Shown one piece after another: positions 1 to 64,000 of a stretch of 64,000 bases of DNA. The stretch is from Methylocella sp. (GTDB lineage: Bacteria > Pseudomonadota > Alphaproteobacteria > Rhizobiales > Beijerinckiaceae), in contig JBBCGG010000001.1 in assembly GCA_037200525.1 (NCBI GenBank), positions 4,704,501 to 4,768,500 of the forward strand, given 5' to 3'. The notes beneath the pieces are model-generated. The model saw only the letters and a list, made by a program, of their open reading frames with translations. It did no database searches and was not told the DNA's origin. Made by a program: the position numbers and the translations under genes. The stretch's first letter is position 1, and each line of letters opens with the position of its first letter.

Positions 1-348
1 TTGCGCTTGCTGCATCGAGGCCGCCAGGATCGGCAGCACCCCGCGCTCGCCAAGCCCCAGCGCGTCGCGGTGGTCGCAACACGCGGCGATATAAGCCGCA
101 ATGGCTGCCGTTCCGAGCGTCTTGCCTGACCTGCGCCCGGCGATGACGTGGCACTCCTCCACGGGCGCCGCTGGCGCTTCTAGGCGCTTCGTTACCTCGG
201 TGTAGATGGCCAGTTCGCTCGCTGTGAGCTTTTCGCCCATGGCTGCGATAAGCAGGACCCGCATGACGGCGAAGGAGTCGCCCCCCAGAACCGTCCCAAG
301 CCAGCCATTGTCTGTCAGCGCCTTGCGCGCAGTGATGAGCTTCTTCAC
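1..348 (-). CDS. Terminase large subunit-like ATPase, N-terminal part (runs off the window)
   Basis: The reading frame opens with GTG at 348, overlapping the stop of the upstream gene as GTGA, and is still open at base 1, so only the first 116 codons are seen. A Walker A motif GRRSGKT lies at residues 71-77, after the sequence VEECHVIA, as in the ATPase domain of phage terminase large subunits. In that family the N-terminal ATPase drives DNA packaging and a C-terminal nuclease cuts concatemers; the nuclease part is outside the window. The translational overlap with the 144-residue gene suggests a small/large terminase pair. A different P-loop ATPase of a genomic island is possible. Confidence 0.7.
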   Translation of the reverse strand, partial: MKKLITARKALTDNGWLGTVLGGDSFAVMRVLLIAAMGEKLTASELAIYTEVTKRLEAPAAPVEECHVIAGRRSGKTLGTAAIAAYIAACCDHRDALGLGERGVLPILAASMQQAQ

Positions 349-779
349 TCGGACTGACCCGTCGGAGGCCTGGAGAAATATGTCGTCAGGAAGGCGTCGT
401 CGCCCTTCAGGGGCTTAGCCACGCGCTGAAGGCCAAGGCCTTCCAAGATGCGCCTCAGGCCGCCAGCATGCCTATTGTAGGCATCGAGGTCTGCATCGTT
501 GCCTAACGACAGCTGGCCCTCGATACGTTCCAGCTCGACCTCCAAGGTCGCGGCGCGCCTGCATAGGCTAGTCTGAGCCTCAGACAACGATTCTGGGCCG
601 CCGAGGTCGTCGACATGAAGAGCGAGCAAATCCTTCCAGCGGCGATACCAGGGCGAGTTTCCATCGCCCTCGATGAAGGCGCGTGTTCCATTCGTCACCG
701 CGGAACGCTTCCGCCTCGTGGCGTCGACGTTGCGGAGTGGATTGGTTTCAGACTGCATTGGCTGGCAAACGGTTTCCAT
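345..779 (-). CDS. Hypothetical protein paired with the terminase-like gene
   Basis: This 144-residue protein has no motif I can name with certainty. It carries the sequence SPWYRRWKDLLALHVDDLGG near residue 43, then a charged helical stretch (residues about 65-120) of the kind seen in small terminase subunits and other oligomerising phage proteins. Its stop overlaps the GTG start of the terminase-like gene, so the two are probably co-translated. A role as small terminase or DNA-recognition partner is inferred from position only. The 290 bases upstream hold no gene. Confidence 0.5.
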   Translation of the reverse strand: METVCQPMQSETNPLRNVDATRRKRSAVTNGTRAFIEGDGNSPWYRRWKDLLALHVDDLGGPESLSEAQTSLCRRAATLEVELERIEGQLSLGNDADLDAYNRHAGGLRRILEGLGLQRVAKPLKGDDAFLTTYFSRPPTGQSE

Positions 780-1066
780 TTGTTGTCCCTACGTTGTCCT
801 CATTGTCGTTTATCCGACGACAACAAGCAAGACTATCAGCAGTACTCATTTGATATCACTGGTATTTGTCTTTGTTAAAACCCAATCGAACACGCGATAT
901 CTCGTCGGATGCTCTGCATTACGCAGCGTGGTTTTCCGCGCAGAAAAATCTTACAAAGGCGTGGCGATCGCCGGCTGACCCCAGGTTGGGTATAGCCAGC
1001 GTGTTTCTTATGGCCGAGGGGAACCTGTTGAGTAGCAAACAGTTCGCCAAGCGTAAGGAGATCCAA

Positions 1067-1147
1067 ATGGAAACTATTCTGATTATTGTAGTCCTCGTAG
1101 TACTTCTCGGGGGCGGTGGACTGTATGGCCGCGGACGTTGGTTTTAG
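1067..1147 (+). CDS. 26-residue hydrophobic small membrane peptide
   Basis: A very short frame starts with ATG six bases after a strong AAGGAG ribosome binding site. It encodes METILIIVVLVVLLGGGG followed by LYGRGRWF: one hydrophobic helix, a glycine turn and a basic tail. Similar tiny Gly-rich one-helix proteins are common in Hyphomicrobiales and have no known function. A hairpin with a T run follows about 35 bases after the stop, which supports a real monocistronic transcript. It sits alone on the plus strand between minus-strand element genes. Confidence 0.6.
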   Translation: METILIIVVLVVLLGGGGLYGRGRWF

Positions 1148-1179
1148 ACCCGGCGCCTAACTCCAGATAAGATTGGTCC

Positions 1180-1208
1180 AAGCCGAGGCTTTACCGCTTC
1201 GGCTTTTT
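1180..1208 (+). terminator. Rho-independent terminator after the small membrane peptide
   Basis: AAGCCGA (1180-1186) pairs with TCGGCTT (1199-1205), and the right arm runs into a short T tract. It lies 33 bases past the stop of the 26-residue gene. Confidence 0.65.
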
Positions 1209-1443
1209 CGCAATTAAGCCCCTTACACGGTATAATCGTGACAAATGGCTGGCCCCCTTTTTGCGGTCCTGAGGTTCTCAAGAGGCTTGCCGATAGGGCA
1301 CATTGCCCTGGAGTTGGAGCAACCCGCCGTTCCAACGGCGTGGGGGTGTTCCAACGCCATGGGGGTTATAGGGGGTGGAACACACACCCCCGTTGGAAGC
1401 GTTGGAAGGGCGTTGGAAGCGTTGGAATGTTGCGCTGGAAGGA

Positions 1444-2622
1444 TCATTGAGAGCCTACAATCACGAGCTTGGAGCGCAAGCGAGACGCAGGCCCGACCGG
1501 CTCAACTTTGATGGCCCCTTTTTCGAGCAGGCGCTTCATTGCTGCCGCAAAGGCAGCTCTTCCGATGCTTTGGCTGCCCGGCTCATCCTCAAATATCTTC
1601 GGTGCGAAGTTCACGCCCGGATTAGGCCCGACATTTCTGCCTTGCGTGGTGAGTTTTGCCAGCAGCATAAGGAAAGCATCCTCGACTATGGCCTCCGCCG
1701 CGAGCTTATCGACGCCTGTCGCGGCTGTGCTGACGACAAAGACACCATTTTTCCACTCGACTTCGATGGTTTCGGCGAGGCCGGAATAGTTGCTTTTCTT
1801 GGCCGTCAACGTTCGCAGATTGGGATTCGGCTCGCTTCCGTCCGATGCCTTCCCTGTTTGAAAATAGAGACGACTGCGGACCGAATTGCTCCAGCCGGTA
1901 GATCCGGACATGCCGGTGCCGGTCGCCATGCCGGTGAGGCTTGGGTGGGCGAGGACGAGGATTGTGCAGCGGTGGTCTACGGCGATCTGTTTCAGGAGAG
2001 CAATGAAGTGTCGGGCATGGGCGCGATCATTCTCGTCGCCGGAGAACGCGTCGGCGAGTGTATCGATCACGATCAGCTTAGGCGTCCAAGCCTCTATCTG
2101 GCGCTTCAACTCACGAAATAATTCCGTTCCCTCGATTTTGCCGAAGCGGCCTTTGTCGCCGAGAATGGCATCCTGTCCGACATTGTCTCGGATTCTAATG
2201 TCGGCGAGATCGAGATAAGTGGCATTGTGAAAGACTCGGATGGCCTCAAGGCGGCGATGCATCTCGTCGGCGTCGTCTTCAGCCGAGAAGTACAGGGTGC
2301 GTCCGGGCTCCGGCATGGTGCCGATCCATTCACGGGCGAGGGACATCCCTGCACAAAGCTGCAGCGCCAGAAGCGATTTTCCAGTGGCGCCGTCGCCCGT
2401 CAAAAGAGTGACGGTATATGCTGGAACAAGACTGGGAACGATCCATTCACGCTGCGGTATCAGTTGGCCTTCCCAATCCGCGGGATTGAGCAACCAGTGT
2501 TCCTTTGGCGTTTGTGGCAGGTCACGGGAAGAGTCGCGCCGCGTGCGACTCTTCGCAGCGACAAGGGCCTCACCGTAATCCATCAGCGAATCGAAGTAGG
2601 GATCGTGGGTCGGCTCGCTCAT
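1444..2622 (-). CDS. RepA/KaiC-like AAA ATPase (replicative helicase type)
   Basis: A 392-residue P-loop ATPase with Walker A GDGATGKS at residues 76-83 and Walker B LIVIDT at 183-188, the arrangement of the RSF1010 RepA-like AAA_25 family. Such proteins form hexameric helicases on plasmids, ICEs and phage satellites, or act as regulatory ATPases. The ATG at 2622 is chosen because it overlaps the upstream stop as ATGA; a longer in-frame extension gives 27 residues of low-quality sequence. The C-terminal 100 residues look like a winged-helix DNA-binding region (KRLLEKGAIKVE). It is the distal gene of a run of overlapping minus-strand genes starting near the AlpA gene, so replication of the element is the likely role. 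Confidence 0.75.
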   Translation of the reverse strand: MSEPTHDPYFDSLMDYGEALVAAKSRTRRDSSRDLPQTPKEHWLLNPADWEGQLIPQREWIVPSLVPAYTVTLLTGDGATGKSLLALQLCAGMSLAREWIGTMPEPGRTLYFSAEDDADEMHRRLEAIRVFHNATYLDLADIRIRDNVGQDAILGDKGRFGKIEGTELFRELKRQIEAWTPKLIVIDTLADAFSGDENDRAHARHFIALLKQIAVDHRCTILVLAHPSLTGMATGTGMSGSTGWSNSVRSRLYFQTGKASDGSEPNPNLRTLTAKKSNYSGLAETIEVEWKNGVFVVSTAATGVDKLAAEAIVEDAFLMLLAKLTTQGRNVGPNPGVNFAPKIFEDEPGSQSIGRAAFAAAMKRLLEKGAIKVEPVGPASRLRSKLVIVGSQ

Positions 2623-3089
2623 TGCGCCCACCCCTTTTCGTTCTCCGTCCATACAGCAATGCGGATGCCGTCTCCGTGTCGGCTGCGGACGAGCTTGGCC
2701 CATTCATTCACACGCGACTGCCTAGTAGAAATGACGACCGAATGCAGGCGCAGTTCTTTCGCAACCCTCACGGCATCGCAGTACGCCTGCGGGCATTTAC
2801 AAGCGATGATCGTGACCAATGCGGCTATGTCGAGGAGCTTGGCCAAAGAGTCTGCGTCGAATCCGGCCGGCCCTGCGTGGTCGTCATCGGCATCAAATAT
2901 TTTGACAACCGTCGGCTTTACGAGAGACGCCGGCATAAAGGGTTGGCCGCTCAACCAATCCTGCAGAACGGGTATGTATCCGCACTGATGATCGCGGACT
3001 GCGGCAAGAATCGAGTGACTCGTCTTGCTGCCCTTCGCGAGCATTTTGGCGGCGGTAGCCTCTGAGCAGGTAGGAAGGCGTACGGTCAT
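2619..3089 (-). CDS. Hypothetical protein in the element operon
   Basis: A 156-residue protein that overlaps both neighbours by ATGA junctions, so it is surely translated with them. The middle part (residues about 55-125) alternates strands and helices (VVKIFDADDDHAG, ALVTIIACKCPQAYCDA, LHSVVIST), which recalls a Rossmann or TOPRIM-like fold, but no catalytic motif is clear. Position just before the RepA-like ATPase suggests a replication accessory or element-specific function. I do not recognise the family. Confidence 0.6.
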   Translation of the reverse strand: MTVRLPTCSEATAAKMLAKGSKTSHSILAAVRDHQCGYIPVLQDWLSGQPFMPASLVKPTVVKIFDADDDHAGPAGFDADSLAKLLDIAALVTIIACKCPQAYCDAVRVAKELRLHSVVISTRQSRVNEWAKLVRSRHGDGIRIAVWTENEKGWAQ

Positions 3090-3337
3090 TCGGCGCCTCC
3101 ATTTCGGAGTTCGCCGATACGCTGACTTACGAGCGTCGCCGAGGTCACGTGCGCGGACAAGAACTTCAGCTGGCGCGCAACGCCGGCAATGTCATTGATG
3201 TTGCAAAACGTCTTTATCAGCGTCACCTGATGGTCGACGTGGTTCATCCGCTCGAAAATGCGATCAAGCAGAGTATCGACATCATCGATGCTGTTCGCAT
3301 CAACAGGCGGCGAAGTTTCGTTGCCAGCGACACTCAT
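3086..3337 (-). CDS. Small hypothetical protein, helical
   Basis: Eighty-three residues, predicted almost all helix (residues 18-75), acidic at the N-terminus. Start and stop overlap the flanking genes by four bases (ATGA), so it belongs to the same operon. No motif recognised. Confidence 0.55.
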   Translation of the reverse strand: MSVAGNETSPPVDANSIDDVDTLLDRIFERMNHVDHQVTLIKTFCNINDIAGVARQLKFLSAHVTSATLVSQRIGELRNGGAE

Positions 3338-3504
3338 GCGTCACCGCCTAGCTCGGCGGTGTAACGGCACGAAGCGAAGAAAACAGTTTGGACTTCTGCG
3401 AGTGGAAGTGCTATAACTCGGTAGTCAATCGCCTGGCAGCAAGAGACATTTCCGAGCCCCGCCGCGACGCCATCGCGCGCGGGGTTCGCTGTTTCAAAAG
3501 CCAT
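3334..3504 (-). CDS. Small hypothetical protein
   Basis: The ATG at 3504 is preceded by a GGAGG about 12 bases upstream, just after the AlpA stop, and gives a 56-residue protein starting MAFETANPARDG. A longer start at 3570 would overlap the AlpA gene fully and is unlikely. The stop overlaps the next start as ATGA. The centre (DYRVIALPLAEVQTVFF) is hydrophobic but too short to assign. Confidence 0.45.
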   Translation of the reverse strand: MAFETANPARDGVAAGLGNVSCCQAIDYRVIALPLAEVQTVFFASCRYTAELGGDA

Positions 3505-3508
3505 CGAT

Positions 3509-3724
3509 CTATACCGCCTCCGCCATCGAGGAGCGGGCGTCGGTTTTACGGGCGGTCGGGCGGCTTTCAATCCATTGGTCGACCTCTTCCTCGGTCCAGG
3601 CGCGTGAATTGGGCGTCACGAGTCTGCCAGGCGGAAATCCTTGAAGGTCAATCATGCGCTTGAGCGTCATGCGCGAATTGACGACACCTTTCGCGACTAA
3701 ATCAGTGTAGCGTATCAACTTCAT
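3509..3724 (-). CDS. AlpA-family MerR-like DNA-binding regulator (excisionase type)
   Basis: The 71-residue protein starting MKLIRYTDLVAKGVV has the AlpA pattern: a first strand and helix (L-x-Y-x-D-L), a second helix around SRMTLKRMIDLQGFPPGRLV and a wing ending in WTEEEVDQWI. Such proteins control integrase expression and excision in P4-like elements. The ATG at 3724 follows AGGATGAGG; starts up to 17 codons further out are possible. It sits between the integrase module and the replication genes, the usual place. Confidence 0.75.
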   Translation of the reverse strand: MKLIRYTDLVAKGVVNSRMTLKRMIDLQGFPPGRLVTPNSRAWTEEEVDQWIESRPTARKTDARSSMAEAV

Positions 3725-3828
3725 CTCTAGCCTCATCCTGTGCGCGCGCCGAATATCAGCTGCGCTCGTGAGCAAGAGATGCGCTCGTTTTTACCCCCGA
3801 AAAAGAGACCTGAAATTACCCCGATATT

Positions 3829-4524
3829 TTATTTTCGGGGGAATTTTCCTTTCCACTTATTGTGATCGTTGCGTATTCTGTTTTCGATCGTTTTAGCCGT
3901 GGTTCCAGACAGGTTTTTGTGGCTCGAAGCGAACCAGCTTTGTAAATATTCCGCTTCTTCGACGACCGAGAGGAACGCCTGATTTGCTTCACAGCGGCGA
4001 TCATGTTCCGCAAAAACTAGATGCATTGATGACGGTCGCCCCGGAGCGCCGGTTCCCTTTCTTGGCGACTGAGGATCCAGAAATTCTCGCAAAGAATCTG
4101 GAACAAAAGTTCGCGTGTTCGGGTTCGCGATCAGCCACTCGACTTCTTCGCGCCAAGACTTTTGAGGCTGCGGCGTTAATTCACCAAGAATCGTGCTTTT
4201 GACCCGCGTGAATTGATCCTGGTTCGTCGCGCAATGTGCAGCCATGAGATCTGCGAGCTCTGCTCGCGATTGCGCGCCGAACAGCCACGCATCCCAGTAG
4301 TCTGGTCCGAGAGGATTGCCGTATGCTTTCTCAAATATTTCCGCTTCCGAACACCAAGGAAGAGGCTCGGCGGCGAACGGGTCAGACGGAGCAAACGATT
4401 CCTTTATTAGACCTTTAACGGAGAACCTTTTTCCCGGTTCACCGAACGACCGTGCGGCGCCGGCCCTCCCTAGAATTTTGTCGCGTATGCTGCGGTCGTC
4501 GCGTTCTGTCACACTGCTAGTCAT
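3829..4524 (-). CDS. Hypothetical protein downstream of and overlapping the integrase
   Basis: A 231-residue protein with start ATG at 4524 overlapping the integrase stop as ATGA, so it is co-transcribed with the integrase. The C-terminal part (SGTTAKTIENRIRNDHNKWKG) looks like a helix-turn-helix that could bind DNA; the middle has a basic proline-rich stretch (DPQSPRKGTGAPGRPSS). No enzyme motif is visible. It may be an element regulator or excision factor; this is inferred from position. Confidence 0.55.
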   Translation of the reverse strand: MTSSVTERDDRSIRDKILGRAGAARSFGEPGKRFSVKGLIKESFAPSDPFAAEPLPWCSEAEIFEKAYGNPLGPDYWDAWLFGAQSRAELADLMAAHCATNQDQFTRVKSTILGELTPQPQKSWREEVEWLIANPNTRTFVPDSLREFLDPQSPRKGTGAPGRPSSMHLVFAEHDRRCEANQAFLSVVEEAEYLQSWFASSHKNLSGTTAKTIENRIRNDHNKWKGKFPRK

Positions 4525-5822
4525 GCTTTCCCTCGCGGATTCAGCGTCACAACATTGGTCGCTTCTTTTGGGTCTATGATCGCAGCCAAGCGCTCGCTCC
4601 ACAGCTCCAGGGCGCGGCGTTTCTCATGGTCGTACCGGTGGCGATCATAAACGCCAGTGACGCCACCCTCAGCATGGTTCAAAATCTTCGAAATCACGAT
4701 CCGGTCGGCTCCCAGCTTCGCTAGATATGTAGCGCAGGTCCGCCGCAGATCGTGTAGATGCCACTCGCCGATCACGGGGGCAGCGCCTGGCTCGGCTCCT
4801 GCCGCGACCTTCTCAAGAGCGAGCTGGTCCAGCCTGCTCTTGGATTTGCCCCAACCGCTTATCGGCCCAGCTTTGGTCTTGGTCCCTTTCTGCGGCGCCA
4901 GACGTCGGCCAGTCGAGAAAACGAAGTCCCCAAGTTTGGGGCAACCGTCGATAATCGCCAACGCCAGCTCCGACAACGGCACTTCATGGGCGCGATCGGC
5001 TTTGGTGCGATCTCTCCCCAGAGTCCAAAGCCTTTGTTTGCGATCGATCTCGGTCCAAGTCATCCCGCCGACTTCAGCACGGCGTTGGCCGGTCAAAAGC
5101 ATCAACTTAAATGCGCGCCCAAAAACACTTAGCTCGCCGCACGCCTGCCAAATTGCCCGAATCTCAACCTCTGTTAAAACGCGGTCCCGCTTATTCTCTT
5201 TGGAGGGCTTCTTGATCGCCGCGGCTGGCGACGCTTCAATCAACTCTTCATCGACGGCCCAGCTAAAGAATTTCTTGAGATATGCGAGCACCCGATTGGC
5301 TCCTATAGGAGCATCCTTCCGAAGAGAGCGGATCAGCTCATTCACGTCGGCCCGCTTGATCTCGGAAATCGGGCGCTCCGCCCACAGCGGATAGGCGTGC
5401 TTCCGCACGGCCTTCTTCACAACATCGCCAGTCCTTAGGGTCGACAGGTGGTCTTCGGCAAAAGCGTCGAAGGCAGAAGCAAACGTGTCCGCCCGTCGGC
5501 GTGCCTCTTGGCGCAGACGATCTGCCTCTTTGACCTTGGGATCGATCCCTTGCCGAATGTCCTCGCGCCATTCACGGGCGATCCCTCTGGCTTTGGCAAG
5601 AGACATGGCGGGATAGTCACCGATCCGGCGGGGCGTTGGATTAGGGCTCCCGGGGAAGCGGGTGACGAGGACGAAGGCTCCCCTGCTCTCTTCACTGCTT
5701 CGGTCCGTTACCCGGATGCCGAACCCAGGGATTTGGGCGTCATAGACGATCACGCGCTTGCCCGTTTCGGCTGGCTTGATCGCTCTTAAAAAACGGTCGG
5801 TGAAATCCCGTTTCGCCACCAT
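4521..5822 (-). CDS. Tyrosine integrase, P4/DUF4102 type
   Basis: A 433-residue site-specific recombinase of the P4 class with an N-terminal arm-binding DUF4102-like domain (residues about 5-95), a SAM-like core-binding domain (about 110-205) and a catalytic domain with the full set of residues: Arg247 in TGQRRAEV, His357-x-x-Arg360 in WHLHDLRRT, His383 in LNHAEGG and nucleophile Tyr392 in GVYDRH. ATG at 5822 gives the expected family N-terminus; the frame is open 23 codons further out. It lies 180 bases from a 50-nt tRNA-Phe 3' fragment, so tRNA-Phe is its probable target. It appears intact and active. Confidence 0.93.
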   Translation of the reverse strand: MVAKRDFTDRFLRAIKPAETGKRVIVYDAQIPGFGIRVTDRSSEESRGAFVLVTRFPGSPNPTPRRIGDYPAMSLAKARGIAREWREDIRQGIDPKVKEADRLRQEARRRADTFASAFDAFAEDHLSTLRTGDVVKKAVRKHAYPLWAERPISEIKRADVNELIRSLRKDAPIGANRVLAYLKKFFSWAVDEELIEASPAAAIKKPSKENKRDRVLTEVEIRAIWQACGELSVFGRAFKLMLLTGQRRAEVGGMTWTEIDRKQRLWTLGRDRTKADRAHEVPLSELALAIIDGCPKLGDFVFSTGRRLAPQKGTKTKAGPISGWGKSKSRLDQLALEKVAAGAEPGAAPVIGEWHLHDLRRTCATYLAKLGADRIVISKILNHAEGGVTGVYDRHRYDHEKRRALELWSERLAAIIDPKEATNVVTLNPRGKA

Positions 5823-6004
5823 CGCAGAACCTCTGATTGTTTGTCTCGTGATCCTAGCGGACAACAACGGGACAACATAAATCGTTGGCAATCACTGATA
5901 TTGCCTGAGATCACATGATAGTGTGTTTTTCAAAAACTGCAATGAATCCGGTGGCTTATAAACAGCTAACGAAATCTGCCGATACCGCGTGAGACAACAT
6001 GATT

Positions 6005-6054
6005 TGCGACTGAAAATCGCAGTGTCGGTGGTTCGATTCCGCCCCTGGGCACCA
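6005..6054 (+). other. Attachment-site remnant: 3' part of tRNA-Phe
   Basis: These 50 bases match the anticodon arm (GACTGAAAATC, GAA anticodon), variable loop, T arm (GGTTCGATTCC) and acceptor strand plus CCA of a bacterial tRNA-Phe, but the 5' half of the tRNA is missing. This is the usual direct repeat left by integration into a tRNA 3' end. The intact tRNA-Phe should lie left of the window. The second integrase stops ten bases further on. Confidence 0.8.
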
Positions 6055-6063
6055 ACCAACTTC

Positions 6064-7176
6064 CTATCCTATTGAAGTTCCTTCCACTTTTTTGAGTGGG
6101 ACACTCCTAATGGGATCGAGTGGGACAATTTTGTTTCCGGTTAGTTTCGCCATGCCGCTCTTGGCCAACACCTTTTGACTTGCTGCTTTTGTGTAGCGAA
6201 TCACTTCGCGCGATGTCTGATGCCCTGTGACGGCGCGAATCTCGCTTTCCGACGCTCCGGCTTCCGCCAGCCGCGTCGCGGCGGCTTTGCGAAGGCCATG
6301 CGCTGAGCAATGCGGCGGCAGCCCAGCGTCATCGCACCATTTACGGAAGCGGTTGCCGAAGCCGTTGGCTGTGAAGGGCTGGCCAAATTCCGTCACCAAA
6401 AACGTAAACGTGCCGGATGGTGTCGCTTCGATAATGCGGAGGAGTTCGGGAAGAATCGGTATAGCCAACGTGATCGGGTTGCGCGCCCGATTTTTCTGCT
6501 GAGTGAAATGAAGCCATTCGCCTCGCAACTGCTGCCGTCCGAAAAGCACGATGTCGGATCGGCGTTGCCCCGTGTAGAGCAGCAACCCGAGGGCCAGCCT
6601 GGCCTTCGAGCCTAGTGGATGGCAAGCCTCGAAGCATGCAATTTCCTCTTCCGACCATGAATGAAAGCCGTCGGAATTACCCTTCAGATATTTGACGTCC
6701 TTCGCGGGGTTTTTGGTGGCGTGCCGGTATTCGATCGCGAAGGCGTAAAGCTGGCGCAGCGCTTTGATGAGCGAGTTCGCCGCTTCCGGCCGATCCGCCT
6801 TGGCGTCGCGCCATTTGAGGATGCTGAGCGGCGTCAGCTTGTTGTAGGGCAATGGTCCCGCGGCGCTCTTGCACAGTCCATCGAGAATCAGGCGACGCAC
6901 ATGCTGCGTGCGAGGATCCAGGCGACGGAAGTCTGCGGAATGGTAGTAGTTCAGGCACAGCCATGCCAACGATCCGCGTTCAGCCGGCATGGACTTGCTC
7001 GGCGATTCGCCAGCCCGAGTCTTAGCAAGCGCGGAAGCATAAGCTGATTGAAATTCTTCCGATCCCGGAAGTCCATGCAGTCTGATTTTGGGAAAGCCCA
7101 GCCTACGGAAATAGATGCGGACATTGCCGTGACGGTCGACGTCTTCAACGACATATTTGAGCCGAAGGTTGACCAT
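6064..7176 (-). CDS. Tyrosine integrase of a second element
   Basis: A 370-residue recombinase, phage-integrase family without the DUF4102 arm. Catalytic residues are all present: Arg205 in YTGQRRSD, His293-x-x-Arg296 in AHGLRKAAATRLAEAG, His319 in TGHQTSRE and Tyr328 in VIRYTKAA. Its stop is ten bases from the tRNA-Phe fragment, and an HTH gene lies just upstream, so this is a separate integration module from the integrase at 4521-5822. The two proteins are clearly different in sequence. Confidence 0.92.
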   Translation of the reverse strand: MVNLRLKYVVEDVDRHGNVRIYFRRLGFPKIRLHGLPGSEEFQSAYASALAKTRAGESPSKSMPAERGSLAWLCLNYYHSADFRRLDPRTQHVRRLILDGLCKSAAGPLPYNKLTPLSILKWRDAKADRPEAANSLIKALRQLYAFAIEYRHATKNPAKDVKYLKGNSDGFHSWSEEEIACFEACHPLGSKARLALGLLLYTGQRRSDIVLFGRQQLRGEWLHFTQQKNRARNPITLAIPILPELLRIIEATPSGTFTFLVTEFGQPFTANGFGNRFRKWCDDAGLPPHCSAHGLRKAAATRLAEAGASESEIRAVTGHQTSREVIRYTKAASQKVLAKSGMAKLTGNKIVPLDPIRSVPLKKVEGTSIG

Positions 7177-7185
7177 GGCGCGTCC

Positions 7186-7446
7186 TTACAACGTGACGGA
7201 TTCAAAAGGATCACGGTCTTCATAGTCATCTGATGGCAGCGCCTCGAAAGCTTCATCCAACCGCCTAACGTCCCAAACCGTGCGAGAGTTTATGCGTTTA
7301 GCGGGTGGCATTCGGCCGTCCTTCACCAGTTGGTCGAACGTTGTGGGAGAAATGCCGATATAGGTAGCTGCGTCGACCCGTGACAAACCGCGGGGCTGTA
7401 TAGGCGCTTTGAGGTGGTAGCTTACCGTAGAACTGCGATCGCCCAT
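7186..7446 (-). CDS. Helix-turn-helix excisionase-like protein
   Basis: Eighty-six residues containing the motif GLSRVDAATYIGISPTTFDQL, a helix-turn-helix, followed by PPAKRINSRTVWDVRRLDEAF, the wing of AlpA/excisionase-type MerR proteins. It ends nine bases before the integrase start and starts two bases after the stop of the next gene upstream, so the three genes form one operon. Likely role: excision factor or regulator of the second integrase. Confidence 0.75.
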   Translation of the reverse strand: MGDRSSTVSYHLKAPIQPRGLSRVDAATYIGISPTTFDQLVKDGRMPPAKRINSRTVWDVRRLDEAFEALPSDDYEDRDPFESVTL

Positions 7447-7448
7447 GT

Positions 7449-8087
7449 TCAGCTTGCAATCAAATTGCCGAGCACACGGAGCGTCCGGTACGATATTTCG
7501 CGCTGCAGTCCTAAGTCGGACGTCGCCCCTTCGTATTGTTCGGGTGCGAGCTCCCTGTCAGCGTAGTAATGTAAACTGGATATATCGCTCGGGTCGCCAT
7601 CTCCTACGCTATCCACCGAAATTGCACCCCATGGACCGGGGATTCGAACTTCCACACCGAATAAATAATCATCTTCCGTAAGCTTATCATCGCGATCGGA
7701 TATTAGGAACAATTCCCCGTGGCTCGCTCCTTGAATGAGCGCAGCAAGAGCTTCGCGGAATGTGTGCTTTTTCGGAAGTGCGGCCAAAGATAAAAGGCCG
7801 AATCGTCTAAATTTTCCTGGCTCCGAATAATCATCAGTTCGGAGCGAGCTAAATGTTTCGCACGTCAGTTTTGCCGCTTTAATCGATGGTCCCGAGATCG
7901 GCGAGCCAAGTACGGCAATCAAGAGGTTTGCCGCATCGGTTGCGGTCACCTTTGCTGCGCTTGTGCCGCGCCCGCTGACGGTGCGCAGCCCGGCTTCCGC
8001 CAGTAGCCGATCGTACTGGGCGACCGTTTTCGCAGGGATACCCAGCACATCCGCCATCGCTTGCACTAACTGTCCCGGTGTTGCCAT
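7449..8087 (-). CDS. Hypothetical protein, first gene of the second integrase operon
   Basis: The ATG at 8087 has GAGGA seven bases upstream and gives 212 residues starting MATPGQLVQAMADVLGIP. The first 60 residues look like a helix-turn-helix (PAKTVAQYDRLLAEAGLR, then TATDAANLLIAVLGS), as in small regulatory proteins of Hyphomicrobiales prophages; the rest has no motif I know. Longer in-frame starts up to 8231 lack a good ribosome site. Probable regulator of the integrase/excisionase pair. Confidence 0.55.
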   Translation of the reverse strand: MATPGQLVQAMADVLGIPAKTVAQYDRLLAEAGLRTVSGRGTSAAKVTATDAANLLIAVLGSPISGPSIKAAKLTCETFSSLRTDDYSEPGKFRRFGLLSLAALPKKHTFREALAALIQGASHGELFLISDRDDKLTEDDYLFGVEVRIPGPWGAISVDSVGDGDPSDISSLHYYADRELAPEQYEGATSDLGLQREISYRTLRVLGNLIAS

Positions 8088-8770
8088 TGTAGTCCTCGCC
8101 ATCCGTGTAGCACGCGAATGGAGCGCCGTCCATACCATTTGATTTTTACGCAGATGGAATCCCGGAGGTCGATTATTATATGATTGGCGCTTTCGGCGCG
8201 GCAGCGGCGGAATTGAGGCGTTCATCCCCATCCCTTGATCGGAGCGGCAGTTTGATCTGCAAACCGCGCAAATGGATCGAAGCTACAGAGCCTTCGACCA
8301 TGTGCCCCTCGCGCATGGACTTCGCCCATTTCCGTTCAAACGCGGCTCATCAAAAGTCTACTTATGAAGAAGAAAACGTCTTCGGGCATCGAGGCGGCGC
8401 CACCTTGTCCAAGATCGTGCGGCACTGTAGTCGCGGCCTTCTCTCAGCATGCGGCGGTTTTGCCGGCGAATGGGCCGGGCCGAGATTCCTGACGGACGGG
8501 CGGAGGACGTCGACTTGGGTCTCGCGCCGTCATCATCCGCCCCTCAACCGCTCGAAAAAGTCCTTGCCAATTCTCTTGTGCTCAACGGTGTCGCGGACAG
8601 GTCGGACAGAACAAGCAAGCCGCCATCACGATCTTACGCTTCGCTGGATGCGGAAGTCGGCCCCGAGGCGCGGTGTTGACGACAAAGCAGCCCTTGCGGG
8701 GTCATCATCAAGCGCCTCCGCAATAATGGCGTCAAAGTACCGCTCTATTGGGCGCACCGGCAGCCACTCA
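8088..8770. other. Non-coding stretch between the element operon and a tRNA fragment
   Basis: About 680 bases with no convincing gene on either strand. The frames that stay open have no ribosome site and atypical composition. It should contain the promoter of the minus-strand operon and, at its right end, an attachment site. Confidence 0.5.
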
Positions 8771-8816
8771 TCTCCTAAACCGTAGGTCAGGGGTTCGAAT
8801 CCCTTCCAGGACACCA
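8771..8816 (+). other. 3' fragment of a tRNA (possibly tRNA-Arg, CCU), attachment-site remnant
   Basis: The segment has an anticodon-loop-like TCTCCTAAAC, a T arm AGGGGTTCGAATCCCTT and a final CCAGGACACCA. The anticodon stem and 5' acceptor do not pair with the bases upstream, so the 5' half is absent. The likely parent has anticodon CCU, but this cannot be proven from a fragment. It fits an integration scar from the second or another element. Confidence 0.6.
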
Positions 8817-8984
8817 ATTAAATCAATCTGTTACCTGATCAATCGCCCCGCGTCTCTAGGCGAATTTCGCTACGGCAAGCAGCTGGTAAGCAATTTGAGA
8901 ATATGTGTTCTGGTTTCGCCCGAAATCATACACTGCCATCTCGTAATTTTTAGGCCTGGCAGCAGACATGGAGATGGTTCGGCT

Positions 8985-9755
8985 GCGGATTGCCAAGCAT
9001 CCCCGCGTGAACTCGTCGACGATGTTCAGGATGCGATATTTCCGCCCATCGTGGGTGCGGTCTTCGACGAAGTCGTAAGACCAGACATGGTTTTGATGCT
9101 CGAACCGCAAACGGACGCACGAGCCGTCATTGGGCCAGAGCCTCCCTCTCTTCGGCTGCTGTGTGGAACCTTCAGCCCCTCGCGCTGTTGCGCAGACTAC
9201 GTAAACTTGTCTGCGCCGCCAGATCCGCTCGACATGCTTGAAATTGACGATCCAGCCAGCATCGCGCAGCAACCCAGTGATCCGGGCGATACCCGTAGCG
9301 ACCGTACTGGGTCGCAAGCGCGATGATGGCGGCAGTTAGCGCTATCTCGTCGTCAGGCGTCTTGGCGATCTTGCGCTGCGTCGTTCGATGCTGGCCAAGA
9401 ACGCGACAGGCGAACCGCTCGGAAACCCCGAACCTCTGCATGGCCCGCTCGACGCAGACGCGGCGGCGAGCGGGGCTTACCAGGTTCCCGAAGCAGCCTC
9501 TTTCAGAATCAGCTTCTCCAGCGTCAGATCCGCCACCGCCTTGCGAAGCCGCGCGTTCTCCGTCTCAAGCTCCTTGAGCCGCTTGACCTAGTCGCCCTTC
9601 AGCCCGCCGTATTCCTGACGCCACCGATAATACGTAACCTCCGTCACGCCTATCGTTCGAACCGATTCCGCGACGGCTCGCCCTTGCGCTGTTAACACGT
9701 CGACCTGACGCAACTTCGCGACGATCTCTTCCGGTTTGTGTCTCTTCCTCGCCAT
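8985..9755 (-). pseudogene. IS3-family transposase (OrfA/OrfB) remnant
   Basis: OrfA begins MARKRHKPEEIVAKLRQVD with the usual HTH, then meets an in-frame TAG at 9588-9590 after GGLKGD. The sequence continues as OrfB in shifted frames: MQRFGVSERFACRVLGQHR, then YRILNIVDEFTR with the first catalytic Asp region VWSYDFVEDRT. Homology stops near 8985, so the second Asp and the Glu are lost. The element is dead: at least one nonsense codon, two frameshifts and a truncated 3' end. Confidence 0.8.
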
Positions 9756-9848
9756 TTCAAATCCTCCTTCGGCTCCAAAAGCCATATTTCACGGAGGATC
9801 ACTTTTCAGGGTGAAGGCCAGGCCGCCCGGAGGCGATGCAAGTTGAGT

Positions 9849-10951
9849 CTAATTGTTCTGTGCGCGTGTGAAGAACGCTGCGCCCTCGGCTTCACCCCCG
9901 CCAGCGCTGTCTTCGTGGACCCAAGCCGCCAAAAGCGCCCAGGTGACCGAGAGCACGACCGGGCCAAGAAACAGCCCGCTGATTCCGTATGCCAACGTAC
10001 CGCCGACGACGCCGATGAGGATTGCGGGCATCGGCGTGGTCAGTCCGCGCGCCATGACAAGGGGCCGCAGCACATTGTCCACCTAGGCCGACCGGGACCA
10101 TGTAGGCGGTGAATACGAGGGCGTTTGTCGTCTCCATTGCGGTCCAGCTCCACACCACGATCGGTATGAACAGAATTGCCGGCCCGATCTGAACGATCGC
10201 CAAGACCAGAGCGATAAAGCTCAAGAAACCGAGAGCGGGAACGCCTGCGGCCAGGAAACCCAACCCGGCTAAGAACGACTGCACCAGCGCGATACCGACA
10301 ACACCGCGCGACACGTTGCTTATGGTGCTGCCAGCCAAGTTCAACATTTCATCACTGCGTTGACCATAGATTCGGCGCAAGAACGCTTGGAGCCAGTTGG
10401 CCAACTGCGGTCCGGCGAGTAGAGAAATCCAGAAATAATGATGGCAGCTACGAATTCCAGGAGGCCGACAACTACGGTTCCGGAGATGTCGAGGAGCTTG
10501 CCGCCAAAGGGTTTGAGTCTCGCCAGCACCTCGAGCAAGACCGTGGCGGCGACAGCCCACAGCCGATACGCCTGCTCGCCAATCAGCGGCCCGCCCTTTA
10601 CTGACTCAACCGGAGACGGAATCGAGAAAATCTTGGAGTCGAATCCTTTTATGATGAAGTCGACGCTGCTGATCAAGCCAATGTCAGGGGACCTATGACG
10701 ACCGTCAAGGATAGCAAGGTGATCAGCGTGGCGGCTACCCGACGGCTACCAAGGCGTGCGGCCAACCAATCGAACAACGGGTAAAGCGCGACCGTGAGTA
10801 TTGCGCTCCAAAGCACGATCGTCAGGAATGGGCCGATCACCTTCAACGACCAGTACAGGAGTAGTCCGAGAAGACCAATCCGAATCGCGGCATCGACCGG
10901 CAAAGACCCGATCACACGTGAACGAAAAGTCTTGTCGTTCTGTGGGGACAT
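9849..10951 (-). pseudogene. AI-2E/PerM-family permease, broken by several frameshifts
   Basis: Pieces in three frames assemble into one permease of about 360 residues: an N-terminal part with two membrane helices (MSPQNDKTF... IGLLGLLLYWSLKVIG), a middle part (GGKLLDISGTVVVGLLEFVA), then GFLSFIALVLAIVQIGPAILF and a C-terminal part GISGLFLGPVVLS. This is the AI-2E family transporter layout. Shifts occur near 10675, 10430 and 10085. Because the rest of each segment is well conserved, the breaks are either recent mutations or sequencing errors. Confidence 0.75.
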
Positions 10952-11156
10952 TGGGCGCTCTTGTTTAAGGTCCTCCCGACCCGGATGGCGTCGTCGCTGA
11001 GCGAGCGTCAGGACGAGGTCATGTCGGCATCAAAGGGAGCCGCGTGACATTGACTCTAGTCAATTGCGGTCAATGAGATCCACCAGAATTTACGTTTAGC
11101 GTCATTCGCGCCATGCCGCACTGCAGCGACGGCCAATCAGTTGGAGGGGTCCGGAG

Positions 11157-11681
11157 ATGTTGAACACAGCCAAATATTCGGCGGTCGAGGTGCTGCGCAA
11201 CGGACGCAAGGTCGAAATCCGCGCGCTCAGAATCGACGACCGCGCTGACCTTCTCGACGCCGTCGAACGCACCGGTGCGCAGTCGTTGTATCGGCGTTTT
11301 TTCGGTGCAAAACGCGACCTTTCGGAAAAGGAAATCGAATTCTTTTTGAACATCGATTTCGTAAATCATGTCGCCTTGGTCGCGACAGTGGAAGAAGGGA
11401 GCCGAGCCGTAATCGTCGGCGGCGGACGCTACATCATGGTGCGGCCTGGATCGGCGGAAGTCGCCTTTGTCGTTGTCGACGAATACCAAGGGCTGGGCAT
11501 CGGTAGAGCGCTGATGCGCCATCTCGTCGTGATTGCTCGCGACGCCGGGCTCGAGGAATTGGTTGCGGAGGTCCTACCCGACAACATGCCGATGCGGAAG
11601 GTGTTCGAGAAAAGCGGGCTCGGCTGCAATATGAAGGGCGACGGCCCGATCGTCCACGTCGTGCTTCGACTTTCTGAATGA
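11157..11681 (+). CDS. GNAT-family N-acetyltransferase
   Basis: A 174-residue acetyltransferase. The acetyl-CoA binding motif A is at residues 105-120 (VVVDEYQGLGIGRALM, Q-x-x-G-x-G), followed by a typical helix and the strand ELVAEVLPDNMPMRKVFEKSG. The N-terminal RNGRKVEIRALRIDDR resembles the GNAT domain that forms the C-terminus of Pat-type protein acetyltransferases. The ATG follows GGAGGGG by eight bases. The substrate cannot be told; a protein lysine target is possible. It stands alone on the plus strand. Confidence 0.85.
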   Translation: MLNTAKYSAVEVLRNGRKVEIRALRIDDRADLLDAVERTGAQSLYRRFFGAKRDLSEKEIEFFLNIDFVNHVALVATVEEGSRAVIVGGGRYIMVRPGSAEVAFVVVDEYQGLGIGRALMRHLVVIARDAGLEELVAEVLPDNMPMRKVFEKSGLGCNMKGDGPIVHVVLRLSE

Positions 11682-11909
11682 GGGGGGTCCGACCGGATCC
11701 TTCCGACGCTCACTGTGGGAATCGCTCTAATTGATGATGCGATAGCCTCCGTCGATCTAGAGGGTCTTACCGGTTATGAGGCGCGCTGCGGGCATTGGCG
11801 CGTTAACGCGCTGAGTTCGCGCGCTAACTGAAGCCAACGTGTCGCAAGCGAGCCGTCGACGTGACGAACGCCAGATAAATAGATCAAAGCGTTCGAACCA
11901 AACTCTTCG

Positions 11910-13217
11910 TCAAACGCCGGACTTGCTCCGAAGCTCAGCGCGTTTCGCCTGCATTAGCCTATTAATGTGCCCGATGGCGAGAGAACTGGCCCCGACTTTG
12001 CTGTCCTGGAGCTTGCCATCGAGCGCCTCGGCCGAGATGCGTTCGATGGCGGCGTCGACGCGCGCGCTTATGGCTTCGAGGTTTTCCAGCGATGTGGCAT
12101 TTTTAACGCTACAAATGATTTCGGGAACGGTAGCCAAGAGAGGGGCTTCTCGCGAAGGCCGCAAAGGCCTGAGCGACTGCCAGATCGCCAGTACGACGGA
12201 GTAAAGCGCACCAAGGATGATGGGTCCCGTGTAGATCCAGTCGCCGTACTGGTCCATGAAGGTCTGTTCCTCGCCGTCGAAAAAGTCCTCGGCGCCCTTG
12301 TGTACGGGTATGATTGCGTCCTTGTCGGTGCTCGCTGCCTTGATCAGCGTTGCGACCGGCGCGTCGGGGACGAAACGCTGTCGATTCTCGAAAATGAAGC
12401 GGGTCAATTCCGTGATAATGCCTGGTCGAACGCTCTGATCCGCGACGAGGTATGTCGTCACCAGCAGCGTGGTCACATTTTCGGCCGGGAAAGGCGGCGA
12501 GCCACCGAACGCACCAGAAGCGATTTCTCCTTGGTCAAATACCGGCGCAGCAGTTTCGATCGCTTCGGCATCGTCGATCGACACAACATCCATCGACTTG
12601 CGGATCAATTTCAGAGCAGAAGCCCATCTTTCCAAAATGACGCCGCTTTCTGTCGTTGGAGCGACAAACAGCAGGGCGTCGATTTTCTTTGCATTGACCG
12701 CTTCAGCTATCTCGGCGGCGACGGGCGGTATGTCGATCGACAAGAACCTGCCACCGTAGTGCAGCCGCATCCACGCCATGAGCTTGGCAAAAGAACCCGG
12801 CGGCCCAATCAGCCCCAATGTCTTGTTCGCCAACTCACGAAAGTTCTCGATCTTCGCCGATTTTGGCGCGATAATTGTGAGTGGGTCGCTATGCAAGATC
12901 GCAATCGATCGAACTCGATCCGGCACGTCTCCCAAGTTTCTAATGACTGCGAGTTGCGCCTTTCGTTTTCTCAGTCGCTCAAGCGATTCAATTGGCCCGG
13001 AGGTGTGTTCGATCGAAAAGCGGATGTGAGATTCTGCACCGACCAGAGCCCTGGCCATGGACGCGACCAGTTGGGCGTCATCAAAGCCCGGCGGGCCGAC
13101 CGCGACGGACAAAACGACCGGACGAAAGAAAAAATGCCACCCCCATGCCGCGACGCCGACGATTGTGGCGACGCAGAGCACGCCGATCATCCGGTGTAGG
13201 GTTGCGTTCAATTTCAT
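11910..13217 (-). CDS. TAXI-family TRAP-like solute-binding protein, membrane anchored
   Basis: A 435-residue protein with an N-terminal signal anchor (residues about 9-32), a TAXI/NMT1-type periplasmic binding domain (LSVAVGPPGFDDAQLVASMARAL, IAILHSDPLTIIAPKSAKIENFRELANKTLGL) and a C-terminal membrane helix near residue 335-355 followed by a cytoplasmic tail. Such anchored TAXI proteins occur in alphaproteobacteria without the TRAP permease; none is next to it here. It may sense or deliver a small acid. No partner gene is adjacent and both flanks are about 200-300 bases of non-coding DNA. Confidence 0.8.
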   Translation of the reverse strand: MKLNATLHRMIGVLCVATIVGVAAWGWHFFFRPVVLSVAVGPPGFDDAQLVASMARALVGAESHIRFSIEHTSGPIESLERLRKRKAQLAVIRNLGDVPDRVRSIAILHSDPLTIIAPKSAKIENFRELANKTLGLIGPPGSFAKLMAWMRLHYGGRFLSIDIPPVAAEIAEAVNAKKIDALLFVAPTTESGVILERWASALKLIRKSMDVVSIDDAEAIETAAPVFDQGEIASGAFGGSPPFPAENVTTLLVTTYLVADQSVRPGIITELTRFIFENRQRFVPDAPVATLIKAASTDKDAIIPVHKGAEDFFDGEEQTFMDQYGDWIYTGPIILGALYSVVLAIWQSLRPLRPSREAPLLATVPEIICSVKNATSLENLEAISARVDAAIERISAEALDGKLQDSKVGASSLAIGHINRLMQAKRAELRSKSGV

Positions 13218-13514
13218 AACGCCTCCGGATGCCGAGAGAGCGCTCCGCGAGATATTAGTCTTTGTTCCCGGTTGCGCAACATGAGCGAGTTCCGGTTCGC
13301 ATCCCTGAGTTACGTAGCCAACCGCGTGAATTTATGATATTATGAGACGCTGGGTTACGCGTTGATGATTTGAGGTCGTCGCCTCATTCCGGAGCTGGAC
13401 GCAAACGGAAAAGACCCCGGGAGCGGACGCCACTTGGTGCGTGTTGATGCGCAGCGATAAGCGGCGCTGAAGTTTAGCTTAGGCGCTGCGTCAAAATCAG
13501 GGAGGATGACAATT

Positions 13515-13868
13515 ATGAAAACGAAATCAGCATTGTTGGCCACCGTGTTTGGTGCGGCTCTAATAGCGAGCGGCGCGGCTCTAGCAGATGGAGTAAATTG
13601 CTTCTACAATGACGGGTGGCATCCTTGTGTCTGGTATCCTGGCTATGCCGATGCGCATCCGGCGCTAGCGGAAACCGCACCTTTGATGACCGGCCGAAGC
13701 GTGGCGGTCTCCGATGCGGCGAGCTCTGCGGCGCCGGGCGCTGCGGCCGGCCCCGGAGATCACTGCGCGACTTCCGTGAAGACGTGCCTGCTCCATGAGC
13801 CGGGTTGGCTTGGGACTGGCTGTTCCTGCAGGGTCCCCGGCGGCTTCGCGCGAGGATTTGTAGAATAG
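13515..13868 (+). CDS. Small exported protein with cysteines, unknown function
   Basis: The chosen ATG at 13515 follows GGGAGG by nine bases; an ATG nine bases earlier is in frame. The first 24 residues are a clear Sec signal peptide (KTKSALLATVFGAALIASG then AALA). The mature part of about 95 residues has five or six cysteines, including VNCFYNDGWHPC and HCATSVKTCLL. The C-terminus after GTGCSC looks less regular. Probably periplasmic. No family recognised. Confidence 0.6.
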   Translation: MKTKSALLATVFGAALIASGAALADGVNCFYNDGWHPCVWYPGYADAHPALAETAPLMTGRSVAVSDAASSAAPGAAAGPGDHCATSVKTCLLHEPGWLGTGCSCRVPGGFARGFVE

Positions 13869-14276
13869 AAGCCAAGCGAAACGATACTGAGGTCAACGAG
13901 ACCCGGCCGAGACCGCGTCTTGCCGGCGTTGGTGCTGCCGCAGCTCGCCGTAGAGCTGCGGCCTGCAGCCTCATCGCAGGCCGTCGTCGCATCCGGCATG
14001 TCGGATGGCGCAATGGGTATGTTCTTGTTGCAACGAGTTGCGACGCTGGTGATTTGACGCGCCGCGGGTACCGCTCGGCCATGATTAGCCATGCATTTTG
14101 GACGGACAGGAAAGACCAATGAAAGCGACGGCATGGCGTCGCCGAGGTGGTCATTTTTCTGCTCCGAAGAGGAACTTGACTGCACCTAGCTCGCCGCCGC
14201 TAGCGCTGTCGGTCGATGTGATCGACGTCGAACCGGCAATCTCGACGGGCTGAGCGGGCGGAACAGGGGCGCAGGC
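13869..14276. other. Non-coding gap with a perfect hairpin at 13937-13962
   Basis: About 400 bases without a supported gene. GCCGCAGCTC (13937-13946) and GAGCTGCGGC (13953-13962) form a perfect 10-bp stem with a 6-base loop, 70 bases after the exported-protein gene. There is no T run, so it is either a weak terminator or an RNA-stabilising hairpin. Confidence 0.5.
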
Positions 14277-15965
14277 GTGGGCTGGCCGGCGGGATCATTG
14301 ATTCTTCAGAGCCTCCGGGGCTACAGACCAAACTGGCTGCCCCGAGACGCTATGGCCGGCCTGGCGGTGGCGGCTGTGGCGATCCCGAGCGCCATCGCCT
14401 ATCCGGCGATCGCCGGGCTGCCGCCGCAGGTCGGCGTCTATTCGAGCATCCTCCCGCTGCTGGGCTACGCCCTGCTCGGGCCGTCGCGCCAGCTCATCGT
14501 CGGCCCTGACGCCGCGACGATGACTGTGCTGGCCGCCGCTCTCGCCGACGTCTCGGCGAACGCCCCGGATGACCGCGTCGCCGCAGCCGCGGCAGTGGCC
14601 CTCGCCGTCGGCGTTTTCTGCTTCTTCGCCAGTTGGCTCCACCTTGGCGTCGTCGCCGCCTTTTTGTCGAAGCCGATCCTTGTGGGTTTCATCAGCGGCG
14701 TCTCGATTTCTATCCTGGTCGGACAGATCGGGCGGCTGACCGGCCTGCGAATCGAATCCGAGGGCCTTGTCGCCCCCGTCGTGGAGCTGTTCCAGAAAGC
14801 GGGGTCGATCAACTGGCTGTCCCTCGCCGTCGGAGCGGCGGCGTTTGGCCTTCTCCAGCTAGTGACCGCGTTGCGTTCGCCGGTGCCAGGACCGCTTGTC
14901 GTCGTCATCCTTGCAGTCATAGCCTCCGCGGTCTTCGGCCTTGAGCAAAAGGGCGTCGCGGTCGTCGGCCGCCTGCCGAGCGCCCTACCCACGCTGGCTC
15001 TGCCCGACATGACCCATCTGACCCTACCGCAAGTCGCGCTCGACGCGGCGGCGGTGTGGCTCGTCAGCTTCGGCTCCGGCATCGTCGCGGCGCGCAGTTT
15101 TGGCGCGCGCGGCAAGTTCGAGGTCGACGCCGACGCCGAGCTGATCGGATTTGGCGCGGCAAATCTCGCGTCGGGGTTGTTCGGCGGCTTTCCCGTCACC
15201 GTCTCCGACTCGCGCACGGCCATCAACATGGCCGTCGGCGGGCGATCGCAGGTTTCGGGCATCGTGGCGGCCCTGACTCTCGCCGCGATCCTTCTTTATC
15301 TGAACGACGCGCTGCGCATTTTGCCGACGCCGGCGCTCGGCGCCATTCTCGTCGCCGCCGCGATCAGCCTCATCGATATCGCAAGCCTGCGCGAGATCTG
15401 GCGTATCAGCCGCATGGAGTTTGTCTTCGCCCTGATCGGGATGGCGGGGCCTGTCAGTCTTGGCGTGTTGAGGGGCGTCATAATCGCCGTCGGCGCGACG
15501 CTTCTTTACGTTCTCCTTCAGGAAATGCGGCCGCACGACGCTATGCTCGGAGTCATCCCCGGCCGCCGCGGCTTTTACAAACTGCACCGGTTCAAAGAGG
15601 CTCGACCCATTCCAGGGCTCTCGCTCTGCCTCCTTCAGGGCAGCCTGCTTTTTTTCAACGTCGATTACGTCAAAGGGCGGCTCGCCGCGATCGCGCGGGA
15701 ATTGCCGGCGGAAACGCGCTGGTTCGTGCTCGACGCAAACGCGATCGCGCAACTCGACTCAACGGCGGCGGCGATGCTGGAGGACGCGCGGGCTATGTTC
15801 GCTGCAAAGGGCATTGCGTTCGGGATCGCAGAATTGCACAAAAGACCGCACGCCATCTTGGAGCGCGCCGGTCTCCTCGATGAGATCGGAAAGACGATGG
15901 TCTTCGAGGATCTTGAAGAGGCGGCGACGGCTTTCGCCGGGCTGCCTCCTAACGGCCCCCGATAA
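14277..15965 (+). CDS. SulP-family anion transporter with STAS domain
   Basis: A 562-residue SulP permease. The N-terminus has LPRDAMAGLAVAAVAIPSAIAYPAIAGLPPQVGVYSS, split over the SulP signature, then 10-12 hydrophobic segments to residue about 430. A STAS domain fills the C-terminal 120 residues (ETRWFVLDANAIAQLDSTAAAML). It would carry sulfate, bicarbonate, or another anion across the inner membrane in symport. The start used is GTG at 14277; it gives a short hydrophilic lead before helix 1. No carbonic anhydrase or sulfate gene is adjacent, so the substrate is open. Confidence 0.9.
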   Translation: MGWPAGSLILQSLRGYRPNWLPRDAMAGLAVAAVAIPSAIAYPAIAGLPPQVGVYSSILPLLGYALLGPSRQLIVGPDAATMTVLAAALADVSANAPDDRVAAAAAVALAVGVFCFFASWLHLGVVAAFLSKPILVGFISGVSISILVGQIGRLTGLRIESEGLVAPVVELFQKAGSINWLSLAVGAAAFGLLQLVTALRSPVPGPLVVVILAVIASAVFGLEQKGVAVVGRLPSALPTLALPDMTHLTLPQVALDAAAVWLVSFGSGIVAARSFGARGKFEVDADAELIGFGAANLASGLFGGFPVTVSDSRTAINMAVGGRSQVSGIVAALTLAAILLYLNDALRILPTPALGAILVAAAISLIDIASLREIWRISRMEFVFALIGMAGPVSLGVLRGVIIAVGATLLYVLLQEMRPHDAMLGVIPGRRGFYKLHRFKEARPIPGLSLCLLQGSLLFFNVDYVKGRLAAIARELPAETRWFVLDANAIAQLDSTAAAMLEDARAMFAAKGIAFGIAELHKRPHAILERAGLLDEIGKTMVFEDLEEAATAFAGLPPNGPR

Positions 15966-16229
15966 CCGCCGCGTGCGCTTGAGCCCGGCTGCATCGTCAA
16001 AGTGCGTGAGCTCATTGTGGGTCTGCGAACCGAGGCTCCGCTCAAGCGTGCAACTATGCCGTTCGGCGGTTGGCGCGTGGTCGCGGCTGGTCTTGAGTCC
16101 CACGGCCCGTACGCCCCGATCCGTCGCTCGCCGAGAGCTTCACTAATTATCGCAAGACCCACAATGACGGCGTGTTTGCGCACCTATGCGCGCTGGTCGC
16201 CAAAACGGCGTTCCGCATGCGAGGGACGT

Positions 16230-16706
16230 CTATTCCCAGGCGACGAACAGACCTACGTCGCCCGGAAATCCGTCTGGCCAATCGACGATCATCGCCTTCA
16301 GGCGATAGCCGGCGGGTTCAAGCCTTTCTTGCCAGATTTCGTAAAACTGACGGGGCTGCCCAACCAGCGTGTCGGGCCACCCCGCTTCGCTGTTGTTGAG
16401 GGCGCGCCCGTGATCGGCGCACAGCGCAGACGGGAAACGCATGACCATCATCTCCGTCTCTCCTCGCTCCGCAGCGCCCTTTACGCGACTGAGGAAGGAT
16501 TGGACCTTCTCGGGCGTAATCTCGACCCGCTGCATTAGCTTGTCGATCATTTCTTGCTTTGCTTTTTCAGCGCGCTCGATGGCGGCGTAACTCTGCGAAG
16601 CTTTCGCTGATTCCACTTCCGCGACATAGGCCTTCAGATCGGCGACGGACATGAACGTATCGTCGCCCGGCTCCAGCGTCGAGGATTGCTGCGTGTTCAT
16701 GATCAT
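16230..16706 (-). CDS. Hypothetical protein (about 158 residues), helix then alpha/beta domain
   Basis: The first half (residues 15-75) is a charged helical region that may form a coiled coil (YVAEVESAKASQSYAAIERAEKAKQEMIDK). The second half (EMMVMRFPSALCADHGRALNNSEAGWPDTLVG, then QFYEIWQERLEPAGYRLKAMIVDWPDG) resembles a small globular domain found in many Bradyrhizobium and Methylocystis proteins of unknown function. Two ATGs lie six bases apart; the second (16700) has the better distance to AAGGA. It stands alone, with about 270 non-coding bases on each side. Confidence 0.6.
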   Translation of the reverse strand: MIMNTQQSSTLEPGDDTFMSVADLKAYVAEVESAKASQSYAAIERAEKAKQEMIDKLMQRVEITPEKVQSFLSRVKGAAERGETEMMVMRFPSALCADHGRALNNSEAGWPDTLVGQPRQFYEIWQERLEPAGYRLKAMIVDWPDGFPGDVGLFVAWE

Positions 16707-16977
16707 GTGTCCTTTTTGCGATTAAAAGGCCAAAACGGATCTTAGTGGCCGTCGCCATTCAAATCAATTACCCATGTTCAGCCGCTGCAACTCTCGCGAG
16801 ATCTACCTTGCACGTTGCCATTCTTCGCTTTTTGCAAACGACGGCACATAGCTTAAACCCAGCTTTCATTGCGTGAATAGTAACGTTATTTGCGCGCAGG
16901 CAACAACGCTGTAGCATGGGCGAACCCGACATTTCGTTCGGGGCGCAACGACGTTCCTGAAGTGGGGAGGATGAGCG

Positions 16978-17193
16978 ATGAAAACCAAGCAAATAATTGG
17001 ACTCTTGATCGGGATATTGCTGCTTTTCGACTTTGAACCGGCCGCCACGGCTATGCCGATCGCCGCGCCGGGGAACGCCAGGGAATCGTCCGTCTCTGAC
17101 GGGCGCATTGTGAAAGTAGTGACGGCCGCAGGCGCTGCGCATAGATCCGCGCGCCGTACTGCCCGTCGGACGGTGCGGCGGCATACGTACTGA
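16978..17193 (+). CDS. Small exported Arg/His-rich protein
   Basis: Seventy-one residues with a Sec signal peptide (KTKQIIGLLIGILLLFDF, cleavage likely after ATA) and a short mature part that ends in a basic tail RRTARRTVRRHTY. GGGGAGGATGAG precedes the ATG at a good distance. The Arg/His tail resembles that of the exported protein at 23886-24092. Function unknown; it might bind nucleic acid, polyphosphate or metal. The next 325 bases hold no gene. Confidence 0.6.
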   Translation: MKTKQIIGLLIGILLLFDFEPAATAMPIAAPGNARESSVSDGRIVKVVTAAGAAHRSARRTARRTVRRHTY

Positions 17194-17518
17194 CGCGTGC
17201 GTTGCGGGCAGTCGGGTTCCATACATCATAGAGGGCGCGGCGCCCAGCGGCGCGCTCTGAACGATCGGTTGGAGGTTTGTTTCCGCCAATGTCAGGCGAA
17301 AAAGCCCAATGCGTCCGGCTGCAACAATCGGCATGCCGAGCGCACAGCAAAGCCCAGAAAAAATCCAGACTTGCGGTTTTAACTTCGCTAAAGCGATTGT
17401 AGGACCGAAAGGAAGTCTTCAGCTCTTCCCCTAACGTCGCGCAGGTCAGGCCATTTGCGCAGTACCTTGAGCCTGACATAGAGCGCCGGGCGCCAATCGC
17501 ATCGAGACCAGCCCCGTC
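17194..17518. other. Non-coding gap
   Basis: About 325 bases between convergent genes. No frame has a ribosome site or plausible composition and I see no strong hairpin with a T run. Confidence 0.4.
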
Positions 17519-18019
17519 TCAATCCTCTTCGGTCTCCTCCCGCCTCTCGCGACTTTCAGCGGCTCCGCTGAGCTCACGAAGGACATGCACGGCAAGCAAG
17601 CGCATCCGCCGTTTCTGGTCCTGATCGAGGGTGGCATAAAGCGGCTGCCACGCATCGGCAAGCTTCCGAAGTGATTCCGCTTTTTGACCCAATGCGTCAG
17701 CACGCGCACGCATAAACTCAATAGGTTGGAACTCGTCCTGTTCCCCGAGAGTCGCACGCAAGGCCACCATGCGTTGTTCCCTCGTCGTCGCTCTGTTGCG
17801 GATGGCCTCCTCGATTGCCGGCCAATATTGCGTCTGGTCCGGTTTCAGTTGCAGTGTAGCCTTGACGACCGCAATTCGCGCAGCGGTCAAGGCGTTCCAA
17901 TCAGACGCACTGAAGCGCTGCTGTGTCTGCGGTGCCGGTGCGGCGGCCTGCTGAGCATAGCCGAGTGAAGACCCAGAAATGAAAAGGGTGGTCAGTCCAA
18001 TCGCAACCTTCGTCAACAT
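17519..18019 (-). CDS. Spy/CpxP-like periplasmic LTXXQ protein
   Basis: ATG at 18019 follows GGGAGG by six bases and begins a signal peptide (LTKVAIGLTTLFISGSSLGYAQQ). The mature part has the LTXXQ-family pattern: a helix with LTAARIAVVKATLQLKPDQTQYWPAIEEAI, then DALGQKAESLRKLADAWQPLYATLDQDQKRRM, as in Spy/CpxP envelope-stress chaperones. The last residues are very charged (ESRERREETEED). It is probably a periplasmic chaperone or metal/stress-response protein. Length of 166 residues matches the family. Confidence 0.8.
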   Translation of the reverse strand: MLTKVAIGLTTLFISGSSLGYAQQAAAPAPQTQQRFSASDWNALTAARIAVVKATLQLKPDQTQYWPAIEEAIRNRATTREQRMVALRATLGEQDEFQPIEFMRARADALGQKAESLRKLADAWQPLYATLDQDQKRRMRLLAVHVLRELSGAAESRERREETEED

Positions 18020-18301
18020 CGGAACCTCCCAGTTTGAAGCAACTACCACTGGCCCGAACACAGGCCCCACGGAAGTTAGCGGCATTATAGGGCTGACTTG
18101 GTGAAATTGAAATGGATCTGATCTCAAATATCGAATGCAGACAGCCCCGTCGGAGACACATTAATCTTTCGGCCGCAAACGTGCGGAGACGGTAAAGCCC
18201 GTGAGGTTGCGCTAGGGCGTTCGCCATTCGCCATCGTCGACCAACAGCTCCGATGGCTTGGACTTAAAAATTCGCCGGCGGTAGCCAGTCCAGAGCGTAA
18301 G

Positions 18302-19477
18302 TTATGCCGCTGACGTGACGCGCCAAGTAGATTGCGCAATCTTCAGTTCTTCATTGGTCGGGACGATCAGGACTTTCACACGTGACGAGGCTGAGCTGAT
18401 TTCGAGCTCTCCCGCTGCATTTCGCTCTTCGTCAATCTCGAGCCCGAGCCAGGCGCAGCCGATGGAGACTTCCGACCGCGTCGCGGCATCGTTCTCGCCA
18501 ATGCCGCCGGTGAAAACGATCGCGTCGATCCCGCCGAGTGCCGCCGCGAGTGAGCCGATCTCCCGTACGATCCGGTATACGAATAGCGCGATAGCCTCTC
18601 GTGCGGTCGATTCCTTCGAGGCACGCAATGCGCGCATGTCCGACGACAGTCCGGACACGCCTAGCAAACCGGACTTTCGGTACATCAGATCCTCGAGACC
18701 CCGCGCGTCGAGCCCGTAGCGGTCCATCAGATAGATCAAGACTCCGGGATCAAGTGAACCACAGCGAGTGCCCATCATGAGGCCGTCGACAGCCGTGAAG
18801 CCCATAGTGCTCGCGACGCTCAGCGCTTCATGAACGGCGCAAAGGCTCGCACCGTTGCCTAAATGCGCAACGACGAGACGGCCCAGCGCAATCTCGGGCG
18901 CGACTTCCGCGAGGCGCGACGTGATGTATTCATACGAAATACCGTGAAAACCGTAGCGCCGGACCCCATCCTGCGAATAGCGTCTGGGAATCGCAAAGGC
19001 TTGCGCAATCGGTGGCTGGCTGCCGTGAAAGGCTGTGTCGAAGCAGGCGACCTGCGGCAGCTCCGGACGAAGGGCAAGGAGCGTCCTAATCGGCGCGAGA
19101 TTATGCGGCTGGTGCAATGGTGCGAGCGGGATGAAACTCTCAAGCTTTTCGACGACGGCTTCGCTCACGAGCAATGGCGCAGTATAATCGGGGCCGCCGT
19201 GGACGACTCGGTGCCCGACCGCCGAAATGCTTCGTCCTTCGAGCCACTGGCTGCCAATGCGAACCAGCGCCCGCGTCGCTTGATCGTGATCGAAATTGCT
19301 ATCGGAGAACGACTCTTCAGAGAGCATTTTGCCCTGGGCGTCGGAGAGACGCGCTCGCGGTTTTGTTCCGAGTCCTTCGATCTGCCCGCGCAGCAGGAGA
19401 GTCGGATGCATCGCGCGGTCATACACAGCTAGTTTGATGCTGGAGGACCCGGCGTTGAGGACGGCGATACTCGACAT
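18302..19477 (-). CDS. ackA: Acetate kinase
   Basis: A 391-residue acetokinase with the ATP-dependent sugar-kinase-like fold: N-terminal LNAGSSSIKLAVYD, GHRVVHGG near residue 92, RYGFHGISYEY, LGNGASLCAV, TMGFTAVDGLMMGTRCGSLDPG, and the C-terminal FTGGIGEND. It converts acetyl phosphate and ADP to acetate and ATP (or the reverse). It is the last gene of the DUF3141-pta-fabI-ackA cluster, 36 bases after the fabI stop, so it is probably co-transcribed with pta. Confidence 0.95.
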   Translation of the reverse strand: MSSIAVLNAGSSSIKLAVYDRAMHPTLLLRGQIEGLGTKPRARLSDAQGKMLSEESFSDSNFDHDQATRALVRIGSQWLEGRSISAVGHRVVHGGPDYTAPLLVSEAVVEKLESFIPLAPLHQPHNLAPIRTLLALRPELPQVACFDTAFHGSQPPIAQAFAIPRRYSQDGVRRYGFHGISYEYITSRLAEVAPEIALGRLVVAHLGNGASLCAVHEALSVASTMGFTAVDGLMMGTRCGSLDPGVLIYLMDRYGLDARGLEDLMYRKSGLLGVSGLSSDMRALRASKESTAREAIALFVYRIVREIGSLAAALGGIDAIVFTGGIGENDAATRSEVSIGCAWLGLEIDEERNAAGELEISSASSRVKVLIVPTNEELKIAQSTWRVTSAA

Positions 19478-19513
19478 GTCTATCTCTCTGGAAATGCCTA
19501 GGGCGCCGGTAGA

Positions 19514-20293
19514 TCAGGCAATGATGTTGGCGCCGCCGTCGACATAGACCGTGCCGCCCGTGAGCCGGTGTGCGAAGGGCGTCGCCAGGTAGGCGCAGGT
19601 CCAGCCGACATCCATGATGTCGACCAGTTCGCCGAGCGGCGCCTTGCTCGCCGCCTCGTTGAGCAGCATTTCGAAATCCTTGATACCCGAAGCGGCTCGG
19701 GTCTTCAGGGGTCCCGGCGAGATGGCGTGGACACGAATGTCGCTCGGTCCGAGTTCATAAGCAAGATAGCGGCATGCCGCCTCGAGCGCGGCCTTCACGG
19801 GCCCCATCACATTGTAGTTGGGCACGACTTTGTTCGCGCCGTTGTAACTCATCGCGAACATCGCGCCGCCATTCGTCATCAGCGGCGCAGCGAGCTTCGC
19901 CATCCGCACGAAGGAATGGCAGGAAACGTCCATCGCCTTTGCAAAGCCTGCGGCCGAGCAATTGAGAAGTCCGCCTTGCAAATCGTCCTTTGGAGCGAAG
20001 GCGATTGAATGAACGAGAACGTCGAGCCGCCCCCAGGCCTTCTCGATTGTCTCGAACAACGCCTCGAGGTCCGTCGAATTGGAGACGTCGAGCGGCGCCA
20101 TGATCTGGGCTTCGAGCTCGGCCGCTAGCGGCTCCACATGCGGTCGCGCCTTCTCGTTGAGCCAGGTGATGGCGAGATCCGCGCCTGCCATGCGAAACGC
20201 CTTGGCGCAGCCATAGGCGATTGACTGGTCATTGGCGATCCCGACGACAAGGGCCTTCTGCCCCATAAGCACACGCCTGATCTGCGTTTCCAT
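19514..20293 (-). CDS. fabI: Enoyl-ACP reductase (FabI type)
   Basis: A 259-residue short-chain reductase with the FabI features: ALVVGIANDQSIAYGCAKA at the cofactor site, NSIAFAP-like strand (HSIAFAPKDDLQGG) and the catalytic Tyr and Lys in SYNGANKVVPNYNVMGPVKAALE (Y-x6-K in YNVMGPVK). It reduces trans-2-enoyl-ACP with NAD(P)H. The ATG at 20293 follows GAGGTGACC; a GTG two codons upstream is less likely. Such a fabI paralogue next to pta and ackA may serve a special acyl pathway, since the housekeeping fabI usually lies elsewhere. Confidence 0.92.
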   Translation of the reverse strand: METQIRRVLMGQKALVVGIANDQSIAYGCAKAFRMAGADLAITWLNEKARPHVEPLAAELEAQIMAPLDVSNSTDLEALFETIEKAWGRLDVLVHSIAFAPKDDLQGGLLNCSAAGFAKAMDVSCHSFVRMAKLAAPLMTNGGAMFAMSYNGANKVVPNYNVMGPVKAALEAACRYLAYELGPSDIRVHAISPGPLKTRAASGIKDFEMLLNEAASKAPLGELVDIMDVGWTCAYLATPFAHRLTGGTVYVDGGANIIA

Positions 20294-20300
20294 GGTCACC

Positions 20301-21266
20301 TCATCGAACCGCCGCTGCGACGTCTTTGCGTCGCGCAGCGGCGACGAGGGCGGCGACCGCGCATGACGCGAGCCGTGCGACCAGCGAGTCAGCGCGGCTC
20401 GTCAGGATGATCGGAACCCTGGCCCCAAGCACGATGCCGGCGCTGTCAGCGCCGGCGAGAAAGGACAGACTCTTGGCGAGCATATTTCCAGACTCGAGGT
20501 CGGGCACGACCAGCACATTGGCGCGGCCCGCCACCGGCGACACTATCTGTTTGACGGCGGCCGCCGCCTCGCTAATTGCGTTGTCGAGTGCGAGAGGGCC
20601 GTCTAACACCGCGCCGGTAATCTGACCGCGATCCGCCATCTTGCACAGCGCCGCCGCATCGATCGTCGAGGGCACTTTGGGATTGACCGTCTCCATCGCC
20701 GAGAGAATCGCGACCCGCACCTCGGGAGCCTTCAAGGCATGAGCGAGGTCGATGGCGTTTTGGACAATATCGACCTTTTCCTCGAGCGTCGGGGCGATAT
20801 TGACTGCTGCGTCAGTGATAATCAGCGGGTCGGAATGTCCGGGCACGTCCATGATAAAGCAATGGCTGATGCGCCGCGCCGTTCGAATGCCGCTGTCGCG
20901 CGCCACAACCGCGCCCATTACTTCGTCGGTGTGGAGGCTGCCCTTCATCAGAGCTTCCGCTTCACCCTTTCGGACCAGTTCTACCGCCTTCTCCGCGGAA
21001 TCGTGACTATGGAGCGCATCGACGATCCGCAGGCTCGGAATTTCGATCCCATTTTTCGCTGCAACGTCGCGGATCCGCGCGGCCGGGCCGACGAGAATCG
21101 GGACGATAAGATTCAGCCGCGCTGCCTCGACCGCTCCTTCAAGCGACGCCGCGTCGCATGGATGCGCCACCGCGGTCGTGACGGCGCCAGCTGAGGCGGC
21201 GGCTTCGATGAGACGTTGATATTTCTCTCGGCCTTCGACTCTTGAAACGGGCTTCATGTCATTCAC
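20301..21266 (-). CDS. pta: Phosphate acyltransferase (phosphotransacetylase/phosphotransbutyrylase)
   Basis: A 321-residue PTA_PTB protein, single domain. Signatures include EAEALMKGSLHTDEVM, ISHCFIMDVPG, ILSAMETVNPKVPSTIDAA, GAVLDGPLALDNAIS and NVLVVPDLESGNMLAKSL. It moves an acyl group from CoA to phosphate. The frame starts with GTG overlapping the DUF3141 stop as GTGA; an ATG three codons in is an alternative. It is followed by fabI and ackA. Whether acetyl or a longer acyl is preferred cannot be read from sequence, so the symbol follows the usual usage. Confidence 0.88.
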   Translation of the reverse strand: MNDMKPVSRVEGREKYQRLIEAAASAGAVTTAVAHPCDAASLEGAVEAARLNLIVPILVGPAARIRDVAAKNGIEIPSLRIVDALHSHDSAEKAVELVRKGEAEALMKGSLHTDEVMGAVVARDSGIRTARRISHCFIMDVPGHSDPLIITDAAVNIAPTLEEKVDIVQNAIDLAHALKAPEVRVAILSAMETVNPKVPSTIDAAALCKMADRGQITGAVLDGPLALDNAISEAAAAVKQIVSPVAGRANVLVVPDLESGNMLAKSLSFLAGADSAGIVLGARVPIILTSRADSLVARLASCAVAALVAAARRKDVAAAVR

Positions 21267-23440
21267 TTGCTCTTGACCAGGATTGGTCGCGGCGACTCCT
21301 GCGTTTCTGCATTTCTGGCGCCGAACAGATTTCTCACTTCGTCGAGCCGCCGCGCAGCTTCAGGATCGAGCTTTCCTTTTGCAGCGGCGACTTCAGTGAT
21401 CGCGTCGATCACTTTCTTGCATCGTCCCGGATCATCCGGCAGCATCGCTGGAATAGCCGACATGGCGCGAGACTCATCCGCCCGCAGCAGCGCAGCCTCC
21501 TGGCGCAGGATTGACTTGAGTTGCGAAAGTGACACGCGCGGATTCTCGGGAGCATTGTTGCGGATGACTTCCAGCGCGTTGAACTGGCGTTCGTCGGCGC
21601 CTCCTCCTCGCATCACGTAAAGAAGCGCACGAAGGCCAGCCTCCAGGAATCCGCCTCGCTCCATGCCCGCTTCGGGGTCGGCGCGCATTTCGGCGTGAGC
21701 GAGATCATGCTCCGTCGGACGGTCCGCGTCGAAGTGATCGGACTTGAGGCCAACGGCCACCTGAAGCAACGGCGATCCATACGTGCTGAGGAACATTGCT
21801 TCGGTCATCGTTTCGCGCATTTTGGCGAAGCTCTCGAGATTCGTGACGATCCATGACGAGGTCATCTTCTCGAAGGCGGCAAGCGGATTGTCGTCGCCGA
21901 CCGGATGCCGGTCGGAGCGCACCTTTGCCGCAAGCTGGGCGATCGGCGGCATGAGTGGGTTCCGATCGGAGAAGGCGCGGAATCGGACGCGGTTCGGATG
22001 CATCTCCCGCATGAATTCGGCAGAGGCGGGCGTCGTCATCGCCTTGACGACGGGACTGAGCAAGGTGCGGTAAAGCCCCTGATTGATTTCCGAGACTCGC
22101 GCGACGGTTTCGAACCGGCGCTGATCGGCCGCGTCGTTGTGCCCGAGGGCGCGAATATCGTCGAGTGTACGGGACTCGAGTTTGGCCACGTATCTGCCGG
22201 TGATCAGTTCCGGATGCGCAATAGACTCATCTAGATCCGTGAGAAGAACTTCGTAAAGACCGGGCGGCATCGCGTCGATCAGATTCATGTTGAGAGCAAA
22301 TTCCTCGTGCTCCTTACTGGCCACCTTGCCGGAGACAAAAATGCCGAGATGCCCGATGCTTTGGTGCAGCGAATAGATGATCGTCTGACCGTTCGCGATG
22401 ATCTCGTCGACGCTGTCATACAGGTCGAGGATCCAATCGAGCGCCTGTTGTGGCGGTGTAATGTCATCGCCGAACGAACAGAAGACGATGATCGGTGACC
22501 GAATTTCGCGAAGGTCTATACGTCGGCCATCGCTGTTTCGGATCTTGCCTGCGGTGAGCCTGTTGCCGACGAACAATTCCTCGACAATGAACTGTATCTC
22601 CGCGGCATTCAGGAGAACGGGAGCGCCCCACCATTTCTCGAAGTCAAGAAACCGTTCGGCTTCGGTATCGACCTTGGCGTAGACGTTATAGGGCTTCTTC
22701 CATAACGTATTTGCGGGGTTGTTCGACTCGAAATTTGCAACCAGCGCTGCGCCGTCAAAAATTCCTTTGCCGATGTCGCCAGCAAGCGATGTCAGCCAAG
22801 CGCCGCCGAGCATACCGCCAAGGTAGCGCATCGGGTTTCTGCCGCGTACGCCTGCCCAATAGGAGAGGGGCGCGCCAGCGAGCACGATTGGTCCAGGCAA
22901 GTCCGGGGACATGGCCGCCATCATCATGACCTGCCAGCCTGCCTGGCAATTGCCCATCAGCGCGGGCTTGCCGTCTGCCTCCGCATGCCGCTCGCTCACG
23001 ACGCGGACGAAATGCGCCTCCATGCGGCAAACATCCTCAATAGTCTGACCTGGCATTGGTTCCGGCAGGAATCCGACGAAATAGCAGGGATGGCCTGCCC
23101 GGAGCGCGACGCCGATCTCGCTGTCATGCTTCATGCCGCCGATGCCCGGCCCGTGTCCGGCGCGTGGATCAAAAACGATGAAGGGGCGCTTGTGCGCATC
23201 GATTTGGACGCTCGCCGGCGGGATGATTCGCGCCAGAACGTAATTCACCGGCCGCGGCAGCGTGCGCCCATCGATGATGATCTCAGGCTCAAAGCTAAGA
23301 ACATGCGGCGCGGTCCGCTTGCTCTGCTCTTGATAGTTATTGCCGCGCTGGCGCATGACGTCGAGGAACAGAATCGAGCGCTCTAAGGCATCACGCCAGT
23401 AGTCGAAAACGAAATTGCCAGCGAGTGAGGGTTGCGACAT
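21263..23440 (-). CDS. DUF3141 protein with PhaC-like alpha/beta-hydrolase domain
   Basis: A 725-residue protein starting MSQPSLAGNFVFDYWRDALE, an N-terminus like PHA synthases. The hydrolase core has a nucleophile elbow GNCQAGW with Cys in the Ser position, as in polyhydroxyalkanoate synthases, plus IIVFCSFGDDITPPQQALDWI (Asp loop) and SIGHLGIFVSG (His). The C-terminal third is DUF3141-specific and helical. This family occurs with pta, ackA and fabI in alphaproteobacteria. Polyester synthesis has not been shown for it; acyl transfer from a CoA or phosphate donor is a reasonable guess. ATG at 23440 follows GGGGGAC. Confidence 0.85.
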   Translation of the reverse strand: MSQPSLAGNFVFDYWRDALERSILFLDVMRQRGNNYQEQSKRTAPHVLSFEPEIIIDGRTLPRPVNYVLARIIPPASVQIDAHKRPFIVFDPRAGHGPGIGGMKHDSEIGVALRAGHPCYFVGFLPEPMPGQTIEDVCRMEAHFVRVVSERHAEADGKPALMGNCQAGWQVMMMAAMSPDLPGPIVLAGAPLSYWAGVRGRNPMRYLGGMLGGAWLTSLAGDIGKGIFDGAALVANFESNNPANTLWKKPYNVYAKVDTEAERFLDFEKWWGAPVLLNAAEIQFIVEELFVGNRLTAGKIRNSDGRRIDLREIRSPIIVFCSFGDDITPPQQALDWILDLYDSVDEIIANGQTIIYSLHQSIGHLGIFVSGKVASKEHEEFALNMNLIDAMPPGLYEVLLTDLDESIAHPELITGRYVAKLESRTLDDIRALGHNDAADQRRFETVARVSEINQGLYRTLLSPVVKAMTTPASAEFMREMHPNRVRFRAFSDRNPLMPPIAQLAAKVRSDRHPVGDDNPLAAFEKMTSSWIVTNLESFAKMRETMTEAMFLSTYGSPLLQVAVGLKSDHFDADRPTEHDLAHAEMRADPEAGMERGGFLEAGLRALLYVMRGGGADERQFNALEVIRNNAPENPRVSLSQLKSILRQEAALLRADESRAMSAIPAMLPDDPGRCKKVIDAITEVAAAKGKLDPEAARRLDEVRNLFGARNAETQESPRPILVKSK

Positions 23441-23486
23441 CGAAAGTCCCCCGTGCAGCGACGAATGCATTGATCGGGCGATGTAG

Positions 23487-23600
23487 AGCCATGGCGTCTG
23501 TTTCGACCGATGCCTTGGTGTATCGGAGTACCACGGAGGCATCTACCGTGGGGCGTTTACCGTGGGGCGTTTACCGTGGAACATATGTCTGCCGTTGGCG
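23487..23600 (+). pseudogene. Decayed partial copy of the GGVYR-repeat exported protein
   Basis: The stretch resembles the gene at 24565-24867: a STDAL-VYR signal cleavage region followed by CACGGAGGCATCTACCGTGG and two GGGGCGTTTACCGTG units, but the frame is broken after a few codons and the rest is missing. It reads as an old tandem duplicate left between the DUF3141 gene and the next exported-protein gene. Confidence 0.5.
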
Positions 23601-23885
23601 CAGGCGTTAAGCTAACTGCCCTGCTACTAACTCGGGCCGAATTTAAAACGGCTTCATGGTAGCGTAGAAGCCCCGCCGTGTGAATCAGTGCGCCACGCCA
23701 ATATTACACAATCCGTCAAGCGCCGCCGCGATACGAGCCGCAAGGCGTGCCCCCCAACACCCTCGAGCGCTGGGGAAAGCGCGAGGTTTAGCTTCGCTGT
23801 TTAGAGCCACGAAAACCGGATGTCGGCGACCGCCAATTTGACGCCAGCTTCAATTTCGACGACTTCTACCACCGCAGCGGCGGTA

Positions 23886-24092
23886 CTAGTAGACGTGGCC
23901 GGTTCGCCGATAATGACGGTGCATTTGGCGGCCTGTACGTCGCGCCGCACGTCGCTGCATCCCATACGTCTGGGCCTCAGCATCTGACACTGTTAGGACT
24001 ATTGGCAGAATAGAGAGGATGAGTGCGGCTGGTCCAAAAAGGGAAAGCGCCCTTCGGCGGGACACCATTTCTGAGTCGATTTTTTCGCTCAT
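23886..24092 (-). CDS. Small exported protein with Tat-like signal and basic tail
   Basis: Sixty-eight residues. GAGGGAGGAAAG precedes the ATG. The N-terminus has a twin-arginine-like SRRRALSLFG before a hydrophobic stretch (AALILSILPIVLTV) and a cleavage region DAEAQ. The mature part ends RRAARRTGRQMHRHYRRTG, rich in Arg and His. Similar proteins with longer Arg/His tails are common in Bradyrhizobium-like genomes; function unknown. Confidence 0.65.
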   Translation of the reverse strand: MSEKIDSEMVSRRRALSLFGPAALILSILPIVLTVSDAEAQTYGMQRRAARRTGRQMHRHYRRTGHVY

Positions 24093-24564
24093 AATCTTTC
24101 CTCCCTCTAAAATGGTCCTCTTACGTGACCGGCGACCCTAAACTTAGGTCTCTCATGTTAGTTTCTATTACATAAGGCACTCGCTAGCAACCACATTGTC
24201 GCTCGATCGAGCGAGCGATCAAGCACGGGCCTATGATTCATCGAAGCGTGGCTTCCGCTCAGTGCTCGATTAGCGAGACTGGCAGGCCAGACACTGAATC
24301 TACGAGTCGCACGAGCGAAACCCAGAGACTACAGGCTTAATCGGCAGCGGCGGATAAAGCCACATCATTGCGGCATGGCTGAAACCACCTAAATCCTAGA
24401 GTTTTAAGTAAATTTGTGCTAGACGTTGCTTGTTAAGCAATCAAGGGCCGCGCCAAGCGGCTGCCGTAGCGACGAACGCTGCACAAGCAAAGGCTGATAG
24501 GTCAGCGAATAAGAATCACAGCTGATCTCTATGACGTCGGCGGCAGATCAAGAGGGGAAACGCC
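24093..24564. other. Non-coding gap with a 16-bp perfect palindrome at 24199-24214
   Basis: About 470 bases between divergent exported-protein genes, so it should hold both promoters. TCGCTCGATCGAGCGA is a perfect palindrome, a candidate operator or hairpin. No gene is seen. Confidence 0.5.
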
Positions 24565-24867
24565 ATGTGGTGTAGGATCGCCATTTCCATTGCTGCAGTT
24601 GTATTCCTTGCCATAGCCTCTATCTCGACCGACGCCTTGGCGTATCGCGGTGGATATCGTGGAGGCGGCTATCATGGAGGCATCCATCGTGGAGGCATCC
24701 ATCGTGGAGGTGTCTATCGTGGAGGTGTCTATCGCGGAGGCGTCTATCGCGGAGGCGTCTATCGCGGAGGGGCCTATTATGGAGGCGTCTATCGTGGAGG
24801 CTATGTGCGTCGTGGCGTTTACGGGCGGGCTCTATGCGGATATGCGCCCTACCCGCCCTGCTACTAA
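24565..24867 (+). CDS. Exported Gly/Tyr/Arg pentapeptide-repeat protein
   Basis: A 100-residue protein with a signal peptide (IAISIAAVVFLAIASISTDALA) and a mature part made of about ten GGVYR-like pentapeptides, coded by a 15-base tandem repeat. It ends with GYAPYPPCY. Such Gly/Tyr/His-rich exported proteins are frequent in Hyphomicrobiales with no known role; they might bind metal or cell wall. AGAGGGGAAACGCC precedes the ATG. A degraded copy lies 1 kb upstream. Confidence 0.7.
   Translation: MWCRIAISIAAVVFLAIASISTDALAYRGGYRGGGYHGGIHRGGIHRGGVYRGGVYRGGVYRGGVYRGGAYYGGVYRGGYVRRGVYGRALCGYAPYPPCY
24661..24795 (+). repeat. Nine tandem 15-base units inside the GGVYR protein gene
   Basis: Units follow GGAGGCGTCTATCGC with small changes (GGCATCCAT, GGGGCCTAT) and keep the reading frame. 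Copy number is likely to vary between strains. Confidence 0.85.
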
Positions 24868-25028
24868 GGGGTGGGCGCGCATCTTGTCGCCGCCGGAGCG
24901 GTCGGGCTGACGCCGGCGCGGGCAATAGGAGTTGGCTCGCATCGGCGCAATGCTGCCGCTAGCCTCGGTCAGCCGCTCGGGCTTTCTGAGGGACAGCAAG
25001 CGCGACCATCAAGCTCAGGACGCCGGCG

Positions 25029-26297
25029 ATGCGGTTCGGTAAAATGAGAAGCGCAGACGAATCCGATTCACGTCGCCAGCTATGGCGAAGTTCAATTCGC
25101 ACCGCCGTGTCCGCAATGCGATTTTCCCGCGCGAACTTCGGCCATCGAACTGCCGTGCCATATTCGCAATGTTGTAATGCGATCGCGCTTGGCCTCCCGA
25201 ATGCGCGCTTTTTTCTCCTTGACCCGAGCGCAATTTCCGCTGAACAGCAGCAAGCGCTCGTTCGCGAGGCCGAAAGCCTTGGCGTTAGCCAGGGCGGCGT
25301 TCTGCCAAACGCGCATTACCTGTCGCTTTCGGGGGGCGGAGACAAGGGCGCCTTTGGCGCCGGGCTACTCGTCGGCTGGACCGCGCATGGGGACCGCCCG
25401 AAATTCAAGCTCGTCACCGGAGTGAGCACTGGGGCCCTGACTGCGCCGTTCGCTTTCCTCGGCTCCGAATATGATGCGGCGCTCACCGACGTTTATACGA
25501 ACATCGCCCCTTCGAATATCTTCAAGAAGAGGTTCGTGCCGCTGGCCGCGCTTATTCAGGACGCGATGGCCGACACAGCTCCGTTATTTGGAACAATTTC
25601 ACGCCATGTAACGGACGAGATGCTCGCGAAGGTCGCCGAGGAATACGAAAAAGGACGACTGCTGCTGATCCAGACCACAGATCTTGACGCTGGCGTACCG
25701 GTCGTGTGGAACATCGGAGCGATCGCGGCAAGTGATCATCCTGGCGCAGCCGATCTCATACGCCGGATCTTGCTTGCGTCCGCGTCTATACCAGGTGCGT
25801 TCCCGCCGGTGTTGTTTGACGTCAGCGCCGACGGCAAGTCCTGTCAGGAAATGCATGTCGACGGCGGCGCCGTCAGCCAAGCTTTTCTGATTCCGCCCAA
25901 TTTGGATGTGCGCATAGCTCAAGAAAAGACCGGGCTTCGCAGAAAGGCCTACGACGCTTATATCATTCGTAATTCCCGCTTGGCGACCGATTGGAGCGAT
26001 GTGCAGAGGGCCACGCTTCCGATTGCCGGGAAAGCCGTCTCGATAATGATCAACTACGTAGGCTTGGGCGATTTGTATCGCATTTATTTGGAGTTGCAGC
26101 GAGCTGGCGCGGGCTTCAACGTCGCCTATATCGGCGACGACTTCCAGGCGGAACACAAGGTGCAATTCGAACAGGGATACATGCGCGCTTTGTATCGATT
26201 CGGCTATGAGAAGGCAGCGAAGGGTTACCCGTGGGAGCATGCGCCGCCGGGATTTCAAGCCGAGGATCGAGGGCGCGGCCGAGATAACAGGACTTAG
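25029..26297 (+). CDS. Patatin-like phospholipase
   Basis: A 422-residue protein with all patatin elements: oxyanion loop SGGGDKGAFG (residues 101-110), nucleophile Ser133 in GVSTG (131-135), the SASIPGAFPP stretch (251-260) and the catalytic Asp278 in DGG. The family cleaves acyl chains from membrane or neutral lipids. The true start is uncertain: the first 30 residues are basic and may be untranslated, and an ATG at 25116 would give a short hydrophobic lead with CC, possibly a lipid anchor. It stands alone on the plus strand. Confidence 0.85.
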   Translation: MRFGKMRSADESDSRRQLWRSSIRTAVSAMRFSRANFGHRTAVPYSQCCNAIALGLPNARFFLLDPSAISAEQQQALVREAESLGVSQGGVLPNAHYLSLSGGGDKGAFGAGLLVGWTAHGDRPKFKLVTGVSTGALTAPFAFLGSEYDAALTDVYTNIAPSNIFKKRFVPLAALIQDAMADTAPLFGTISRHVTDEMLAKVAEEYEKGRLLLIQTTDLDAGVPVVWNIGAIAASDHPGAADLIRRILLASASIPGAFPPVLFDVSADGKSCQEMHVDGGAVSQAFLIPPNLDVRIAQEKTGLRRKAYDAYIIRNSRLATDWSDVQRATLPIAGKAVSIMINYVGLGDLYRIYLELQRAGAGFNVAYIGDDFQAEHKVQFEQGYMRALYRFGYEKAAKGYPWEHAPPGFQAEDRGRGRDNRT

Positions 26298-26481
26298 ACG
26301 AATGGCCTGCGCTCATGCCACTGCTGATCGGTTTTTCTAACCCGAACTCGCAAACCGTGTCGTCATGCATCGCCCTCGCAGTCACTGAAGAACGAATTAG
26401 GTCTTCAACGCGCGCGCTTCGAGCTCGCGCAGAGGCGAGACAGCGATCACTGAGGAGCCAGCCGGCTTCGATATATGGAAC

Positions 26482-27201
26482 ATGGTAACGGCGATGCGCC
26501 ATCCGACTGAGATTGAGGTCGATTCCGCGCCATCCCTCGCTCGCCCTGGGCTGAAGACGCCACGAGCCGCCGCTGTCGCTGGGATCGTTTTCTCAATGCT
26601 CCTGATTTGCAGCTTCTGGGTGCTTTGGCGCGCAGTGCTCGTCGACCCGCCCGAAGCTGGCTCCTGGCTCGGAACTCACTCGAGAAGAGTGTCGCTTGCT
26701 TTGAATCTCATTCCCTTTGCGGGCGTGGCTTTCTTTTGGTTCCTTGGCGTTCTGAGAGATCGCCTCGGGCAGAAGGAAGACCAGTTTTTTGCAACTGTTT
26801 TCCTCGGCAGCGGCCTCATGTTTCTTGGGATGCTGTTTGTCGCCGCTGCGGCAATGGGTGGAATCGTCCTGGCCCAATCCGCCACATCTGCCGGGCTTCG
26901 GGGCACCGCTACCTATGCCTTCGCCCGTTCATTCACATATAACATCATGCAAATCTACGCACTCAAGATGGCCGCGGTCTTTATGATCACCACCTCGACA
27001 CTGGCGATAAAGACCAACCTCACTGTCGGCTGGATCGCGTTCCTGGGATACGCTTCGGCAGCGTTCCTCCTTGCTGGCGGCGGTTATCTTGGCTCGGCTT
27101 TATTCATTTTTCCAGCGTGGGTGCTTCTAGTCAGTGTCTATATTTTGATCGACAATCTGAGAAATTCGCCGGGGACAAAGAAGGGGGAACTTGAGGGTTA
27201 A
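26482..27201 (+). CDS. Integral membrane protein, about five helices
   Basis: A 239-residue protein with hydrophobic segments near residues 30-52, 72-92, 103-130, 155-175 and 185-225, a short charged N-terminus and a basic C-tail (NSPGTKKGELEG). No transport or catalytic motif recognised. It follows the patatin gene in the same direction after 185 bases, so co-regulation is possible but not evident. Confidence 0.7.
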   Translation: MVTAMRHPTEIEVDSAPSLARPGLKTPRAAAVAGIVFSMLLICSFWVLWRAVLVDPPEAGSWLGTHSRRVSLALNLIPFAGVAFFWFLGVLRDRLGQKEDQFFATVFLGSGLMFLGMLFVAAAAMGGIVLAQSATSAGLRGTATYAFARSFTYNIMQIYALKMAAVFMITTSTLAIKTNLTVGWIAFLGYASAAFLLAGGGYLGSALFIFPAWVLLVSVYILIDNLRNSPGTKKGELEG

Positions 27202-27329
27202 TACGCTGTATCGACGGCTGGCCGCTTATGGATGCCTAATCTCGATCCATCCATTCAGCTCCCATATATTGACGCCTTGGCCGAAGCTCGGCGATTGCGA
27301 GCGCCGCACCAGATGCTCGACCGCGGCGA

Positions 27330-27870
27330 CGCATCCCAAGGTAAGTTATTTACCCGCCGATGTTGTCGTAGACCGTTCATCAGGGCGGAGGTGACCCGTT
27401 TCGATGGACGGTTTCTGTTTTGGGCGGATTGGTGCGGTTCTCTGGATTTCCCGTCGTATTCGATCGGCAAGCGATCCGGTGGCAGAGATCACCGTCACGC
27501 CCGCCAATTTTAATAACGGCGAGGATGACCCTGACGCTTTGCCCGACAATCCCGGTGAAGTGTTCGCCGACCGCGCCTATCGCAGTAGCCATTTTGGTGA
27601 TGTGGTGTGCGCTAAAGGCCGTAGGCCGCCCATCATGACGACCGGCATGTGGGCCGTGACGAAGCTGAAACGCTCGCCGCCTTGATGCGTGGACCAGCCG
27701 CTCCCCGGGGTGCGAGGCAGGATCGAGAAAATCTTCGGAACCTGAAAGCGAAGCTACAGTCTACGCCAAAAGCGATGGAGAGACTGGCCAAGGCCGCTGT
27801 CCAAGTTCGTCTGACCGCCATTCGCCTGCAATCTCAAGCGTACACCGAAGATCACCGGCAGGTTGCCTGA
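27330..27870 (+). pseudogene. IS5-family transposase C-terminal remnant
   Basis: Fragments in two frames match the C-terminal half of an IS5-type transposase: ITVTPANFNNGEDDPDALPDN, PGEVFADRAYRSSHFGD (second catalytic Asp region), TTGMW, then after a frameshift GRDEAETLA and KAAVQVRLTAI. The usual Glu block is scrambled. Nothing of the N-terminal half is seen. The surrounding 200 bases on each side carry no other gene. Confidence 0.65.
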
Positions 27871-28070
27871 CGGTCAAGCCCCGCATGCGCGCGTGCTCCG
27901 ACGCCGATGTGCGCCGATTTCAACGAACGCATCCTTCGATTCCGTTGCCCACAGGTCACACTGAATCGAATTGCACCCTCCAAAGCCCGTTTTGCGCCGA
28001 GAACGTTTTATTGGGCATCTGAAACGGGGTAATTTGCCAGGGCTTCCAACCCCTGAAAGGAGAAGGCATT

Positions 28071-28859
28071 ATGTTTAATCGTATTCTCATGGCTTCGGTT
28101 GGCGCTGTCGCGCTCGCCGGATCGGCCTTCGCGGCCGATCTTCCATCCCGCGCTCCGCCGCCGGTCTATCTGCCGCCAGTGCCGATCTTCACCTGGACTG
28201 GCTTCTATATCGGTGCTCAGGTCGGTTATGCTTGGGGTACCTCAAACGGTAACATCGGCGATAATTTTGGTGACTTTTCTTCCTTAAGCGTCAGCAATAG
28301 CGGCGTCATCGGCGGCGGTCATGTCGGCTATAATCTGCAGCTGAACCAATTCGTCGTCGGCCTTGAAGGCAGCGTCGACGGCTCCAGCCTGAGCAAGACT
28401 TTCTCTGGATTCGTTTCAGAGAATGGCATATTCCCAGGCTTCGCCCCGCCCGTTACTGTCCATTCCAGCGTCGACGTTATGGGCTCGGTCCGTGGCCGCC
28501 TCGGCTACGCTTGGGATCGCGTCCTGATATATGCAACGGGCGGCGTCGCTTTCGCTGGCGTAAACAGCAGCATTTCGACGCCGTTTGGGTTCGACAGCGC
28601 ATCGTCGACGCGGGTTGGCTGGACCGTCGGCGGCGGCCTTGAATACGCCATCACCAACAATTGGTCGATCCGGGCGGAATATCGCTATTCCGATTTCGGC
28701 CATACCACCGTATTTGCCAGCAATTCCTTCAACTTTCCTCTGTTGGCTTCGGTCGGCGCATTTGCTAACCGCCACACTACGGAAAACCAGGTGCAGGCCG
28801 GCGTCAGCTACAAGTTCGACACGTTCGCTCCGCCCGCTCCGATTGTCGCTAAGTACTGA
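28071..28859 (+). CDS. Outer-membrane beta-barrel protein (Omp25/31 type porin)
   Basis: A 262-residue barrel with a 21-residue signal peptide ending AFA, a proline-rich linker (SRAPPPVYLPPVPIF) and the WTGFYIGAQVGYAWG first strand typical of Hyphomicrobiales Omp25/31 proteins. Strands such as SVRGRLGYAWDRVLIYATGGVAF, WTVGGGLEYAITNNWSIRAEYRYSDFG and the final VQAGVSYKF follow. GAAAGGAGAAGG precedes the ATG. A strong terminator follows 40 bases after the stop, so it is transcribed alone. Confidence 0.92.
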   Translation: MFNRILMASVGAVALAGSAFAADLPSRAPPPVYLPPVPIFTWTGFYIGAQVGYAWGTSNGNIGDNFGDFSSLSVSNSGVIGGGHVGYNLQLNQFVVGLEGSVDGSSLSKTFSGFVSENGIFPGFAPPVTVHSSVDVMGSVRGRLGYAWDRVLIYATGGVAFAGVNSSISTPFGFDSASSTRVGWTVGGGLEYAITNNWSIRAEYRYSDFGHTTVFASNSFNFPLLASVGAFANRHTTENQVQAGVSYKFDTFAPPAPIVAKY

Positions 28860-28901
28860 GGCATAGCCTCTCGGCTTCTTACCTTCAGGACGAAGCCAAT
28901 G

Positions 28902-28927
28902 AAAACTCGGCCAAACTGGCCGCGTTT
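28902..28927 (+). terminator. Rho-independent terminator of the outer-membrane protein gene
   Basis: CGGCCA (28908-28913) and TGGCCG (28917-28922) form the stem with an AAC loop; flanking AAAAC and GTTTT extend the pairing and supply the T run. Confidence 0.8.
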
Positions 28928-28995
28928 TCTGTTTTCGGCGCAGGACGAGCTCGGCCCAGATTTGTCGGAAAAGATTGCTCGCTAGTGGATCGCGC

Positions 28996-30137
28996 CTAAC
29001 ATTTGAGTCCCGGATAGGATTCCCGTTTCCGCTTCGGTGTGCGAGTCTGCGCGATGCGCGCAGGAAAAACTCTCACCGTCTCGCTTGACGACATTTGTCG
29101 GCTCGAGGCCCTCGTTAAGGACAGGAACGTGGCCCAGAAGCACGTTTGGCGAGCCCAGATCGTGCTGTTGACCGTCGATGGCATCGGCACGAACGAGATC
29201 ATGCGGCGCACCAACAAGTCCAAGACCTGCGTTTGGCGCTGGCAAGAACTTTTTTTGGAGGACGGGTTCGGCGGTCTGCCTCGCGATAAGACCCGCCCCT
29301 CGCGCATCAAGCCATTGGGCGCCGAGGCGGCTGAGCGCGTCGTCGCGCTCACGCTCGGCGAACCGCCGGGAGAGACAACCCATTGGACCGGGGCTTTGAT
29401 GGCGAAGGCGTCGGGGCTCAGTGCGAGTTCCGTGCGCCGGATTTGGCGCGCTCACGGCCTCCAACCGCGCCGGGTTCGCCGGTTCAAGCTTTTCCAACGA
29501 CCCGCGCTTTGTCGGCAAATTGCGCGACATCGTCGGGCTCTATGTCGATCCTCCCGCCCACGCCGTCGTCTTGTCGGTCGACGAAAAGAGCCAGATTCAG
29601 GCGTTGGACCGCACGCAGCCGGGACTGCCGCTGAAGAAGGGTCGCGCCGGAACCATGACGCACGATTATAAGCGGCATGGCACGACGATGCTGTTCGTCG
29701 CGATGAACATCCTCGACGGCGCGGTGATCGGTCGCAATATGCAGCGCCACCGCCACCAGGAATTCATCCGTTTTCTCAATGTCATCGAAAAGCAGGTCCC
29801 CGTCGGAAAGACGATCCACGCCATCGTCGACAACTACGCCACCCACAAGCATCCCAATGCTCGCCGATGGCTCGATGGTCATCCGCGATGGACGTTCCAT
29901 TTCACGCCGACGTCGGCCTCTTGGCTCAACGCGGTCGAGGGCTTTTTCGCAACTCTCACCAAACGAAGGCTCAAACGCGGCGTCTTTTGCTCCGTCGTCG
30001 ACCTACAAACCGCGATCAACCTATTCCTCGAAGAGCACAATCAGCAATCCAAGCCCTTCACATGGACTGCGGACCCCGAAAAAATCGTCGCCGCCGCTGT
30101 CAGGCGTGGGCACCAAGTGTTGGACTCGATACTCTAG
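28996..30137 (+). mobile_element. IS630-family insertion sequence
   Basis: The left end CTAACATTTGAGTCC and the inverted right end (read inward CTAGAGTATCGAGTCC) border a transposase. The right terminus overlaps the CTAG of an IS5 element, which seems to have inserted exactly there. Boundaries are set by the imperfect repeats and are approximate by a few bases. Confidence 0.7.
29054..30137 (+). pseudogene. IS630 transposase with one frameshift
   Basis: Residues from MRAGKTLTVSLDD (HTH domain, NKSKTCVWRWQ) read to RRVRRFKL, where an extra T in the CTTTT run near 29491 shifts the frame; [21 protein letters not shown] then continues. The DDE residues are all intact in the second part: [22 protein letters not shown] and WLNAVEGFF. 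Either a single inactivating insertion or a programmed shift joins the parts. Confidence 0.8.
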
Positions 30138-30903
30138 GTCATCGACTCATTAAAGCGCAACCAGATGCGGATTGAGGCGAGCTTGACCCCGGCGAGGAAA
30201 TTATCGGCTCGCTTGTCATAGCGCGTGGCGACGGCGCGATAGTGCTTGATCTTGTTGAAGAAGCGCTCGACGAGATTTCTGTAGCGATAAAGATAGGAAC
30301 TGAACGGCGGGACGTTCCTGCGGTTCGGCATCGGCTTGATGTTGGCCCATGCGCCGCGAGCGTCGAGGCTCTGGCGCAGCGCGTCGCTGTCATAGGCGCG
30401 GTCGGCCAGAAGGATCTGCCCCTGGACAAGCGCGTCCAGCATGTCGGAGGCGCTGCGTCCGTCATGCGCCTGGCCTTCGGTCAGCTTCAGGTCGATCGGC
30501 AAGCCTTCGGCGTCGACAAGCGCGTGGATCTTTGTCGTCAGGCCGCCGCGCGAGCGACCCATGCAACGGGATCCGTCGTCTTTTTTTGGGCGTTGGCGGC
30601 GTGCTGATGGACGCGGATGGAGGACGAGTCGATCATCTGGATGTCGCCGTCGTAAGCCTTTGACACTGTTTTGAGAATGCGATCCCAGACGCCGGCCTTG
30701 CGCCACCGGTTGAAACGATTGACGCAGGTCGTGTGCGGACCATAGCGCTCCGGAATATCCGCCCAGGGCGCGCCAGTCCGCAAGCGCCAGAATATCCCGT
30801 TCAGCACACGCCTGTCGTCAACGCGCGGAACGCCCCGCGGCTTGTTTGGCAGAAGCGGCTCGATCACCGACCATTCGAAATCCGTCAGATCAAACCGCGC
30901 CAT
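30134..30903 (-). CDS. IS5/IS427 transposase in two frames (probable programmed frameshift)
   Basis: ATG at 30903 follows GGAGGTTGAG. The first part [19 protein letters not shown] to HQHAANAQ carries the N-terminal DUF4096-like domain and first Asp ([12 protein letters not shown]). At the A7 run near 30585 the frame changes and [23 protein letters not shown] continues to the second Asp ([13 protein letters not shown]) and Glu ([26 protein letters not shown]). IS427 members use slippage at such a run to make the full enzyme, so this copy may be functional. The stop TAG is formed within the terminal repeat. Confidence 0.8.
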
Positions 30904-30978
30904 CTCAACCTCCATGATCGGAAGATTGAATCACGCAACGGCCGATTCGGGAATCCTGATAATGGGTCTAGGACCTAG
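30134..30978 (-). mobile_element. IS5-family (IS427 group) insertion sequence, 845 bp
   Basis: Imperfect 16-bp inverted repeats CTAGGTCATCGACTCA (30134-30149) and TGGGTCTAGGACCTAG (30963-30978), 13 of 16 matching, border a two-frame transposase. The element at 55235-56079 has the same length and related ends. Confidence 0.85.
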
Positions 30979-30996
30979 GCGACGGCGGGAACGCGC

Positions 30997-32592
30997 CGAT
31001 ACCGTTGAAAAAGTCGCCGGTTGATGGGGCGGCAAGGCCGTGATTCACTGCTTCTGGCGATTTGGCGGGGGATGCGGAGATGATGGGCGTTCAAGCGACG
31101 TCAGCCCGGTTATTCTATGATTTCTGCCTTGACGATCATGTCCCTTCTGATCACATGCTGCGAGGCATCGACCGGCATCTCGACCTGGATGACGTCCGTC
31201 AGGCGCTGAAGCCGTTCTACAGCAGCACCGGTCGACCCTCGATCGATCCGGAGCTGATGATCCGCATGTTGATCGTCGGCTATTGCATGGGCATACGGTC
31301 GGAGCGCCGCTTGTGCGAGGAGGTTCATCTCAATCTCGCCTATCGCTGGTTTTGTCGGCTCGGTCTGGATGGCAAGATCCCAGACCATTCGACCTTTTCC
31401 AAGAACCGGCACGGGCGCTTTCGCGAGAGCAACGTCCTGCGCCATCTGTTCGAAACCGTCGTCGAGCGCTGCATGGCCGAGGGGCTCGTCGGAGCCGATG
31501 GGTTCGCCGTCGACGCCAGCCTGATTGGCGCGGACGCCAATAAGCAGCGATCGGTCCCGAGCGACGAATGGAAGCCGGACGAGGTCAAGGACAATGCCTG
31601 TCGAGCCGCACGCGAGTACCTCGCGACGCTAGACGATGCCGCTTTCGGCGCGGCGTCCTCTGTAACGCCGAAGTTCATTTCGCGGTCCGATCCGGCGGCC
31701 CAGTGGACGGGGGCGCACAAGGGCCATGCCTTCTTTGCTTATGCCGCCAATTATCTGATCGATACCGACCATGGGGTGATTGTCGACGTCGAAGCCACGC
31801 GCGCCATTCGCCAGGCCGAGGTCGGCGCGGCTCGCACCATGCTCGAGCGGACGGAGGATCGCTTCGGCCTGAAGCCGGATTATCTCACCGCCGACAGCGC
31901 CTACGGTTCGGCCGAGAGCCTGGCTTGGCTCGTCAAACAGAAGAAGATCGCGCCGCACATTCCCGTCTTCGATAAGTCCACCCGGACGGACGGCACGTTT
32001 TCGCGCGCCGACTTCACTTTCGATGCCGAAGGGGACCGATATACCTGTCCGGCTGGCAAAGAGCTGGTCCAGTTCCGGCGCACCTACGCTGCCCCACGGA
32101 CCGGCATCACCGCCGAAGGCACACGCCTCTAATCGCGCCAGCAAGAAGGATTGTGACGTTTGTGAACTCAAGGCGCGTTGCTGCCCGAATGCGGTCGCCC
32201 GCAAGATTCCGCGTGATCTGCACGAAGATGCCCGCGACGTCGCCCGGGCTCTCGCCTCGACGCCGGAACACGTGGGCGCTTGTCGCCGCCGGAAAAAGGT
32301 CGAGATGCTGTTTGCCCATCTCAAGCGCATCCTTCGGCTCGGGCGCTTGCGGCTGCGGGGGCCATGCGGCGCCAAGGACGAACTCCTCCTCGCGGCGACC
32401 GCGCAGAATTTGCGACGGCTCGCGAGATTGAGACCAGCGAGTGCGCCAATGGGAGTAATGGGAGTAACGGCGGCATAGCCCGGGCCAAGCCGGCGGCCGC
32501 GCCGCCAGATAGCCGTCCCACTCAGTGCATCAAAAACGCGACTGACGGGATCCGCATCGCCGAACCGCCGAGTTTTTCAACGAAATCCGCCA
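30997..32592 (+). mobile_element. IS1182-family insertion sequence
   Basis: CCGTTGAAAAAGTCGCCGG near the left end and CCGAGTTTTTCAACG near the right are inverted and typical of IS1182 ends. The element begins within 20 bases of the preceding IS5 end, giving three adjacent elements in a row. Confidence 0.7.
31080..32478 (+). pseudogene. IS1182 transposase with one frameshift
   Basis: The first 350 residues are well conserved (DHMLRGIDRHLDLDDVRQAL, RPSIDPELMIRMLIVGYCMG, VGADGFAVDASLIGADANK, the catalytic YLTADSAYGSAESLAWL). The frame breaks after GTRL near 32130 and resumes as ASKKDCDVCELKARCCPN (zinc-like cysteines) to EMLFAHLKRILRLGRLRLRG. One small indel is enough to explain the break. Confidence 0.8.
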
Positions 32593-32794
32593 TTCGCAGA
32601 CGTTCCGTTTCTCGCCTAGACATTATGTAGAGGCGTGAATGGTTTCATCAAATTCGCGAACAAGGCGCGGTGACGGTGTGTTCCGCGTATTGTCCCTATA
32701 ATAGGCGCCGCTTCCGATTTGGGGACCCCCAATTCTCCATGGCTGGGAAAACTTCTTCACGTCGGCCGCCTCGGCGGGCGCGACTCTGATCGGG

Positions 32795-33199
32795 TTGCTG
32801 TTCGTCTCCATCACGGTAGGCTCGGGCTCGTCTACGCCGCAGGGAATAAAGGGTACCCGCGCTTTCTTGACGCCGACGCTCACTCTTTTCGGCGCTGTGC
32901 TATTCCAGAGCTTGGTCGCGCTGGCGCCGTGGCCGTCCGCGTGGCCGGTCGGGATCATTCTGGGCCTGTGCGGGCTAGCCGGCTTCGTCAATCAAGTATA
33001 CGTCATTTTCAAGCAGGTCGAGGTCGACATGGCCTTGCTTGATTGGCTCGATTGGGCTTTGTTTTCGGCCGTTCCGGCGCTCGGCTATGCGAGCCTGATC
33101 GCTGGCGGGGCCGGATTGATAGCCGAGAAATCTTTCGCGCCCTACGCCATCGCGGGCGCAGTCACGCTCTTGCTGTTCGCCGGACTCTTCAGCGCATAG
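32795..33199 (+). CDS. Membrane protein, 5' end probably lost
   Basis: The frame starts only at a TTG (LLFVSITVGSGS), but conserved-looking sequence extends upstream in frame (ENFFTSAASAGATLIGLLF) back to a stop without any start codon. This N-terminus, often written as an ASAA-LIGLLFV helix, belongs to small four-helix membrane proteins of unknown function. Three further helices follow (LFGAVLFQSLVAL, VGIILGLCGLAGFV, YAIAGAVTLLLFAGL). The gene was likely cut by the IS1182 side and may not be expressed. Confidence 0.5.
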   Translation: MLFVSITVGSGSSTPQGIKGTRAFLTPTLTLFGAVLFQSLVALAPWPSAWPVGIILGLCGLAGFVNQVYVIFKQVEVDMALLDWLDWALFSAVPALGYASLIAGGAGLIAEKSFAPYAIAGAVTLLLFAGLFSA

Positions 33200-33659
33200 G
33201 ACCTCACGTTGTGGATCGCCAGGAAGCAGGACAAAACCTAGCGATGCGGATGCCCTCTGCGAATTTGCTCTGATTGCGGCTCGTAGGAATGACCGCTCGG
33301 TGTAAGTTAATGCCGTTGTTTGGCTGGCCCAGCCGGGTACCAAGTGTTAGATTCTGACCACTAGAAGCATTTTCCGCTCAGACGGCATCATATCCAGCGG
33401 CGGTGAAATAATTTTGGCATTCGGTCGGCGTGAAGGCGTCGATGGCGAGACGGATGGCCTCCGACAAATCCGCGATCGTGCGCGCGGCTGCGGCGCACAG
33501 CAGCAACTTTGAACTTGGAGAAGGCCATCTCGATTGGGTTGAAGTCGGGCGAGTACGCGGGCAAATACATTGGTGCGGCGCCGGCCGCTTCGATGGCTTG
33601 CCGCACGCCCTTCACCTTATGCGCCGGCAGATTGATGGGGTGGATGCCCCTTCGACGGC

Positions 33660-34990
33660 ATCTTGTGCCAGAGTGGGTGTGTCAGGGCACTCGATAAGGA
33701 AGCGTCCATGGAAAATGTTAGCACGGTTGGACTTGATCTCGCGAAGAACGTCTTCGAGGCTCATGGAGCCGACAGGGAGGGCGCGGTGGTCTTTCGCAAA
33801 AAGCTGCGGCGTGCGCAGGTCTTATCATTCTTGGCGACCCTCCCATCTTGCACCGTAGCTATGGAAGCCTGCGCCGGCAGTCATTACTGGCCGTGAGATC
33901 GGCAAGCTCGGCCACTCTGTCAAATTGATCGCACCCGGATATGTGAAAGCGTTCGTGAGGCGGCAGAAGAATGACGTGTCCGATGCTGAAGCGATCTCCG
34001 AAGCTGCGCAACGCCCGACCATGAGGTTTGTCGCCCTCAAGAGCGAAGAGGCGCAAGCTGCGGCAATCGTATTTCGTACGCGTGATCTGCTTGTCCGCCA
34101 GCGGACGCAAACAATCAATGCATTGCGTGGCCATCTGACCGAGTTCGGCATGATTATCGCCAAGGGACCACAGCATGTCTCCAGGCTCGTAGCGATAGTG
34201 GAGGACCCCACGTCCGATCTGCCGCGGGCCGCACGCTTGATTCTTGACCTTTTGGTTGAGCAACTGCGTTCTCTTTTATGAGCCTGTCGCGAAACTCGAC
34301 CGAGAGATCGTCCGTCGGGCGAGGAAGGATGAGGTCGCGCGCCGATTGATGACGATCCCAGGTATCGGCGTTTTGACGGCGACAGCTTTGACCGCTCTTG
34401 CGCCTCCGCCTGCAACCTTCAGGCACGGACGTGATTTCGCGGTGTGGCTCGGCTTGACGCCTCTCCAACGATCCACCGGCGGTAGGGAACGCCTCGGTCG
34501 GACGTCGCGGATGGGCGAGTGGACGCTGCGACGTTTGCTGATCATCGGGGCAAGCATGTCGCCTCCTGGACTGTTCGCGAAGGGGCGCCAACCGGATCGT
34601 GGCTTGATCGAATGCTCTACCGCAAGCCGTCGATGCTGGTGCGAGTGCGCTTGCCAACAAGAGCGCACGGCGTGGGCTCTGCTTGCGAAAGGTGGAATAT
34701 ATCGAGCTCCGGTGACGGCCGTGTAAGCGGACGGGATCGCGAGGTTGTCGCCGGCGTAAGAAGGTTCAACGGAGGGTATAACGCAACAGTCGACGAGGCG
34801 GGGTCGGAAAAACCAGTTCATGGACGAGCGTCACGAGCGCGCCAGATTGTAATGGATCCGATCCGCGAACTCCCATACGGGCCGGCGGCATGTCATGGCC
34901 GCATCAAAGGCCGGATACATGTCAGCACTCGACCACGCGCCGCACCAGTCTGAAGATTCCTCTTGCGCCAACGCGGGCGTCCATACATAT
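33660..34990 (+). mobile_element. IS110-family element inserted in the IS630
   Basis: Left and right limits are the points where the IS630 reading stops and resumes. IS110 elements lack clear inverted repeats, so the ends are approximate. About 250 bases of non-coding DNA follow the transposase, as is usual in this family. Confidence 0.65.
33708..34726 (+). pseudogene. IS110 transposase with two or three frameshifts
   Basis: MENVSTVGLDLAKNVFEAHG opens the DEDD domain and stops at a frameshift after GSHYW near 33892. It resumes as KLGHSVKLIAPGYVKAFVRRQKNDVSDAEA and runs to 34280, then shifts again to KLDREIVRRARKDEVARRLMTIPGIGVLTATAL (transposase_20 domain with the catalytic Ser region). A third shift follows GEWTLRRLLIIGAS. 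Not functional. Confidence 0.8.
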
Positions 34991-35895
34991 CCATGATGAC
35001 GATGGCGCCGGGTTTGAGAGAGCTGGCTCGGTTTGTTTGAACGGGCTTTTGGTTTGATAAGTGGAATGCCTGCTGGGTTCAGGCTGCCGCGAATTGTGGC
35101 ATAGGCCTGATCTGGCGTTCGCCGGTCAAGGCTTGAATGGGGTCTGCAGGAATTGTAGAAGCGCAGATAGTAGCCGATCGAGGCGCGGGCCTCCGCGACT
35201 GTCTTGTAAGCTTTGAGATAAACTTCCTCGTATTTGACGGATCGCCAGAGCCTTTCGACGAAGACATCGTCGCGCCAGGAGCCCTTGCCGTCCATGCTGA
35301 TGGCGACGCCGGCTTTGAGGAGAACGTCCGTGAAGGCTGCGCTGGTGAATTGCGATCCTTGATCCGTGTTGAAAAGCTCCGGCCGGCCGTGTTTCGCCAA
35401 AGCCTCCTCCAGCGCCTCGATGCAGAAGTCCGCTTCCATCGTAATCGACACCCGGTGGCTGAGAACCCGGCGGCTGCACCAATCGACTACTGCGGCCAGA
35501 TAGACGAAGCCGCGCGCCATCGGGATGTAGGTTATGTCCATAGCCCAGACGTGATCGGGCCGCGCCACCCGCATCTTGCGCAGCAGATAAGGATAGATCT
35601 TGTGTCCTGACGCCGGCTTGCTCGTGTTCGGCTTGCGATAGATCGCTTCGATCCGCATGCGCTTCATCAATGTAGCGACATGAAGGCGGCCGACCTCAAT
35701 GCCTTCGGCAGTCAAAAGGTCACGCAGCATCCGGCTTCCCGCGAACGGAAAATCGAGATGTAATTCGTCTATGCGGCGCATGATGGCGAGATCGGCCGCG
35801 GACGTCGGCCGAGGCAGATAATAGACGCTGCCCCGGCTGATGTTCAGCGCCTTCGCCTGCCTGGCGATCGGCAGCGCGTGAGAACGGTCGATCAT
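34831..35895 (-). CDS. IS3 OrfB (DDE integrase domain) with foreign C-terminus
   Basis: The catalytic domain is intact: first Asp in HVWAMDITYIPM, second in FNTDQGSQFTS, Glu in DDVFVERLWRSVKYEEVYL, then RPHSSLDRRTPDQAY. The native protein should end near residue 290 (KPSQL). The frame then reads through the right end into the IS630 and IS110 sequence for about 60 extra residues before the stop at 34831. Activity might survive this tail; the element looks the youngest of the nested set. Confidence 0.85.
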   Translation of the reverse strand: MIDRSHALPIARQAKALNISRGSVYYLPRPTSAADLAIMRRIDELHLDFPFAGSRMLRDLLTAEGIEVGRLHVATLMKRMRIEAIYRKPNTSKPASGHKIYPYLLRKMRVARPDHVWAMDITYIPMARGFVYLAAVVDWCSRRVLSHRVSITMEADFCIEALEEALAKHGRPELFNTDQGSQFTSAAFTDVLLKAGVAISMDGKGSWRDDVFVERLWRSVKYEEVYLKAYKTVAEARASIGYYLRFYNSCRPHSSLDRRTPDQAYATIRGSLNPAGIPLIKPKARSNKPSQLSQTRRHRHHGYVWTPALAQEESSDWCGAWSSADMYPAFDAAMTCRRPVWEFADRIHYNLARS

Positions 35896-36288
35896 CGCTT
35901 TGCGCTCAGCATGCCGGCCTTGCTGAGCGCGCCTTCCAAAAAATCATTCTCCAGCGTCAGCTCGCCGAGCTTGGCGTGAAGGGATTTCAAATCAACGGTT
36001 GGCGCCACAGCTTCGGAACGAGCCTCAGCCCCGAATACTCCGGCCGCCCCCTCGAGGAGCTGCGCTTTCCACTGGGTAATTTGGTTAGGATGCACATCGA
36101 ATTGCTGCGCCAGTTCAGCCAAGGTCTTCTCGCCCTTGATCGCGGCCAAGGCCACCTTCGCCTTGAAGGCCGGAGCATGGTTCCGGCGGGGTCGTTTGCT
36201 CATCGTCTCTCCTGCACTGCGGCTATTTTGGCCGCTGTCAGGCAGAAACTCCACTTATCCCGCTGTCCAGACTTGTCAGGCCAGCTCT
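35019..36288 (-). mobile_element. IS3-family insertion sequence
   Basis: AGAGCTGGC (35019-35027) and its inverse GCCAGCTCT (36280-36288) mark the ends. Between them lie OrfA and OrfB overlapping by ATGA. It interrupts the IS630 between YVEKV and LKPGAIVIM. Confidence 0.75.
35892..36203 (-). CDS. IS3 OrfA (HTH protein of the transposase)
   Basis: A 103-residue protein starting MSKRPRRNHAPAFKAKVALAA with the IS3 HTH (EKTLAELAQQFDVHPNQITQWK) and a leucine-rich coiled coil (LHAKLGELTLENDFLEGALSKAG). ATG at 36203 follows GGAGAGACG; an earlier frame opening is unsupported. Its stop overlaps the OrfB start as ATGA. Fusion by translational frameshift with OrfB gives the active transposase in this family. 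Confidence 0.88.
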   Translation of the reverse strand: MSKRPRRNHAPAFKAKVALAAIKGEKTLAELAQQFDVHPNQITQWKAQLLEGAAGVFGAEARSEAVAPTVDLKSLHAKLGELTLENDFLEGALSKAGMLSAKR

Positions 36289-37052
36289 GTTCGAGAGCCG
36301 GAACCTTCTCGACATAGGTCTCGAAAGCATCGCGGTTGATCGGCCCGTCAAGCACCCACGGCGCGATCATTCCGCCGGTGGTGAGGCCAGCGACGAAGGT
36401 GGTGGTTTTCCAATGTCCGTGGGGAACGCCGACGCGCAGGCGCTCGCCGCATCGGCGCTATGTTGGACGACGCCTAGGTCTCATCGATGAAGACAAGGCG
36501 TTCCGGGTCGAGATCGAATTGGCCGTCAAACCAGGCCTGAGTGCGCTTTAGAACGTCGAGGCGATCCTGCTCGCTGGCGTGCGCGGTCTTTTTTTGTGCG
36601 CGATCGCATGACAAGCGAAGAAGCGACGGATCGTTCCATATCCGACGAGGAGCTCGTGTCGCCAGCGTCCGGCAGACAGTTTGAATCACCTCAAGCCCGA
36701 TTTGGGAATCTCTCGCGATTCATTCAGTTCGGCTAACGCTCTGGTCAAGGGACGAGTGAGGGTGTCCGCGATCCGCTGATCAGCGTGTAAGAGATAAAAC
36801 CAGAAATAACGCTAAATAATTGGTTTCGTTGGCGCTCCATAAGAGATTTGGACCTATTTTCGCCATGAGGGGGCGAGTGCTTCGGCCTCCCGGACATTGA
36901 GACAAATGCATTAAGCAGCTCGGATGTAGCTGCGTCCGATCAGAGGGTCGGATACGCTGGCGTGGACCCGCCAGGAATGAGGTTGTTCGACGAAGCGCAT
37001 CACGATGAAAGGGCACCTTGCACTTGCATCATTCAATAGGTTCGATCTGCCG

Positions 37053-38222
37053 CTATTCCTGTCGCAATATCTTCCCGAGCTGTTGTGCGGCTTCAAACGA
37101 AGTAGCGCGTATGTAGGCCGCCTCGGTCATCCGGCGATCCCGGTGTTGAAGCAGTGCGGGCGCGAGATGCGGCATGTTTCCCGCCTTCCACGCAGCGGTC
37201 GTGGCGGCGGCGTATCGAAATCCATGCGGCGAGATGGCGACGCCGATCGCCGCCTCTGTTGTCGACGTCAGAGCATGATGAATGCTAGAATAGGACATTG
37301 GGTCGCCGTATCGTGAAATCCAAAGCGGGCCGGAGAGGTTGACGAGTTTCAAACCGTCGTCATGAGCCGGCCCGCCATTCCTATCAGACGAGGCGGTCGT
37401 TTTATTCTGAGGCGCGGCCTCCGGGGCTGAGTTGGCGGCAAGGTTGCTGTCCCGCATCGAAACCGGGGGGTGGCGCTCTTGCACATTGCGGCAGGCGAGG
37501 AGAAAAGGCCTTGCCTCCAGCAGATATCGCTCGAGAGCCGCGGTGAAAAACCCCGGCAGCATGCGCATATCGGGCCGACCGCTCTTGGTTTCACTGCCTG
37601 GTAGGTCGATCCACCAGCAGGAATCAGAAAAATGAAATGATCGGCCGAGCGTCAGTCCGCCGAGATTCTTGACCCGAATCGGACAGGACGCCAGCAGAGC
37701 TATCATTAGGCCATTGCGAATATTGCGCGCCGTCGCCAAATCCATCGGCTGGTCGCATGGGCTATATTCCTCAACAAGCGTCAGCCCGGCGGTCAAGAGT
37801 TCTGAAGCGTCAACGACAGGGGGTCGCTTGACGGGGCCATCTTCGGCTTTGAGATCATCGGCGACGTTGGACAGCCATTTGAAGTTAGACGACGGCGCCA
37901 AATGACCCGCGATCTGTTTGAGTTTGTGGATCGTCATAAACAGCGTCGTCGCTGACCATTCGTCGCGCATGCGATCAACAAACGGGCCGATGTGCTCCGG
38001 CGTTATGAGAGATGCGCAAGACGCCGCGGCGTCGAACCGATGGATTTCCTTGAGGAATGTCAGAAAATATCCATAGCGCCGCTGGATATCGTCACGCGTG
38101 ATGGGAGCCAGGCGCGATGCAGATCCGCCTCGCCGTAACCTGACCGCGGGGTGGCAGGCTGTGTCCCACGCCTCTTGGTCGGATTTCGGCCATTCGCCGA
38201 TTGGAAGAGATTTCAGCATCAC
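37053..38222 (-). CDS. Tyrosine recombinase, second of a tandem pair
   Basis: A 389-residue recombinase with Arg183 in CPIRVKNL, His333-x-x-Arg336 in SPHGFRYAAATTAA, His360 in LLQHRD and Tyr370 in TEAAYIRA. The active-site set is complete though the sequence is far from phage integrases. Its start overlaps the stop of the 562-residue recombinase upstream, so both are translated together. An insertion of about 45 residues (after ACRNVQERH) is low in complexity. The pair recalls TnpA/TnpB of Tn554-like transposons, but order and sizes differ. Confidence 0.82.
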   Translation of the reverse strand: MMLKSLPIGEWPKSDQEAWDTACHPAVRLRRGGSASRLAPITRDDIQRRYGYFLTFLKEIHRFDAAASCASLITPEHIGPFVDRMRDEWSATTLFMTIHKLKQIAGHLAPSSNFKWLSNVADDLKAEDGPVKRPPVVDASELLTAGLTLVEEYSPCDQPMDLATARNIRNGLMIALLASCPIRVKNLGGLTLGRSFHFSDSCWWIDLPGSETKSGRPDMRMLPGFFTAALERYLLEARPFLLACRNVQERHPPVSMRDSNLAANSAPEAAPQNKTTASSDRNGGPAHDDGLKLVNLSGPLWISRYGDPMSYSSIHHALTSTTEAAIGVAISPHGFRYAAATTAAWKAGNMPHLAPALLQHRDRRMTEAAYIRATSFEAAQQLGKILRQE

Positions 38223-39907
38223 TGATGCATCGCAGCGCGAGACTGGCGCTCAATGTCGGCGCGGAGGATCTCGCCATAGTGACGATTGGCCGCCAGCGTT
38301 TCCAGGCCGATGTAAAATTCTTGCGTCGTCTTGATGTTTTTGTGCCCGAGCACGCGGCGCACAAATTCGTAGTTGCCGGGGTCATTGCGCAAGATGGTGG
38401 CCGCCGTCGCGTGCCTGAATTGGTGGCAGGTGATGCGAATGCCGATGTTTTCCTCCACCGTCCGGGCGATGCGGACGCCAAAGCTGTTGACGGCGCGCAT
38501 GGTGTCGCGGACGCCCGGAAACAGCTGATCGTTGTCTGTTGCATCGACGAGGTGCGGTCGAAACTCATGAATGTAGACGTCGATCAGTTTCGTCACCACG
38601 GCGTCAAACGGAAACTCCAAAGCGACCTTGTTTTTGACTTCGTCCGAGGGGATCGACAGCAGGTAGTTCCCGTGCGGTCCGTCGGGCTTGGTCAAATGGC
38701 CGCCGATGCGGATGCCGACGAGATTGCTGATGCGGACCGGCGCAAAGGTCAAGATCGCGATGCCGATCGCGACCTGAGCCGAAAGAGAGGCCCGATGCGG
38801 CGCATGAGCGAGCGTCGTCTTCGCCTCGCTCAACAGGCGCTCCGGCAAGCCGACCACCTCGCGCCAGACAGTCCCGCTTTGAATGGCGTGAACGACGCGC
38901 TTATTTTTTTGCGTCAGGCCAACCTGGCGGTGTTCCTCCAGCGCCGCCCGAAGATCGTCCAACCGGGCGAGATCGGCCTCGTTCAACGCGCCGGAATCGC
39001 GCGCGATGGAGAGCAAGCGCCAACCAAGATCGATGACGTAGGTCTTTGGATGTTCGCCGACCCAATAGTTGTCGATGACCTTTTCGACGAGGTCTGGATC
39101 GAGCAGAGCTCGGAGCGTCGTCAACGACTCGATCGGTATTCCTAATGATATGGCTCGGCGCGCAAATGCCTGGATTTCCGCAAGGCGGGTGTCAACCGTC
39201 GAGGTTTTGGACAGCCTGCGACGTGATCCGTCCGGCTTGCGGCGGATCGTTTGAAGAGAATGCAGGTATTGGTCGATCTCAGCGCGCAGCGACTCCGGAA
39301 AGGCGCTCCAGGATAGCAGCGGTTCGCCTGCAAGCGGCGCCGAAGTCAGTTTGTGCCTTGGCCATGTCGGATGATCGTCGACGCAGGCGTTCCAGGCGCG
39401 AACAACGCTTCGCTGGATCCGAGGCGAACCATCCTGCGCCAGAACCTCGGATCTGTAGCGCGTGTATCTTTCGACAAAGGGATCGTCGACGCCGAACGGC
39501 GAGACGCCGCTCCCTGAAGCAAAACGCATGAGTCCGGTCAGATAATAGCGATCCATCTCGTGTCCGACGAGCTGCCGCAGGCCGGCCCATTCCGGCGCGA
39601 GCGGCGTTCCCCTTGCGGGAATGGTTTTGTCCCCGGACAGATAGCGCAAGGCGGCCTTCAGATTTGAGACGTGGTTTTTCAGGGTCTTTTCGGACATGCC
39701 GACGCGGGCGTGATGCAGCTGCTTGATACGGTGCGCCAGCGCCTGCCAGCGGGCGGGCAGACTTTCGGGCGGCAAGCCGAGCGCCGCCGCGACCGCCCGC
39801 ATCGAGCAGGACCAGTGACTGATTTTCGATTTCTCGAGATCCGACGCCTGGATCAGGCGGATCGCATCGGCGAGATTAGGCTCGGCGAGGGATGATTGGG
39901 CGGACAT
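38219..39907 (-). CDS. Large tyrosine recombinase, first of a tandem pair
   Basis: From the ATG at 39907, 562 residues: a long N-terminal half with SAM-like DNA-binding regions (MSEKTLKNHVSNLKAALRYL at about 71-90) and a C-terminal catalytic domain with Arg392 in APVRISNL, His495-x-x-Arg498 in CHQFRHATAATIL, His522 in LGHKNIKTT and Tyr532 in QEFYIG. An in-frame ATG lies five codons upstream. An HTH gene precedes it by 200 bases in the same direction. The size and pairing fit transposon-type recombinases working as a team rather than a simple phage integrase. Confidence 0.85.
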   Translation of the reverse strand: MSAQSSLAEPNLADAIRLIQASDLEKSKISHWSCSMRAVAAALGLPPESLPARWQALAHRIKQLHHARVGMSEKTLKNHVSNLKAALRYLSGDKTIPARGTPLAPEWAGLRQLVGHEMDRYYLTGLMRFASGSGVSPFGVDDPFVERYTRYRSEVLAQDGSPRIQRSVVRAWNACVDDHPTWPRHKLTSAPLAGEPLLSWSAFPESLRAEIDQYLHSLQTIRRKPDGSRRRLSKTSTVDTRLAEIQAFARRAISLGIPIESLTTLRALLDPDLVEKVIDNYWVGEHPKTYVIDLGWRLLSIARDSGALNEADLARLDDLRAALEEHRQVGLTQKNKRVVHAIQSGTVWREVVGLPERLLSEAKTTLAHAPHRASLSAQVAIGIAILTFAPVRISNLVGIRIGGHLTKPDGPHGNYLLSIPSDEVKNKVALEFPFDAVVTKLIDVYIHEFRPHLVDATDNDQLFPGVRDTMRAVNSFGVRIARTVEENIGIRITCHQFRHATAATILRNDPGNYEFVRRVLGHKNIKTTQEFYIGLETLAANRHYGEILRADIERQSRAAMHQ

Positions 39908-40107
39908 AAGTCGCGGCCTCATTGGTTTGAAGTTGATTGAGGTGGATGGGGATATATCTGCATGAATATTAGGACAACGTCAATGTATTATCATCGCTTG
40001 ATACTGTGTGTAAGCATCCTAATGAAGTAATACCGAGGAATATATTGATGGATTTACGTTGATTTAGATGGATGTTTATTTTGATCAGAAAGCCAGAGAA
40101 AGTAGCA

Positions 40108-40305
40108 TCACGCTTCGGTCTTTGAGCGCGTCTGCCTCTCAATAAACCGCACGAGTTCACGGGCACTGTAACGCACCGCCCGTCCGATATGGATAAAGGC
40201 GGGGCCCTCGCCCATAACTCGCCATTTGGCGAGCGTATTTGTCTTCACCTTCAAGATTGCCGCGGCTTCGAGGGGTGTGAGAAGGGTTTCGAGGTGATGC
40301 GCCAA
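40108..40305 (-). CDS. Helix-turn-helix protein upstream of the recombinase pair
   Basis: Sixty-five residues of the excisionase/HTH_17 type: LTPLEAAAILKVKTNTLAKWR is the helix-turn-helix and GPAFIHIGRAVRYSARELVRFIERQ the wing. It lies 200 bases upstream of the large recombinase in the same direction, with an AT-rich gap between. It probably controls or directs the recombinases. Confidence 0.8.
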   Translation of the reverse strand: MAHHLETLLTPLEAAAILKVKTNTLAKWRVMGEGPAFIHIGRAVRYSARELVRFIERQTRSKTEA

Positions 40306-40396
40306 TGCTAATTTCTCCAGACAAGCGGGTCATGTAAGGCTCGGTTAAGCTCCACCATTGGCCGCCATGCTAGGCGTCATTGTCGCCATTCCCACG

Positions 40397-40419
40397 CCAT
40401 TTGAGTAACACTCAAATGG
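40397..40419. promoter_or_regulatory. Perfect 10-bp inverted repeat upstream of the HTH-recombinase genes
   Basis: CCATTTGAGT and ACTCAAATGG flank a 3-base spacer, 90 bases upstream of the HTH start. It could be the operator of the HTH protein or a recombination core with arms CCATTTG/CAAATGG. No function is proven. Confidence 0.5.
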
Positions 40420-40623
40420 ACTTGTGTCTATTTCCATCCGTTTTGCACACAAATGGGTAAATAGGACCCTCTTGAATGTGCTGCCCATCAAGCGGCCGCG
40501 ATCCGACCTCGGCGCTCCTTTATTCGGATCGGATGCCGAATACTTTGTGGCCTGCCTAGGAGCCTGTCCGAGTAACGGATTTTGCGGGTGAATAGATGCG
40601 AATCCAGCGATGGCGGGAGTGCT

Positions 40624-41091
40624 TCACCGATCGGTCGCATTGGCGAGCTTGAGGAGATTGTGGGCGGTGCAGATCATGGCCCATTCTGCCCGGACTTGAT
40701 CCAGGCCTCGCATCAGGAACTGTCGAAAACCTCTGGCGTGCTTGATTTGTCCGAAGACCGGTTCGACCACCTGCTTGCGTAGTCGATAGCGGCTGCGGCG
40801 GCCGGCGCGCTTGAGCGTTTTGGCCATGGCGCGCATCAGCGGCATTTTCGTCAGTGGTCGCCGGCCTGCGGCGTTTCCCTCGCCGTGACGCGCACGGCCC
40901 GGCGGCAGATAGGCCCGGATGCGGCGTTGCTTGAGGGCGGCCAAGTTGGCGAGGACGCCCGTCTTCTCTTTCGACGCTTGGAGCTCGGCTCGAACTCGCG
41001 GCGTTGTCCGGGCGGAGCAGCCCAAGGTTCTAGCGATGCGAAGCATCGTTGGAAGGGCTGCCGAGGGGCTGCCATGAAGAATATCGGCCAT
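40624..41091 (-). pseudogene. Chimeric transposase: IS481 N-terminus joined to IS1182-type C-terminus
   Basis: Residues 1-48 (MADILHGSPSAALPTMLRIA to EKTGVLA) equal the start of the IS481 transposase at 50571. From NLAALKQRRIRAYLPPGR to VVEPVFGQIKHARGFRQFLMRG the protein is the C-terminal end of an unrelated IS1182/IS5-type transposase. The frame happens to be continuous. It is a junction of two element fragments, not a working enzyme. Confidence 0.75.
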
Positions 41092-41147
41092 AACGCTTCC
41101 TCCGCCTCACGGCTCAGCTTAGCGTCACGACTCCCCGGGACCAAACA
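40947..41147 (-). repeat. 201-bp copy of the IS481 5' end (partner at 50427-50627)
   Basis: The two copies lie in the same orientation and I count three base differences. The outer end is the IS481 terminal repeat (TGTTTGGTCC read inward). The inner end is abrupt, at the chimeric junction. Confidence 0.85.
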
Positions 41148-41341
41148 GCGCACAGGTCTCCTAGATTCGTGGAACGGATCTACGGAGGCTTTCGAAACAA
41201 GAAAACAGCGCCTGTGGCGCCGCGCGCCGGTCGTCCTGGAGTGGAGCGGCCGATAGACAACGTTATGTGCGTATAGTGTAAGATCACACCATCACAAAGA
41301 TTATCGGGAGTTAGCTTTCGCCATCATCGCTGGAGGTAACC

Positions 41342-42013
41342 ATGGCGGAAATTAATTGTGACCACAGAGGAGCATTTGACGCGGCGCTATATTTTGCCAG
41401 AGGGTCGATAACAGTGGTGGCGAGCTGCGCGCTGCTCGTTCTCTTCATCATGGATTTCAACGCAATCTCCGATGCGTCGCAGCAGCTTCTTCGGCGCGCA
41501 GGATCAGTGACGACGTTGAAGGTCTTCGGCGTGGAACTAACCCTCGACGAGCAGGCCGTATCGGTGGCTTTGTCTGAATATGCCGACCGGCCGCATCGCC
41601 TGTCTGCCGAGGTTGCGAACGTCGTCTCGAAGCTCAGACCCAGTGAATTTGTGCGGCTGATGGAGGTTGGCCAAATGAGCGGCCTCTGCGAATTCGAAAG
41701 GCCGTCGGCCAAGATGCGCGCCGATGTCGCGCTGGATTATGGATTACAGGAAAAAGGCCTAACTAAAGTCGCCGACAGCCTGACGACGTTGGCGGATGTC
41801 GTAGCCTATCTCGAGCACAGCGCATCCGAAGGATTAGAAACTCCCAACGGGCGTCCTCTGTCCTGTTATGATTTGACGTTGACCGACCTTGGCCGCGACG
41901 TGAAAACAGCTCTGGTGCAGTCTTTTAAGAGCACCTTCGATCCAATGCATGGGCGCGGCGAGCCGCCTACAGGAAGTCACCCTTTGGAAGGCGATAAAGC
42001 GGCCGCGCTCTGA
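41342..42013 (+). CDS. Membrane-anchored hypothetical protein
   Basis: A 223-residue protein with one strong hydrophobic helix (residues about 22-42, ITVVASCALLVLFIMDF) after a short N-terminus and a soluble rest. The soluble part has an all-helical look with ending CYDLTLTDLGRDVKTALVQSF, which resembles a winged-helix third helix. TGGAGGTAACC precedes the ATG. No family recognised; it is preserved between element fragments and the haem-protein operon and reads in the same direction. Confidence 0.6.
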   Translation: MAEINCDHRGAFDAALYFARGSITVVASCALLVLFIMDFNAISDASQQLLRRAGSVTTLKVFGVELTLDEQAVSVALSEYADRPHRLSAEVANVVSKLRPSEFVRLMEVGQMSGLCEFERPSAKMRADVALDYGLQEKGLTKVADSLTTLADVVAYLEHSASEGLETPNGRPLSCYDLTLTDLGRDVKTALVQSFKSTFDPMHGRGEPPTGSHPLEGDKAAAL

Positions 42014-42155
42014 ATCCCTGAACGGCGTGCACCGTGCTGCCGCGCGCGCCGAATAATGTGCGAGTGTTTCTCCCGTAACGCAAACCGCTGATTTCGAAAC
42101 CACGCCGTAGCTCATGTAGAATAGCTTGCTGCTTTGTCGGGATGAAGAGCGGAAC

Positions 42156-42326
42156 ATGGACACAGCTGCGGCCTTGATTGGATGGGCAGTCATCACATAT
42201 TCGGCGCTTTGGGTTGTTGCGAGAATCGCGCGCCATTTTACCGCCGAGTGGAGCCGTCGGCGCGGAGGGTCATCCCACCTAAAGCGCGGGCAGGACAGTT
42301 CGCTCTGGGCTCCGCTAGATTGGTAA
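42156..42326 (+). CDS. Possible small membrane protein
   Basis: From ATG at 42156, 56 residues with one helix (AALIGWAVITYSALWVVARIA) and a basic tail. The ribosome site is weak (GAAGAGCGGAAC) and the C-terminal part may be random, so this gene is doubtful. The following 350 bases up to 42683 carry no gene and should hold the promoter of the next operon. Confidence 0.3.
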   Translation: MDTAAALIGWAVITYSALWVVARIARHFTAEWSRRRGGSSHLKRGQDSSLWAPLDW

Positions 42327-42682
42327 ATCCGAAATCTTGCCGCATGAATTCTCGATCAGCGATGGGACTGTCATCTGATGATCTGGTCAGGAGGTCTCCT
42401 TGCCGCGCGGATCAAATGCATAGAGCGTTTGGAGGCCGGCCGCCGCCTTTAACGTCCTGCAAGAACGCGCAAACTACTTCGCTCCGGGACATCTTTGACT
42501 CGAACCACATTCCGGGCGTCATTTTGGATCTCGCATTGATACGCCGACCCGATCATCTTCGAAGCGCCATTACGGCTGTAGCGTAAAGTGCTTTGCGGTG
42601 AAACCAGAAGGTAGCAAAACCTACTCATGCTCTCTCCGTTATCGACGCTGATTTTTATGTCACGGATTAATCTGGGCCTTGC

Positions 42683-43360
42683 ATGTCAAATATTGCCGGT
42701 AAAGCATATGCGATGAACGTCGTCACGCCCATGAAGAGGTGGGGGGCTTTTATTCAGCGCTTGATCTTCATGCTTGCGCGCGCCCTACCGAGCAGGCTCA
42801 ATGGATTGATGGGACTGCATCTCATCCACTTTGCCCGCTGGGTCCTCATTCGGCGCGACCAATGGCCGGATCTCGGCCAGGGCAAACAAACTCTCAAGTA
42901 CGACTACATGCTGTTCTGCAGCAATTTCAACGGCACTTGGGATCAATATATCGACGCATTTTCTGACGCTATCCCAAGCGGCCTCGATCTCTTTTGGTAT
43001 GCCAGCATCAAATATCCGCATTCGGTTCCGATCACGGCGTTCAAGAATTACATCACTCACAACCAGATCGATACGGACTATTACTATAATGCGACGCCTG
43101 GCGCGGCTCAGCGAGACATCAAGGCGGCATTGAGTGTTTTCGCCGCTATTCGCGAACTGGCGGCTCTTCATCCGGGCAGCAATGCAGAAGCCTTTGCGTC
43201 GGCCTATCGCGCATCGCTTCTGAAAGTTCAAAACTGCTTAGGCTCGCAAGGCATCGCGCCGGTCGCAAGCTTGGATGCGGAAAACGCAGAGCGTAATCGG
43301 GCCGAATTTTTGATGTCTCGAAAGAACTCTTCATCGAGGTCGCCATATGCCGAATTATGA
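42683..43360 (+). CDS. HFAR-motif protein, first gene of the haem-protein operon
   Basis: A 225-residue protein. Sequence blocks are LHLIHFARWVLIRRDQ, YDYMLFCSNFNGTWDQYIDAF, then KYPHSVPITAFKNYI and DTDYYYNATPGAAQRDIKAAL. I recall similar proteins beside DyP-type peroxidases in actinobacteria and other bacteria, but no function. The alternation of strands with HFAR and SNFNG suggests a ferredoxin-like alpha/beta fold. The last 14 bases overlap the start of the next gene, so it is the first cistron of a compact operon. Confidence 0.65.
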   Translation: MSNIAGKAYAMNVVTPMKRWGAFIQRLIFMLARALPSRLNGLMGLHLIHFARWVLIRRDQWPDLGQGKQTLKYDYMLFCSNFNGTWDQYIDAFSDAIPSGLDLFWYASIKYPHSVPITAFKNYITHNQIDTDYYYNATPGAAQRDIKAALSVFAAIRELAALHPGSNAEAFASAYRASLLKVQNCLGSQGIAPVASLDAENAERNRAEFLMSRKNSSSRSPYAEL

Positions 43361-44285
43361 TGCGGGCCACTATTTCCTGACGGCGCTAGCTCCGATCCGC
43401 ATCGGCTCGATGATGGTCGACGGTCAAAGTCACTCGCACCACCAGCTGGTCAGGCGAGCGCTGGCGTTCATGCCCACTGGCGAGCGCACGATCGCATCTG
43501 CTGGAAAAGGAACCGACAATCCATTCGCAAGAAACTCGCGAACGCATTTCGCGCGCTTCGCAGTGCTCGACGACGTCATCTTCAACGGCCGCGTTTCCGG
43601 CGATTCGCTGCTGGATCTTGCGACGAATCCCCTCAAACCCCAGCGCGTCGACCATTTATCGACTCCTTTTTTAATCTTCACGGCAGACTTCGACGCCAAC
43701 GGCTGCGGGGACGACGAATTGAAGACCTATTTGACCGAGCTCTGGGCCACGATGTCCGAAGAGCTGAATGACATCTTCCGGCATTGTGTGGGATTCGGCG
43801 AGATTGCAGCGGCGGACGGGTTTTTCGATTACATCAAGAAATGCCAAATCGAGACGACGATGCCATTCAACGACTACTGGTCCGTCCAATTGAATTTGCC
43901 TGATCTCAATCTGATTCCGTACGTGACTGCGGCCCTCGGTCTGTTCGCGCTTTCCATCGCCGCCGCGTTGGTAACGAATATGCCGCAGCTCTGGATTGGC
44001 GCCCTTTTAGGGCCTGTTCTGGTCATGGTCCTGCTATATTGGAAAATCGCGCGAACCGCCCGGAGTCCGTTCCCGAAATCCCCTGCGTCCGCGCCTGCAT
44101 CAAATCTGCCAACTATCCTGAAAGCGCTCTATCTGCAGCGAGGGTTCACCGAATTTGCGATCCGCGCCCAGGGCATGAGTGACCAAAGTCTGCGCGACGA
44201 GTTCGGCAATTTCATAGCAAGCCACAAACCCAACGAATTGGCCGCGCCGACGCAGAAACCCGGCGTGATCGGCGTAAAATCATGA
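43347..44285 (+). CDS. HFAR-motif protein with two membrane helices
   Basis: A 312-residue protein. The N-terminal 190 residues repeat the pattern of the first gene: RTHFARFAVLDDVIF, then STPFLIFTADFDANG. Two hydrophobic helices follow at about 190-210 and 214-231 (TAALGLFALSIAAALV, LWIGALLGPVLVMVLLYW), then a soluble tail of 80 residues. It may anchor the operon products to the inner membrane. Its stop overlaps the start of the peroxidase-like gene as ATGA. Family unnamed. Confidence 0.65.
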   Translation: MPNYDAGHYFLTALAPIRIGSMMVDGQSHSHHQLVRRALAFMPTGERTIASAGKGTDNPFARNSRTHFARFAVLDDVIFNGRVSGDSLLDLATNPLKPQRVDHLSTPFLIFTADFDANGCGDDELKTYLTELWATMSEELNDIFRHCVGFGEIAAADGFFDYIKKCQIETTMPFNDYWSVQLNLPDLNLIPYVTAALGLFALSIAAALVTNMPQLWIGALLGPVLVMVLLYWKIARTARSPFPKSPASAPASNLPTILKALYLQRGFTEFAIRAQGMSDQSLRDEFGNFIASHKPNELAAPTQKPGVIGVKS

Positions 44286-45940
44286 GGGGCTTGGCTGTGA
44301 AGCGGGAACTCGACCTTGCCGACATTCAGGGCAATATTATCCGCCCTTACGGTCGCATTGGTTTCCCTGTGGCGAGGCACCTCTTCTTCAATATCGGCGA
44401 CGCGGCCGCCGGGCGGCGATTCATCGAACGCATAAGGCGTGCGGTCACCACAGCGGAACGTTGGGCCGCGGCCGATGCTGAAAATCCCAGCGCGCCGGTG
44501 CGTCCGCTGGTGGCCGTAAACATTGGCATCTCGTTCCTGGGCCTTCTTGCTTTGGAGCTTCCCACCCGCACTCTTAGCCAATTGCCGCCCGAATTCATCG
44601 ACGGCATGGCCAAGCGAAGCAGCATTCTGGGCGATGTTGAAGAGAATTCTCCGGCGAAATGGGATCCGATCTGGGTGGCCGCGCGCGAAGCTCGAAGCTG
44701 TGAGGTGCATGTCTGCGTCTCGCTTAGCTCTCAGGTCGCGCCGGATGGCGCGCCAGTTGACGCGCTGAATGAGCGGACGGAGTGGCTGCGAACGGCCGCG
44801 GTGGAATCCGGGGGCGTCACGCTTTTAAAAGGGCATCGGGGAACCGAAGCCGCTTACCAGGACTCCGCCGCCTTGACGCAGGAACTAGCGCCCGGCCGGA
44901 TGGCGCCGACCGCGAAGGAGCATTTCGGCTTCGTCAATGGCATCGGCGATCCGGTCTTTGTCGGGCAATACAAGACTGGCGTCGAAGCAGCGGAAGTCAC
45001 GGGCAACGGTAAGCTTTTGCCTGACAACAAGGGCTGGGCTCCACTGGCCCCCGGCGAATTTATCCTTGGATATCCGAATGAGGCGCAGGAATTGCCGCCA
45101 ACGGCGATGCCGATGGAGTTTATGCGGAACGGCACATTCATGGTCTACCGCAAACTGCACCAGAACATAGCTAGCTTCGGAGGTTACGTGAGGCAGCAGG
45201 CCGCTGTGTTTGATCAGCGAGTCGCGACAGCGACGGAATCCGAGGCGGAAGAAACTATCCGCGCCAAAATGATGGGGCGGTGGTCGAATGGCATTCCTCT
45301 CGTGGTTGCTGCCACCTTTCAAGAAAGTCAGAACCTTGAAATGAAATGGGCGGACATCCCTGCGATCCAACTCAAGGGGGCCAATCGCACCGCATCCGAG
45401 ATGGCTCGGCTCGCGGAGTACGAACGCCTTCTCATTGATTTTCGATACAGCGAGGATATCGAGGGCGCCAAATGCCCAGTCTCGGCGCATATACGTCGCT
45501 CCAATCCTCGAGACTCACTCGATCCTCTGCTCGGCTCCTATCCTGCCGGGAAGTCCGCGACTTCCGCTTTAAGCAATCGCCGGCGCATTTTGCGGCGCGG
45601 TCTGCCTTATGGCGCCTCCGGCGTCGCGGATGATGCGAGTGAACACGGCTTCATCTTCATGGCGATCTGCGCGAGTCTCTTCAATCAATTCGAATTCATC
45701 CAGCAGCAATGGATTCAATATGGCGATAGCTTCAACGTCGGCAACGATACCGACCCCATTGTGGGAATGCGCCGTTCGGGCGCAAAGTTCGTGATTCCGT
45801 CAGATCCCGCAGGGACCGTCCCCCCATTCATCTGCGCCAACCTGCCGCAATTTGTTGAGACGCGCGGAGGCGAATATTTCTTCCTTCCCAGTCTGACGGC
45901 ATTGCGCCAGATCGCAATGGGGACCGTCGACCCAACCTAA
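44282..45940 (+). CDS. DyP-type peroxidase-like haem protein with Asp-to-Asn change
   Basis: A 552-residue protein matching large DyP peroxidases: N-terminal DLADIQGNIIRPYGR, HFGFVNGIGDPVF at 214-226, the proximal haem His403 in CPVSAHIRRSNPRD, RRGLPYG at 438-444, GFIFMAICASLFNQFEFIQQQW at 456-477 and GGEYFFLPSLTALRQIA near the end. In active members the distal motif is FGFxDG; here the acid is Asn219. The haem pocket seems kept but peroxide cleavage may be changed. No signal peptide, so cytoplasmic. It is the third cistron, starting at an ATGA overlap and followed by the P450 gene after 64 bases. Confidence 0.8.
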   Translation: MRGLAVKRELDLADIQGNIIRPYGRIGFPVARHLFFNIGDAAAGRRFIERIRRAVTTAERWAAADAENPSAPVRPLVAVNIGISFLGLLALELPTRTLSQLPPEFIDGMAKRSSILGDVEENSPAKWDPIWVAAREARSCEVHVCVSLSSQVAPDGAPVDALNERTEWLRTAAVESGGVTLLKGHRGTEAAYQDSAALTQELAPGRMAPTAKEHFGFVNGIGDPVFVGQYKTGVEAAEVTGNGKLLPDNKGWAPLAPGEFILGYPNEAQELPPTAMPMEFMRNGTFMVYRKLHQNIASFGGYVRQQAAVFDQRVATATESEAEETIRAKMMGRWSNGIPLVVAATFQESQNLEMKWADIPAIQLKGANRTASEMARLAEYERLLIDFRYSEDIEGAKCPVSAHIRRSNPRDSLDPLLGSYPAGKSATSALSNRRRILRRGLPYGASGVADDASEHGFIFMAICASLFNQFEFIQQQWIQYGDSFNVGNDTDPIVGMRRSGAKFVIPSDPAGTVPPFICANLPQFVETRGGEYFFLPSLTALRQIAMGTVDPT

Positions 45941-46004
45941 TTGAAGCGCCCCGATCGCCCCTCGATCTTGTTGAGCGCCGAATCGCGGCCAAGAGGAATC
46001 ATAC

Positions 46005-47372
46005 ATGTCGCTGGTCAATAGCGCGCTCTCGGCGGTCTCCACGCAGATCTCGATACTTAGCGCCGGCTTTGTTGCGATTATCCGGCTGGCCGCAGCAGCG
46101 ACCGCGAACTTGTTTGGCTCCGCGGGGACCATCCAATCACGCCTGACTACAGCGTTGACCTCAACTGCTGGCCAACGTTTGGTCTTCAGCGTTCTACGCG
46201 CTCTCGCGCCGAATGTTCTAATTCAGCGAAAACTTATAACGGCCTACGACAATTGTGGGACTGCCTTTGTGACGCGGTTCGATGACGTCAAAGAAGTGCT
46301 TGGGCGAGACGAGGATTTCGAAGTCGTTTATGGCCCCCGGATGATGCAAATCACTGGCGGCCAAAACTTCTTCCTGGGCATGAAGAATACGCCCGAATTT
46401 ACTCGCGATATATCGAATATGCGGCTCGCCGTGCGCCGCGATGATATTGTCAGCATTATCGAACCGATCGCGCGTCAGCGCGCGGCGGAACTGGTCGACG
46501 CATCAAAGAACGGCCGCATAGACGTCCCACAAGATCTGACCCTGAGGACTCCGGCGCACTTGTTGAAGGACTATTTTGGTGCGCCCGGACCTTCCGAACG
46601 AGAGATGATCGATTGGACGACTGTAATGTTCTCCTATCTGTTCCTCGATTTGGGCGCCGATGCGGGCCTCGACGCTCGCGCGCTTGACGCCGCCGCGCAA
46701 TGCCGAGCCTATCTGGACGCCGTTATTCAAGAGCGAAAGATGCATCCGACGCGCAGCGACGATGTTGTAAACCGGTGCCTCGCCATGCAAGCGACCGGTC
46801 TTCCCGGGATGGATGATCTTGGCATCAGGAATTACCTCATCGGCTTGATCATCGGCGCTGTTCCGACGACGTCGCAAGCTGCTGTTCAGGCGCTCGATCA
46901 ACTGCTCGACCGTCCGGATGCGCTGGCCGGGGCGCAACAAGCCGCGCGAGTGAATGACGACGCGCTGCTGCGGCGGTATATTTTCGAGGCGCTGCGATTC
47001 AACCCTCCAAGCCCGATAATTTATCGACGAGCCGCGAGAGACACGGAGATCGCTCGCAATACCCTGCGGGCCTTGAAAGTACCAAAGTCGACCATGGTGA
47101 TGGCAATCCCATTTTCCGCGATGTTCGACAGAATAAAGCTCAAAGATCCGGACTGTTTCCGAATTGATCGTCCGTGGAGCGATTACGTTCTCTGGGGCGA
47201 TGGGCTACATACTTGTTTTGGAGCGCACATCAATCCGGTTCTGATTCCGGCGATATTAAAGCCGCTTCTTGCGCGGCAGGGCTTGCGGCGCGCGGCGGGG
47301 TCGGCTGGCCAAATCGACGCCGACGGGACGCGGCTTCCGGTGCATCTGTTTCTTGAGTTCGACGCGGCTTGA
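46005..47372 (+). CDS. Cytochrome P450-like protein
   Basis: A 455-residue protein with the P450 haem loop WGDGLHTCFGAHIN (thiolate Cys404) and K-helix E328-A-L-R331. The I-helix reads IIGAVPTTSQ at 282-290, where most P450s have acid-Thr; Pro287 takes the acid place while Thr288 and Thr289 remain. The first 55 residues are weakly hydrophobic and may touch the membrane. AGAGGA precedes the ATG. No ferredoxin or reductase gene is nearby, so electrons must come from elsewhere, or it may use peroxide. It follows the DyP-like gene in one operon. Confidence 0.8.
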   Translation: MSLVNSALSAVSTQISILSAGFVAIIRLAAAATANLFGSAGTIQSRLTTALTSTAGQRLVFSVLRALAPNVLIQRKLITAYDNCGTAFVTRFDDVKEVLGRDEDFEVVYGPRMMQITGGQNFFLGMKNTPEFTRDISNMRLAVRRDDIVSIIEPIARQRAAELVDASKNGRIDVPQDLTLRTPAHLLKDYFGAPGPSEREMIDWTTVMFSYLFLDLGADAGLDARALDAAAQCRAYLDAVIQERKMHPTRSDDVVNRCLAMQATGLPGMDDLGIRNYLIGLIIGAVPTTSQAAVQALDQLLDRPDALAGAQQAARVNDDALLRRYIFEALRFNPPSPIIYRRAARDTEIARNTLRALKVPKSTMVMAIPFSAMFDRIKLKDPDCFRIDRPWSDYVLWGDGLHTCFGAHINPVLIPAILKPLLARQGLRRAAGSAGQIDADGTRLPVHLFLEFDAA

Positions 47373-47391
47373 ATACGGAGGTCTAGAAGTT

Positions 47392-48186
47392 TTGAAAGAA
47401 ACGAGCGACACGCCGGGATCGTCGACCGCGATGGTTCTCCCGTCCCTTTTAACCTTTCCACCAATGATCGATAGCGAGATGTGTCGCTTCGTCTTGAACC
47501 GCTACGAGATCCCCTATCGGGAGACACCTCATATCTTTGGATGGGCATCTGTCCTCGCTCTGTTTTTAGCCGGAACAGTGCAAATCCCGGTGCTTTCTGG
47601 AGCGAACTATCGTCTGGTGGGACCGCGTCAGATCGTCGACCGCTTCGACAAAGATTGCGAGGCCGCGAGAAGGCTGATTCCCACTGACGCAACTTTGCGC
47701 GCCCAGGTCGAACTGGATTGGAGCGTTTTCAATGACGTTATCGGATTCGCGCCTGCCGTCGTGGCGTATTATCACCTGCTGCCGCACCGCGAGATCATGG
47801 TCGAGCCTTTTACTCGTGGCTTGCCCGCGTGCGAGGCGTCTTTTGTGCGGGCGGCATATCCGTTGGTTGCTGGACTGTTCAAGCTTCTTTTGCAGCTCAA
47901 TAAGACGAACGCACAAAAAGCCCTGGACCAACTCAGAGCAGTGTTTAATGAGACGGACGTGAGGCTGGCGGACGGGCGCAATTTTCTCGTCGGAGAAGCA
48001 TTGACCTTAGCCGACCTGCGGTTAGCGACCGCAGCGGCCCCGCTGGTGCTTCCGGAGGGTTACGGCAGTCCAATGCCGCCATTCGATCAAATGCCTTCGG
48101 AATTTCAGGCGATCATCACAGAAATGCGCCAGCGTCCCACAGCTAGATACGTGGAGCGGATCTACAAGAACTATCGAAACAGCTGA
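47392..48186 (+). CDS. Glutathione S-transferase-like protein, copy 1
   Basis: The start is TTG at 47392, ten bases after GGAGG and just past the P450 stop, giving 264 residues. The thioredoxin-like N-domain has LPSLLTFPPMIDSEMCRFVL, the cis-Pro strand VQIPVL and LVGPRQIVDRF. The helical C-domain includes YYHLLPHREIMVEPFTRG and FLVGEALTLADLRL, the GST N-capping region. The family conjugates glutathione to electrophiles or reduces peroxides, which fits the oxidative neighbours. A close paralogue is at 50971 and a broken one at 54258. Confidence 0.75.
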   Translation: MKETSDTPGSSTAMVLPSLLTFPPMIDSEMCRFVLNRYEIPYRETPHIFGWASVLALFLAGTVQIPVLSGANYRLVGPRQIVDRFDKDCEAARRLIPTDATLRAQVELDWSVFNDVIGFAPAVVAYYHLLPHREIMVEPFTRGLPACEASFVRAAYPLVAGLFKLLLQLNKTNAQKALDQLRAVFNETDVRLADGRNFLVGEALTLADLRLATAAAPLVLPEGYGSPMPPFDQMPSEFQAIITEMRQRPTARYVERIYKNYRNS

Positions 48187-48238
48187 CGGAGGCCCGCGAA
48201 TGTCGTGCGAGCGGTCGGGTCAGGCGGACGGCACGAAG

Positions 48239-48490
48239 GACATTCTGCGCCCTCGGATCGAAAACGCCGAAGGCGCCAAATTCTGGTTGCGCGTCATGAA
48301 CGCCGTCGTCGACGGATTGAGGGCTTTCCGGAAGCGATCAACGCCGTTTTCTCGCAGACGATCGTGCAAACTTGTGTCGTCCATCTCATCCGCCATTCAA
48401 GGGATTTTGCCTCTTGGAAAGACCGCAAAGTCCTCGCTGGCGCGTTGAAGACGATTTATCGAGCCAAAGCGCCGACGCGGCTAGAGCAGG
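48239..48490 (+). pseudogene. IS256-family transposase fragment
   Basis: The sequence reads EGAKFWLRVMN, then in a second frame AVVDGLRGFPEAINAVF-like and TIVQTCVVHLIRHSRDFASWKDRK, the central block of mutator-type (IS256) transposases. About 90 codons remain, with a frameshift and lost ends. Confidence 0.75.
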
Positions 48491-48574
48491 TTGTTTTTGG
48501 TTTGAATCGCTGTGGGGATTCCCGAATCGGGGAGATTTTGATTCAACCTGTTGGCTGAGTGGAGGCCGACAGGA

Positions 48575-49204
48575 ATGCCGAAGGCGTATTCGCAAGACTT
48601 GCGTGACCGCGTGATCGATGCGGTGGAGAGGGGTGGACTGAGCCGCCGCGCGGCGGCTCGGCGCTACGAGATCAGCGAATCCGTAGCTGTCAAATGGCTT
48701 GAGCGGGTTGAGCGGGAGGGCTCAAGAGAGCCTGTCGGGCACAGCGGCCACCGACCTGCCAAGCTGATGCCCCACCGTGATTTTCTGGAGACTGCGCGAC
48801 GCGAGAAGCCGGACATTACGCTTCAGGCGCTTTGCGATCACCTTTTGTCCGAGCGAGGCATCAAAGCCGACACCTCGATGATGAGCCGCTTCTTTCGCCG
48901 GATCGGCGTCACGTTTAAAAAAAGACCCTCGTCGCGCGAGCAGGATCGCCCGGACATAAGCCGTCACCGCAAACGATGGCGCGCCTACCAGGGCCTCATC
49001 GATCCCAAGCGACTGGTCTTCATCGACGAGACCTGGACGAAGACCAACATGACGCGCCTGCACGGCTGGGCACCGAAGGGCCAGCGGCTCGTCGACAAGG
49101 TTCCGCACGGCCATTGGGAGACCGCGACTTTCCTCGCCGCGCTGCGCAACGACCGCATCGAAGCCCCCTGTCTGATCGACGGACCTAAAAGCAGAATGCT
49201 CTAG
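48575..49204 (+). pseudogene. IS630-family transposase, truncated
   Basis: MPKAYSQDLRDRVIDAVERGG opens an IS630 transposase with HTH (SRRAAARRYEISESVAVKWLER) and the first Asp in RLVFIDETWTKTNMTR, plus VPHGHWETATFLAALR. It ends at LIDGPKSRML where the second Asp and Glu should follow. A terminal-repeat sequence (GATTCCCGAATCGGG) flanks it on the left (near 48516) and again at 49234 in the same orientation, so a second copy's left end was joined to it. Confidence 0.8.
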
Positions 49205-49329
49205 AGCGTTAGCCGAACTGAATGAATCGAGAGGGATTCCCGAATCGGGCTTGAGGTGATTCAAATCGTCTGCCGGAATTGGGAGCCCGGCAGACTACCC
49301 CAGCATGTATCCCCCCGAACGGTATGCGG

Positions 49330-49472
49330 CGGGATTGATCTGACGCCAATAAAGCGAATTTGTCCACGGCTACCCTGTTAAGAATACTAGCGAGCGCCGC
49401 GGTGAGAAAATCCTCGTACGGCGTCCCCTTCTCCCTCAGGCGATAATTGAATAAATTGGAGTAGATAGACAA
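49330..49472 (-). pseudogene. N-terminal stub of an unknown gene cut by IS630
   Basis: MSIYSNLFNYRLREKGTPYEDFLTAALASILNR begins like a real protein, with a pattern I associate with PD-(D/E)XK-type or defence-island proteins, then runs into IS630 end sequence after about 45 codons. The rest of the gene is not found in the window. Confidence 0.4.
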
Positions 49473-49556
49473 GCTTCTCTAAGCGCGAGCCTTTTACGGA
49501 GCCAAGTCTATCGGCGATGCCCGTCCCATGCAGTGCAGCAAGCGGACCAGATCAGC

Positions 49557-50627
49557 TGTTTGATCCCGGAATGAGATGACGCGGATCGATTTTGAAGATT
49601 TAAAAATCGGTTGTCCAGGCGTGAGCCATCGCCTCGAACGGCGTTTTCCATCGTAAGGCCTTGAGATGCTTGGCGAAGTTGTAGGCTGCGACGAAGGCGA
49701 GGACATGCGCTTTGAGGCTCTCGATATCCGGGTAGTGGAACAGTTTGAGCGTCGCATCCTTGATGGTGCGATTCATGCGTTCGGCTTGGCCATTGGTCCA
49801 CGGATGGTAAGGCTTGGTCAGCCGGTGTTCGATGCCATGCTCGATGCAGACTCGGTCGAAAATATGCGGGCCGAGAAATCGGCGGCTGGGGCCGTGGCGG
49901 TTTTTGGGCAGGTCGGCGAAGGCCATACCGCTGTCGGTCAACACCGTGTGGATTTTTTAGGGGAAGGCCGCCGCGACGTTGCGCAGAAAAGCCGCGCCCT
50001 CCCTCTTGCCGGCGCGGTCGTGGAACTCGACATAGGCGAACTTGGAGACGCGATCGATGGCCAGGAACATGATCAGTTTGCCGTCCGCATGGCGCAGTTC
50101 GCAGCTGTCGATGTGGACATAGCCGATTGCCGTCTGTGCGAACCGGCCGCGTTTCGTCGTCGCCTCGCTCGTCGGCAGCCGCGAGACGCCATGGCGTTCG
50201 AGACAGCGATGCAGGCTTGATCGCGTCAGCTTCGGGAGGCTGTCGCGCAGGCACCCCATGACGTCGTCGAGCGGCAGCAGCGTCCGCTGCCGGAATGCGA
50301 CGATCATGGCTTCCTCAACCGGCGTCAGCACTGTGCTCCGGTGTTCGCGCGGCCCCATCGGCGCATCCGCCGTCCCGGAGCGCGAGCGCCATTTCGCCAC
50401 TGTCGTTCGACTCAGCCCGTAACGTCTGGCGAGGACGCCCGTCTTCTCTTTCGACGCTTGGAGCTCGGCTCGAACTCGCGGCGTTGTCCGGGCGGAGCAG
50501 CCCAAGGTTCTAGCGATGCGAAGCATCGTTGGAAGGGCTGCGGAGGGGCTGCCATGAAGAATATCCGCCATAACGCTTCCTCCGCCTCACGGCTCAGCTT
50601 AGCGTCACGACTCCCCAGGACCAAACA
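49557..50627 (-). mobile_element. IS481-family element, copy 1 (1071 bp)
   Basis: TGTTTGATCCCGG (49557-49569) and CCAGGACCAAACA (50615-50627) are inverted repeats matching at 11 of 13 positions. The transposase fills the interior. Both ends are present, so this is a full-length copy. Confidence 0.85.
49600..50571 (-). pseudogene. IS481 transposase with a single nonsense codon
   Basis: MADILHGSPSAALPTMLRIA, an HTH region (RRYGLSRTTVAKWRSR) and the DDE integrase core are in frame except for TAA at 49957-49959, where AFP is followed by KIHTVLTDSGMAF; a Tyr codon is expected. Catalytic residues (HIDSCEL, LTDSG, NGQAERMNRT) are kept. One base change accounts for the loss. Confidence 0.85.
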
Positions 50628-50970
50628 CCTAGAGTTCGTCGACAACTCGGTCAATTTGCAACGCGGCGCCGTCTTCGATTGGCAACAAGAAGGGATTAGC
50701 TTTCTCGATGCCAGAATTACCGCGGTAACTGCGCCGTCTCAAAACGACATCGTCGCGTAACGGGAGTGTGTGGATTTGTGCTTGAGTTACGTCGCCGCGT
50801 TGAGCGACGTGATGCGCGGACACCCCTTCGACGCGACCTGCGCTGATCCGATCTTTTTAAGGCGACGGATCGACTCACCGCTGGCAAAAGGGCGTCGTTC
50901 GAAAGTCCACAAGGTGCTTTCGGTACGCTTGGTTAAAGAATACGACTGCCGGAACAGGGAGGCGAGAGGT

Positions 50971-51765
50971 TTGAAAAGAATTAGCGATGCTTCGAGATTG
51001 CGAACTGCAGCGGCTCTCCCGTCTCTCCTAGCGTTCCCAACGATGACTGACACTGACATGTGTCGCTTGATCTTGACCCATTATGAGATTCCTTATCGGG
51101 AGGACCCTCATATCTTTGGATGGGCCTCCGTTCTCGCCCTCTTTTCCGCGGGCTCGGTTCAAATTCCGGTCCTTGTTGGACCCGATTATCGTCTGGTGGG
51201 ACCGCGTCAGATCGCCGGCCGTTTTGATAAAGATTGTCCGGCCGCCGGAAAGCTTGTCCCCGACGACGCAACCTTGCGTGCTGAGTTCGAACTAGATTGG
51301 ACCACGTTCGATGGAGTCCTGGCGCGCACAACTGCAATTTTGGCGTATTATCATCTGCTGCCGCACCGCGAAATCATGATCGAGCCGCTCACGCGCGGCG
51401 TGCCGACGCTTGAAGCGTCGTTCGTGCGGAGCGCCTACCCGTTGTTTTCAGAACAATTCCGACTTCTCTTGCAACTCAACAAAGAAAACGCGCAAAAAGC
51501 ATTGGACCAAACCAGGGCCGTGTTCAACCAAACCGACGCACGGCTGGCGGACGGCCGGCGCTTTCTCGTCGGAGAGTCCTTGACCCTATCCGACCTAAGG
51601 TTTGTAAGCGCCGCCGCGCCCGTGCTTCTTCCGAAGGGTTACAGCTCTCCGATCCCGCCATTTGAGCGGATGCCCTCTGAGTTTCAAGCAATCATCACGG
51701 AAATGCGCCAACATCCTGCCGCTAGATATGTTGAAAGGATCTACGACAGTTACCGAAACAAATAA
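50971..51765 (+). CDS. Glutathione S-transferase-like protein, copy 2
   Basis: Starts with TTG after GAGG, in the same way as copy 1, and gives 264 residues. It keeps every block of copy 1: LPSLLAFPTMTDTDMCRLIL, HIFGWASVLALF, VQIPVLVGPDYRLVGPRQ, YYHLLPHREIMIEPLTRG, FLVGESLTLSDLRF and MPSEFQAIITEMRQ. The gene lies between two IS481 copies, away from the P450 gene. About 340 bases upstream are open in frame but unrecognised and may be remains of another gene. Confidence 0.75.
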   Translation: MKRISDASRLRTAAALPSLLAFPTMTDTDMCRLILTHYEIPYREDPHIFGWASVLALFSAGSVQIPVLVGPDYRLVGPRQIAGRFDKDCPAAGKLVPDDATLRAEFELDWTTFDGVLARTTAILAYYHLLPHREIMIEPLTRGVPTLEASFVRSAYPLFSEQFRLLLQLNKENAQKALDQTRAVFNQTDARLADGRRFLVGESLTLSDLRFVSAAAPVLLPKGYSSPIPPFERMPSEFQAIITEMRQHPAARYVERIYDSYRNK

Positions 51766-51977
51766 AAGGTGTCTTTGGCGCTTCTCTTGGTGGGGATCGA
51801 GAGGGTCGCAACAATAGGATTGATGTGGCTAGGACTCTCCGTGCTCCCCGAGCTGTTTGATCCCGGGCTTTGATGGAGCGATCTTTTCCATGGAATGGAA
51901 GGATGCGCTATGGCTCAAGTTCTCCACGGGAGCGCCACGACGACAGAGGCGGTGCGTCGAGCGATACAAAATAGTCA

Positions 51978-53321
51978 TGTCTGGACGGCGCCCGCCTATC
52001 AAGGGATTTCTTTCGGTGATGCGGTCGTTGGAGGTGCGGTCATGTCTCCGGCCTCTGTTGCTGCGGTTTTCCGCTGGGCCCTGATGGTATCCGCTGACCT
52101 TTTTAATCCTGATCAAGAGAACGAGCTCTAGGCTCCGACTATTTTGCAGGTTTTCAAGGCCGATTCTCGTTTTCTCCCCATCACCTCATGAGCACCCCGG
52201 ATTCAACCTTCAGGATTTACCCTGAAAAACGTATGCTTCCTTTCAGGCCGGCATTTCTCCATAACTCGCCCCGCCGCGCATGAGCGCGAAAGCGATGCGG
52301 GCAAGCTTGTTCGCGATGGCCACAGCGACGAGCTTGAAAGGCTTGGTGTCCAATAATCTGTCGGCCCATGTTCTCAGCGGATCGGTGCTGGCTCGGCGAT
52401 GATATAGAACGGCATGTGCTCCGACCACAAGCAGCTTCCGCAAGTATCGGTTGCCCATTTTGGAAACGCGCCCCAAGCGTTCCTTGCCGCCCGAAGACGC
52501 CTGCCGTGGGGTAAGCCCGAGAAACGCTGCGAACTCGCGTGGACCGGAAAAAGCAGAGACATCCTGTACGCTCGCCGCAAGAGCTGAGGCCGTGATGGGG
52601 CCGATCCCGGGAACTGTCATCAGGCGACGAGCCATTTCATTGGATCTGGCAATGGCGAGGATCGCGCGGTCGCTTTGCGCGATCTCTCCATCAATCTGCA
52701 TCAGTTGACGGACCAATGGCATCAAGGCTGAGCATACAATGGCCGGAACCGTCTCGTTCTCTTCCATGACGAGGCTTGCCAACGCACGCGCGTTGTTCGG
52801 ACCCTGCGCGGCGATTATGCCGATCTCGGACAGATGTCCTCTTAGGGCATTAAGGAGCTGTGTTCGTTGCCCGACCAGAAGCTCCCGGACCTTATGGTGC
52901 ATGAGCGCGGCCTGATTTTCGACGGATCGTACGGGGATAAAGCGCATAGACGGTCGCGTTACCGCCTCGCAGATCGCCGCCGCATCAGCGGCGTCATGAG
53001 ACGGGCATCATGGCCGAGTCTGATCAGTTCGCGTGCCCAGTAATGGGCAGAACCGCATGCTTCCAAGCCCACGACGCAGCGAGGCAAATCCGAAAAAAAA
53101 TTCAGGATGTCCTTCCGCCGGATTGTTTTGGCTATGACAATCTGGCCCGCTGCGTCGATCGCATGTACCTGGAAGACGTGTTTTGCGAGGTCAAGGCCAA
53201 CGGTCGTAACGGCGCTGAGATCAGCCGCAATCTTGCCCATGGATGGAACTCCTTCGTGAATGTTCGAGAACGGCCATATTGGCACGCCTTTTTTCCGGAT
53301 GGTGGGGAAACGGGCGCCGTC
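51978..53321 (-). mobile_element. IS110-family element inserted in IS481 copy 2
   Basis: Limits are the points where the IS481 reading breaks off and resumes. The transposase occupies 52243-53240 and about 260 bases at the left are non-coding. Confidence 0.6.
52243..53240 (-). pseudogene. IS110 transposase with an internal deletion
   Basis: MGKIAADLSAVTTVGLDLAKH begins the DEDD domain. After ARLMT a deletion of roughly 15 codons with a frameshift removes the usual YVK-x-NKTDAAD part; the sequence resumes at MRFIPVRSVENQAALMHHKV and runs to ARIAFALMRGG. The C-terminal domain PGIGPITASALAASVQDVSAF is complete. It differs from the IS110 at 33708. Confidence 0.8.
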
Positions 53322-54294
53322 CATCCCATCAAGAGAGCCTGAGGGCCTTGGCCGAGCGCTATGGGATCAACCAGAAGACCGCCGCCAAATGGAGGAAGCG
53401 GACCTCGGCGGGCGATCTGCCGACCGGTCCGAAAGAACCGAGGTCGACGGTCCTCTCGATTGAGGAGGAGGCGGTCGTGGTCGCCTTCCGGCGCCATACG
53501 CTGCTGCCGCTCGATGACTGTCTTTACGCGCTTCAGCCGACGATCCCGCATCTGACGCGGTCATCTTGCATCGCTGCCTGCAGCGGCATGGGATTTCCCG
53601 CCTGCCCGAAATCGAAGGGAACAAGCCGGCTCGACAGAAATTCAAATCATATCCGATCGGCTATTTCCATATCGACATCGCCGAAGTGCGTACCGCAGAG
53701 GGCAAGCTCTATTTGCTCGTGGCGATCGACCGCACGTCAAAATTCGCCTTTGTGGAGCTGCACGAGAAAGCCACCACGCGCGTCGCCGCCGATTTCCTGC
53801 GCGCCCTCATCCAGGCCGTACCCTACAGGATCCACACGGTGCTGACCGACAACGGCCTGCACTTCACCGACCCGCGCGGCGATGGTTGGAGCCCGACAGA
53901 GATCAAGAACATGATCGAACGTAAGGAGCCTTTCCGCGCCCATGCCTTCGAGCTGGCCTGCGGCCGCAACGACATCGATCATCGCCTGACCAAGCCCAAA
54001 CATCCCTGGACGAACGGCCAAGTGGAACGCATGAACCGAACGATCAAGGACGCCACCGTCAAGCGCTTCCATTACGAGACGCATGATCAGTTCAAAACGC
54101 ATCTCGCCGACTTCGTCGCCGCCTACAACTTTGCCCGACGGCTCAAGACCCTCAAGGGTCTCGCCCCATACGAATATATCTGCAAGCTCTGGACAAAGGA
54201 GCCAAACAGATTCAATCTAAATCCGCTCCATCATATGTCGGCACTAAACAGCTTAGAGCTCGGACGCAGGCGCATTCCTCTGATGATCGCCTAA
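53322..54294 (+). pseudogene. IS481 copy 2 transposase, main part
   Basis: ESLRALAERYGINQKTAAKW to TIPHLTRSS, then a one-base deletion near 53565 and on as HRCLQRHGISRLPEIEG. The DDE residues are present (YFHIDIAEV, LTDNGLHF, NGQVERMNRT). With the N-terminus cut off by IS110 and the frameshift, this copy is dead. The C-terminal reading passes beyond the element into the broken GST. Confidence 0.8.
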
Positions 54295-54415
54295 ATCTCA
54301 GAGGGCATTCTGTCAAATGGTGGAATTGGAGAGCTGTAACCCTCGGGAAGAAGCATCGGCGCCGCAGCGCTCCAAACCTCAGATCCGATAGGGTCAGGCG
54401 TTCTCCCACGAATCG
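54258..54415 (-). pseudogene. GST-like gene fragment, copy 3
   Basis: FVGERLTLSDLRF is followed, after a frameshift, by the equivalent of AAPMLLPEGYSSPIPPFDRMPSE, then an in-frame TAG and AIIRGMRLRP. This equals the C-terminal 55 residues of the two intact GST copies. The IS481 end cuts it at the left. It lies on the opposite strand to copies 1 and 2. Confidence 0.75.
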
Positions 54416-54532
54416 CGACCAGAGACTCGGCGAAGCGGGTGGGACATTCACGTCAGAAACCCTTGGAAAGCGGCGAGATGTTTCTGTGTCCCACCATTAA
54501 GTAAGCCCTTGATAACGTTGCGTTTGATGTAC

Positions 54533-54548
54533 CCGCCCCTGGGCACCA
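54533..54548 (+). other. 16-base match to the tRNA-Phe 3' end
   Basis: CCGCCCCTGGGCACCA repeats the last 16 bases of the tRNA-Phe fragment at 6005-6054 in the same orientation. Upstream bases do not match, so this may be a short attachment core or chance. Confidence 0.45.
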
Positions 54549-54568
54549 TTAATTTCAATAGGTTACGA

Positions 54569-54609
54569 AAACTATCCGAAACGAGTTTGACAAAAATTTC
54601 GGATAGTTT
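54569..54609. promoter_or_regulatory. Perfect 13-bp inverted repeat before the GIY-YIG-like gene
   Basis: AAACTATCCGAAA (54569-54581) and TTTCGGATAGTTT (54597-54609) flank a 15-base AT-rich spacer that contains TTGACA. It lies 45 bases upstream of the next gene and 20 bases after the tRNA-Phe-like 16-mer. An operator or recombination site is plausible. Confidence 0.55.
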
Positions 54610-54653
54610 GACAGACGATATGCTGGATTTGTTCCTCCCAAGGGCCGCCAAGC

Positions 54654-54986
54654 ATGCTCGCCTACTCATTCCGAGGAGCGTCAGGGAAGCGCTATCGCTA
54701 CGCGCTGTTTTCAGGCTTGAAGGCCACCGATCTGCCGGCTGAGCCAGGAATGTATATCGTGGCGTTCGGGCGCCCGTCTGACCCCGCGCCGGTATACGTC
54801 GGCGAATCGCAGAACGTCCGCAGCGCTTTCGAACGATCGCAACCTTGGCGCAAGGCGCGTGAAATCAGCGAAGAGACCCTGTTTTTCCTGCGGCTCGATC
54901 TGAGCGCGGGTGAAGCAGATAGGCGCGCAGAACAGGCGGACCTTGTCGCGGCTTACGACCCGCCGCTGAACGCTGCGCCGGCCTGA
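54654..54986 (+). CDS. GIY-YIG-like nuclease domain protein
   Basis: A 110-residue protein with the family order: GMYIVAF for the GIY strand, VYVGES for the YIG strand, NVRSAFERS holding the catalytic Arg helix, and EQADLVAAYDPPLNAA with the metal-binding Glu and final Asn. It would be a single-domain nuclease, as in small UvrC/homing-type proteins. The spacing is right but the motifs are loose, so activity is uncertain. It stands alone near the inverted repeat. Confidence 0.6.
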   Translation: MLAYSFRGASGKRYRYALFSGLKATDLPAEPGMYIVAFGRPSDPAPVYVGESQNVRSAFERSQPWRKAREISEETLFFLRLDLSAGEADRRAEQADLVAAYDPPLNAAPA

Positions 54987-55234
54987 GGATGCAGAGTGAA
55001 CGCGGGACAAGCTGCTGCGGGCCGCGAGCTATAAAGTGGTCTTGGGCTCCGGACGAGACCTGAAGGAACGTCATGGGTTCGGCTGCGCCTGTGGTCCGCC
55101 CGGTGCCGGGCCATTGGCAGCGATAATGTTTGGGCACATTAAATATTTTTTGACCTTGCGCGGCGTTTGTACTGACTTGCAAATACCGTTTTTTACACGA
55201 GTAAACGTCTGGCCATTCATCTCATCATGAGGAC

Positions 55235-56079
55235 TTAGGGTCCAGACTCACAACCAGTAGCTGACGGTAGCGGCGATGCAGACTGTCGCGAGGAAGTTTA
55301 TGGCGTTTCGGTCGTAGCGGGTAGCCACGCGCCTGAAGTCTTTCAGGCGGCAGAACATGCGTTCGATGGCGTTGCGGTTTCGATAGAGGAAGGGCGAGAA
55401 GCAGTTCTTCCACCTGCGATTGGCCTTGGGCGGGATATTCGGCATAGCTCCGCGCTCCTCGACCTGCCGACGGATCGCATTTGCGTCGTAGCCCTTGTCG
55501 CCATGGAGGATTTCGCAAGGAGGAAGTCGCGCGATAAGCTCCGCGCCCGCCGAGCAATCGGCGATTTGGCCGCCGGTGAGCATGAAAGACAGCGGGCGGC
55601 AGTCCGCATCGGTCAATGCGTGGATTTTGGTTGTGCGCCCGCCGCGCGAACGGCCGATGGCCTGATTCTTCTCCCCCCTTTGCCGCCACTGGCCGAGCGA
55701 TGCGCCTTGACCGCCGAGGAGTCGATGAGGACCTGCGCCGGCGGCCCGCCTGCTTGCGCAAGCGCGTGGAACAGATCGATCCAAACGCCCTTAGCAGCCC
55801 AGCGAACGTAGCGATTGTAGAGAGTCTTCTTTGGCCCGTACTCCAGCGGCGCGTCAATCCAGCGTCCGCCAGATTTCAGCACATGAATGATCCCGCTGAC
55901 CACCCGGCGATCATCGACGCGCGCCTTGCCGCGCGTGTCCGTGGGAAGATGCGGCGCGATCTTCGCGAACTGCGCGTCCGTCAGCCAGAATTGATCCCGA
56001 TTCATAGTCGCTTCCTTTCGGAAGCTGTGAATCACAATCCGCCTGTCACGCCAACCATTTTATGGGTCTGGGCCCTAAT
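55235..56079 (-). mobile_element. IS5-family (IS427 group) element, 845 bp, inserted in a toxin gene
   Basis: TTAGGGTCCAGACTCA (55235-55250) and TGGGTCTGGGCCCTAA (56064-56079) are inverted and match at 14 of 16 positions. The right end lies inside the 3' part of the toxin-like gene at 56080-56350. Confidence 0.85.
55248..56005 (-). CDS. IS5/IS427 transposase in two frames
   Basis: MNRDQFWLTDAQFAKIAPHLP to VLIDSSAVKAHRSASGGKGG holds the N-domain and first Asp. The frame changes near 55672 (GGGGAGAAG) and GEKNQAIGRSRGGRTTKIHALTD continues to ILHGDKGYDANAIRRQV (second Asp) and NAIERMFCRLKDFRRVATRYD (Glu). The pattern fits programmed frameshifting, so it may be active. Sequence differs from the IS5 at 30134. 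Confidence 0.8.
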
Positions 56080-56350
56080 ATCCCCTTCTCAACTCCAGAC
56101 ACGAGAATGCTAGACGCCATTATATCTGCCTTGCGATAGAGTATATAGCTCTTCCTTATAACGAAGGAATGCTCTCCTTTCTGCACGTTTGGTCACATAG
56201 ATCATTCGTATATGTTGAAAGCGGGACCAGCACTTGAAACCCCAACTCACATCTATCTGAACAAATGACGAATAAATGCGTTCGACCGGCGTCAAAAGAC
56301 GTCCCCGATGGGATAATAATCGTTCCCTTCTTCAGAGGAACATAGCCCAT
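56080..56350 (-). pseudogene. Toxin-like partner of the Panacea gene, frameshifted and cut by IS5
   Basis: The ATG at 56350 touches the stop of the antitoxin gene. The protein reads MGYVPLKKGTIIIPSG, HLFVICSDRCELGFQVLVPL, YTNDLCDQTC, then needs a one-base correction to continue as KGEHSFVIRKSYILYRKADI, a fold-compatible end seen in small proteins paired with Panacea antitoxins. The IS5 end interrupts it about 15 codons later. No activity is expected. Confidence 0.6.
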
Positions 56351-56930
56351 CTAATCCGTGATGGATTCTAACAGTCGTGTAATCTTTCGATGATCTTCCA
56401 CGACTTTACTGTGCTCTTCAGCATTCGCCACCATAAGCATTTTGAGTATGCGTCGGATAGGGATCAGGTAGGAGCTTCCCTCGGGATTTTCCCATTCTGG
56501 AATATTGGCAGGATCATGAGTCCAATTGACGAGTTCAAATGGCTGCATATGACCAAAGCGAGACCACGTGCGATCTAAGCATTCAATGTCGGCGTCGCTT
56601 AATTCGTCCCAATCGCTCTGCGATCCGGCCTGCGTCACAGACAGCTCATGATTAGACCTATCTCTCAAAAACTCAGACCAATTTTGATCTTCCATTTCCC
56701 CGTTGATGAATCGGTAGGTGGTCGAATTTACTGGGCCGAGCGGCATGGAGACGCGATCATCGTCCAGAATCGGAAATCCAAATGTGGCAAGCGATTCGCG
56801 ATCGGACTAACTTCACGGCCTTAACGATGTTAAGGCGCCTTTTAGGTGCTTTGTTCGCCAGGTAAGCAACTACCTGGGCCGCTTTCCTCGCGTTGAACCC
56901 AGCTGCCATGATCGTATCCGGTAAAATCAT
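56351..56930 (-). pseudogene. Panacea (DUF4065) antitoxin-like gene with a small deletion
   Basis: The N-part, from ATG 56930 (MILPDTIMAAGFNARKAAQ, VVAYLANKAPKRRLNIVKAVKL), and the C-part (SDRESLATFGFPILDDDR, GPVNSTTYRFINGE, FGHMQPFELVNWTHDPANIPEW) together match the Panacea domain. They lie in different frames: about ten bases seem lost near 56810, where LLYLADRE is expected. Panacea proteins neutralise varied toxins encoded next to them. Here the pair is a fossil. Confidence 0.7.
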
Positions 56931-57067
56931 CGGCCTTCGCCCGGTGGGCGTGGCGTAGAATTGTTGCTTATGACTTGAGTGCCTAACACGCAATTTGATA
57001 AATACCAAATCGCCGCGCCACTCTTGTCCCGGCGCCCTTGCACCACCATAACCGCCCGCGGCGCGAC

Positions 57068-57265
57068 CTAGCGGGCGATCTGCCGTTGCTGTCAGCGATC
57101 TTCCCCGACACGATGGCCCCGATCGTTCGCAGGGCGTCGGACGGCGAGCGCGAGCTGTCGCTGATGCGCTGGGGCTTCCCGCCGCGGCCAAACCTGGGCA
57201 AAGTTCCGGTCACCAATGTCCGCAACCTCGCATGCTCTACTGACGCGGCTGGCTCAAGGCAGCGC
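57068..57265 (+). pseudogene. SRAP/YedK (SOS-associated peptidase) fragment
   Basis: GDLPLLSAIFPDTMAPIV, ELSLMRWGFPPRPNLG and PVTNVRN are the middle of the SRAP domain that crosslinks to abasic sites in single-stranded DNA. The N-terminal catalytic Cys2 region and the C-terminal half are missing, and a stop replaces the WRGWL Trp codon. It is a remnant only. Confidence 0.7.
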
Positions 57266-57270
57266 CACTT

Positions 57271-57975
57271 TCAGGCCGCAGAGGCTCCGCCAAGCTCATT
57301 CCGACGGCGGCTTCGCCGTTTGCCCAGCGCGCGGTCAATCGCAGTCAAGACGAGACCAAGCGCGAAGAACACCCCGAGAAAAACTAGCGCGTTGATGAAA
57401 ACCCCAGGATAGCCCAATTTGGTGACGTCGATGAACGAATAAGGATAAATGCCAAAGACCGCGCCCCGCGCAATCGTATATACAAACAAGAGCAGCGGAT
57501 AAAGCAACCAGAGCGCCGGATCACCCCACGTCAGTCTCCCTTTGGACGTAAAGACTAACCAATATAAGACATAGAGAATCGGAATAGCATCGTGCAAAAC
57601 ACCGTCCGACACGAACTGCATCCCTCGCGACTTCGGCCCCCGCAGCAGCAGCTCAAAGACTACGCCGACCACGATGATATAAACGACCAACGCCGATTGC
57701 ACTCTTGGGCGCAACAGCAACGTCTCGGCCTGCGGCCGCGCGCAGGCAAGCGTCAGAACCAGCGCGACCAACAGATTGGTTTGGATCGAAAATAAACTGA
57801 AGTAATTAACGAGATACGCGGCGATCGATGAATTTTTGGATACCGAATTTGAAAGACCGAGAATGATTTCGACGCCAAGGCCAAACCACGCCATCGCGGC
57901 GAGAACGCCCGCGAAGAACCGCTGAATGTCGGACGAAGGCGCGGCTTCAGGTGGCGTCAGCCCTGCAGTAACCAT
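57271..57975 (-). CDS. Pr6Pr-family membrane protein
   Basis: A 234-residue protein with six hydrophobic segments and the family marks YFSLFSIQTNLLVALVL, SDGVLHDAIPILYVLYWLVF, WLLYPLLLFVYTIARG and YPYSFIDVTKLGYPGV. Function unknown; the family is distantly like FAR-17a/AIG1 proteins that hydrolyse lipids. Start ATG at 57975 or a few codons inward. It is the only clearly intact host-type gene between 56 and 60 kb and runs convergently to the SRAP fragment. Confidence 0.85.
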   Translation of the reverse strand: MVTAGLTPPEAAPSSDIQRFFAGVLAAMAWFGLGVEIILGLSNSVSKNSSIAAYLVNYFSLFSIQTNLLVALVLTLACARPQAETLLLRPRVQSALVVYIIVVGVVFELLLRGPKSRGMQFVSDGVLHDAIPILYVLYWLVFTSKGRLTWGDPALWLLYPLLLFVYTIARGAVFGIYPYSFIDVTKLGYPGVFINALVFLGVFFALGLVLTAIDRALGKRRSRRRNELGGASAA

Positions 57976-58641
57976 GGTGATCTCCGTTAGAACTAGGTAT
58001 TATTGCCGCCTAGCCGAATTATGAATTACATATAGATCAAGCTCCTGCTTCATCTACCGATCGCCGCTTTCGTAGAGACCTTCAAGGTTACAAGCCGATG
58101 TCCCGCGGCGAGAGAATGACTACAGTCGTCATGATTCCTTGGGGATTTTCCTGTTGTTTTCGAGACGCGTTGAGATGGCGGTCTCCGCGTTTAGCGCGTA
58201 TCTGTGATGCTGATTGATCATTCGCGATCGGTGCCGCGGTTTCCAGAGAGCAGAGGCCGGCTGTTGGTCTCTTCGCCCGGCGCACTAATTGACTTCGTCG
58301 AGTTTCTGAAGCTGCGGCATGCCGAACGAAAAGCTCAGGACTGGGGCGACCGGCGAGAAAATTGACGCGGCGGCCAATCCCGCCCTCGGCTTTTGAGGAA
58401 CCCCCGCTCGCCAGGGTCTAAACAGCGGCGGGGGCAGTTATTACTACCGGGACACGATCGTTGGGCCTCCAGCCAAGAAGGGGGTGGCGAAACGGCCCGG
58501 CTCCCAGCGCGGGTGCAACCCACCCCACCGCGCTTCTTGACCAGACTGGAGCTGGTAGCTGCCCCTCCAGCCTAGTCGGTCAACGCGTATAGAACAGCGA
58601 TATTACGACGTGATTTCATTTGCGAAAAACACGCTCCGCGC
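57976..58641. other. Non-coding gap
   Basis: About 665 bases with no supported gene. Short open frames here lack ribosome sites and have low-complexity translations. Probably decayed sequence. Confidence 0.4.
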
Positions 58642-58866
58642 CTACTCGATCTTCGCCGTCCACCGATGCCCGGTCGTCGTCGCTGTGACCGTAATCGCCT
58701 CGGTCGAAACCGGTCCCGTGCCCGTGCTATAAACCCCACAGGGGGCTAGCTCGATCGATCCGCCTGCCGTCGTAGATGCAGCAGCCGTGAAGTTGATGAA
58801 GAGGCTCTCGGCCGTCGTGATATTTTGCGAAGCGGCTGTGCACGGATTCTCGATGAAGATCGTCAT
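58642..58866 (-). CDS. Small hypothetical protein next to an IS5 end
   Basis: From ATG 58866, 74 residues: MTIFIENPCTAASQNITTAE, SLFINFTAAASTTAGGSIEL, ending TGHRWTAKIE. It is Thr/Ala-rich and beta-like, as in phage structural or surface proteins. The IS5 end lies 11 bases upstream, so either the start survived or the protein has lost its N-terminal part. No family recognised. Confidence 0.4.
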   Translation of the reverse strand: MTIFIENPCTAASQNITTAESLFINFTAAASTTAGGSIELAPCGVYSTGTGPVSTEAITVTATTTGHRWTAKIE

Positions 58867-58877
58867 TCTAGGCAGTA

Positions 58878-59729
58878 GTGACGAATTACCTGAGCATGAT
58901 AGCAATAGCGGCGAGCAATACGAAGCCTCGGTAGTTTGCGAGGAGCTTGTCGTATCGGGTTGCGACGCGCCGGAACTGCTTCAGTTTATTGAAGAAACGC
59001 TCGACGAGATTGCGCTCCTTGTAGAGCGCCTTGTCGTAGGGGAGCGGCGCGCGGCGATTGGATTTTGATGGGATCACCGGCTCAGCCTCACGCATAAGAA
59101 CAGCCTTGCGCAAGTGATTGGCGTCATAACCTTTATCGGCGATGATCGCATCGGCCGCAAAGCCTTCGATCAGGGCGTGCGCTTTTGTGATGTCGTTGCG
59201 CTGCCCAGGTCCGAGAAGGAGCCGAACGGGGTTGCCGAGTGCGTCTGTCGCGGCGTGGATTTTGGTGCTCAAACCACCGCGAGAGCGGCCCAGGCCTTGG
59301 GCATCCGCCCCCCTTTGGCGATCCTTGCGCCGGCCGCGTGCTGATGGGCGCGCACGATTGTTGAGTCGATCATCAGCCATTCGAGATCGGCCTCGGCGGT
59401 GAATGCCTCAAGAAATCCGTCCAAGGCGCCGCGCTCGATCCAGCGATAGTAGCGGCGTTTCACCGCCTGATGGTCGCCGAAGCGTTCGGGCAGATCGCGC
59501 CAGCGGCCGCCCGAGCGGGCCATCCATAACAGCGCGTCGACGAAGCGTCGATTGTCGCAGCGCGGCCCGCGCTGGCCGGCTCTTCCGCCTGGCACAAGAT
59601 CACAAAGCCGCTCCCATTGATCGTCTCGCAGCGCATCGACATCCCGAATCATCAAGGCTGATCTCCAAAAATCAGCCTTGAATCATGGAAAGATCCTCGC
59701 GAGAATCCCCCAAACGCCGAATTCGTCAC
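58878..59729 (-). mobile_element. IS5-family element (852 bp)
   Basis: GTGACGAATT (58878-58887) and AATTCGTCAC (59720-59729) are perfect inverted ends. The transposase fills the interior. It has split the neighbourhood between the small Thr-rich gene and the TRIC gene. Confidence 0.7.
58886..59655 (-). CDS. IS5 transposase in two frames
   Basis: MMIRDVDALRDDQWERLCDLVPGG to LEWLMIDSTIVRAHQHAAGA holds the N-domain and first Asp. Slippage at the G6 run near 59313 would join to GADAQGLGRSRGGLSTKIHAATDALGN, then AIIADKGYDANHLRKAV and [23 protein letters not shown]. The catalytic set is complete, so a programmed shift is likely. Distinct from the two IS427-type copies by sequence. Confidence 0.8.
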
Positions 59730-60345
59730 AACGGCCTAAGCAGTCTCCTGATCGATAGCCTTAATTGGGTTGGCGCTATGGTCTTCGCGCTGAGCGGCGC
59801 CATTGTTAGCGTCGAGCGGCGCCTCGACGTGTTCGGCGTCCTCGTGCTCGCCTTTGTGACCGCCGTCGCGGGAGGGATCGCCCGTGACATTTTGATCGGT
59901 GCCGTTCCGCCGGAAGCATCGAGAGCTGGCGTCCCTTGGCAATCTCCTCGCCGCCGGCCAGCTCGGAATTTGGGGGTCACCGCTGGCTCCTTAAGCTTCG
60001 GTCTCCGGCTTTGGTCTTCGACGCCGCGGGCTTGGGCGTCTTTGCCGTCACCGGGACGGTGAAGGCTCTCGAACAGGGACTGGCCCCCTGATGGCCGCCG
60101 TGCTCGGCGCGGTGAGTGGGATTCGCGGCAGGGTCGCACGCGACGTGCAGACCATGCGCGTGCCGACCGTGCTCACGTCGGAAATTTACGCGGTCGCGGC
60201 GTTCGCGGGCGCGGGCGTAGCCGCCGCCAGTCTCGCGGCCGGCGCGCCGCAGGGACCGGCTTTGAGCGCCGGGGATCGCGCTTTGCTTTTTCTTGAGAAT
60301 GACGGCGATTTACCGCGGCTGGAAGCTGCCCCGCGCGGGCGGGTT
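59730..60345 (+). pseudogene. TRIC-type (trimeric intracellular cation channel) protein, broken
   Basis: LNWVGAMVFALSGAIVSVERRLD, then FVTAVAGGIARDILIGAVPPE, and in shifted frames a GLGVFAVTGTVKALEQGL-like part, MAAVLGAVSGI and VPTVLTSEIYAVAAFAGAG make up the two-repeat fold of the bacterial TRIC/YadS family. Frameshifts occur near 59930 and 60090 and the start was lost at the IS5 end. Not functional. Confidence 0.75.
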
Positions 60346-60580
60346 TTGAGCGCTTGCCGCACCTAATCCTTCGCGATGCTCAATGGTAAAGACCAGGCTT
60401 TTGACGGCTTCTTCGGTTGAGCGGTGCGGATGCTCAAACGTTTCGCTCCGAGAAGCCGAAAGCATGTTTTTAATCCATCAATGATTTCTAACAGCGTACC
60501 TGCTCCCAGTAGCGACGGATCTGCGACCTCGGCCTTAAAATCGGAAGACCTCGCCGATCAAGCACGCTCGATGAGCGTTT

Positions 60581-60979
60581 TCATATTGTGCAAATGACCG
60601 TCAAACTAATGGCTCGGCTTAGCGCCGAGCTTATTTTTGAGTAATGGCGCGGAAGTAGGCGCACGACTCGCATTATGGCGTTGGGATAGGCTGCATTTGA
60701 ACTACTTCTGTGGGCCACGAAGCTAGCCACTGGAGCGGTTCTCGATTCAACAGGCTTTTCAATTTCGCCATTGGTGATCGTTCTCCGATTCTGCTCCACC
60801 TTCTCGAGGTAAAAAGCCAATATCAGGGACAGAACGCCGCTACCGATCCAAATCCGATCTAACCACGGAATCGGGTCGTCCCGCTGCGAGCATAAAACAA
60901 AGAGCCATAGCGCCGTGCCCACGCTAAGTACGTAAAGGAATACTGATGCAGTTCTCAGGATTGTGAGCAGAATTTTCAA
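60581..60979 (-). CDS. Hypothetical two-helix membrane protein
   Basis: From TTG 60979 (after GGGGG) the protein has 132 residues: LLTILRTASVFLYVLSVGTA is the first helix and IWIGSGVLSLILAFYLEKVE the second, followed by a basic soluble tail. The frame is open to 61186, but those extra residues do not look like protein. No family recognised. Codon use and GC are lower than in neighbours. Confidence 0.4.
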   Translation of the reverse strand: MKILLTILRTASVFLYVLSVGTALWLFVLCSQRDDPIPWLDRIWIGSGVLSLILAFYLEKVEQNRRTITNGEIEKPVESRTAPVASFVAHRSSSNAAYPNAIMRVVRLLPRHYSKISSALSRAISLTVICTI

Positions 60980-61233
60980 TTCGTACCCCCAAACTTCGTC
61001 AAAGTCAGAGCTCAAGACTGCGGTGACTTCGTTGAAAATTGTGGTTTGTTCGGGGCATAAAGTCACAAACGGGCATTCGACACCACAAATCGAATTCGCT
61101 CCATTTGAACTACAGAGCAGTTTGCGAAAGCACGATAAATTGTTTTGGCGCGAATTCGTTCTTATGGTTATCAGAGTTTCGCTCAACTCGGAGTCGGTGG
61201 ACGGCTTGGTAACTATGCTATTGTTGTGAATGT

Positions 61234-61338
61234 ATGGATGATGTAGATCAAATTTGGATGATCGGCCTTGGTATATTGGCGGTGGTGGCTGTTGGGCTGG
61301 CTATTCTCTCTAGTCTTTATGACGCGCAGTCGAAGTAG
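61234..61338 (+). CDS. Possible 34-residue single-helix membrane peptide
   Basis: ATG at 61234 reads MDDVDQIWMIGLGILAVVAV, then GLAILSSLYDAQSK and a stop: acidic head, one clean hydrophobic helix, short tail. There is no clear ribosome site, so the call rests on the peptide pattern alone. Confidence 0.3.
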   Translation: MDDVDQIWMIGLGILAVVAVGLAILSSLYDAQSK

Positions 61339-61663
61339 CCTGATATTTTGTTCTGTCGGCAACCAGGCCATGTTGTAGACGATCCATCATAAAGTGGCGA
61401 AAGTTGACCGCTTGAATTCGATGCAAAGGGGGCACGCTCGGGAAGCCGGGCGTTTCGTCATCCCTTGGATCCAGATTCAAATGCTGGCCCCGTCGCGTCT
61501 TCGATGGCCGGTGGGGGATAGGGTCTCGTTTGGGAGGCGCGGTGGCGACCTGCCTCCCCTTTCGGTGTGATGCGTTGGCATCTCAGAGATGGCGCAATTT
61601 CGCCCGTTTTCTGAATCTCCTACTCAAATCGCTTGGTAATGCCGCCAAAAATCGGAGGGTGTT
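61339..61663. other. Non-coding gap
   Basis: About 325 bases without a gene or clear structure. Confidence 0.35.
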
Positions 61664-61981
61664 TATGGACCTGAGCCAGGGCGGCGCGAAATACGGAGAC
61701 GTCACCGGTCAAGTGCTATCGTCATCCAGGCGCGAGTGGTCCGGTCTCTACGCCGAGTCGAACGTACACGTCGATTGCCACCTTTCGCCTTTCGTCCAGC
61801 AGACAACGGAGGTCGTCCTCGCAGTCCGAGCCAGTGGCATCGTCACATGCTGCGTCGACGGCCTCGTGCAGAAAGCGAACGTCATAACCTGAACTTTTCT
61901 TCCCACGCTAATTTCACCAGGGCCTTCCGCCGCATCGTCGGCCAGACTCCCTCTCAGTTTCGTCGAAGCGGCCTCGCCTGA
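61664..61981 (+). pseudogene. AraC-family regulator with large internal deletion
   Basis: The N-part (SSSRREWSGLYAESNVHVDCHL, ending VVLAVRASGIV) resembles the ligand domain start of AraC-type regulators. After a frame change the tail SSHANFTRAFRRIVGQTPSQFRR is the last helix-turn-helix of the AraC C-domain. The 200 or so residues between are missing. Confidence 0.65.
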
Positions 61982-62490
61982 TCGCTGCTCAAAATTAGCG
62001 CCGGCCGCCCGTCCTTCCGAGGTCGCAATACTCTCGCAGTAAGTGTGCGGCGGCCATCTAAATCGCATTTGCCAGGCCTGTTGCTGCCGCGAGCTCGTCC
62101 TGCACCTCGATAATCTCGCGCGCGGACGCAGGAGCAGCATTCACCTCCTCCGATTTTCGCTCGGCAATATCTCTCGGAGCCGCAGCGACTTCCCGCCACC
62201 AAGGCCATTGCGGCAGTCGAGTTCATGCTGGAGTGCGGAGCGTCTGCAAATGCCAAATTGGCGCTTGCAACGGGCTGGCGTGAGGTTGAGGACGGGTACT
62301 GTGACGGCCCTCCTTATGCTCGCGCAGAACCGCGTCGACGTCTTTCAAAATGATGGACCGATAGCCTTTGGTCGCCTAGGCGAACCGCTATTTCTGCGAT
62401 GTGAAAGGTCGTAACCTCGCATGGGGAGTTATGGCGTCTGCGTCCTTCCGAACTAACTTATCGCCGACATAAATGCTCAATCGACCTAGG
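61982..62490. other. Decayed stretch before an IS481 end
   Basis: About 500 bases with only short, low-quality frames on both strands. I see no supported gene. Confidence 0.35.
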
Positions 62491-63441
62491 TGTTTGGTCC
62501 CGGCATTTGATGGATTGGATCGAGTTTGAATCGTTCTGGTTCGATTGTCCATCTTTTGCAGATGAACTCGTAGGGCGTGAGGCCTTTTAGGGTCTTCAGT
62601 CGCCGGCCGAAATTGTAGGCGCTGACGAAGTCGTCGAGATGCCTGCTGAGCTGATCATGTGGTAGCGTTTGACAGTCGCGCCCTTGATAGTTCGGTTCAT
62701 CCGTTCGACCTGACCGTTCGTCCACGGATGGTTGATCTTGGTGAAGCGGTGCTCGATGCCGTTCTCGCGGCAGCGCATGGTGAACATGTGCGTCATGTAG
62801 CGAGCGGTCGGGCCGTCGGCGTATCGTGGGGCGTAACGGAACTGGATGCCGTTGTCGGTCAGGATCGTGTGGATCTTGTACGGCGCGGCTGCGATCAGGG
62901 CGACCAGGAAGGCTGAAGCCGTGACCCGGTTCGCGCTCTTCACCAGTTGCACGAAGGCGAATTTGCTTGTCCGATCAATGGCGACGAACAAATAGAGTTT
63001 CCCCTCGGCGGTCTGAACCTCGGCGATGTCAATGTGGAAGAAGCCGATCGGATAGGACTTGAACCTCTTCTTTGGCTCCTTGTCGCCCTCGATATCCGGC
63101 AGCCGCCCGATCCCATGCCGCTGCAGACACCGGTGCAGCGACGAGCGAGTCAGGCGGGGGATGGTGGCCTGCAGCGCATAAAGGCAATCGTCGAGAGGAA
63201 GCAACGTATGCTTTCGGAAAGCGACGATGATCGCCTCCTCCTCAATCGAGAGGACCGTCGACTTTGGTTCTTTCGGACCGGTCCGCAGATCGGCCGCCGA
63301 GGTCCGCTTCCTCCATTTGGCGACGGTCTTCTGGTTGATCCCGTAGCGCTTGGCCAGGGCCCTCAGGCTTTCTTCACTATGCTGTATCGCTCGACGCACC
63401 GCCGCTGTCGTGGTGGCGCTCCCGTGCAAAATCTGGCCCAT
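62486..63441 (-). pseudogene. IS481 copy 3 transposase with a frameshift deletion
   Basis: MGQILHGSATTTAAVRRAIQ starts the protein; the HTH (KRYGINQKTVAKWRKR) and DDE core (FFHIDIAEV, LTDNGIQF, NGQVERMNRT) are intact. Near 62660 about ten bases are lost after KRYH, and the tail DQLSRHLDDFVSAYNFGRRLK continues in another frame. The stop lies just outside the inverted repeat. It is close to copy 2. Confidence 0.8.
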
Positions 63442-63497
63442 AGCGCATCCTTCCATTTCGAGGAAAATAATGCACCATCAAAGCCCGGGATCAAACA
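62491..63497 (-). mobile_element. IS481-family element, copy 3 (1007 bp)
   Basis: TGTTTGGTCCCGG (62491-62503) and CCGGGATCAAACA (63485-63497) are inverted repeats matching at 12 of 13 positions. Shorter than copy 1 because of internal deletions. Confidence 0.85.
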
Positions 63498-63521
63498 ACT
63501 AGATGCGTGAACGGGGAGCCC

Positions 63522-63720
63522 ATGAAAGCCGGTTGGAATCGTCACCGCATCGTGAGTTTGCTGGCCAACGCATTGGCTTCAGCTTCAACTACTGCCTGGA
63601 CCGCAGAGATCGTGACGCCTGAGAACTACGTGAGGGCAGATGTAAAGGGCGTTATTATACGGCGCAAATCCTCGATGAATGGGGAGAGGTGATCACCGCG
63701 AATGGCGAAGTCATCGCCGT
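63522..63720 (+). pseudogene. DUF1254-like exported protein remnant
   Basis: A signal-like start (HRIVSLLANALASAS) leads to AEIVTPENYVRAD, a start typical of DUF1254 proteins; then, in another frame, YYTAQILDEWGEVI, which in that family lies about 80 residues further on. A deletion and frameshift join the two. The assignment is tentative. Confidence 0.4.
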
Positions 63721-63752
63721 AATTCCCGATAACGGTTGTGCCGATCCAATTG

Positions 63753-64000
63753 TTACCCCAGCAACCCTGTATTCGGCTTCATTCCGCTCAGGATCCGACC
63801 GAAGAGTTCCATGGTTGTGCTTGTTGACAGACCGCCATGCAGGCTGGCCACGCGCACGTCGCGCCACAAACGATTCATCGGGCTGCTTGAGTTAGCGAAG
63901 GAAGCTCCGGATGCGCCGGCCAACAGATCCACGGCTTCCCAGAGCAAACGACTGGCGAAGCCCGCATCGCGCCAGATCCTCGCGCGCTTTTCGAGCGTCA
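63753..64000 (-). CDS. Acyl-CoA dehydrogenase-like flavoprotein, C-terminal end (partial)
   Basis: The frame enters from the right edge and ends at 63753. RARIWRDAGFASRLLWEAVD, LLAGASGASFANSSSPMNRL and WRDVRVASLHGGLSTSTTME are the last helices of the acyl-CoA dehydrogenase fold, most like the DszC/HpaB-type monooxygenase branch (P-x-NRLWRD, then a His). Only about 82 residues are visible. Substrate unknown. Confidence 0.65.
   Translation of the reverse strand, partial: TLEKRARIWRDAGFASRLLWEAVDLLAGASGASFANSSSPMNRLWRDVRVASLHGGLSTSTTMELFGRILSGMKPNTGLLG

Follow-up and report, generated by a model that had tools for sequence, protein, structure and literature searches.

A recurrent operon in Methylocella sp. 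places a DyP-type peroxidase homologue and a cytochrome P450 beside an uncatalogued partner domain

Introduction

What might a DyP peroxidase, a cytochrome P450 and two proteins of no known family be doing side by side in the genome of a Methylocella species? The question is posed by a run of five plus-strand genes (Table 1) within the window, by which we mean the whole 64,000-nucleotide stretch of DNA that was analysed. An earlier note, made from the letters of that sequence, read the five as one transcript for a membrane-associated oxidative pathway on a lipid-like or aromatic substrate, a set of which its author knew no described example, carried on a mobile or recently gained segment. The two proteins without a family share a unit that we call here the 'HFAR domain', after a motif named by the same earlier reader. 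The true physiological roles of DyP-type peroxidases were still considered unclear in the consulted parts of a 2021 review of the family, where 'P450' and 'fused' each have 0 occurrences (PMC8197335); the consulted part of a second source likewise has 0 occurrences of 'P450' (PMC9064869). In keeping with the earlier suggestion of novelty, no title or abstract start among the matches listed from CC-licensed PMC text describes this gene set, and the same literature yielded no experiment on any of its members.

The operon and its members

Coordinates agree with the ORF list and bear out the first description of genes that either overlap or lie 64 and 19 bases apart: A and B overlap by 14 bases and B and the DyP gene by 4, with the 64-base gap falling between DyP and P450 and the 19-base gap between P450 and GST. 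Judged from these overlaps and the gene order, the five would form one operon read as a single transcript. A promoter scan returned 2 sites against a shuffle mean of 2.7, and a terminator scan 11 against a shuffle mean of 7.4 (sd 3.6). For the GST-like frame the TTG at 47392 was used as the start; in the ORF list this frame opens further upstream, with the TTG at 47269.

Table 1. Genes of the operon, in positions of the window
Gene	Length (aa)	Position	Strand	Basis
A, HFAR protein	225	42683..43360	+	ORF list; profile
B, HFAR protein with two-helix transmembrane hairpin	312	43347..44285	+	homologue of A
Class-V-type DyP peroxidase	552	44282..45940	+	Pfam, NCBIfam, alignment, structure-profile match
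Cytochrome P450	455	46005..47372	+	Pfam, NCBIfam, alignment
GST-fold protein (TTG start), optional fifth member	264	47392..48186	+	Pfam

By sequence the third protein is a DyP homologue. Pfam places DyP_N (2.3e-7) and Dyp_perox_C (8.3e-6) above cut-off, the NCBIfam DyP superfamily model matches at 6.7e-23, under that model's cut-off, and a profile of 35 relatives finds DyPs as its best matches in the PDB (8re3, E 1.2e-93; the ancestral D-type 7anv, E 1.8e-65). The proximal His403 is kept in every one of 35 aligned DyPs (of 61 found), and His403 and Arg333, the latter of which we take to be the distal Arg, are present in 90/90 rows of a larger alignment. These are the features of class V (former C/D) DyPs, from which the present case departs in that the DyP travels with HFAR and often with a P450, and in that Asn replaces the distal Asp in the window copy.

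The P450 is recognised by Pfam (p450, 1.2e-12) and by several NCBIfam P450 models, all under cut-off; Cys404 and the ExxR motif (E328, R331) are kept in 33/33 aligned sequences (33 aligned of 40 found). Both haem ligands to which attention had been drawn, His403 and Cys404, are intact and conserved among relatives. A glutathione transferase would combine a thioredoxin-like N domain with a GST C domain; of the fifth protein, GST_C_2 lies above the Pfam cut-off (9.2e-6), and a search of the PDB gave no significant match.

Protein A has no Pfam match and no significant NCBIfam family, and for B Pfam gave just a holin match under cut-off (E 0.19), again with no significant NCBIfam family; a PHROGs search gave nothing useful. 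The view of A and B as proteins without a known family, B being membrane-anchored, is therefore upheld, with two transmembrane segments predicted in B (residues 192-210 and 217-235) and 0 in A. Profile comparison finds A and B homologous (P 3.4e-5, probability 72%), and the second protein of a Granulicella plasmid cluster is matched by both profile A (2e-17) and profile B (3e-27). Across 27 diverse rows a Tyr is invariant, and a Pro, together with the motif's His and Arg, is nearly so, the conserved residues in A being His49, Arg52, Tyr89 and Pro112. With profile matches accompanied by the conserved H..R, Y and P, HFAR constitutes a domain family, for which the versions of Pfam and NCBIfam used here have no entry. 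Predicted structures had mean pLDDT values of 62.7 for A and 81.7 for B, and a Foldseek search of the B model against the PDB gave no match at E <= 0.001 from which the fold could be identified; from the order of its elements (beta, alpha, beta, beta, alpha) we would guess at something ferredoxin-like. Sequence homology between HFAR and DyP was looked for and not found.

The same genes recur in the same order

IS/transposase and integrase genes flank the operon on both sides, and one account of its contents would be that unrelated cargo genes have been gathered by chance between insertion sequences. Were this so, there would be little reason to meet them together again. Genome contigs, with 84,980 species represented by a single genome each, were scanned with B alone as the query, and the five family profiles were run on all frames of the 50 loci thereby fetched. 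Gene A adjoins B in 48 of the 50, the two misses (L019, L063) beginning at a contig end, and DyP is present in 47, the contigs of the other three (L029, L050, L060) breaking off either within B itself or no more than 260 bases from it. P450 is found in 31 loci, in 30 on the same strand and in one (L031) on the opposite strand, an arrangement also seen in L112, and GST in nine, one of which (L017) is a fragment. The full five-gene order occurs in eight loci (L021, L026, L033, L045, L046, L052, L057 and L061), gene A of the last containing a stop. Among the 19 P450-free loci, 15 keep at least 2.5 kb beyond DyP, so that there the absence of the P450 is real and the P450 is not obligatory.

Hosts of the recurring loci include Alpha-, Beta- and Gammaproteobacteria and Verrucomicrobia, and what surrounds the genes differs from host to host: among 58 loci (L015-L072), clustering of flanking ORFs of 90 residues or more gave no other family in more than 5, the sole larger cluster consisting of 40 ORFs that all overlap operon genes in other frames. 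Conservation of the order across numerous families, and beyond a single phylum, excludes a chance gathering; together with the single-chain fusions described below, it leads us to reject that account as having practically no likelihood. Recurrence in the same order, for which the earlier note had proposed to look, is upheld, as is the predicted membrane anchor of B; the idea of a set of five is weakened, GST being optional and the P450 not obligatory.

HFAR is a near-constant partner of class-V-type DyP

The pairing was counted in 241 evenly sampled genomes of the host's class, with only the best candidates per genome scored, so that matches may have been missed. The HFAR profile marks 9 of these genomes, from nine different families. 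Ten are marked by our DyP profile, among them every genome with HFAR; the tenth (G266) holds only a 37-residue piece. In eight of the nine, HFAR and DyP are neighbours or lie in one ORF, the ninth (G134) having them on two contigs. The P450 profile, at a threshold of E <= 1e-40 of our own choosing, marks 6 genomes, all of them HFAR genomes. Fisher tests in this sample gave 1.5e-15 for HFAR with DyP and 3.3e-10 for HFAR with P450, or 3.7e-14 and 8.8e-9 once the window's own genome is set aside. The association does not extend to all DyPs, a wider link that was considered and rejected: Dyp_perox_C marks 23 of the 241 genomes, 18 of them without HFAR, the DyPs of those 18 being counted together irrespective of DyP class.

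A similar picture emerges from the individual loci. Of 96 examined, 92 show a match to DyP, and in all but one of these (91 of 92) HFAR lies no further than 3 kb away on the same strand. B was the query for 50 of the 96, which therefore hold HFAR by construction, and an HFAR query also retrieved most of the plasmid loci. The single exception (L117, from G134) sits at a contig end, and the HFAR of the same genome (L118) sits at another. Where DyP alone was the query (L066-L078, L097-L100), HFAR was present in 17 of 17 loci, seven of which (L073, L074, L078, L097-L100) belong to the set used in iterating the HFAR profile and ten of which (L066-L072, L075-L077) lie outside it. HFAR is a near-constant partner of class-V-type DyP. 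Dedicated partner genes are a known theme among DyPs, as in EfeB and the encapsulin-cargo DyPs treated in the consulted parts of the 2021 review (PMC8197335); those are other DyP classes with other partners than here.

Fusion of the parts into single chains

Natural fusions provide a further line of evidence. Plasmid records were drawn from 16 of 45 HFAR-matched ones, with 2 and 4 more from other searches, and three of them (L079, L080, L081) carry P450-HFAR-HFAR-DyP in one ORF, of 1,423 residues in Pararhizobium qamdonense, 1,620 in Sulfitobacter sp. CB2047 and 1,443 in Novosphingobium aromaticivorans. In all three a hydrophobic hairpin follows the first HFAR domain, as in B. Smaller joins are also found: HFAR-HFAR-DyP in one ORF (L073, L074, L110), A-B in one ORF (L048, L049, L051), and DyP-P450 in one ORF (L115 and probably L117, where the P450 match is weak at 1e-4). 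Skermanella has a single protein made up of two HFAR domains and hydrophobic segments, with DyP and P450 next in line. That the same components are joined in so many ways argues strongly that they act together.

Working together need not mean sharing a catalytic cycle. HFAR could instead be a dedicated maturation, haem-loading or membrane-targeting factor for class-V-type DyPs, with the P450, the GST and a catalase-like protein that takes the place of the P450 in some loci as variable downstream users, and the fact that HFAR accompanies DyP whatever the third partner, be it P450, catalase-like protein or neither, is what such a factor would predict. Against this, two HFAR domains stay in the P450-DyP chain, which would be unusual for a chaperone, and the motif's His and Arg hardly vary; we regard a maturation role as unlikely, if worth keeping in mind.

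A third partner that is exchanged or lost

The choice of third partner bears on the chemistry that the system might perform. In the usual P450 monooxygenases the I-helix supplies the Asp/Glu of an acid-alcohol pair. The window P450 reads GAVPTT at this point, with the acid absent in either register, and its relatives agree: position 287 is Pro in 32 of 33 rows, L073 alone having Asp, and at position 286 all 33 have V, I or L. As an argument this is weak, because erythromycin C-12 hydroxylase (2jjn) also lacks the I-helix acid in the alignment. No recurring ferredoxin or reductase family was found beside the operon in the 58 loci among ORFs of 90 residues or more. When the same loci were scanned for Fe-S patterns and the hits judged by eye, L021 and L026 were the two with a convincing 2Fe-2S motif close to the operon, each in a reductase-like ORF upstream. 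An acid-free I-helix and no recurring redox partner together make peroxide-driven or isomerase chemistry plausible.

In 11 loci (L082, L086, L088-L095, L113) a catalase-like gene, detected with a profile built from the first ten of these loci, stands beside HFAR and DyP, and in one of them (L092) a P450 is present as well. A quick DyP tree of 90 rows (the 92 loci minus L065, L084 and L096, plus the window), some of whose branches are long, shows both labels to be clustered, 0 of 500 shuffles being as low for either, and requires at least 14 changes for P450 and at least 5 for catalase. The third partner has thus been exchanged or lost. Beside three of the catalase-type clusters, on the opposite strand, are genes for an oleate hydratase and a 3-hydroxyacyl-CoA dehydrogenase, divergent in L089 and L093 and convergent in L086. 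A Thr before the distal His is the hallmark of catalase-related fatty-acid hydroperoxide enzymes. Here the residue before the presumed distal His proved to be Ala in nine of ten aligned proteins and Val in the tenth (L095). The catalase-like neighbours lack that hallmark, and a fatty-acid substrate gains no support from this residue.

Two readings of the system's purpose turn on this evidence. One sees a defence unit against peroxides or lipid hydroperoxides: the DyP and its P450 or catalase-like companion would act on hydroperoxides by reduction or isomerisation, and GST would clear electrophilic products; the exchange between P450 and catalase-like protein, the GST as fifth member in nine of the 50 loci and the membrane anchor would all suit it. 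Its difficulties are that no other gene family, stress regulators included, is shared by more than 5 of the 58 loci, that the window DyP is without its distal Asp, and that the distribution, at 9 of 241 genomes, is sporadic, and we consider defence an unlikely function. In the other, DyP and P450 would carry out successive oxidative steps in making or tailoring a signal or specialised metabolite, which might be aromatic, terpenoid or of oxylipin type. Patchy distribution is what one would expect of such a pathway, the nearest NCBIfam P450 models come mostly from natural-product pathways (all far below cut-off), and the fatty-acid genes beside L086, L089 and L093 point the same way. Those genes, however, were seen only beside the catalase branch, and the bound of 5 in 58 loci applies to core biosynthetic families too, which leaves this reading with the same slender probability as defence.

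The exchange between P450 and catalase-like protein has a parallel by analogy: enzymes of the CYP74 clan and catalase-related enzymes both carry out hydroperoxide chemistry without redox partners, as set out in the consulted parts of PMC10813956. They differ in that the best structure matches of the P450s here are bacterial monooxygenases, and in that the catalase-like neighbours are without the Thr.

An altered copy, likely acquired horizontally

The copy in the window is not a typical representative of its family. The distal Asp of the GXXDG motif is Asp in 89 of 90 DyP rows, and the window DyP has Asn219. A second copy in the same genome, about 98% identical to window positions 41188-46231, is decayed: A and DyP are frameshifted, B is shortened and the P450 is truncated. 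It too has Asn at this position, so the Asp-to-Asn change is probably older than the duplication. In the class V DyP of the fungus Bjerkandera adusta, the same substitution abolished compound I, according to the consulted parts of the 2021 review (PMC8197335). With that precedent, the window protein may be a poor peroxidase. Its activity as a peroxidase is thus doubtful, the DyP half of the system is probably impaired in this genome, and the window copy may work mainly through its P450 or be on its way out.

The origin of the copy can also be addressed. The DyP tree joins the window to a distant relative, L015 (62% identity, support 99), while five congeners that carry the operon form a group of their own in another part of the tree (support 99). 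In four of these five the operon stands beside the same neighbour gene, which looks to us like a prolyl-tRNA synthetase, the fifth contig being short. The flanking IS and integrase genes and a placement apart from the congeners make horizontal gain likely, in line with the earlier proposal of a mobile or recently acquired trait.

A membrane-anchored assembly of two haem enzymes?

A recurring assembly of HFAR, DyP and P450 is well supported, and the reading we prefer, that the operon encodes a membrane-anchored two-haem enzyme assembly, has in our estimation an even chance of being right. In such an assembly A would be soluble or peripheral and B held by its transmembrane hairpin, the two together joining the class-V-type DyP and the P450, so that separate A, B, DyP and P450 proteins would form a complex. 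The two haems may share one peroxide or organic-hydroperoxide chemistry, such that peroxide made or spent at one haem is rearranged or consumed at the other. The substrate would be membrane-near and hydrophobic, and the GST, where present, might take up reactive products.

A comparable design is known from fungi. Linoleate diol, epoxy alcohol and allene oxide synthases are dioxygenase-P450 fusions in which a haem peroxidase-type domain is joined to a self-sufficient P450 (PMC13049297, in the parts consulted). The partner there belongs to the peroxidase-cyclooxygenase superfamily whereas here it is a DyP, so the proteins described here fall outside that family; moreover, the HFAR domain goes without mention in the consulted parts of that source, and the relation is one of analogy, not membership (PMC13049297). 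A bolder formulation, which we put forward tentatively and with more doubt than confidence, is that bacterial class-V-type DyPs depend on HFAR, an uncatalogued domain of perhaps ferredoxin-like fold, as their obligate partner, and that the two make up the core of modular oxidative machinery accepting either a P450 or a catalase-like haem protein, the operon and the chains of 1,423-1,620 residues being independently evolved prokaryotic counterparts of the fungal two-haem oxylipin synthases.

Conclusions

The natural DyP-P450 fusions may find use as peroxide-driven biocatalysts. For the DyP family, a near-constant HFAR partner, a recurrent second haem enzyme and the fusions between them make the cellular role of these peroxidases testable. 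For Methylocella, the operon in the window represents one form of a haem-enzyme system that recurs among bacteria, includes a partner domain not yet catalogued in the libraries searched, and in some relatives is one giant protein.

Second copy and flanks of the operon

The genome that holds the operon (G000) also carries a second, decayed copy of the region, locus L065 (contig C1, about 222500-227500), which is about 98% identical to window positions 41188-46231 and in which frameshifts are present, the HFAR gene B is shortened and the P450 gene is cut short beside adjoining insertion-sequence genes. Common to both copies is Asn at DyP codon 219 (window 44936-44938), where a distal Asp is near-invariant elsewhere. 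In the window, insertion-sequence genes sit between the operon GST gene and a second GST-like gene; this and the other flanking features are listed below.

Features flanking the operon in the window
Feature	Position	Strand	Remarks
Pair of neighbouring genes for tyrosine recombinases (phage integrase family)	37053-39922	-	upstream of operon
ORF upstream of A	41342-42013	+	kept in both genomic copies; Pfam below cut-off (E 0.11)
ORF upstream of A	42182-42586	+	kept in both genomic copies; no Pfam match at E <= 1
Second GST-like gene	50770-51765	+	DNA about 75% identical to operon GST gene

Variation among related loci

Clusters in which a catalase-like gene accompanies HFAR and DyP genes (L082, L086, L088-L095 and L113) are mostly plasmid-borne, and three of them (L086, L089 and L093) are adjoined by genes for oleate hydratase and 3-hydroxyacyl-CoA dehydrogenase. 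Other arrangements include a second HFAR-like gene in Sinorhizobium chiapasense (L087:7186-7710), 3' of DyP and a NIPSNAP-family gene, and a 1,209-residue ORF (L116:5905-9531) comprising HFAR, DyP and a further part. The gammaproteobacterial loci L021 and L026, which are related, each have a reductase-like ORF (about 4345-5706 in L021, about 4751-5827 in L026) that lies upstream of the operon and carries a 2Fe-2S motif; in these two loci its product could donate electrons to the P450.
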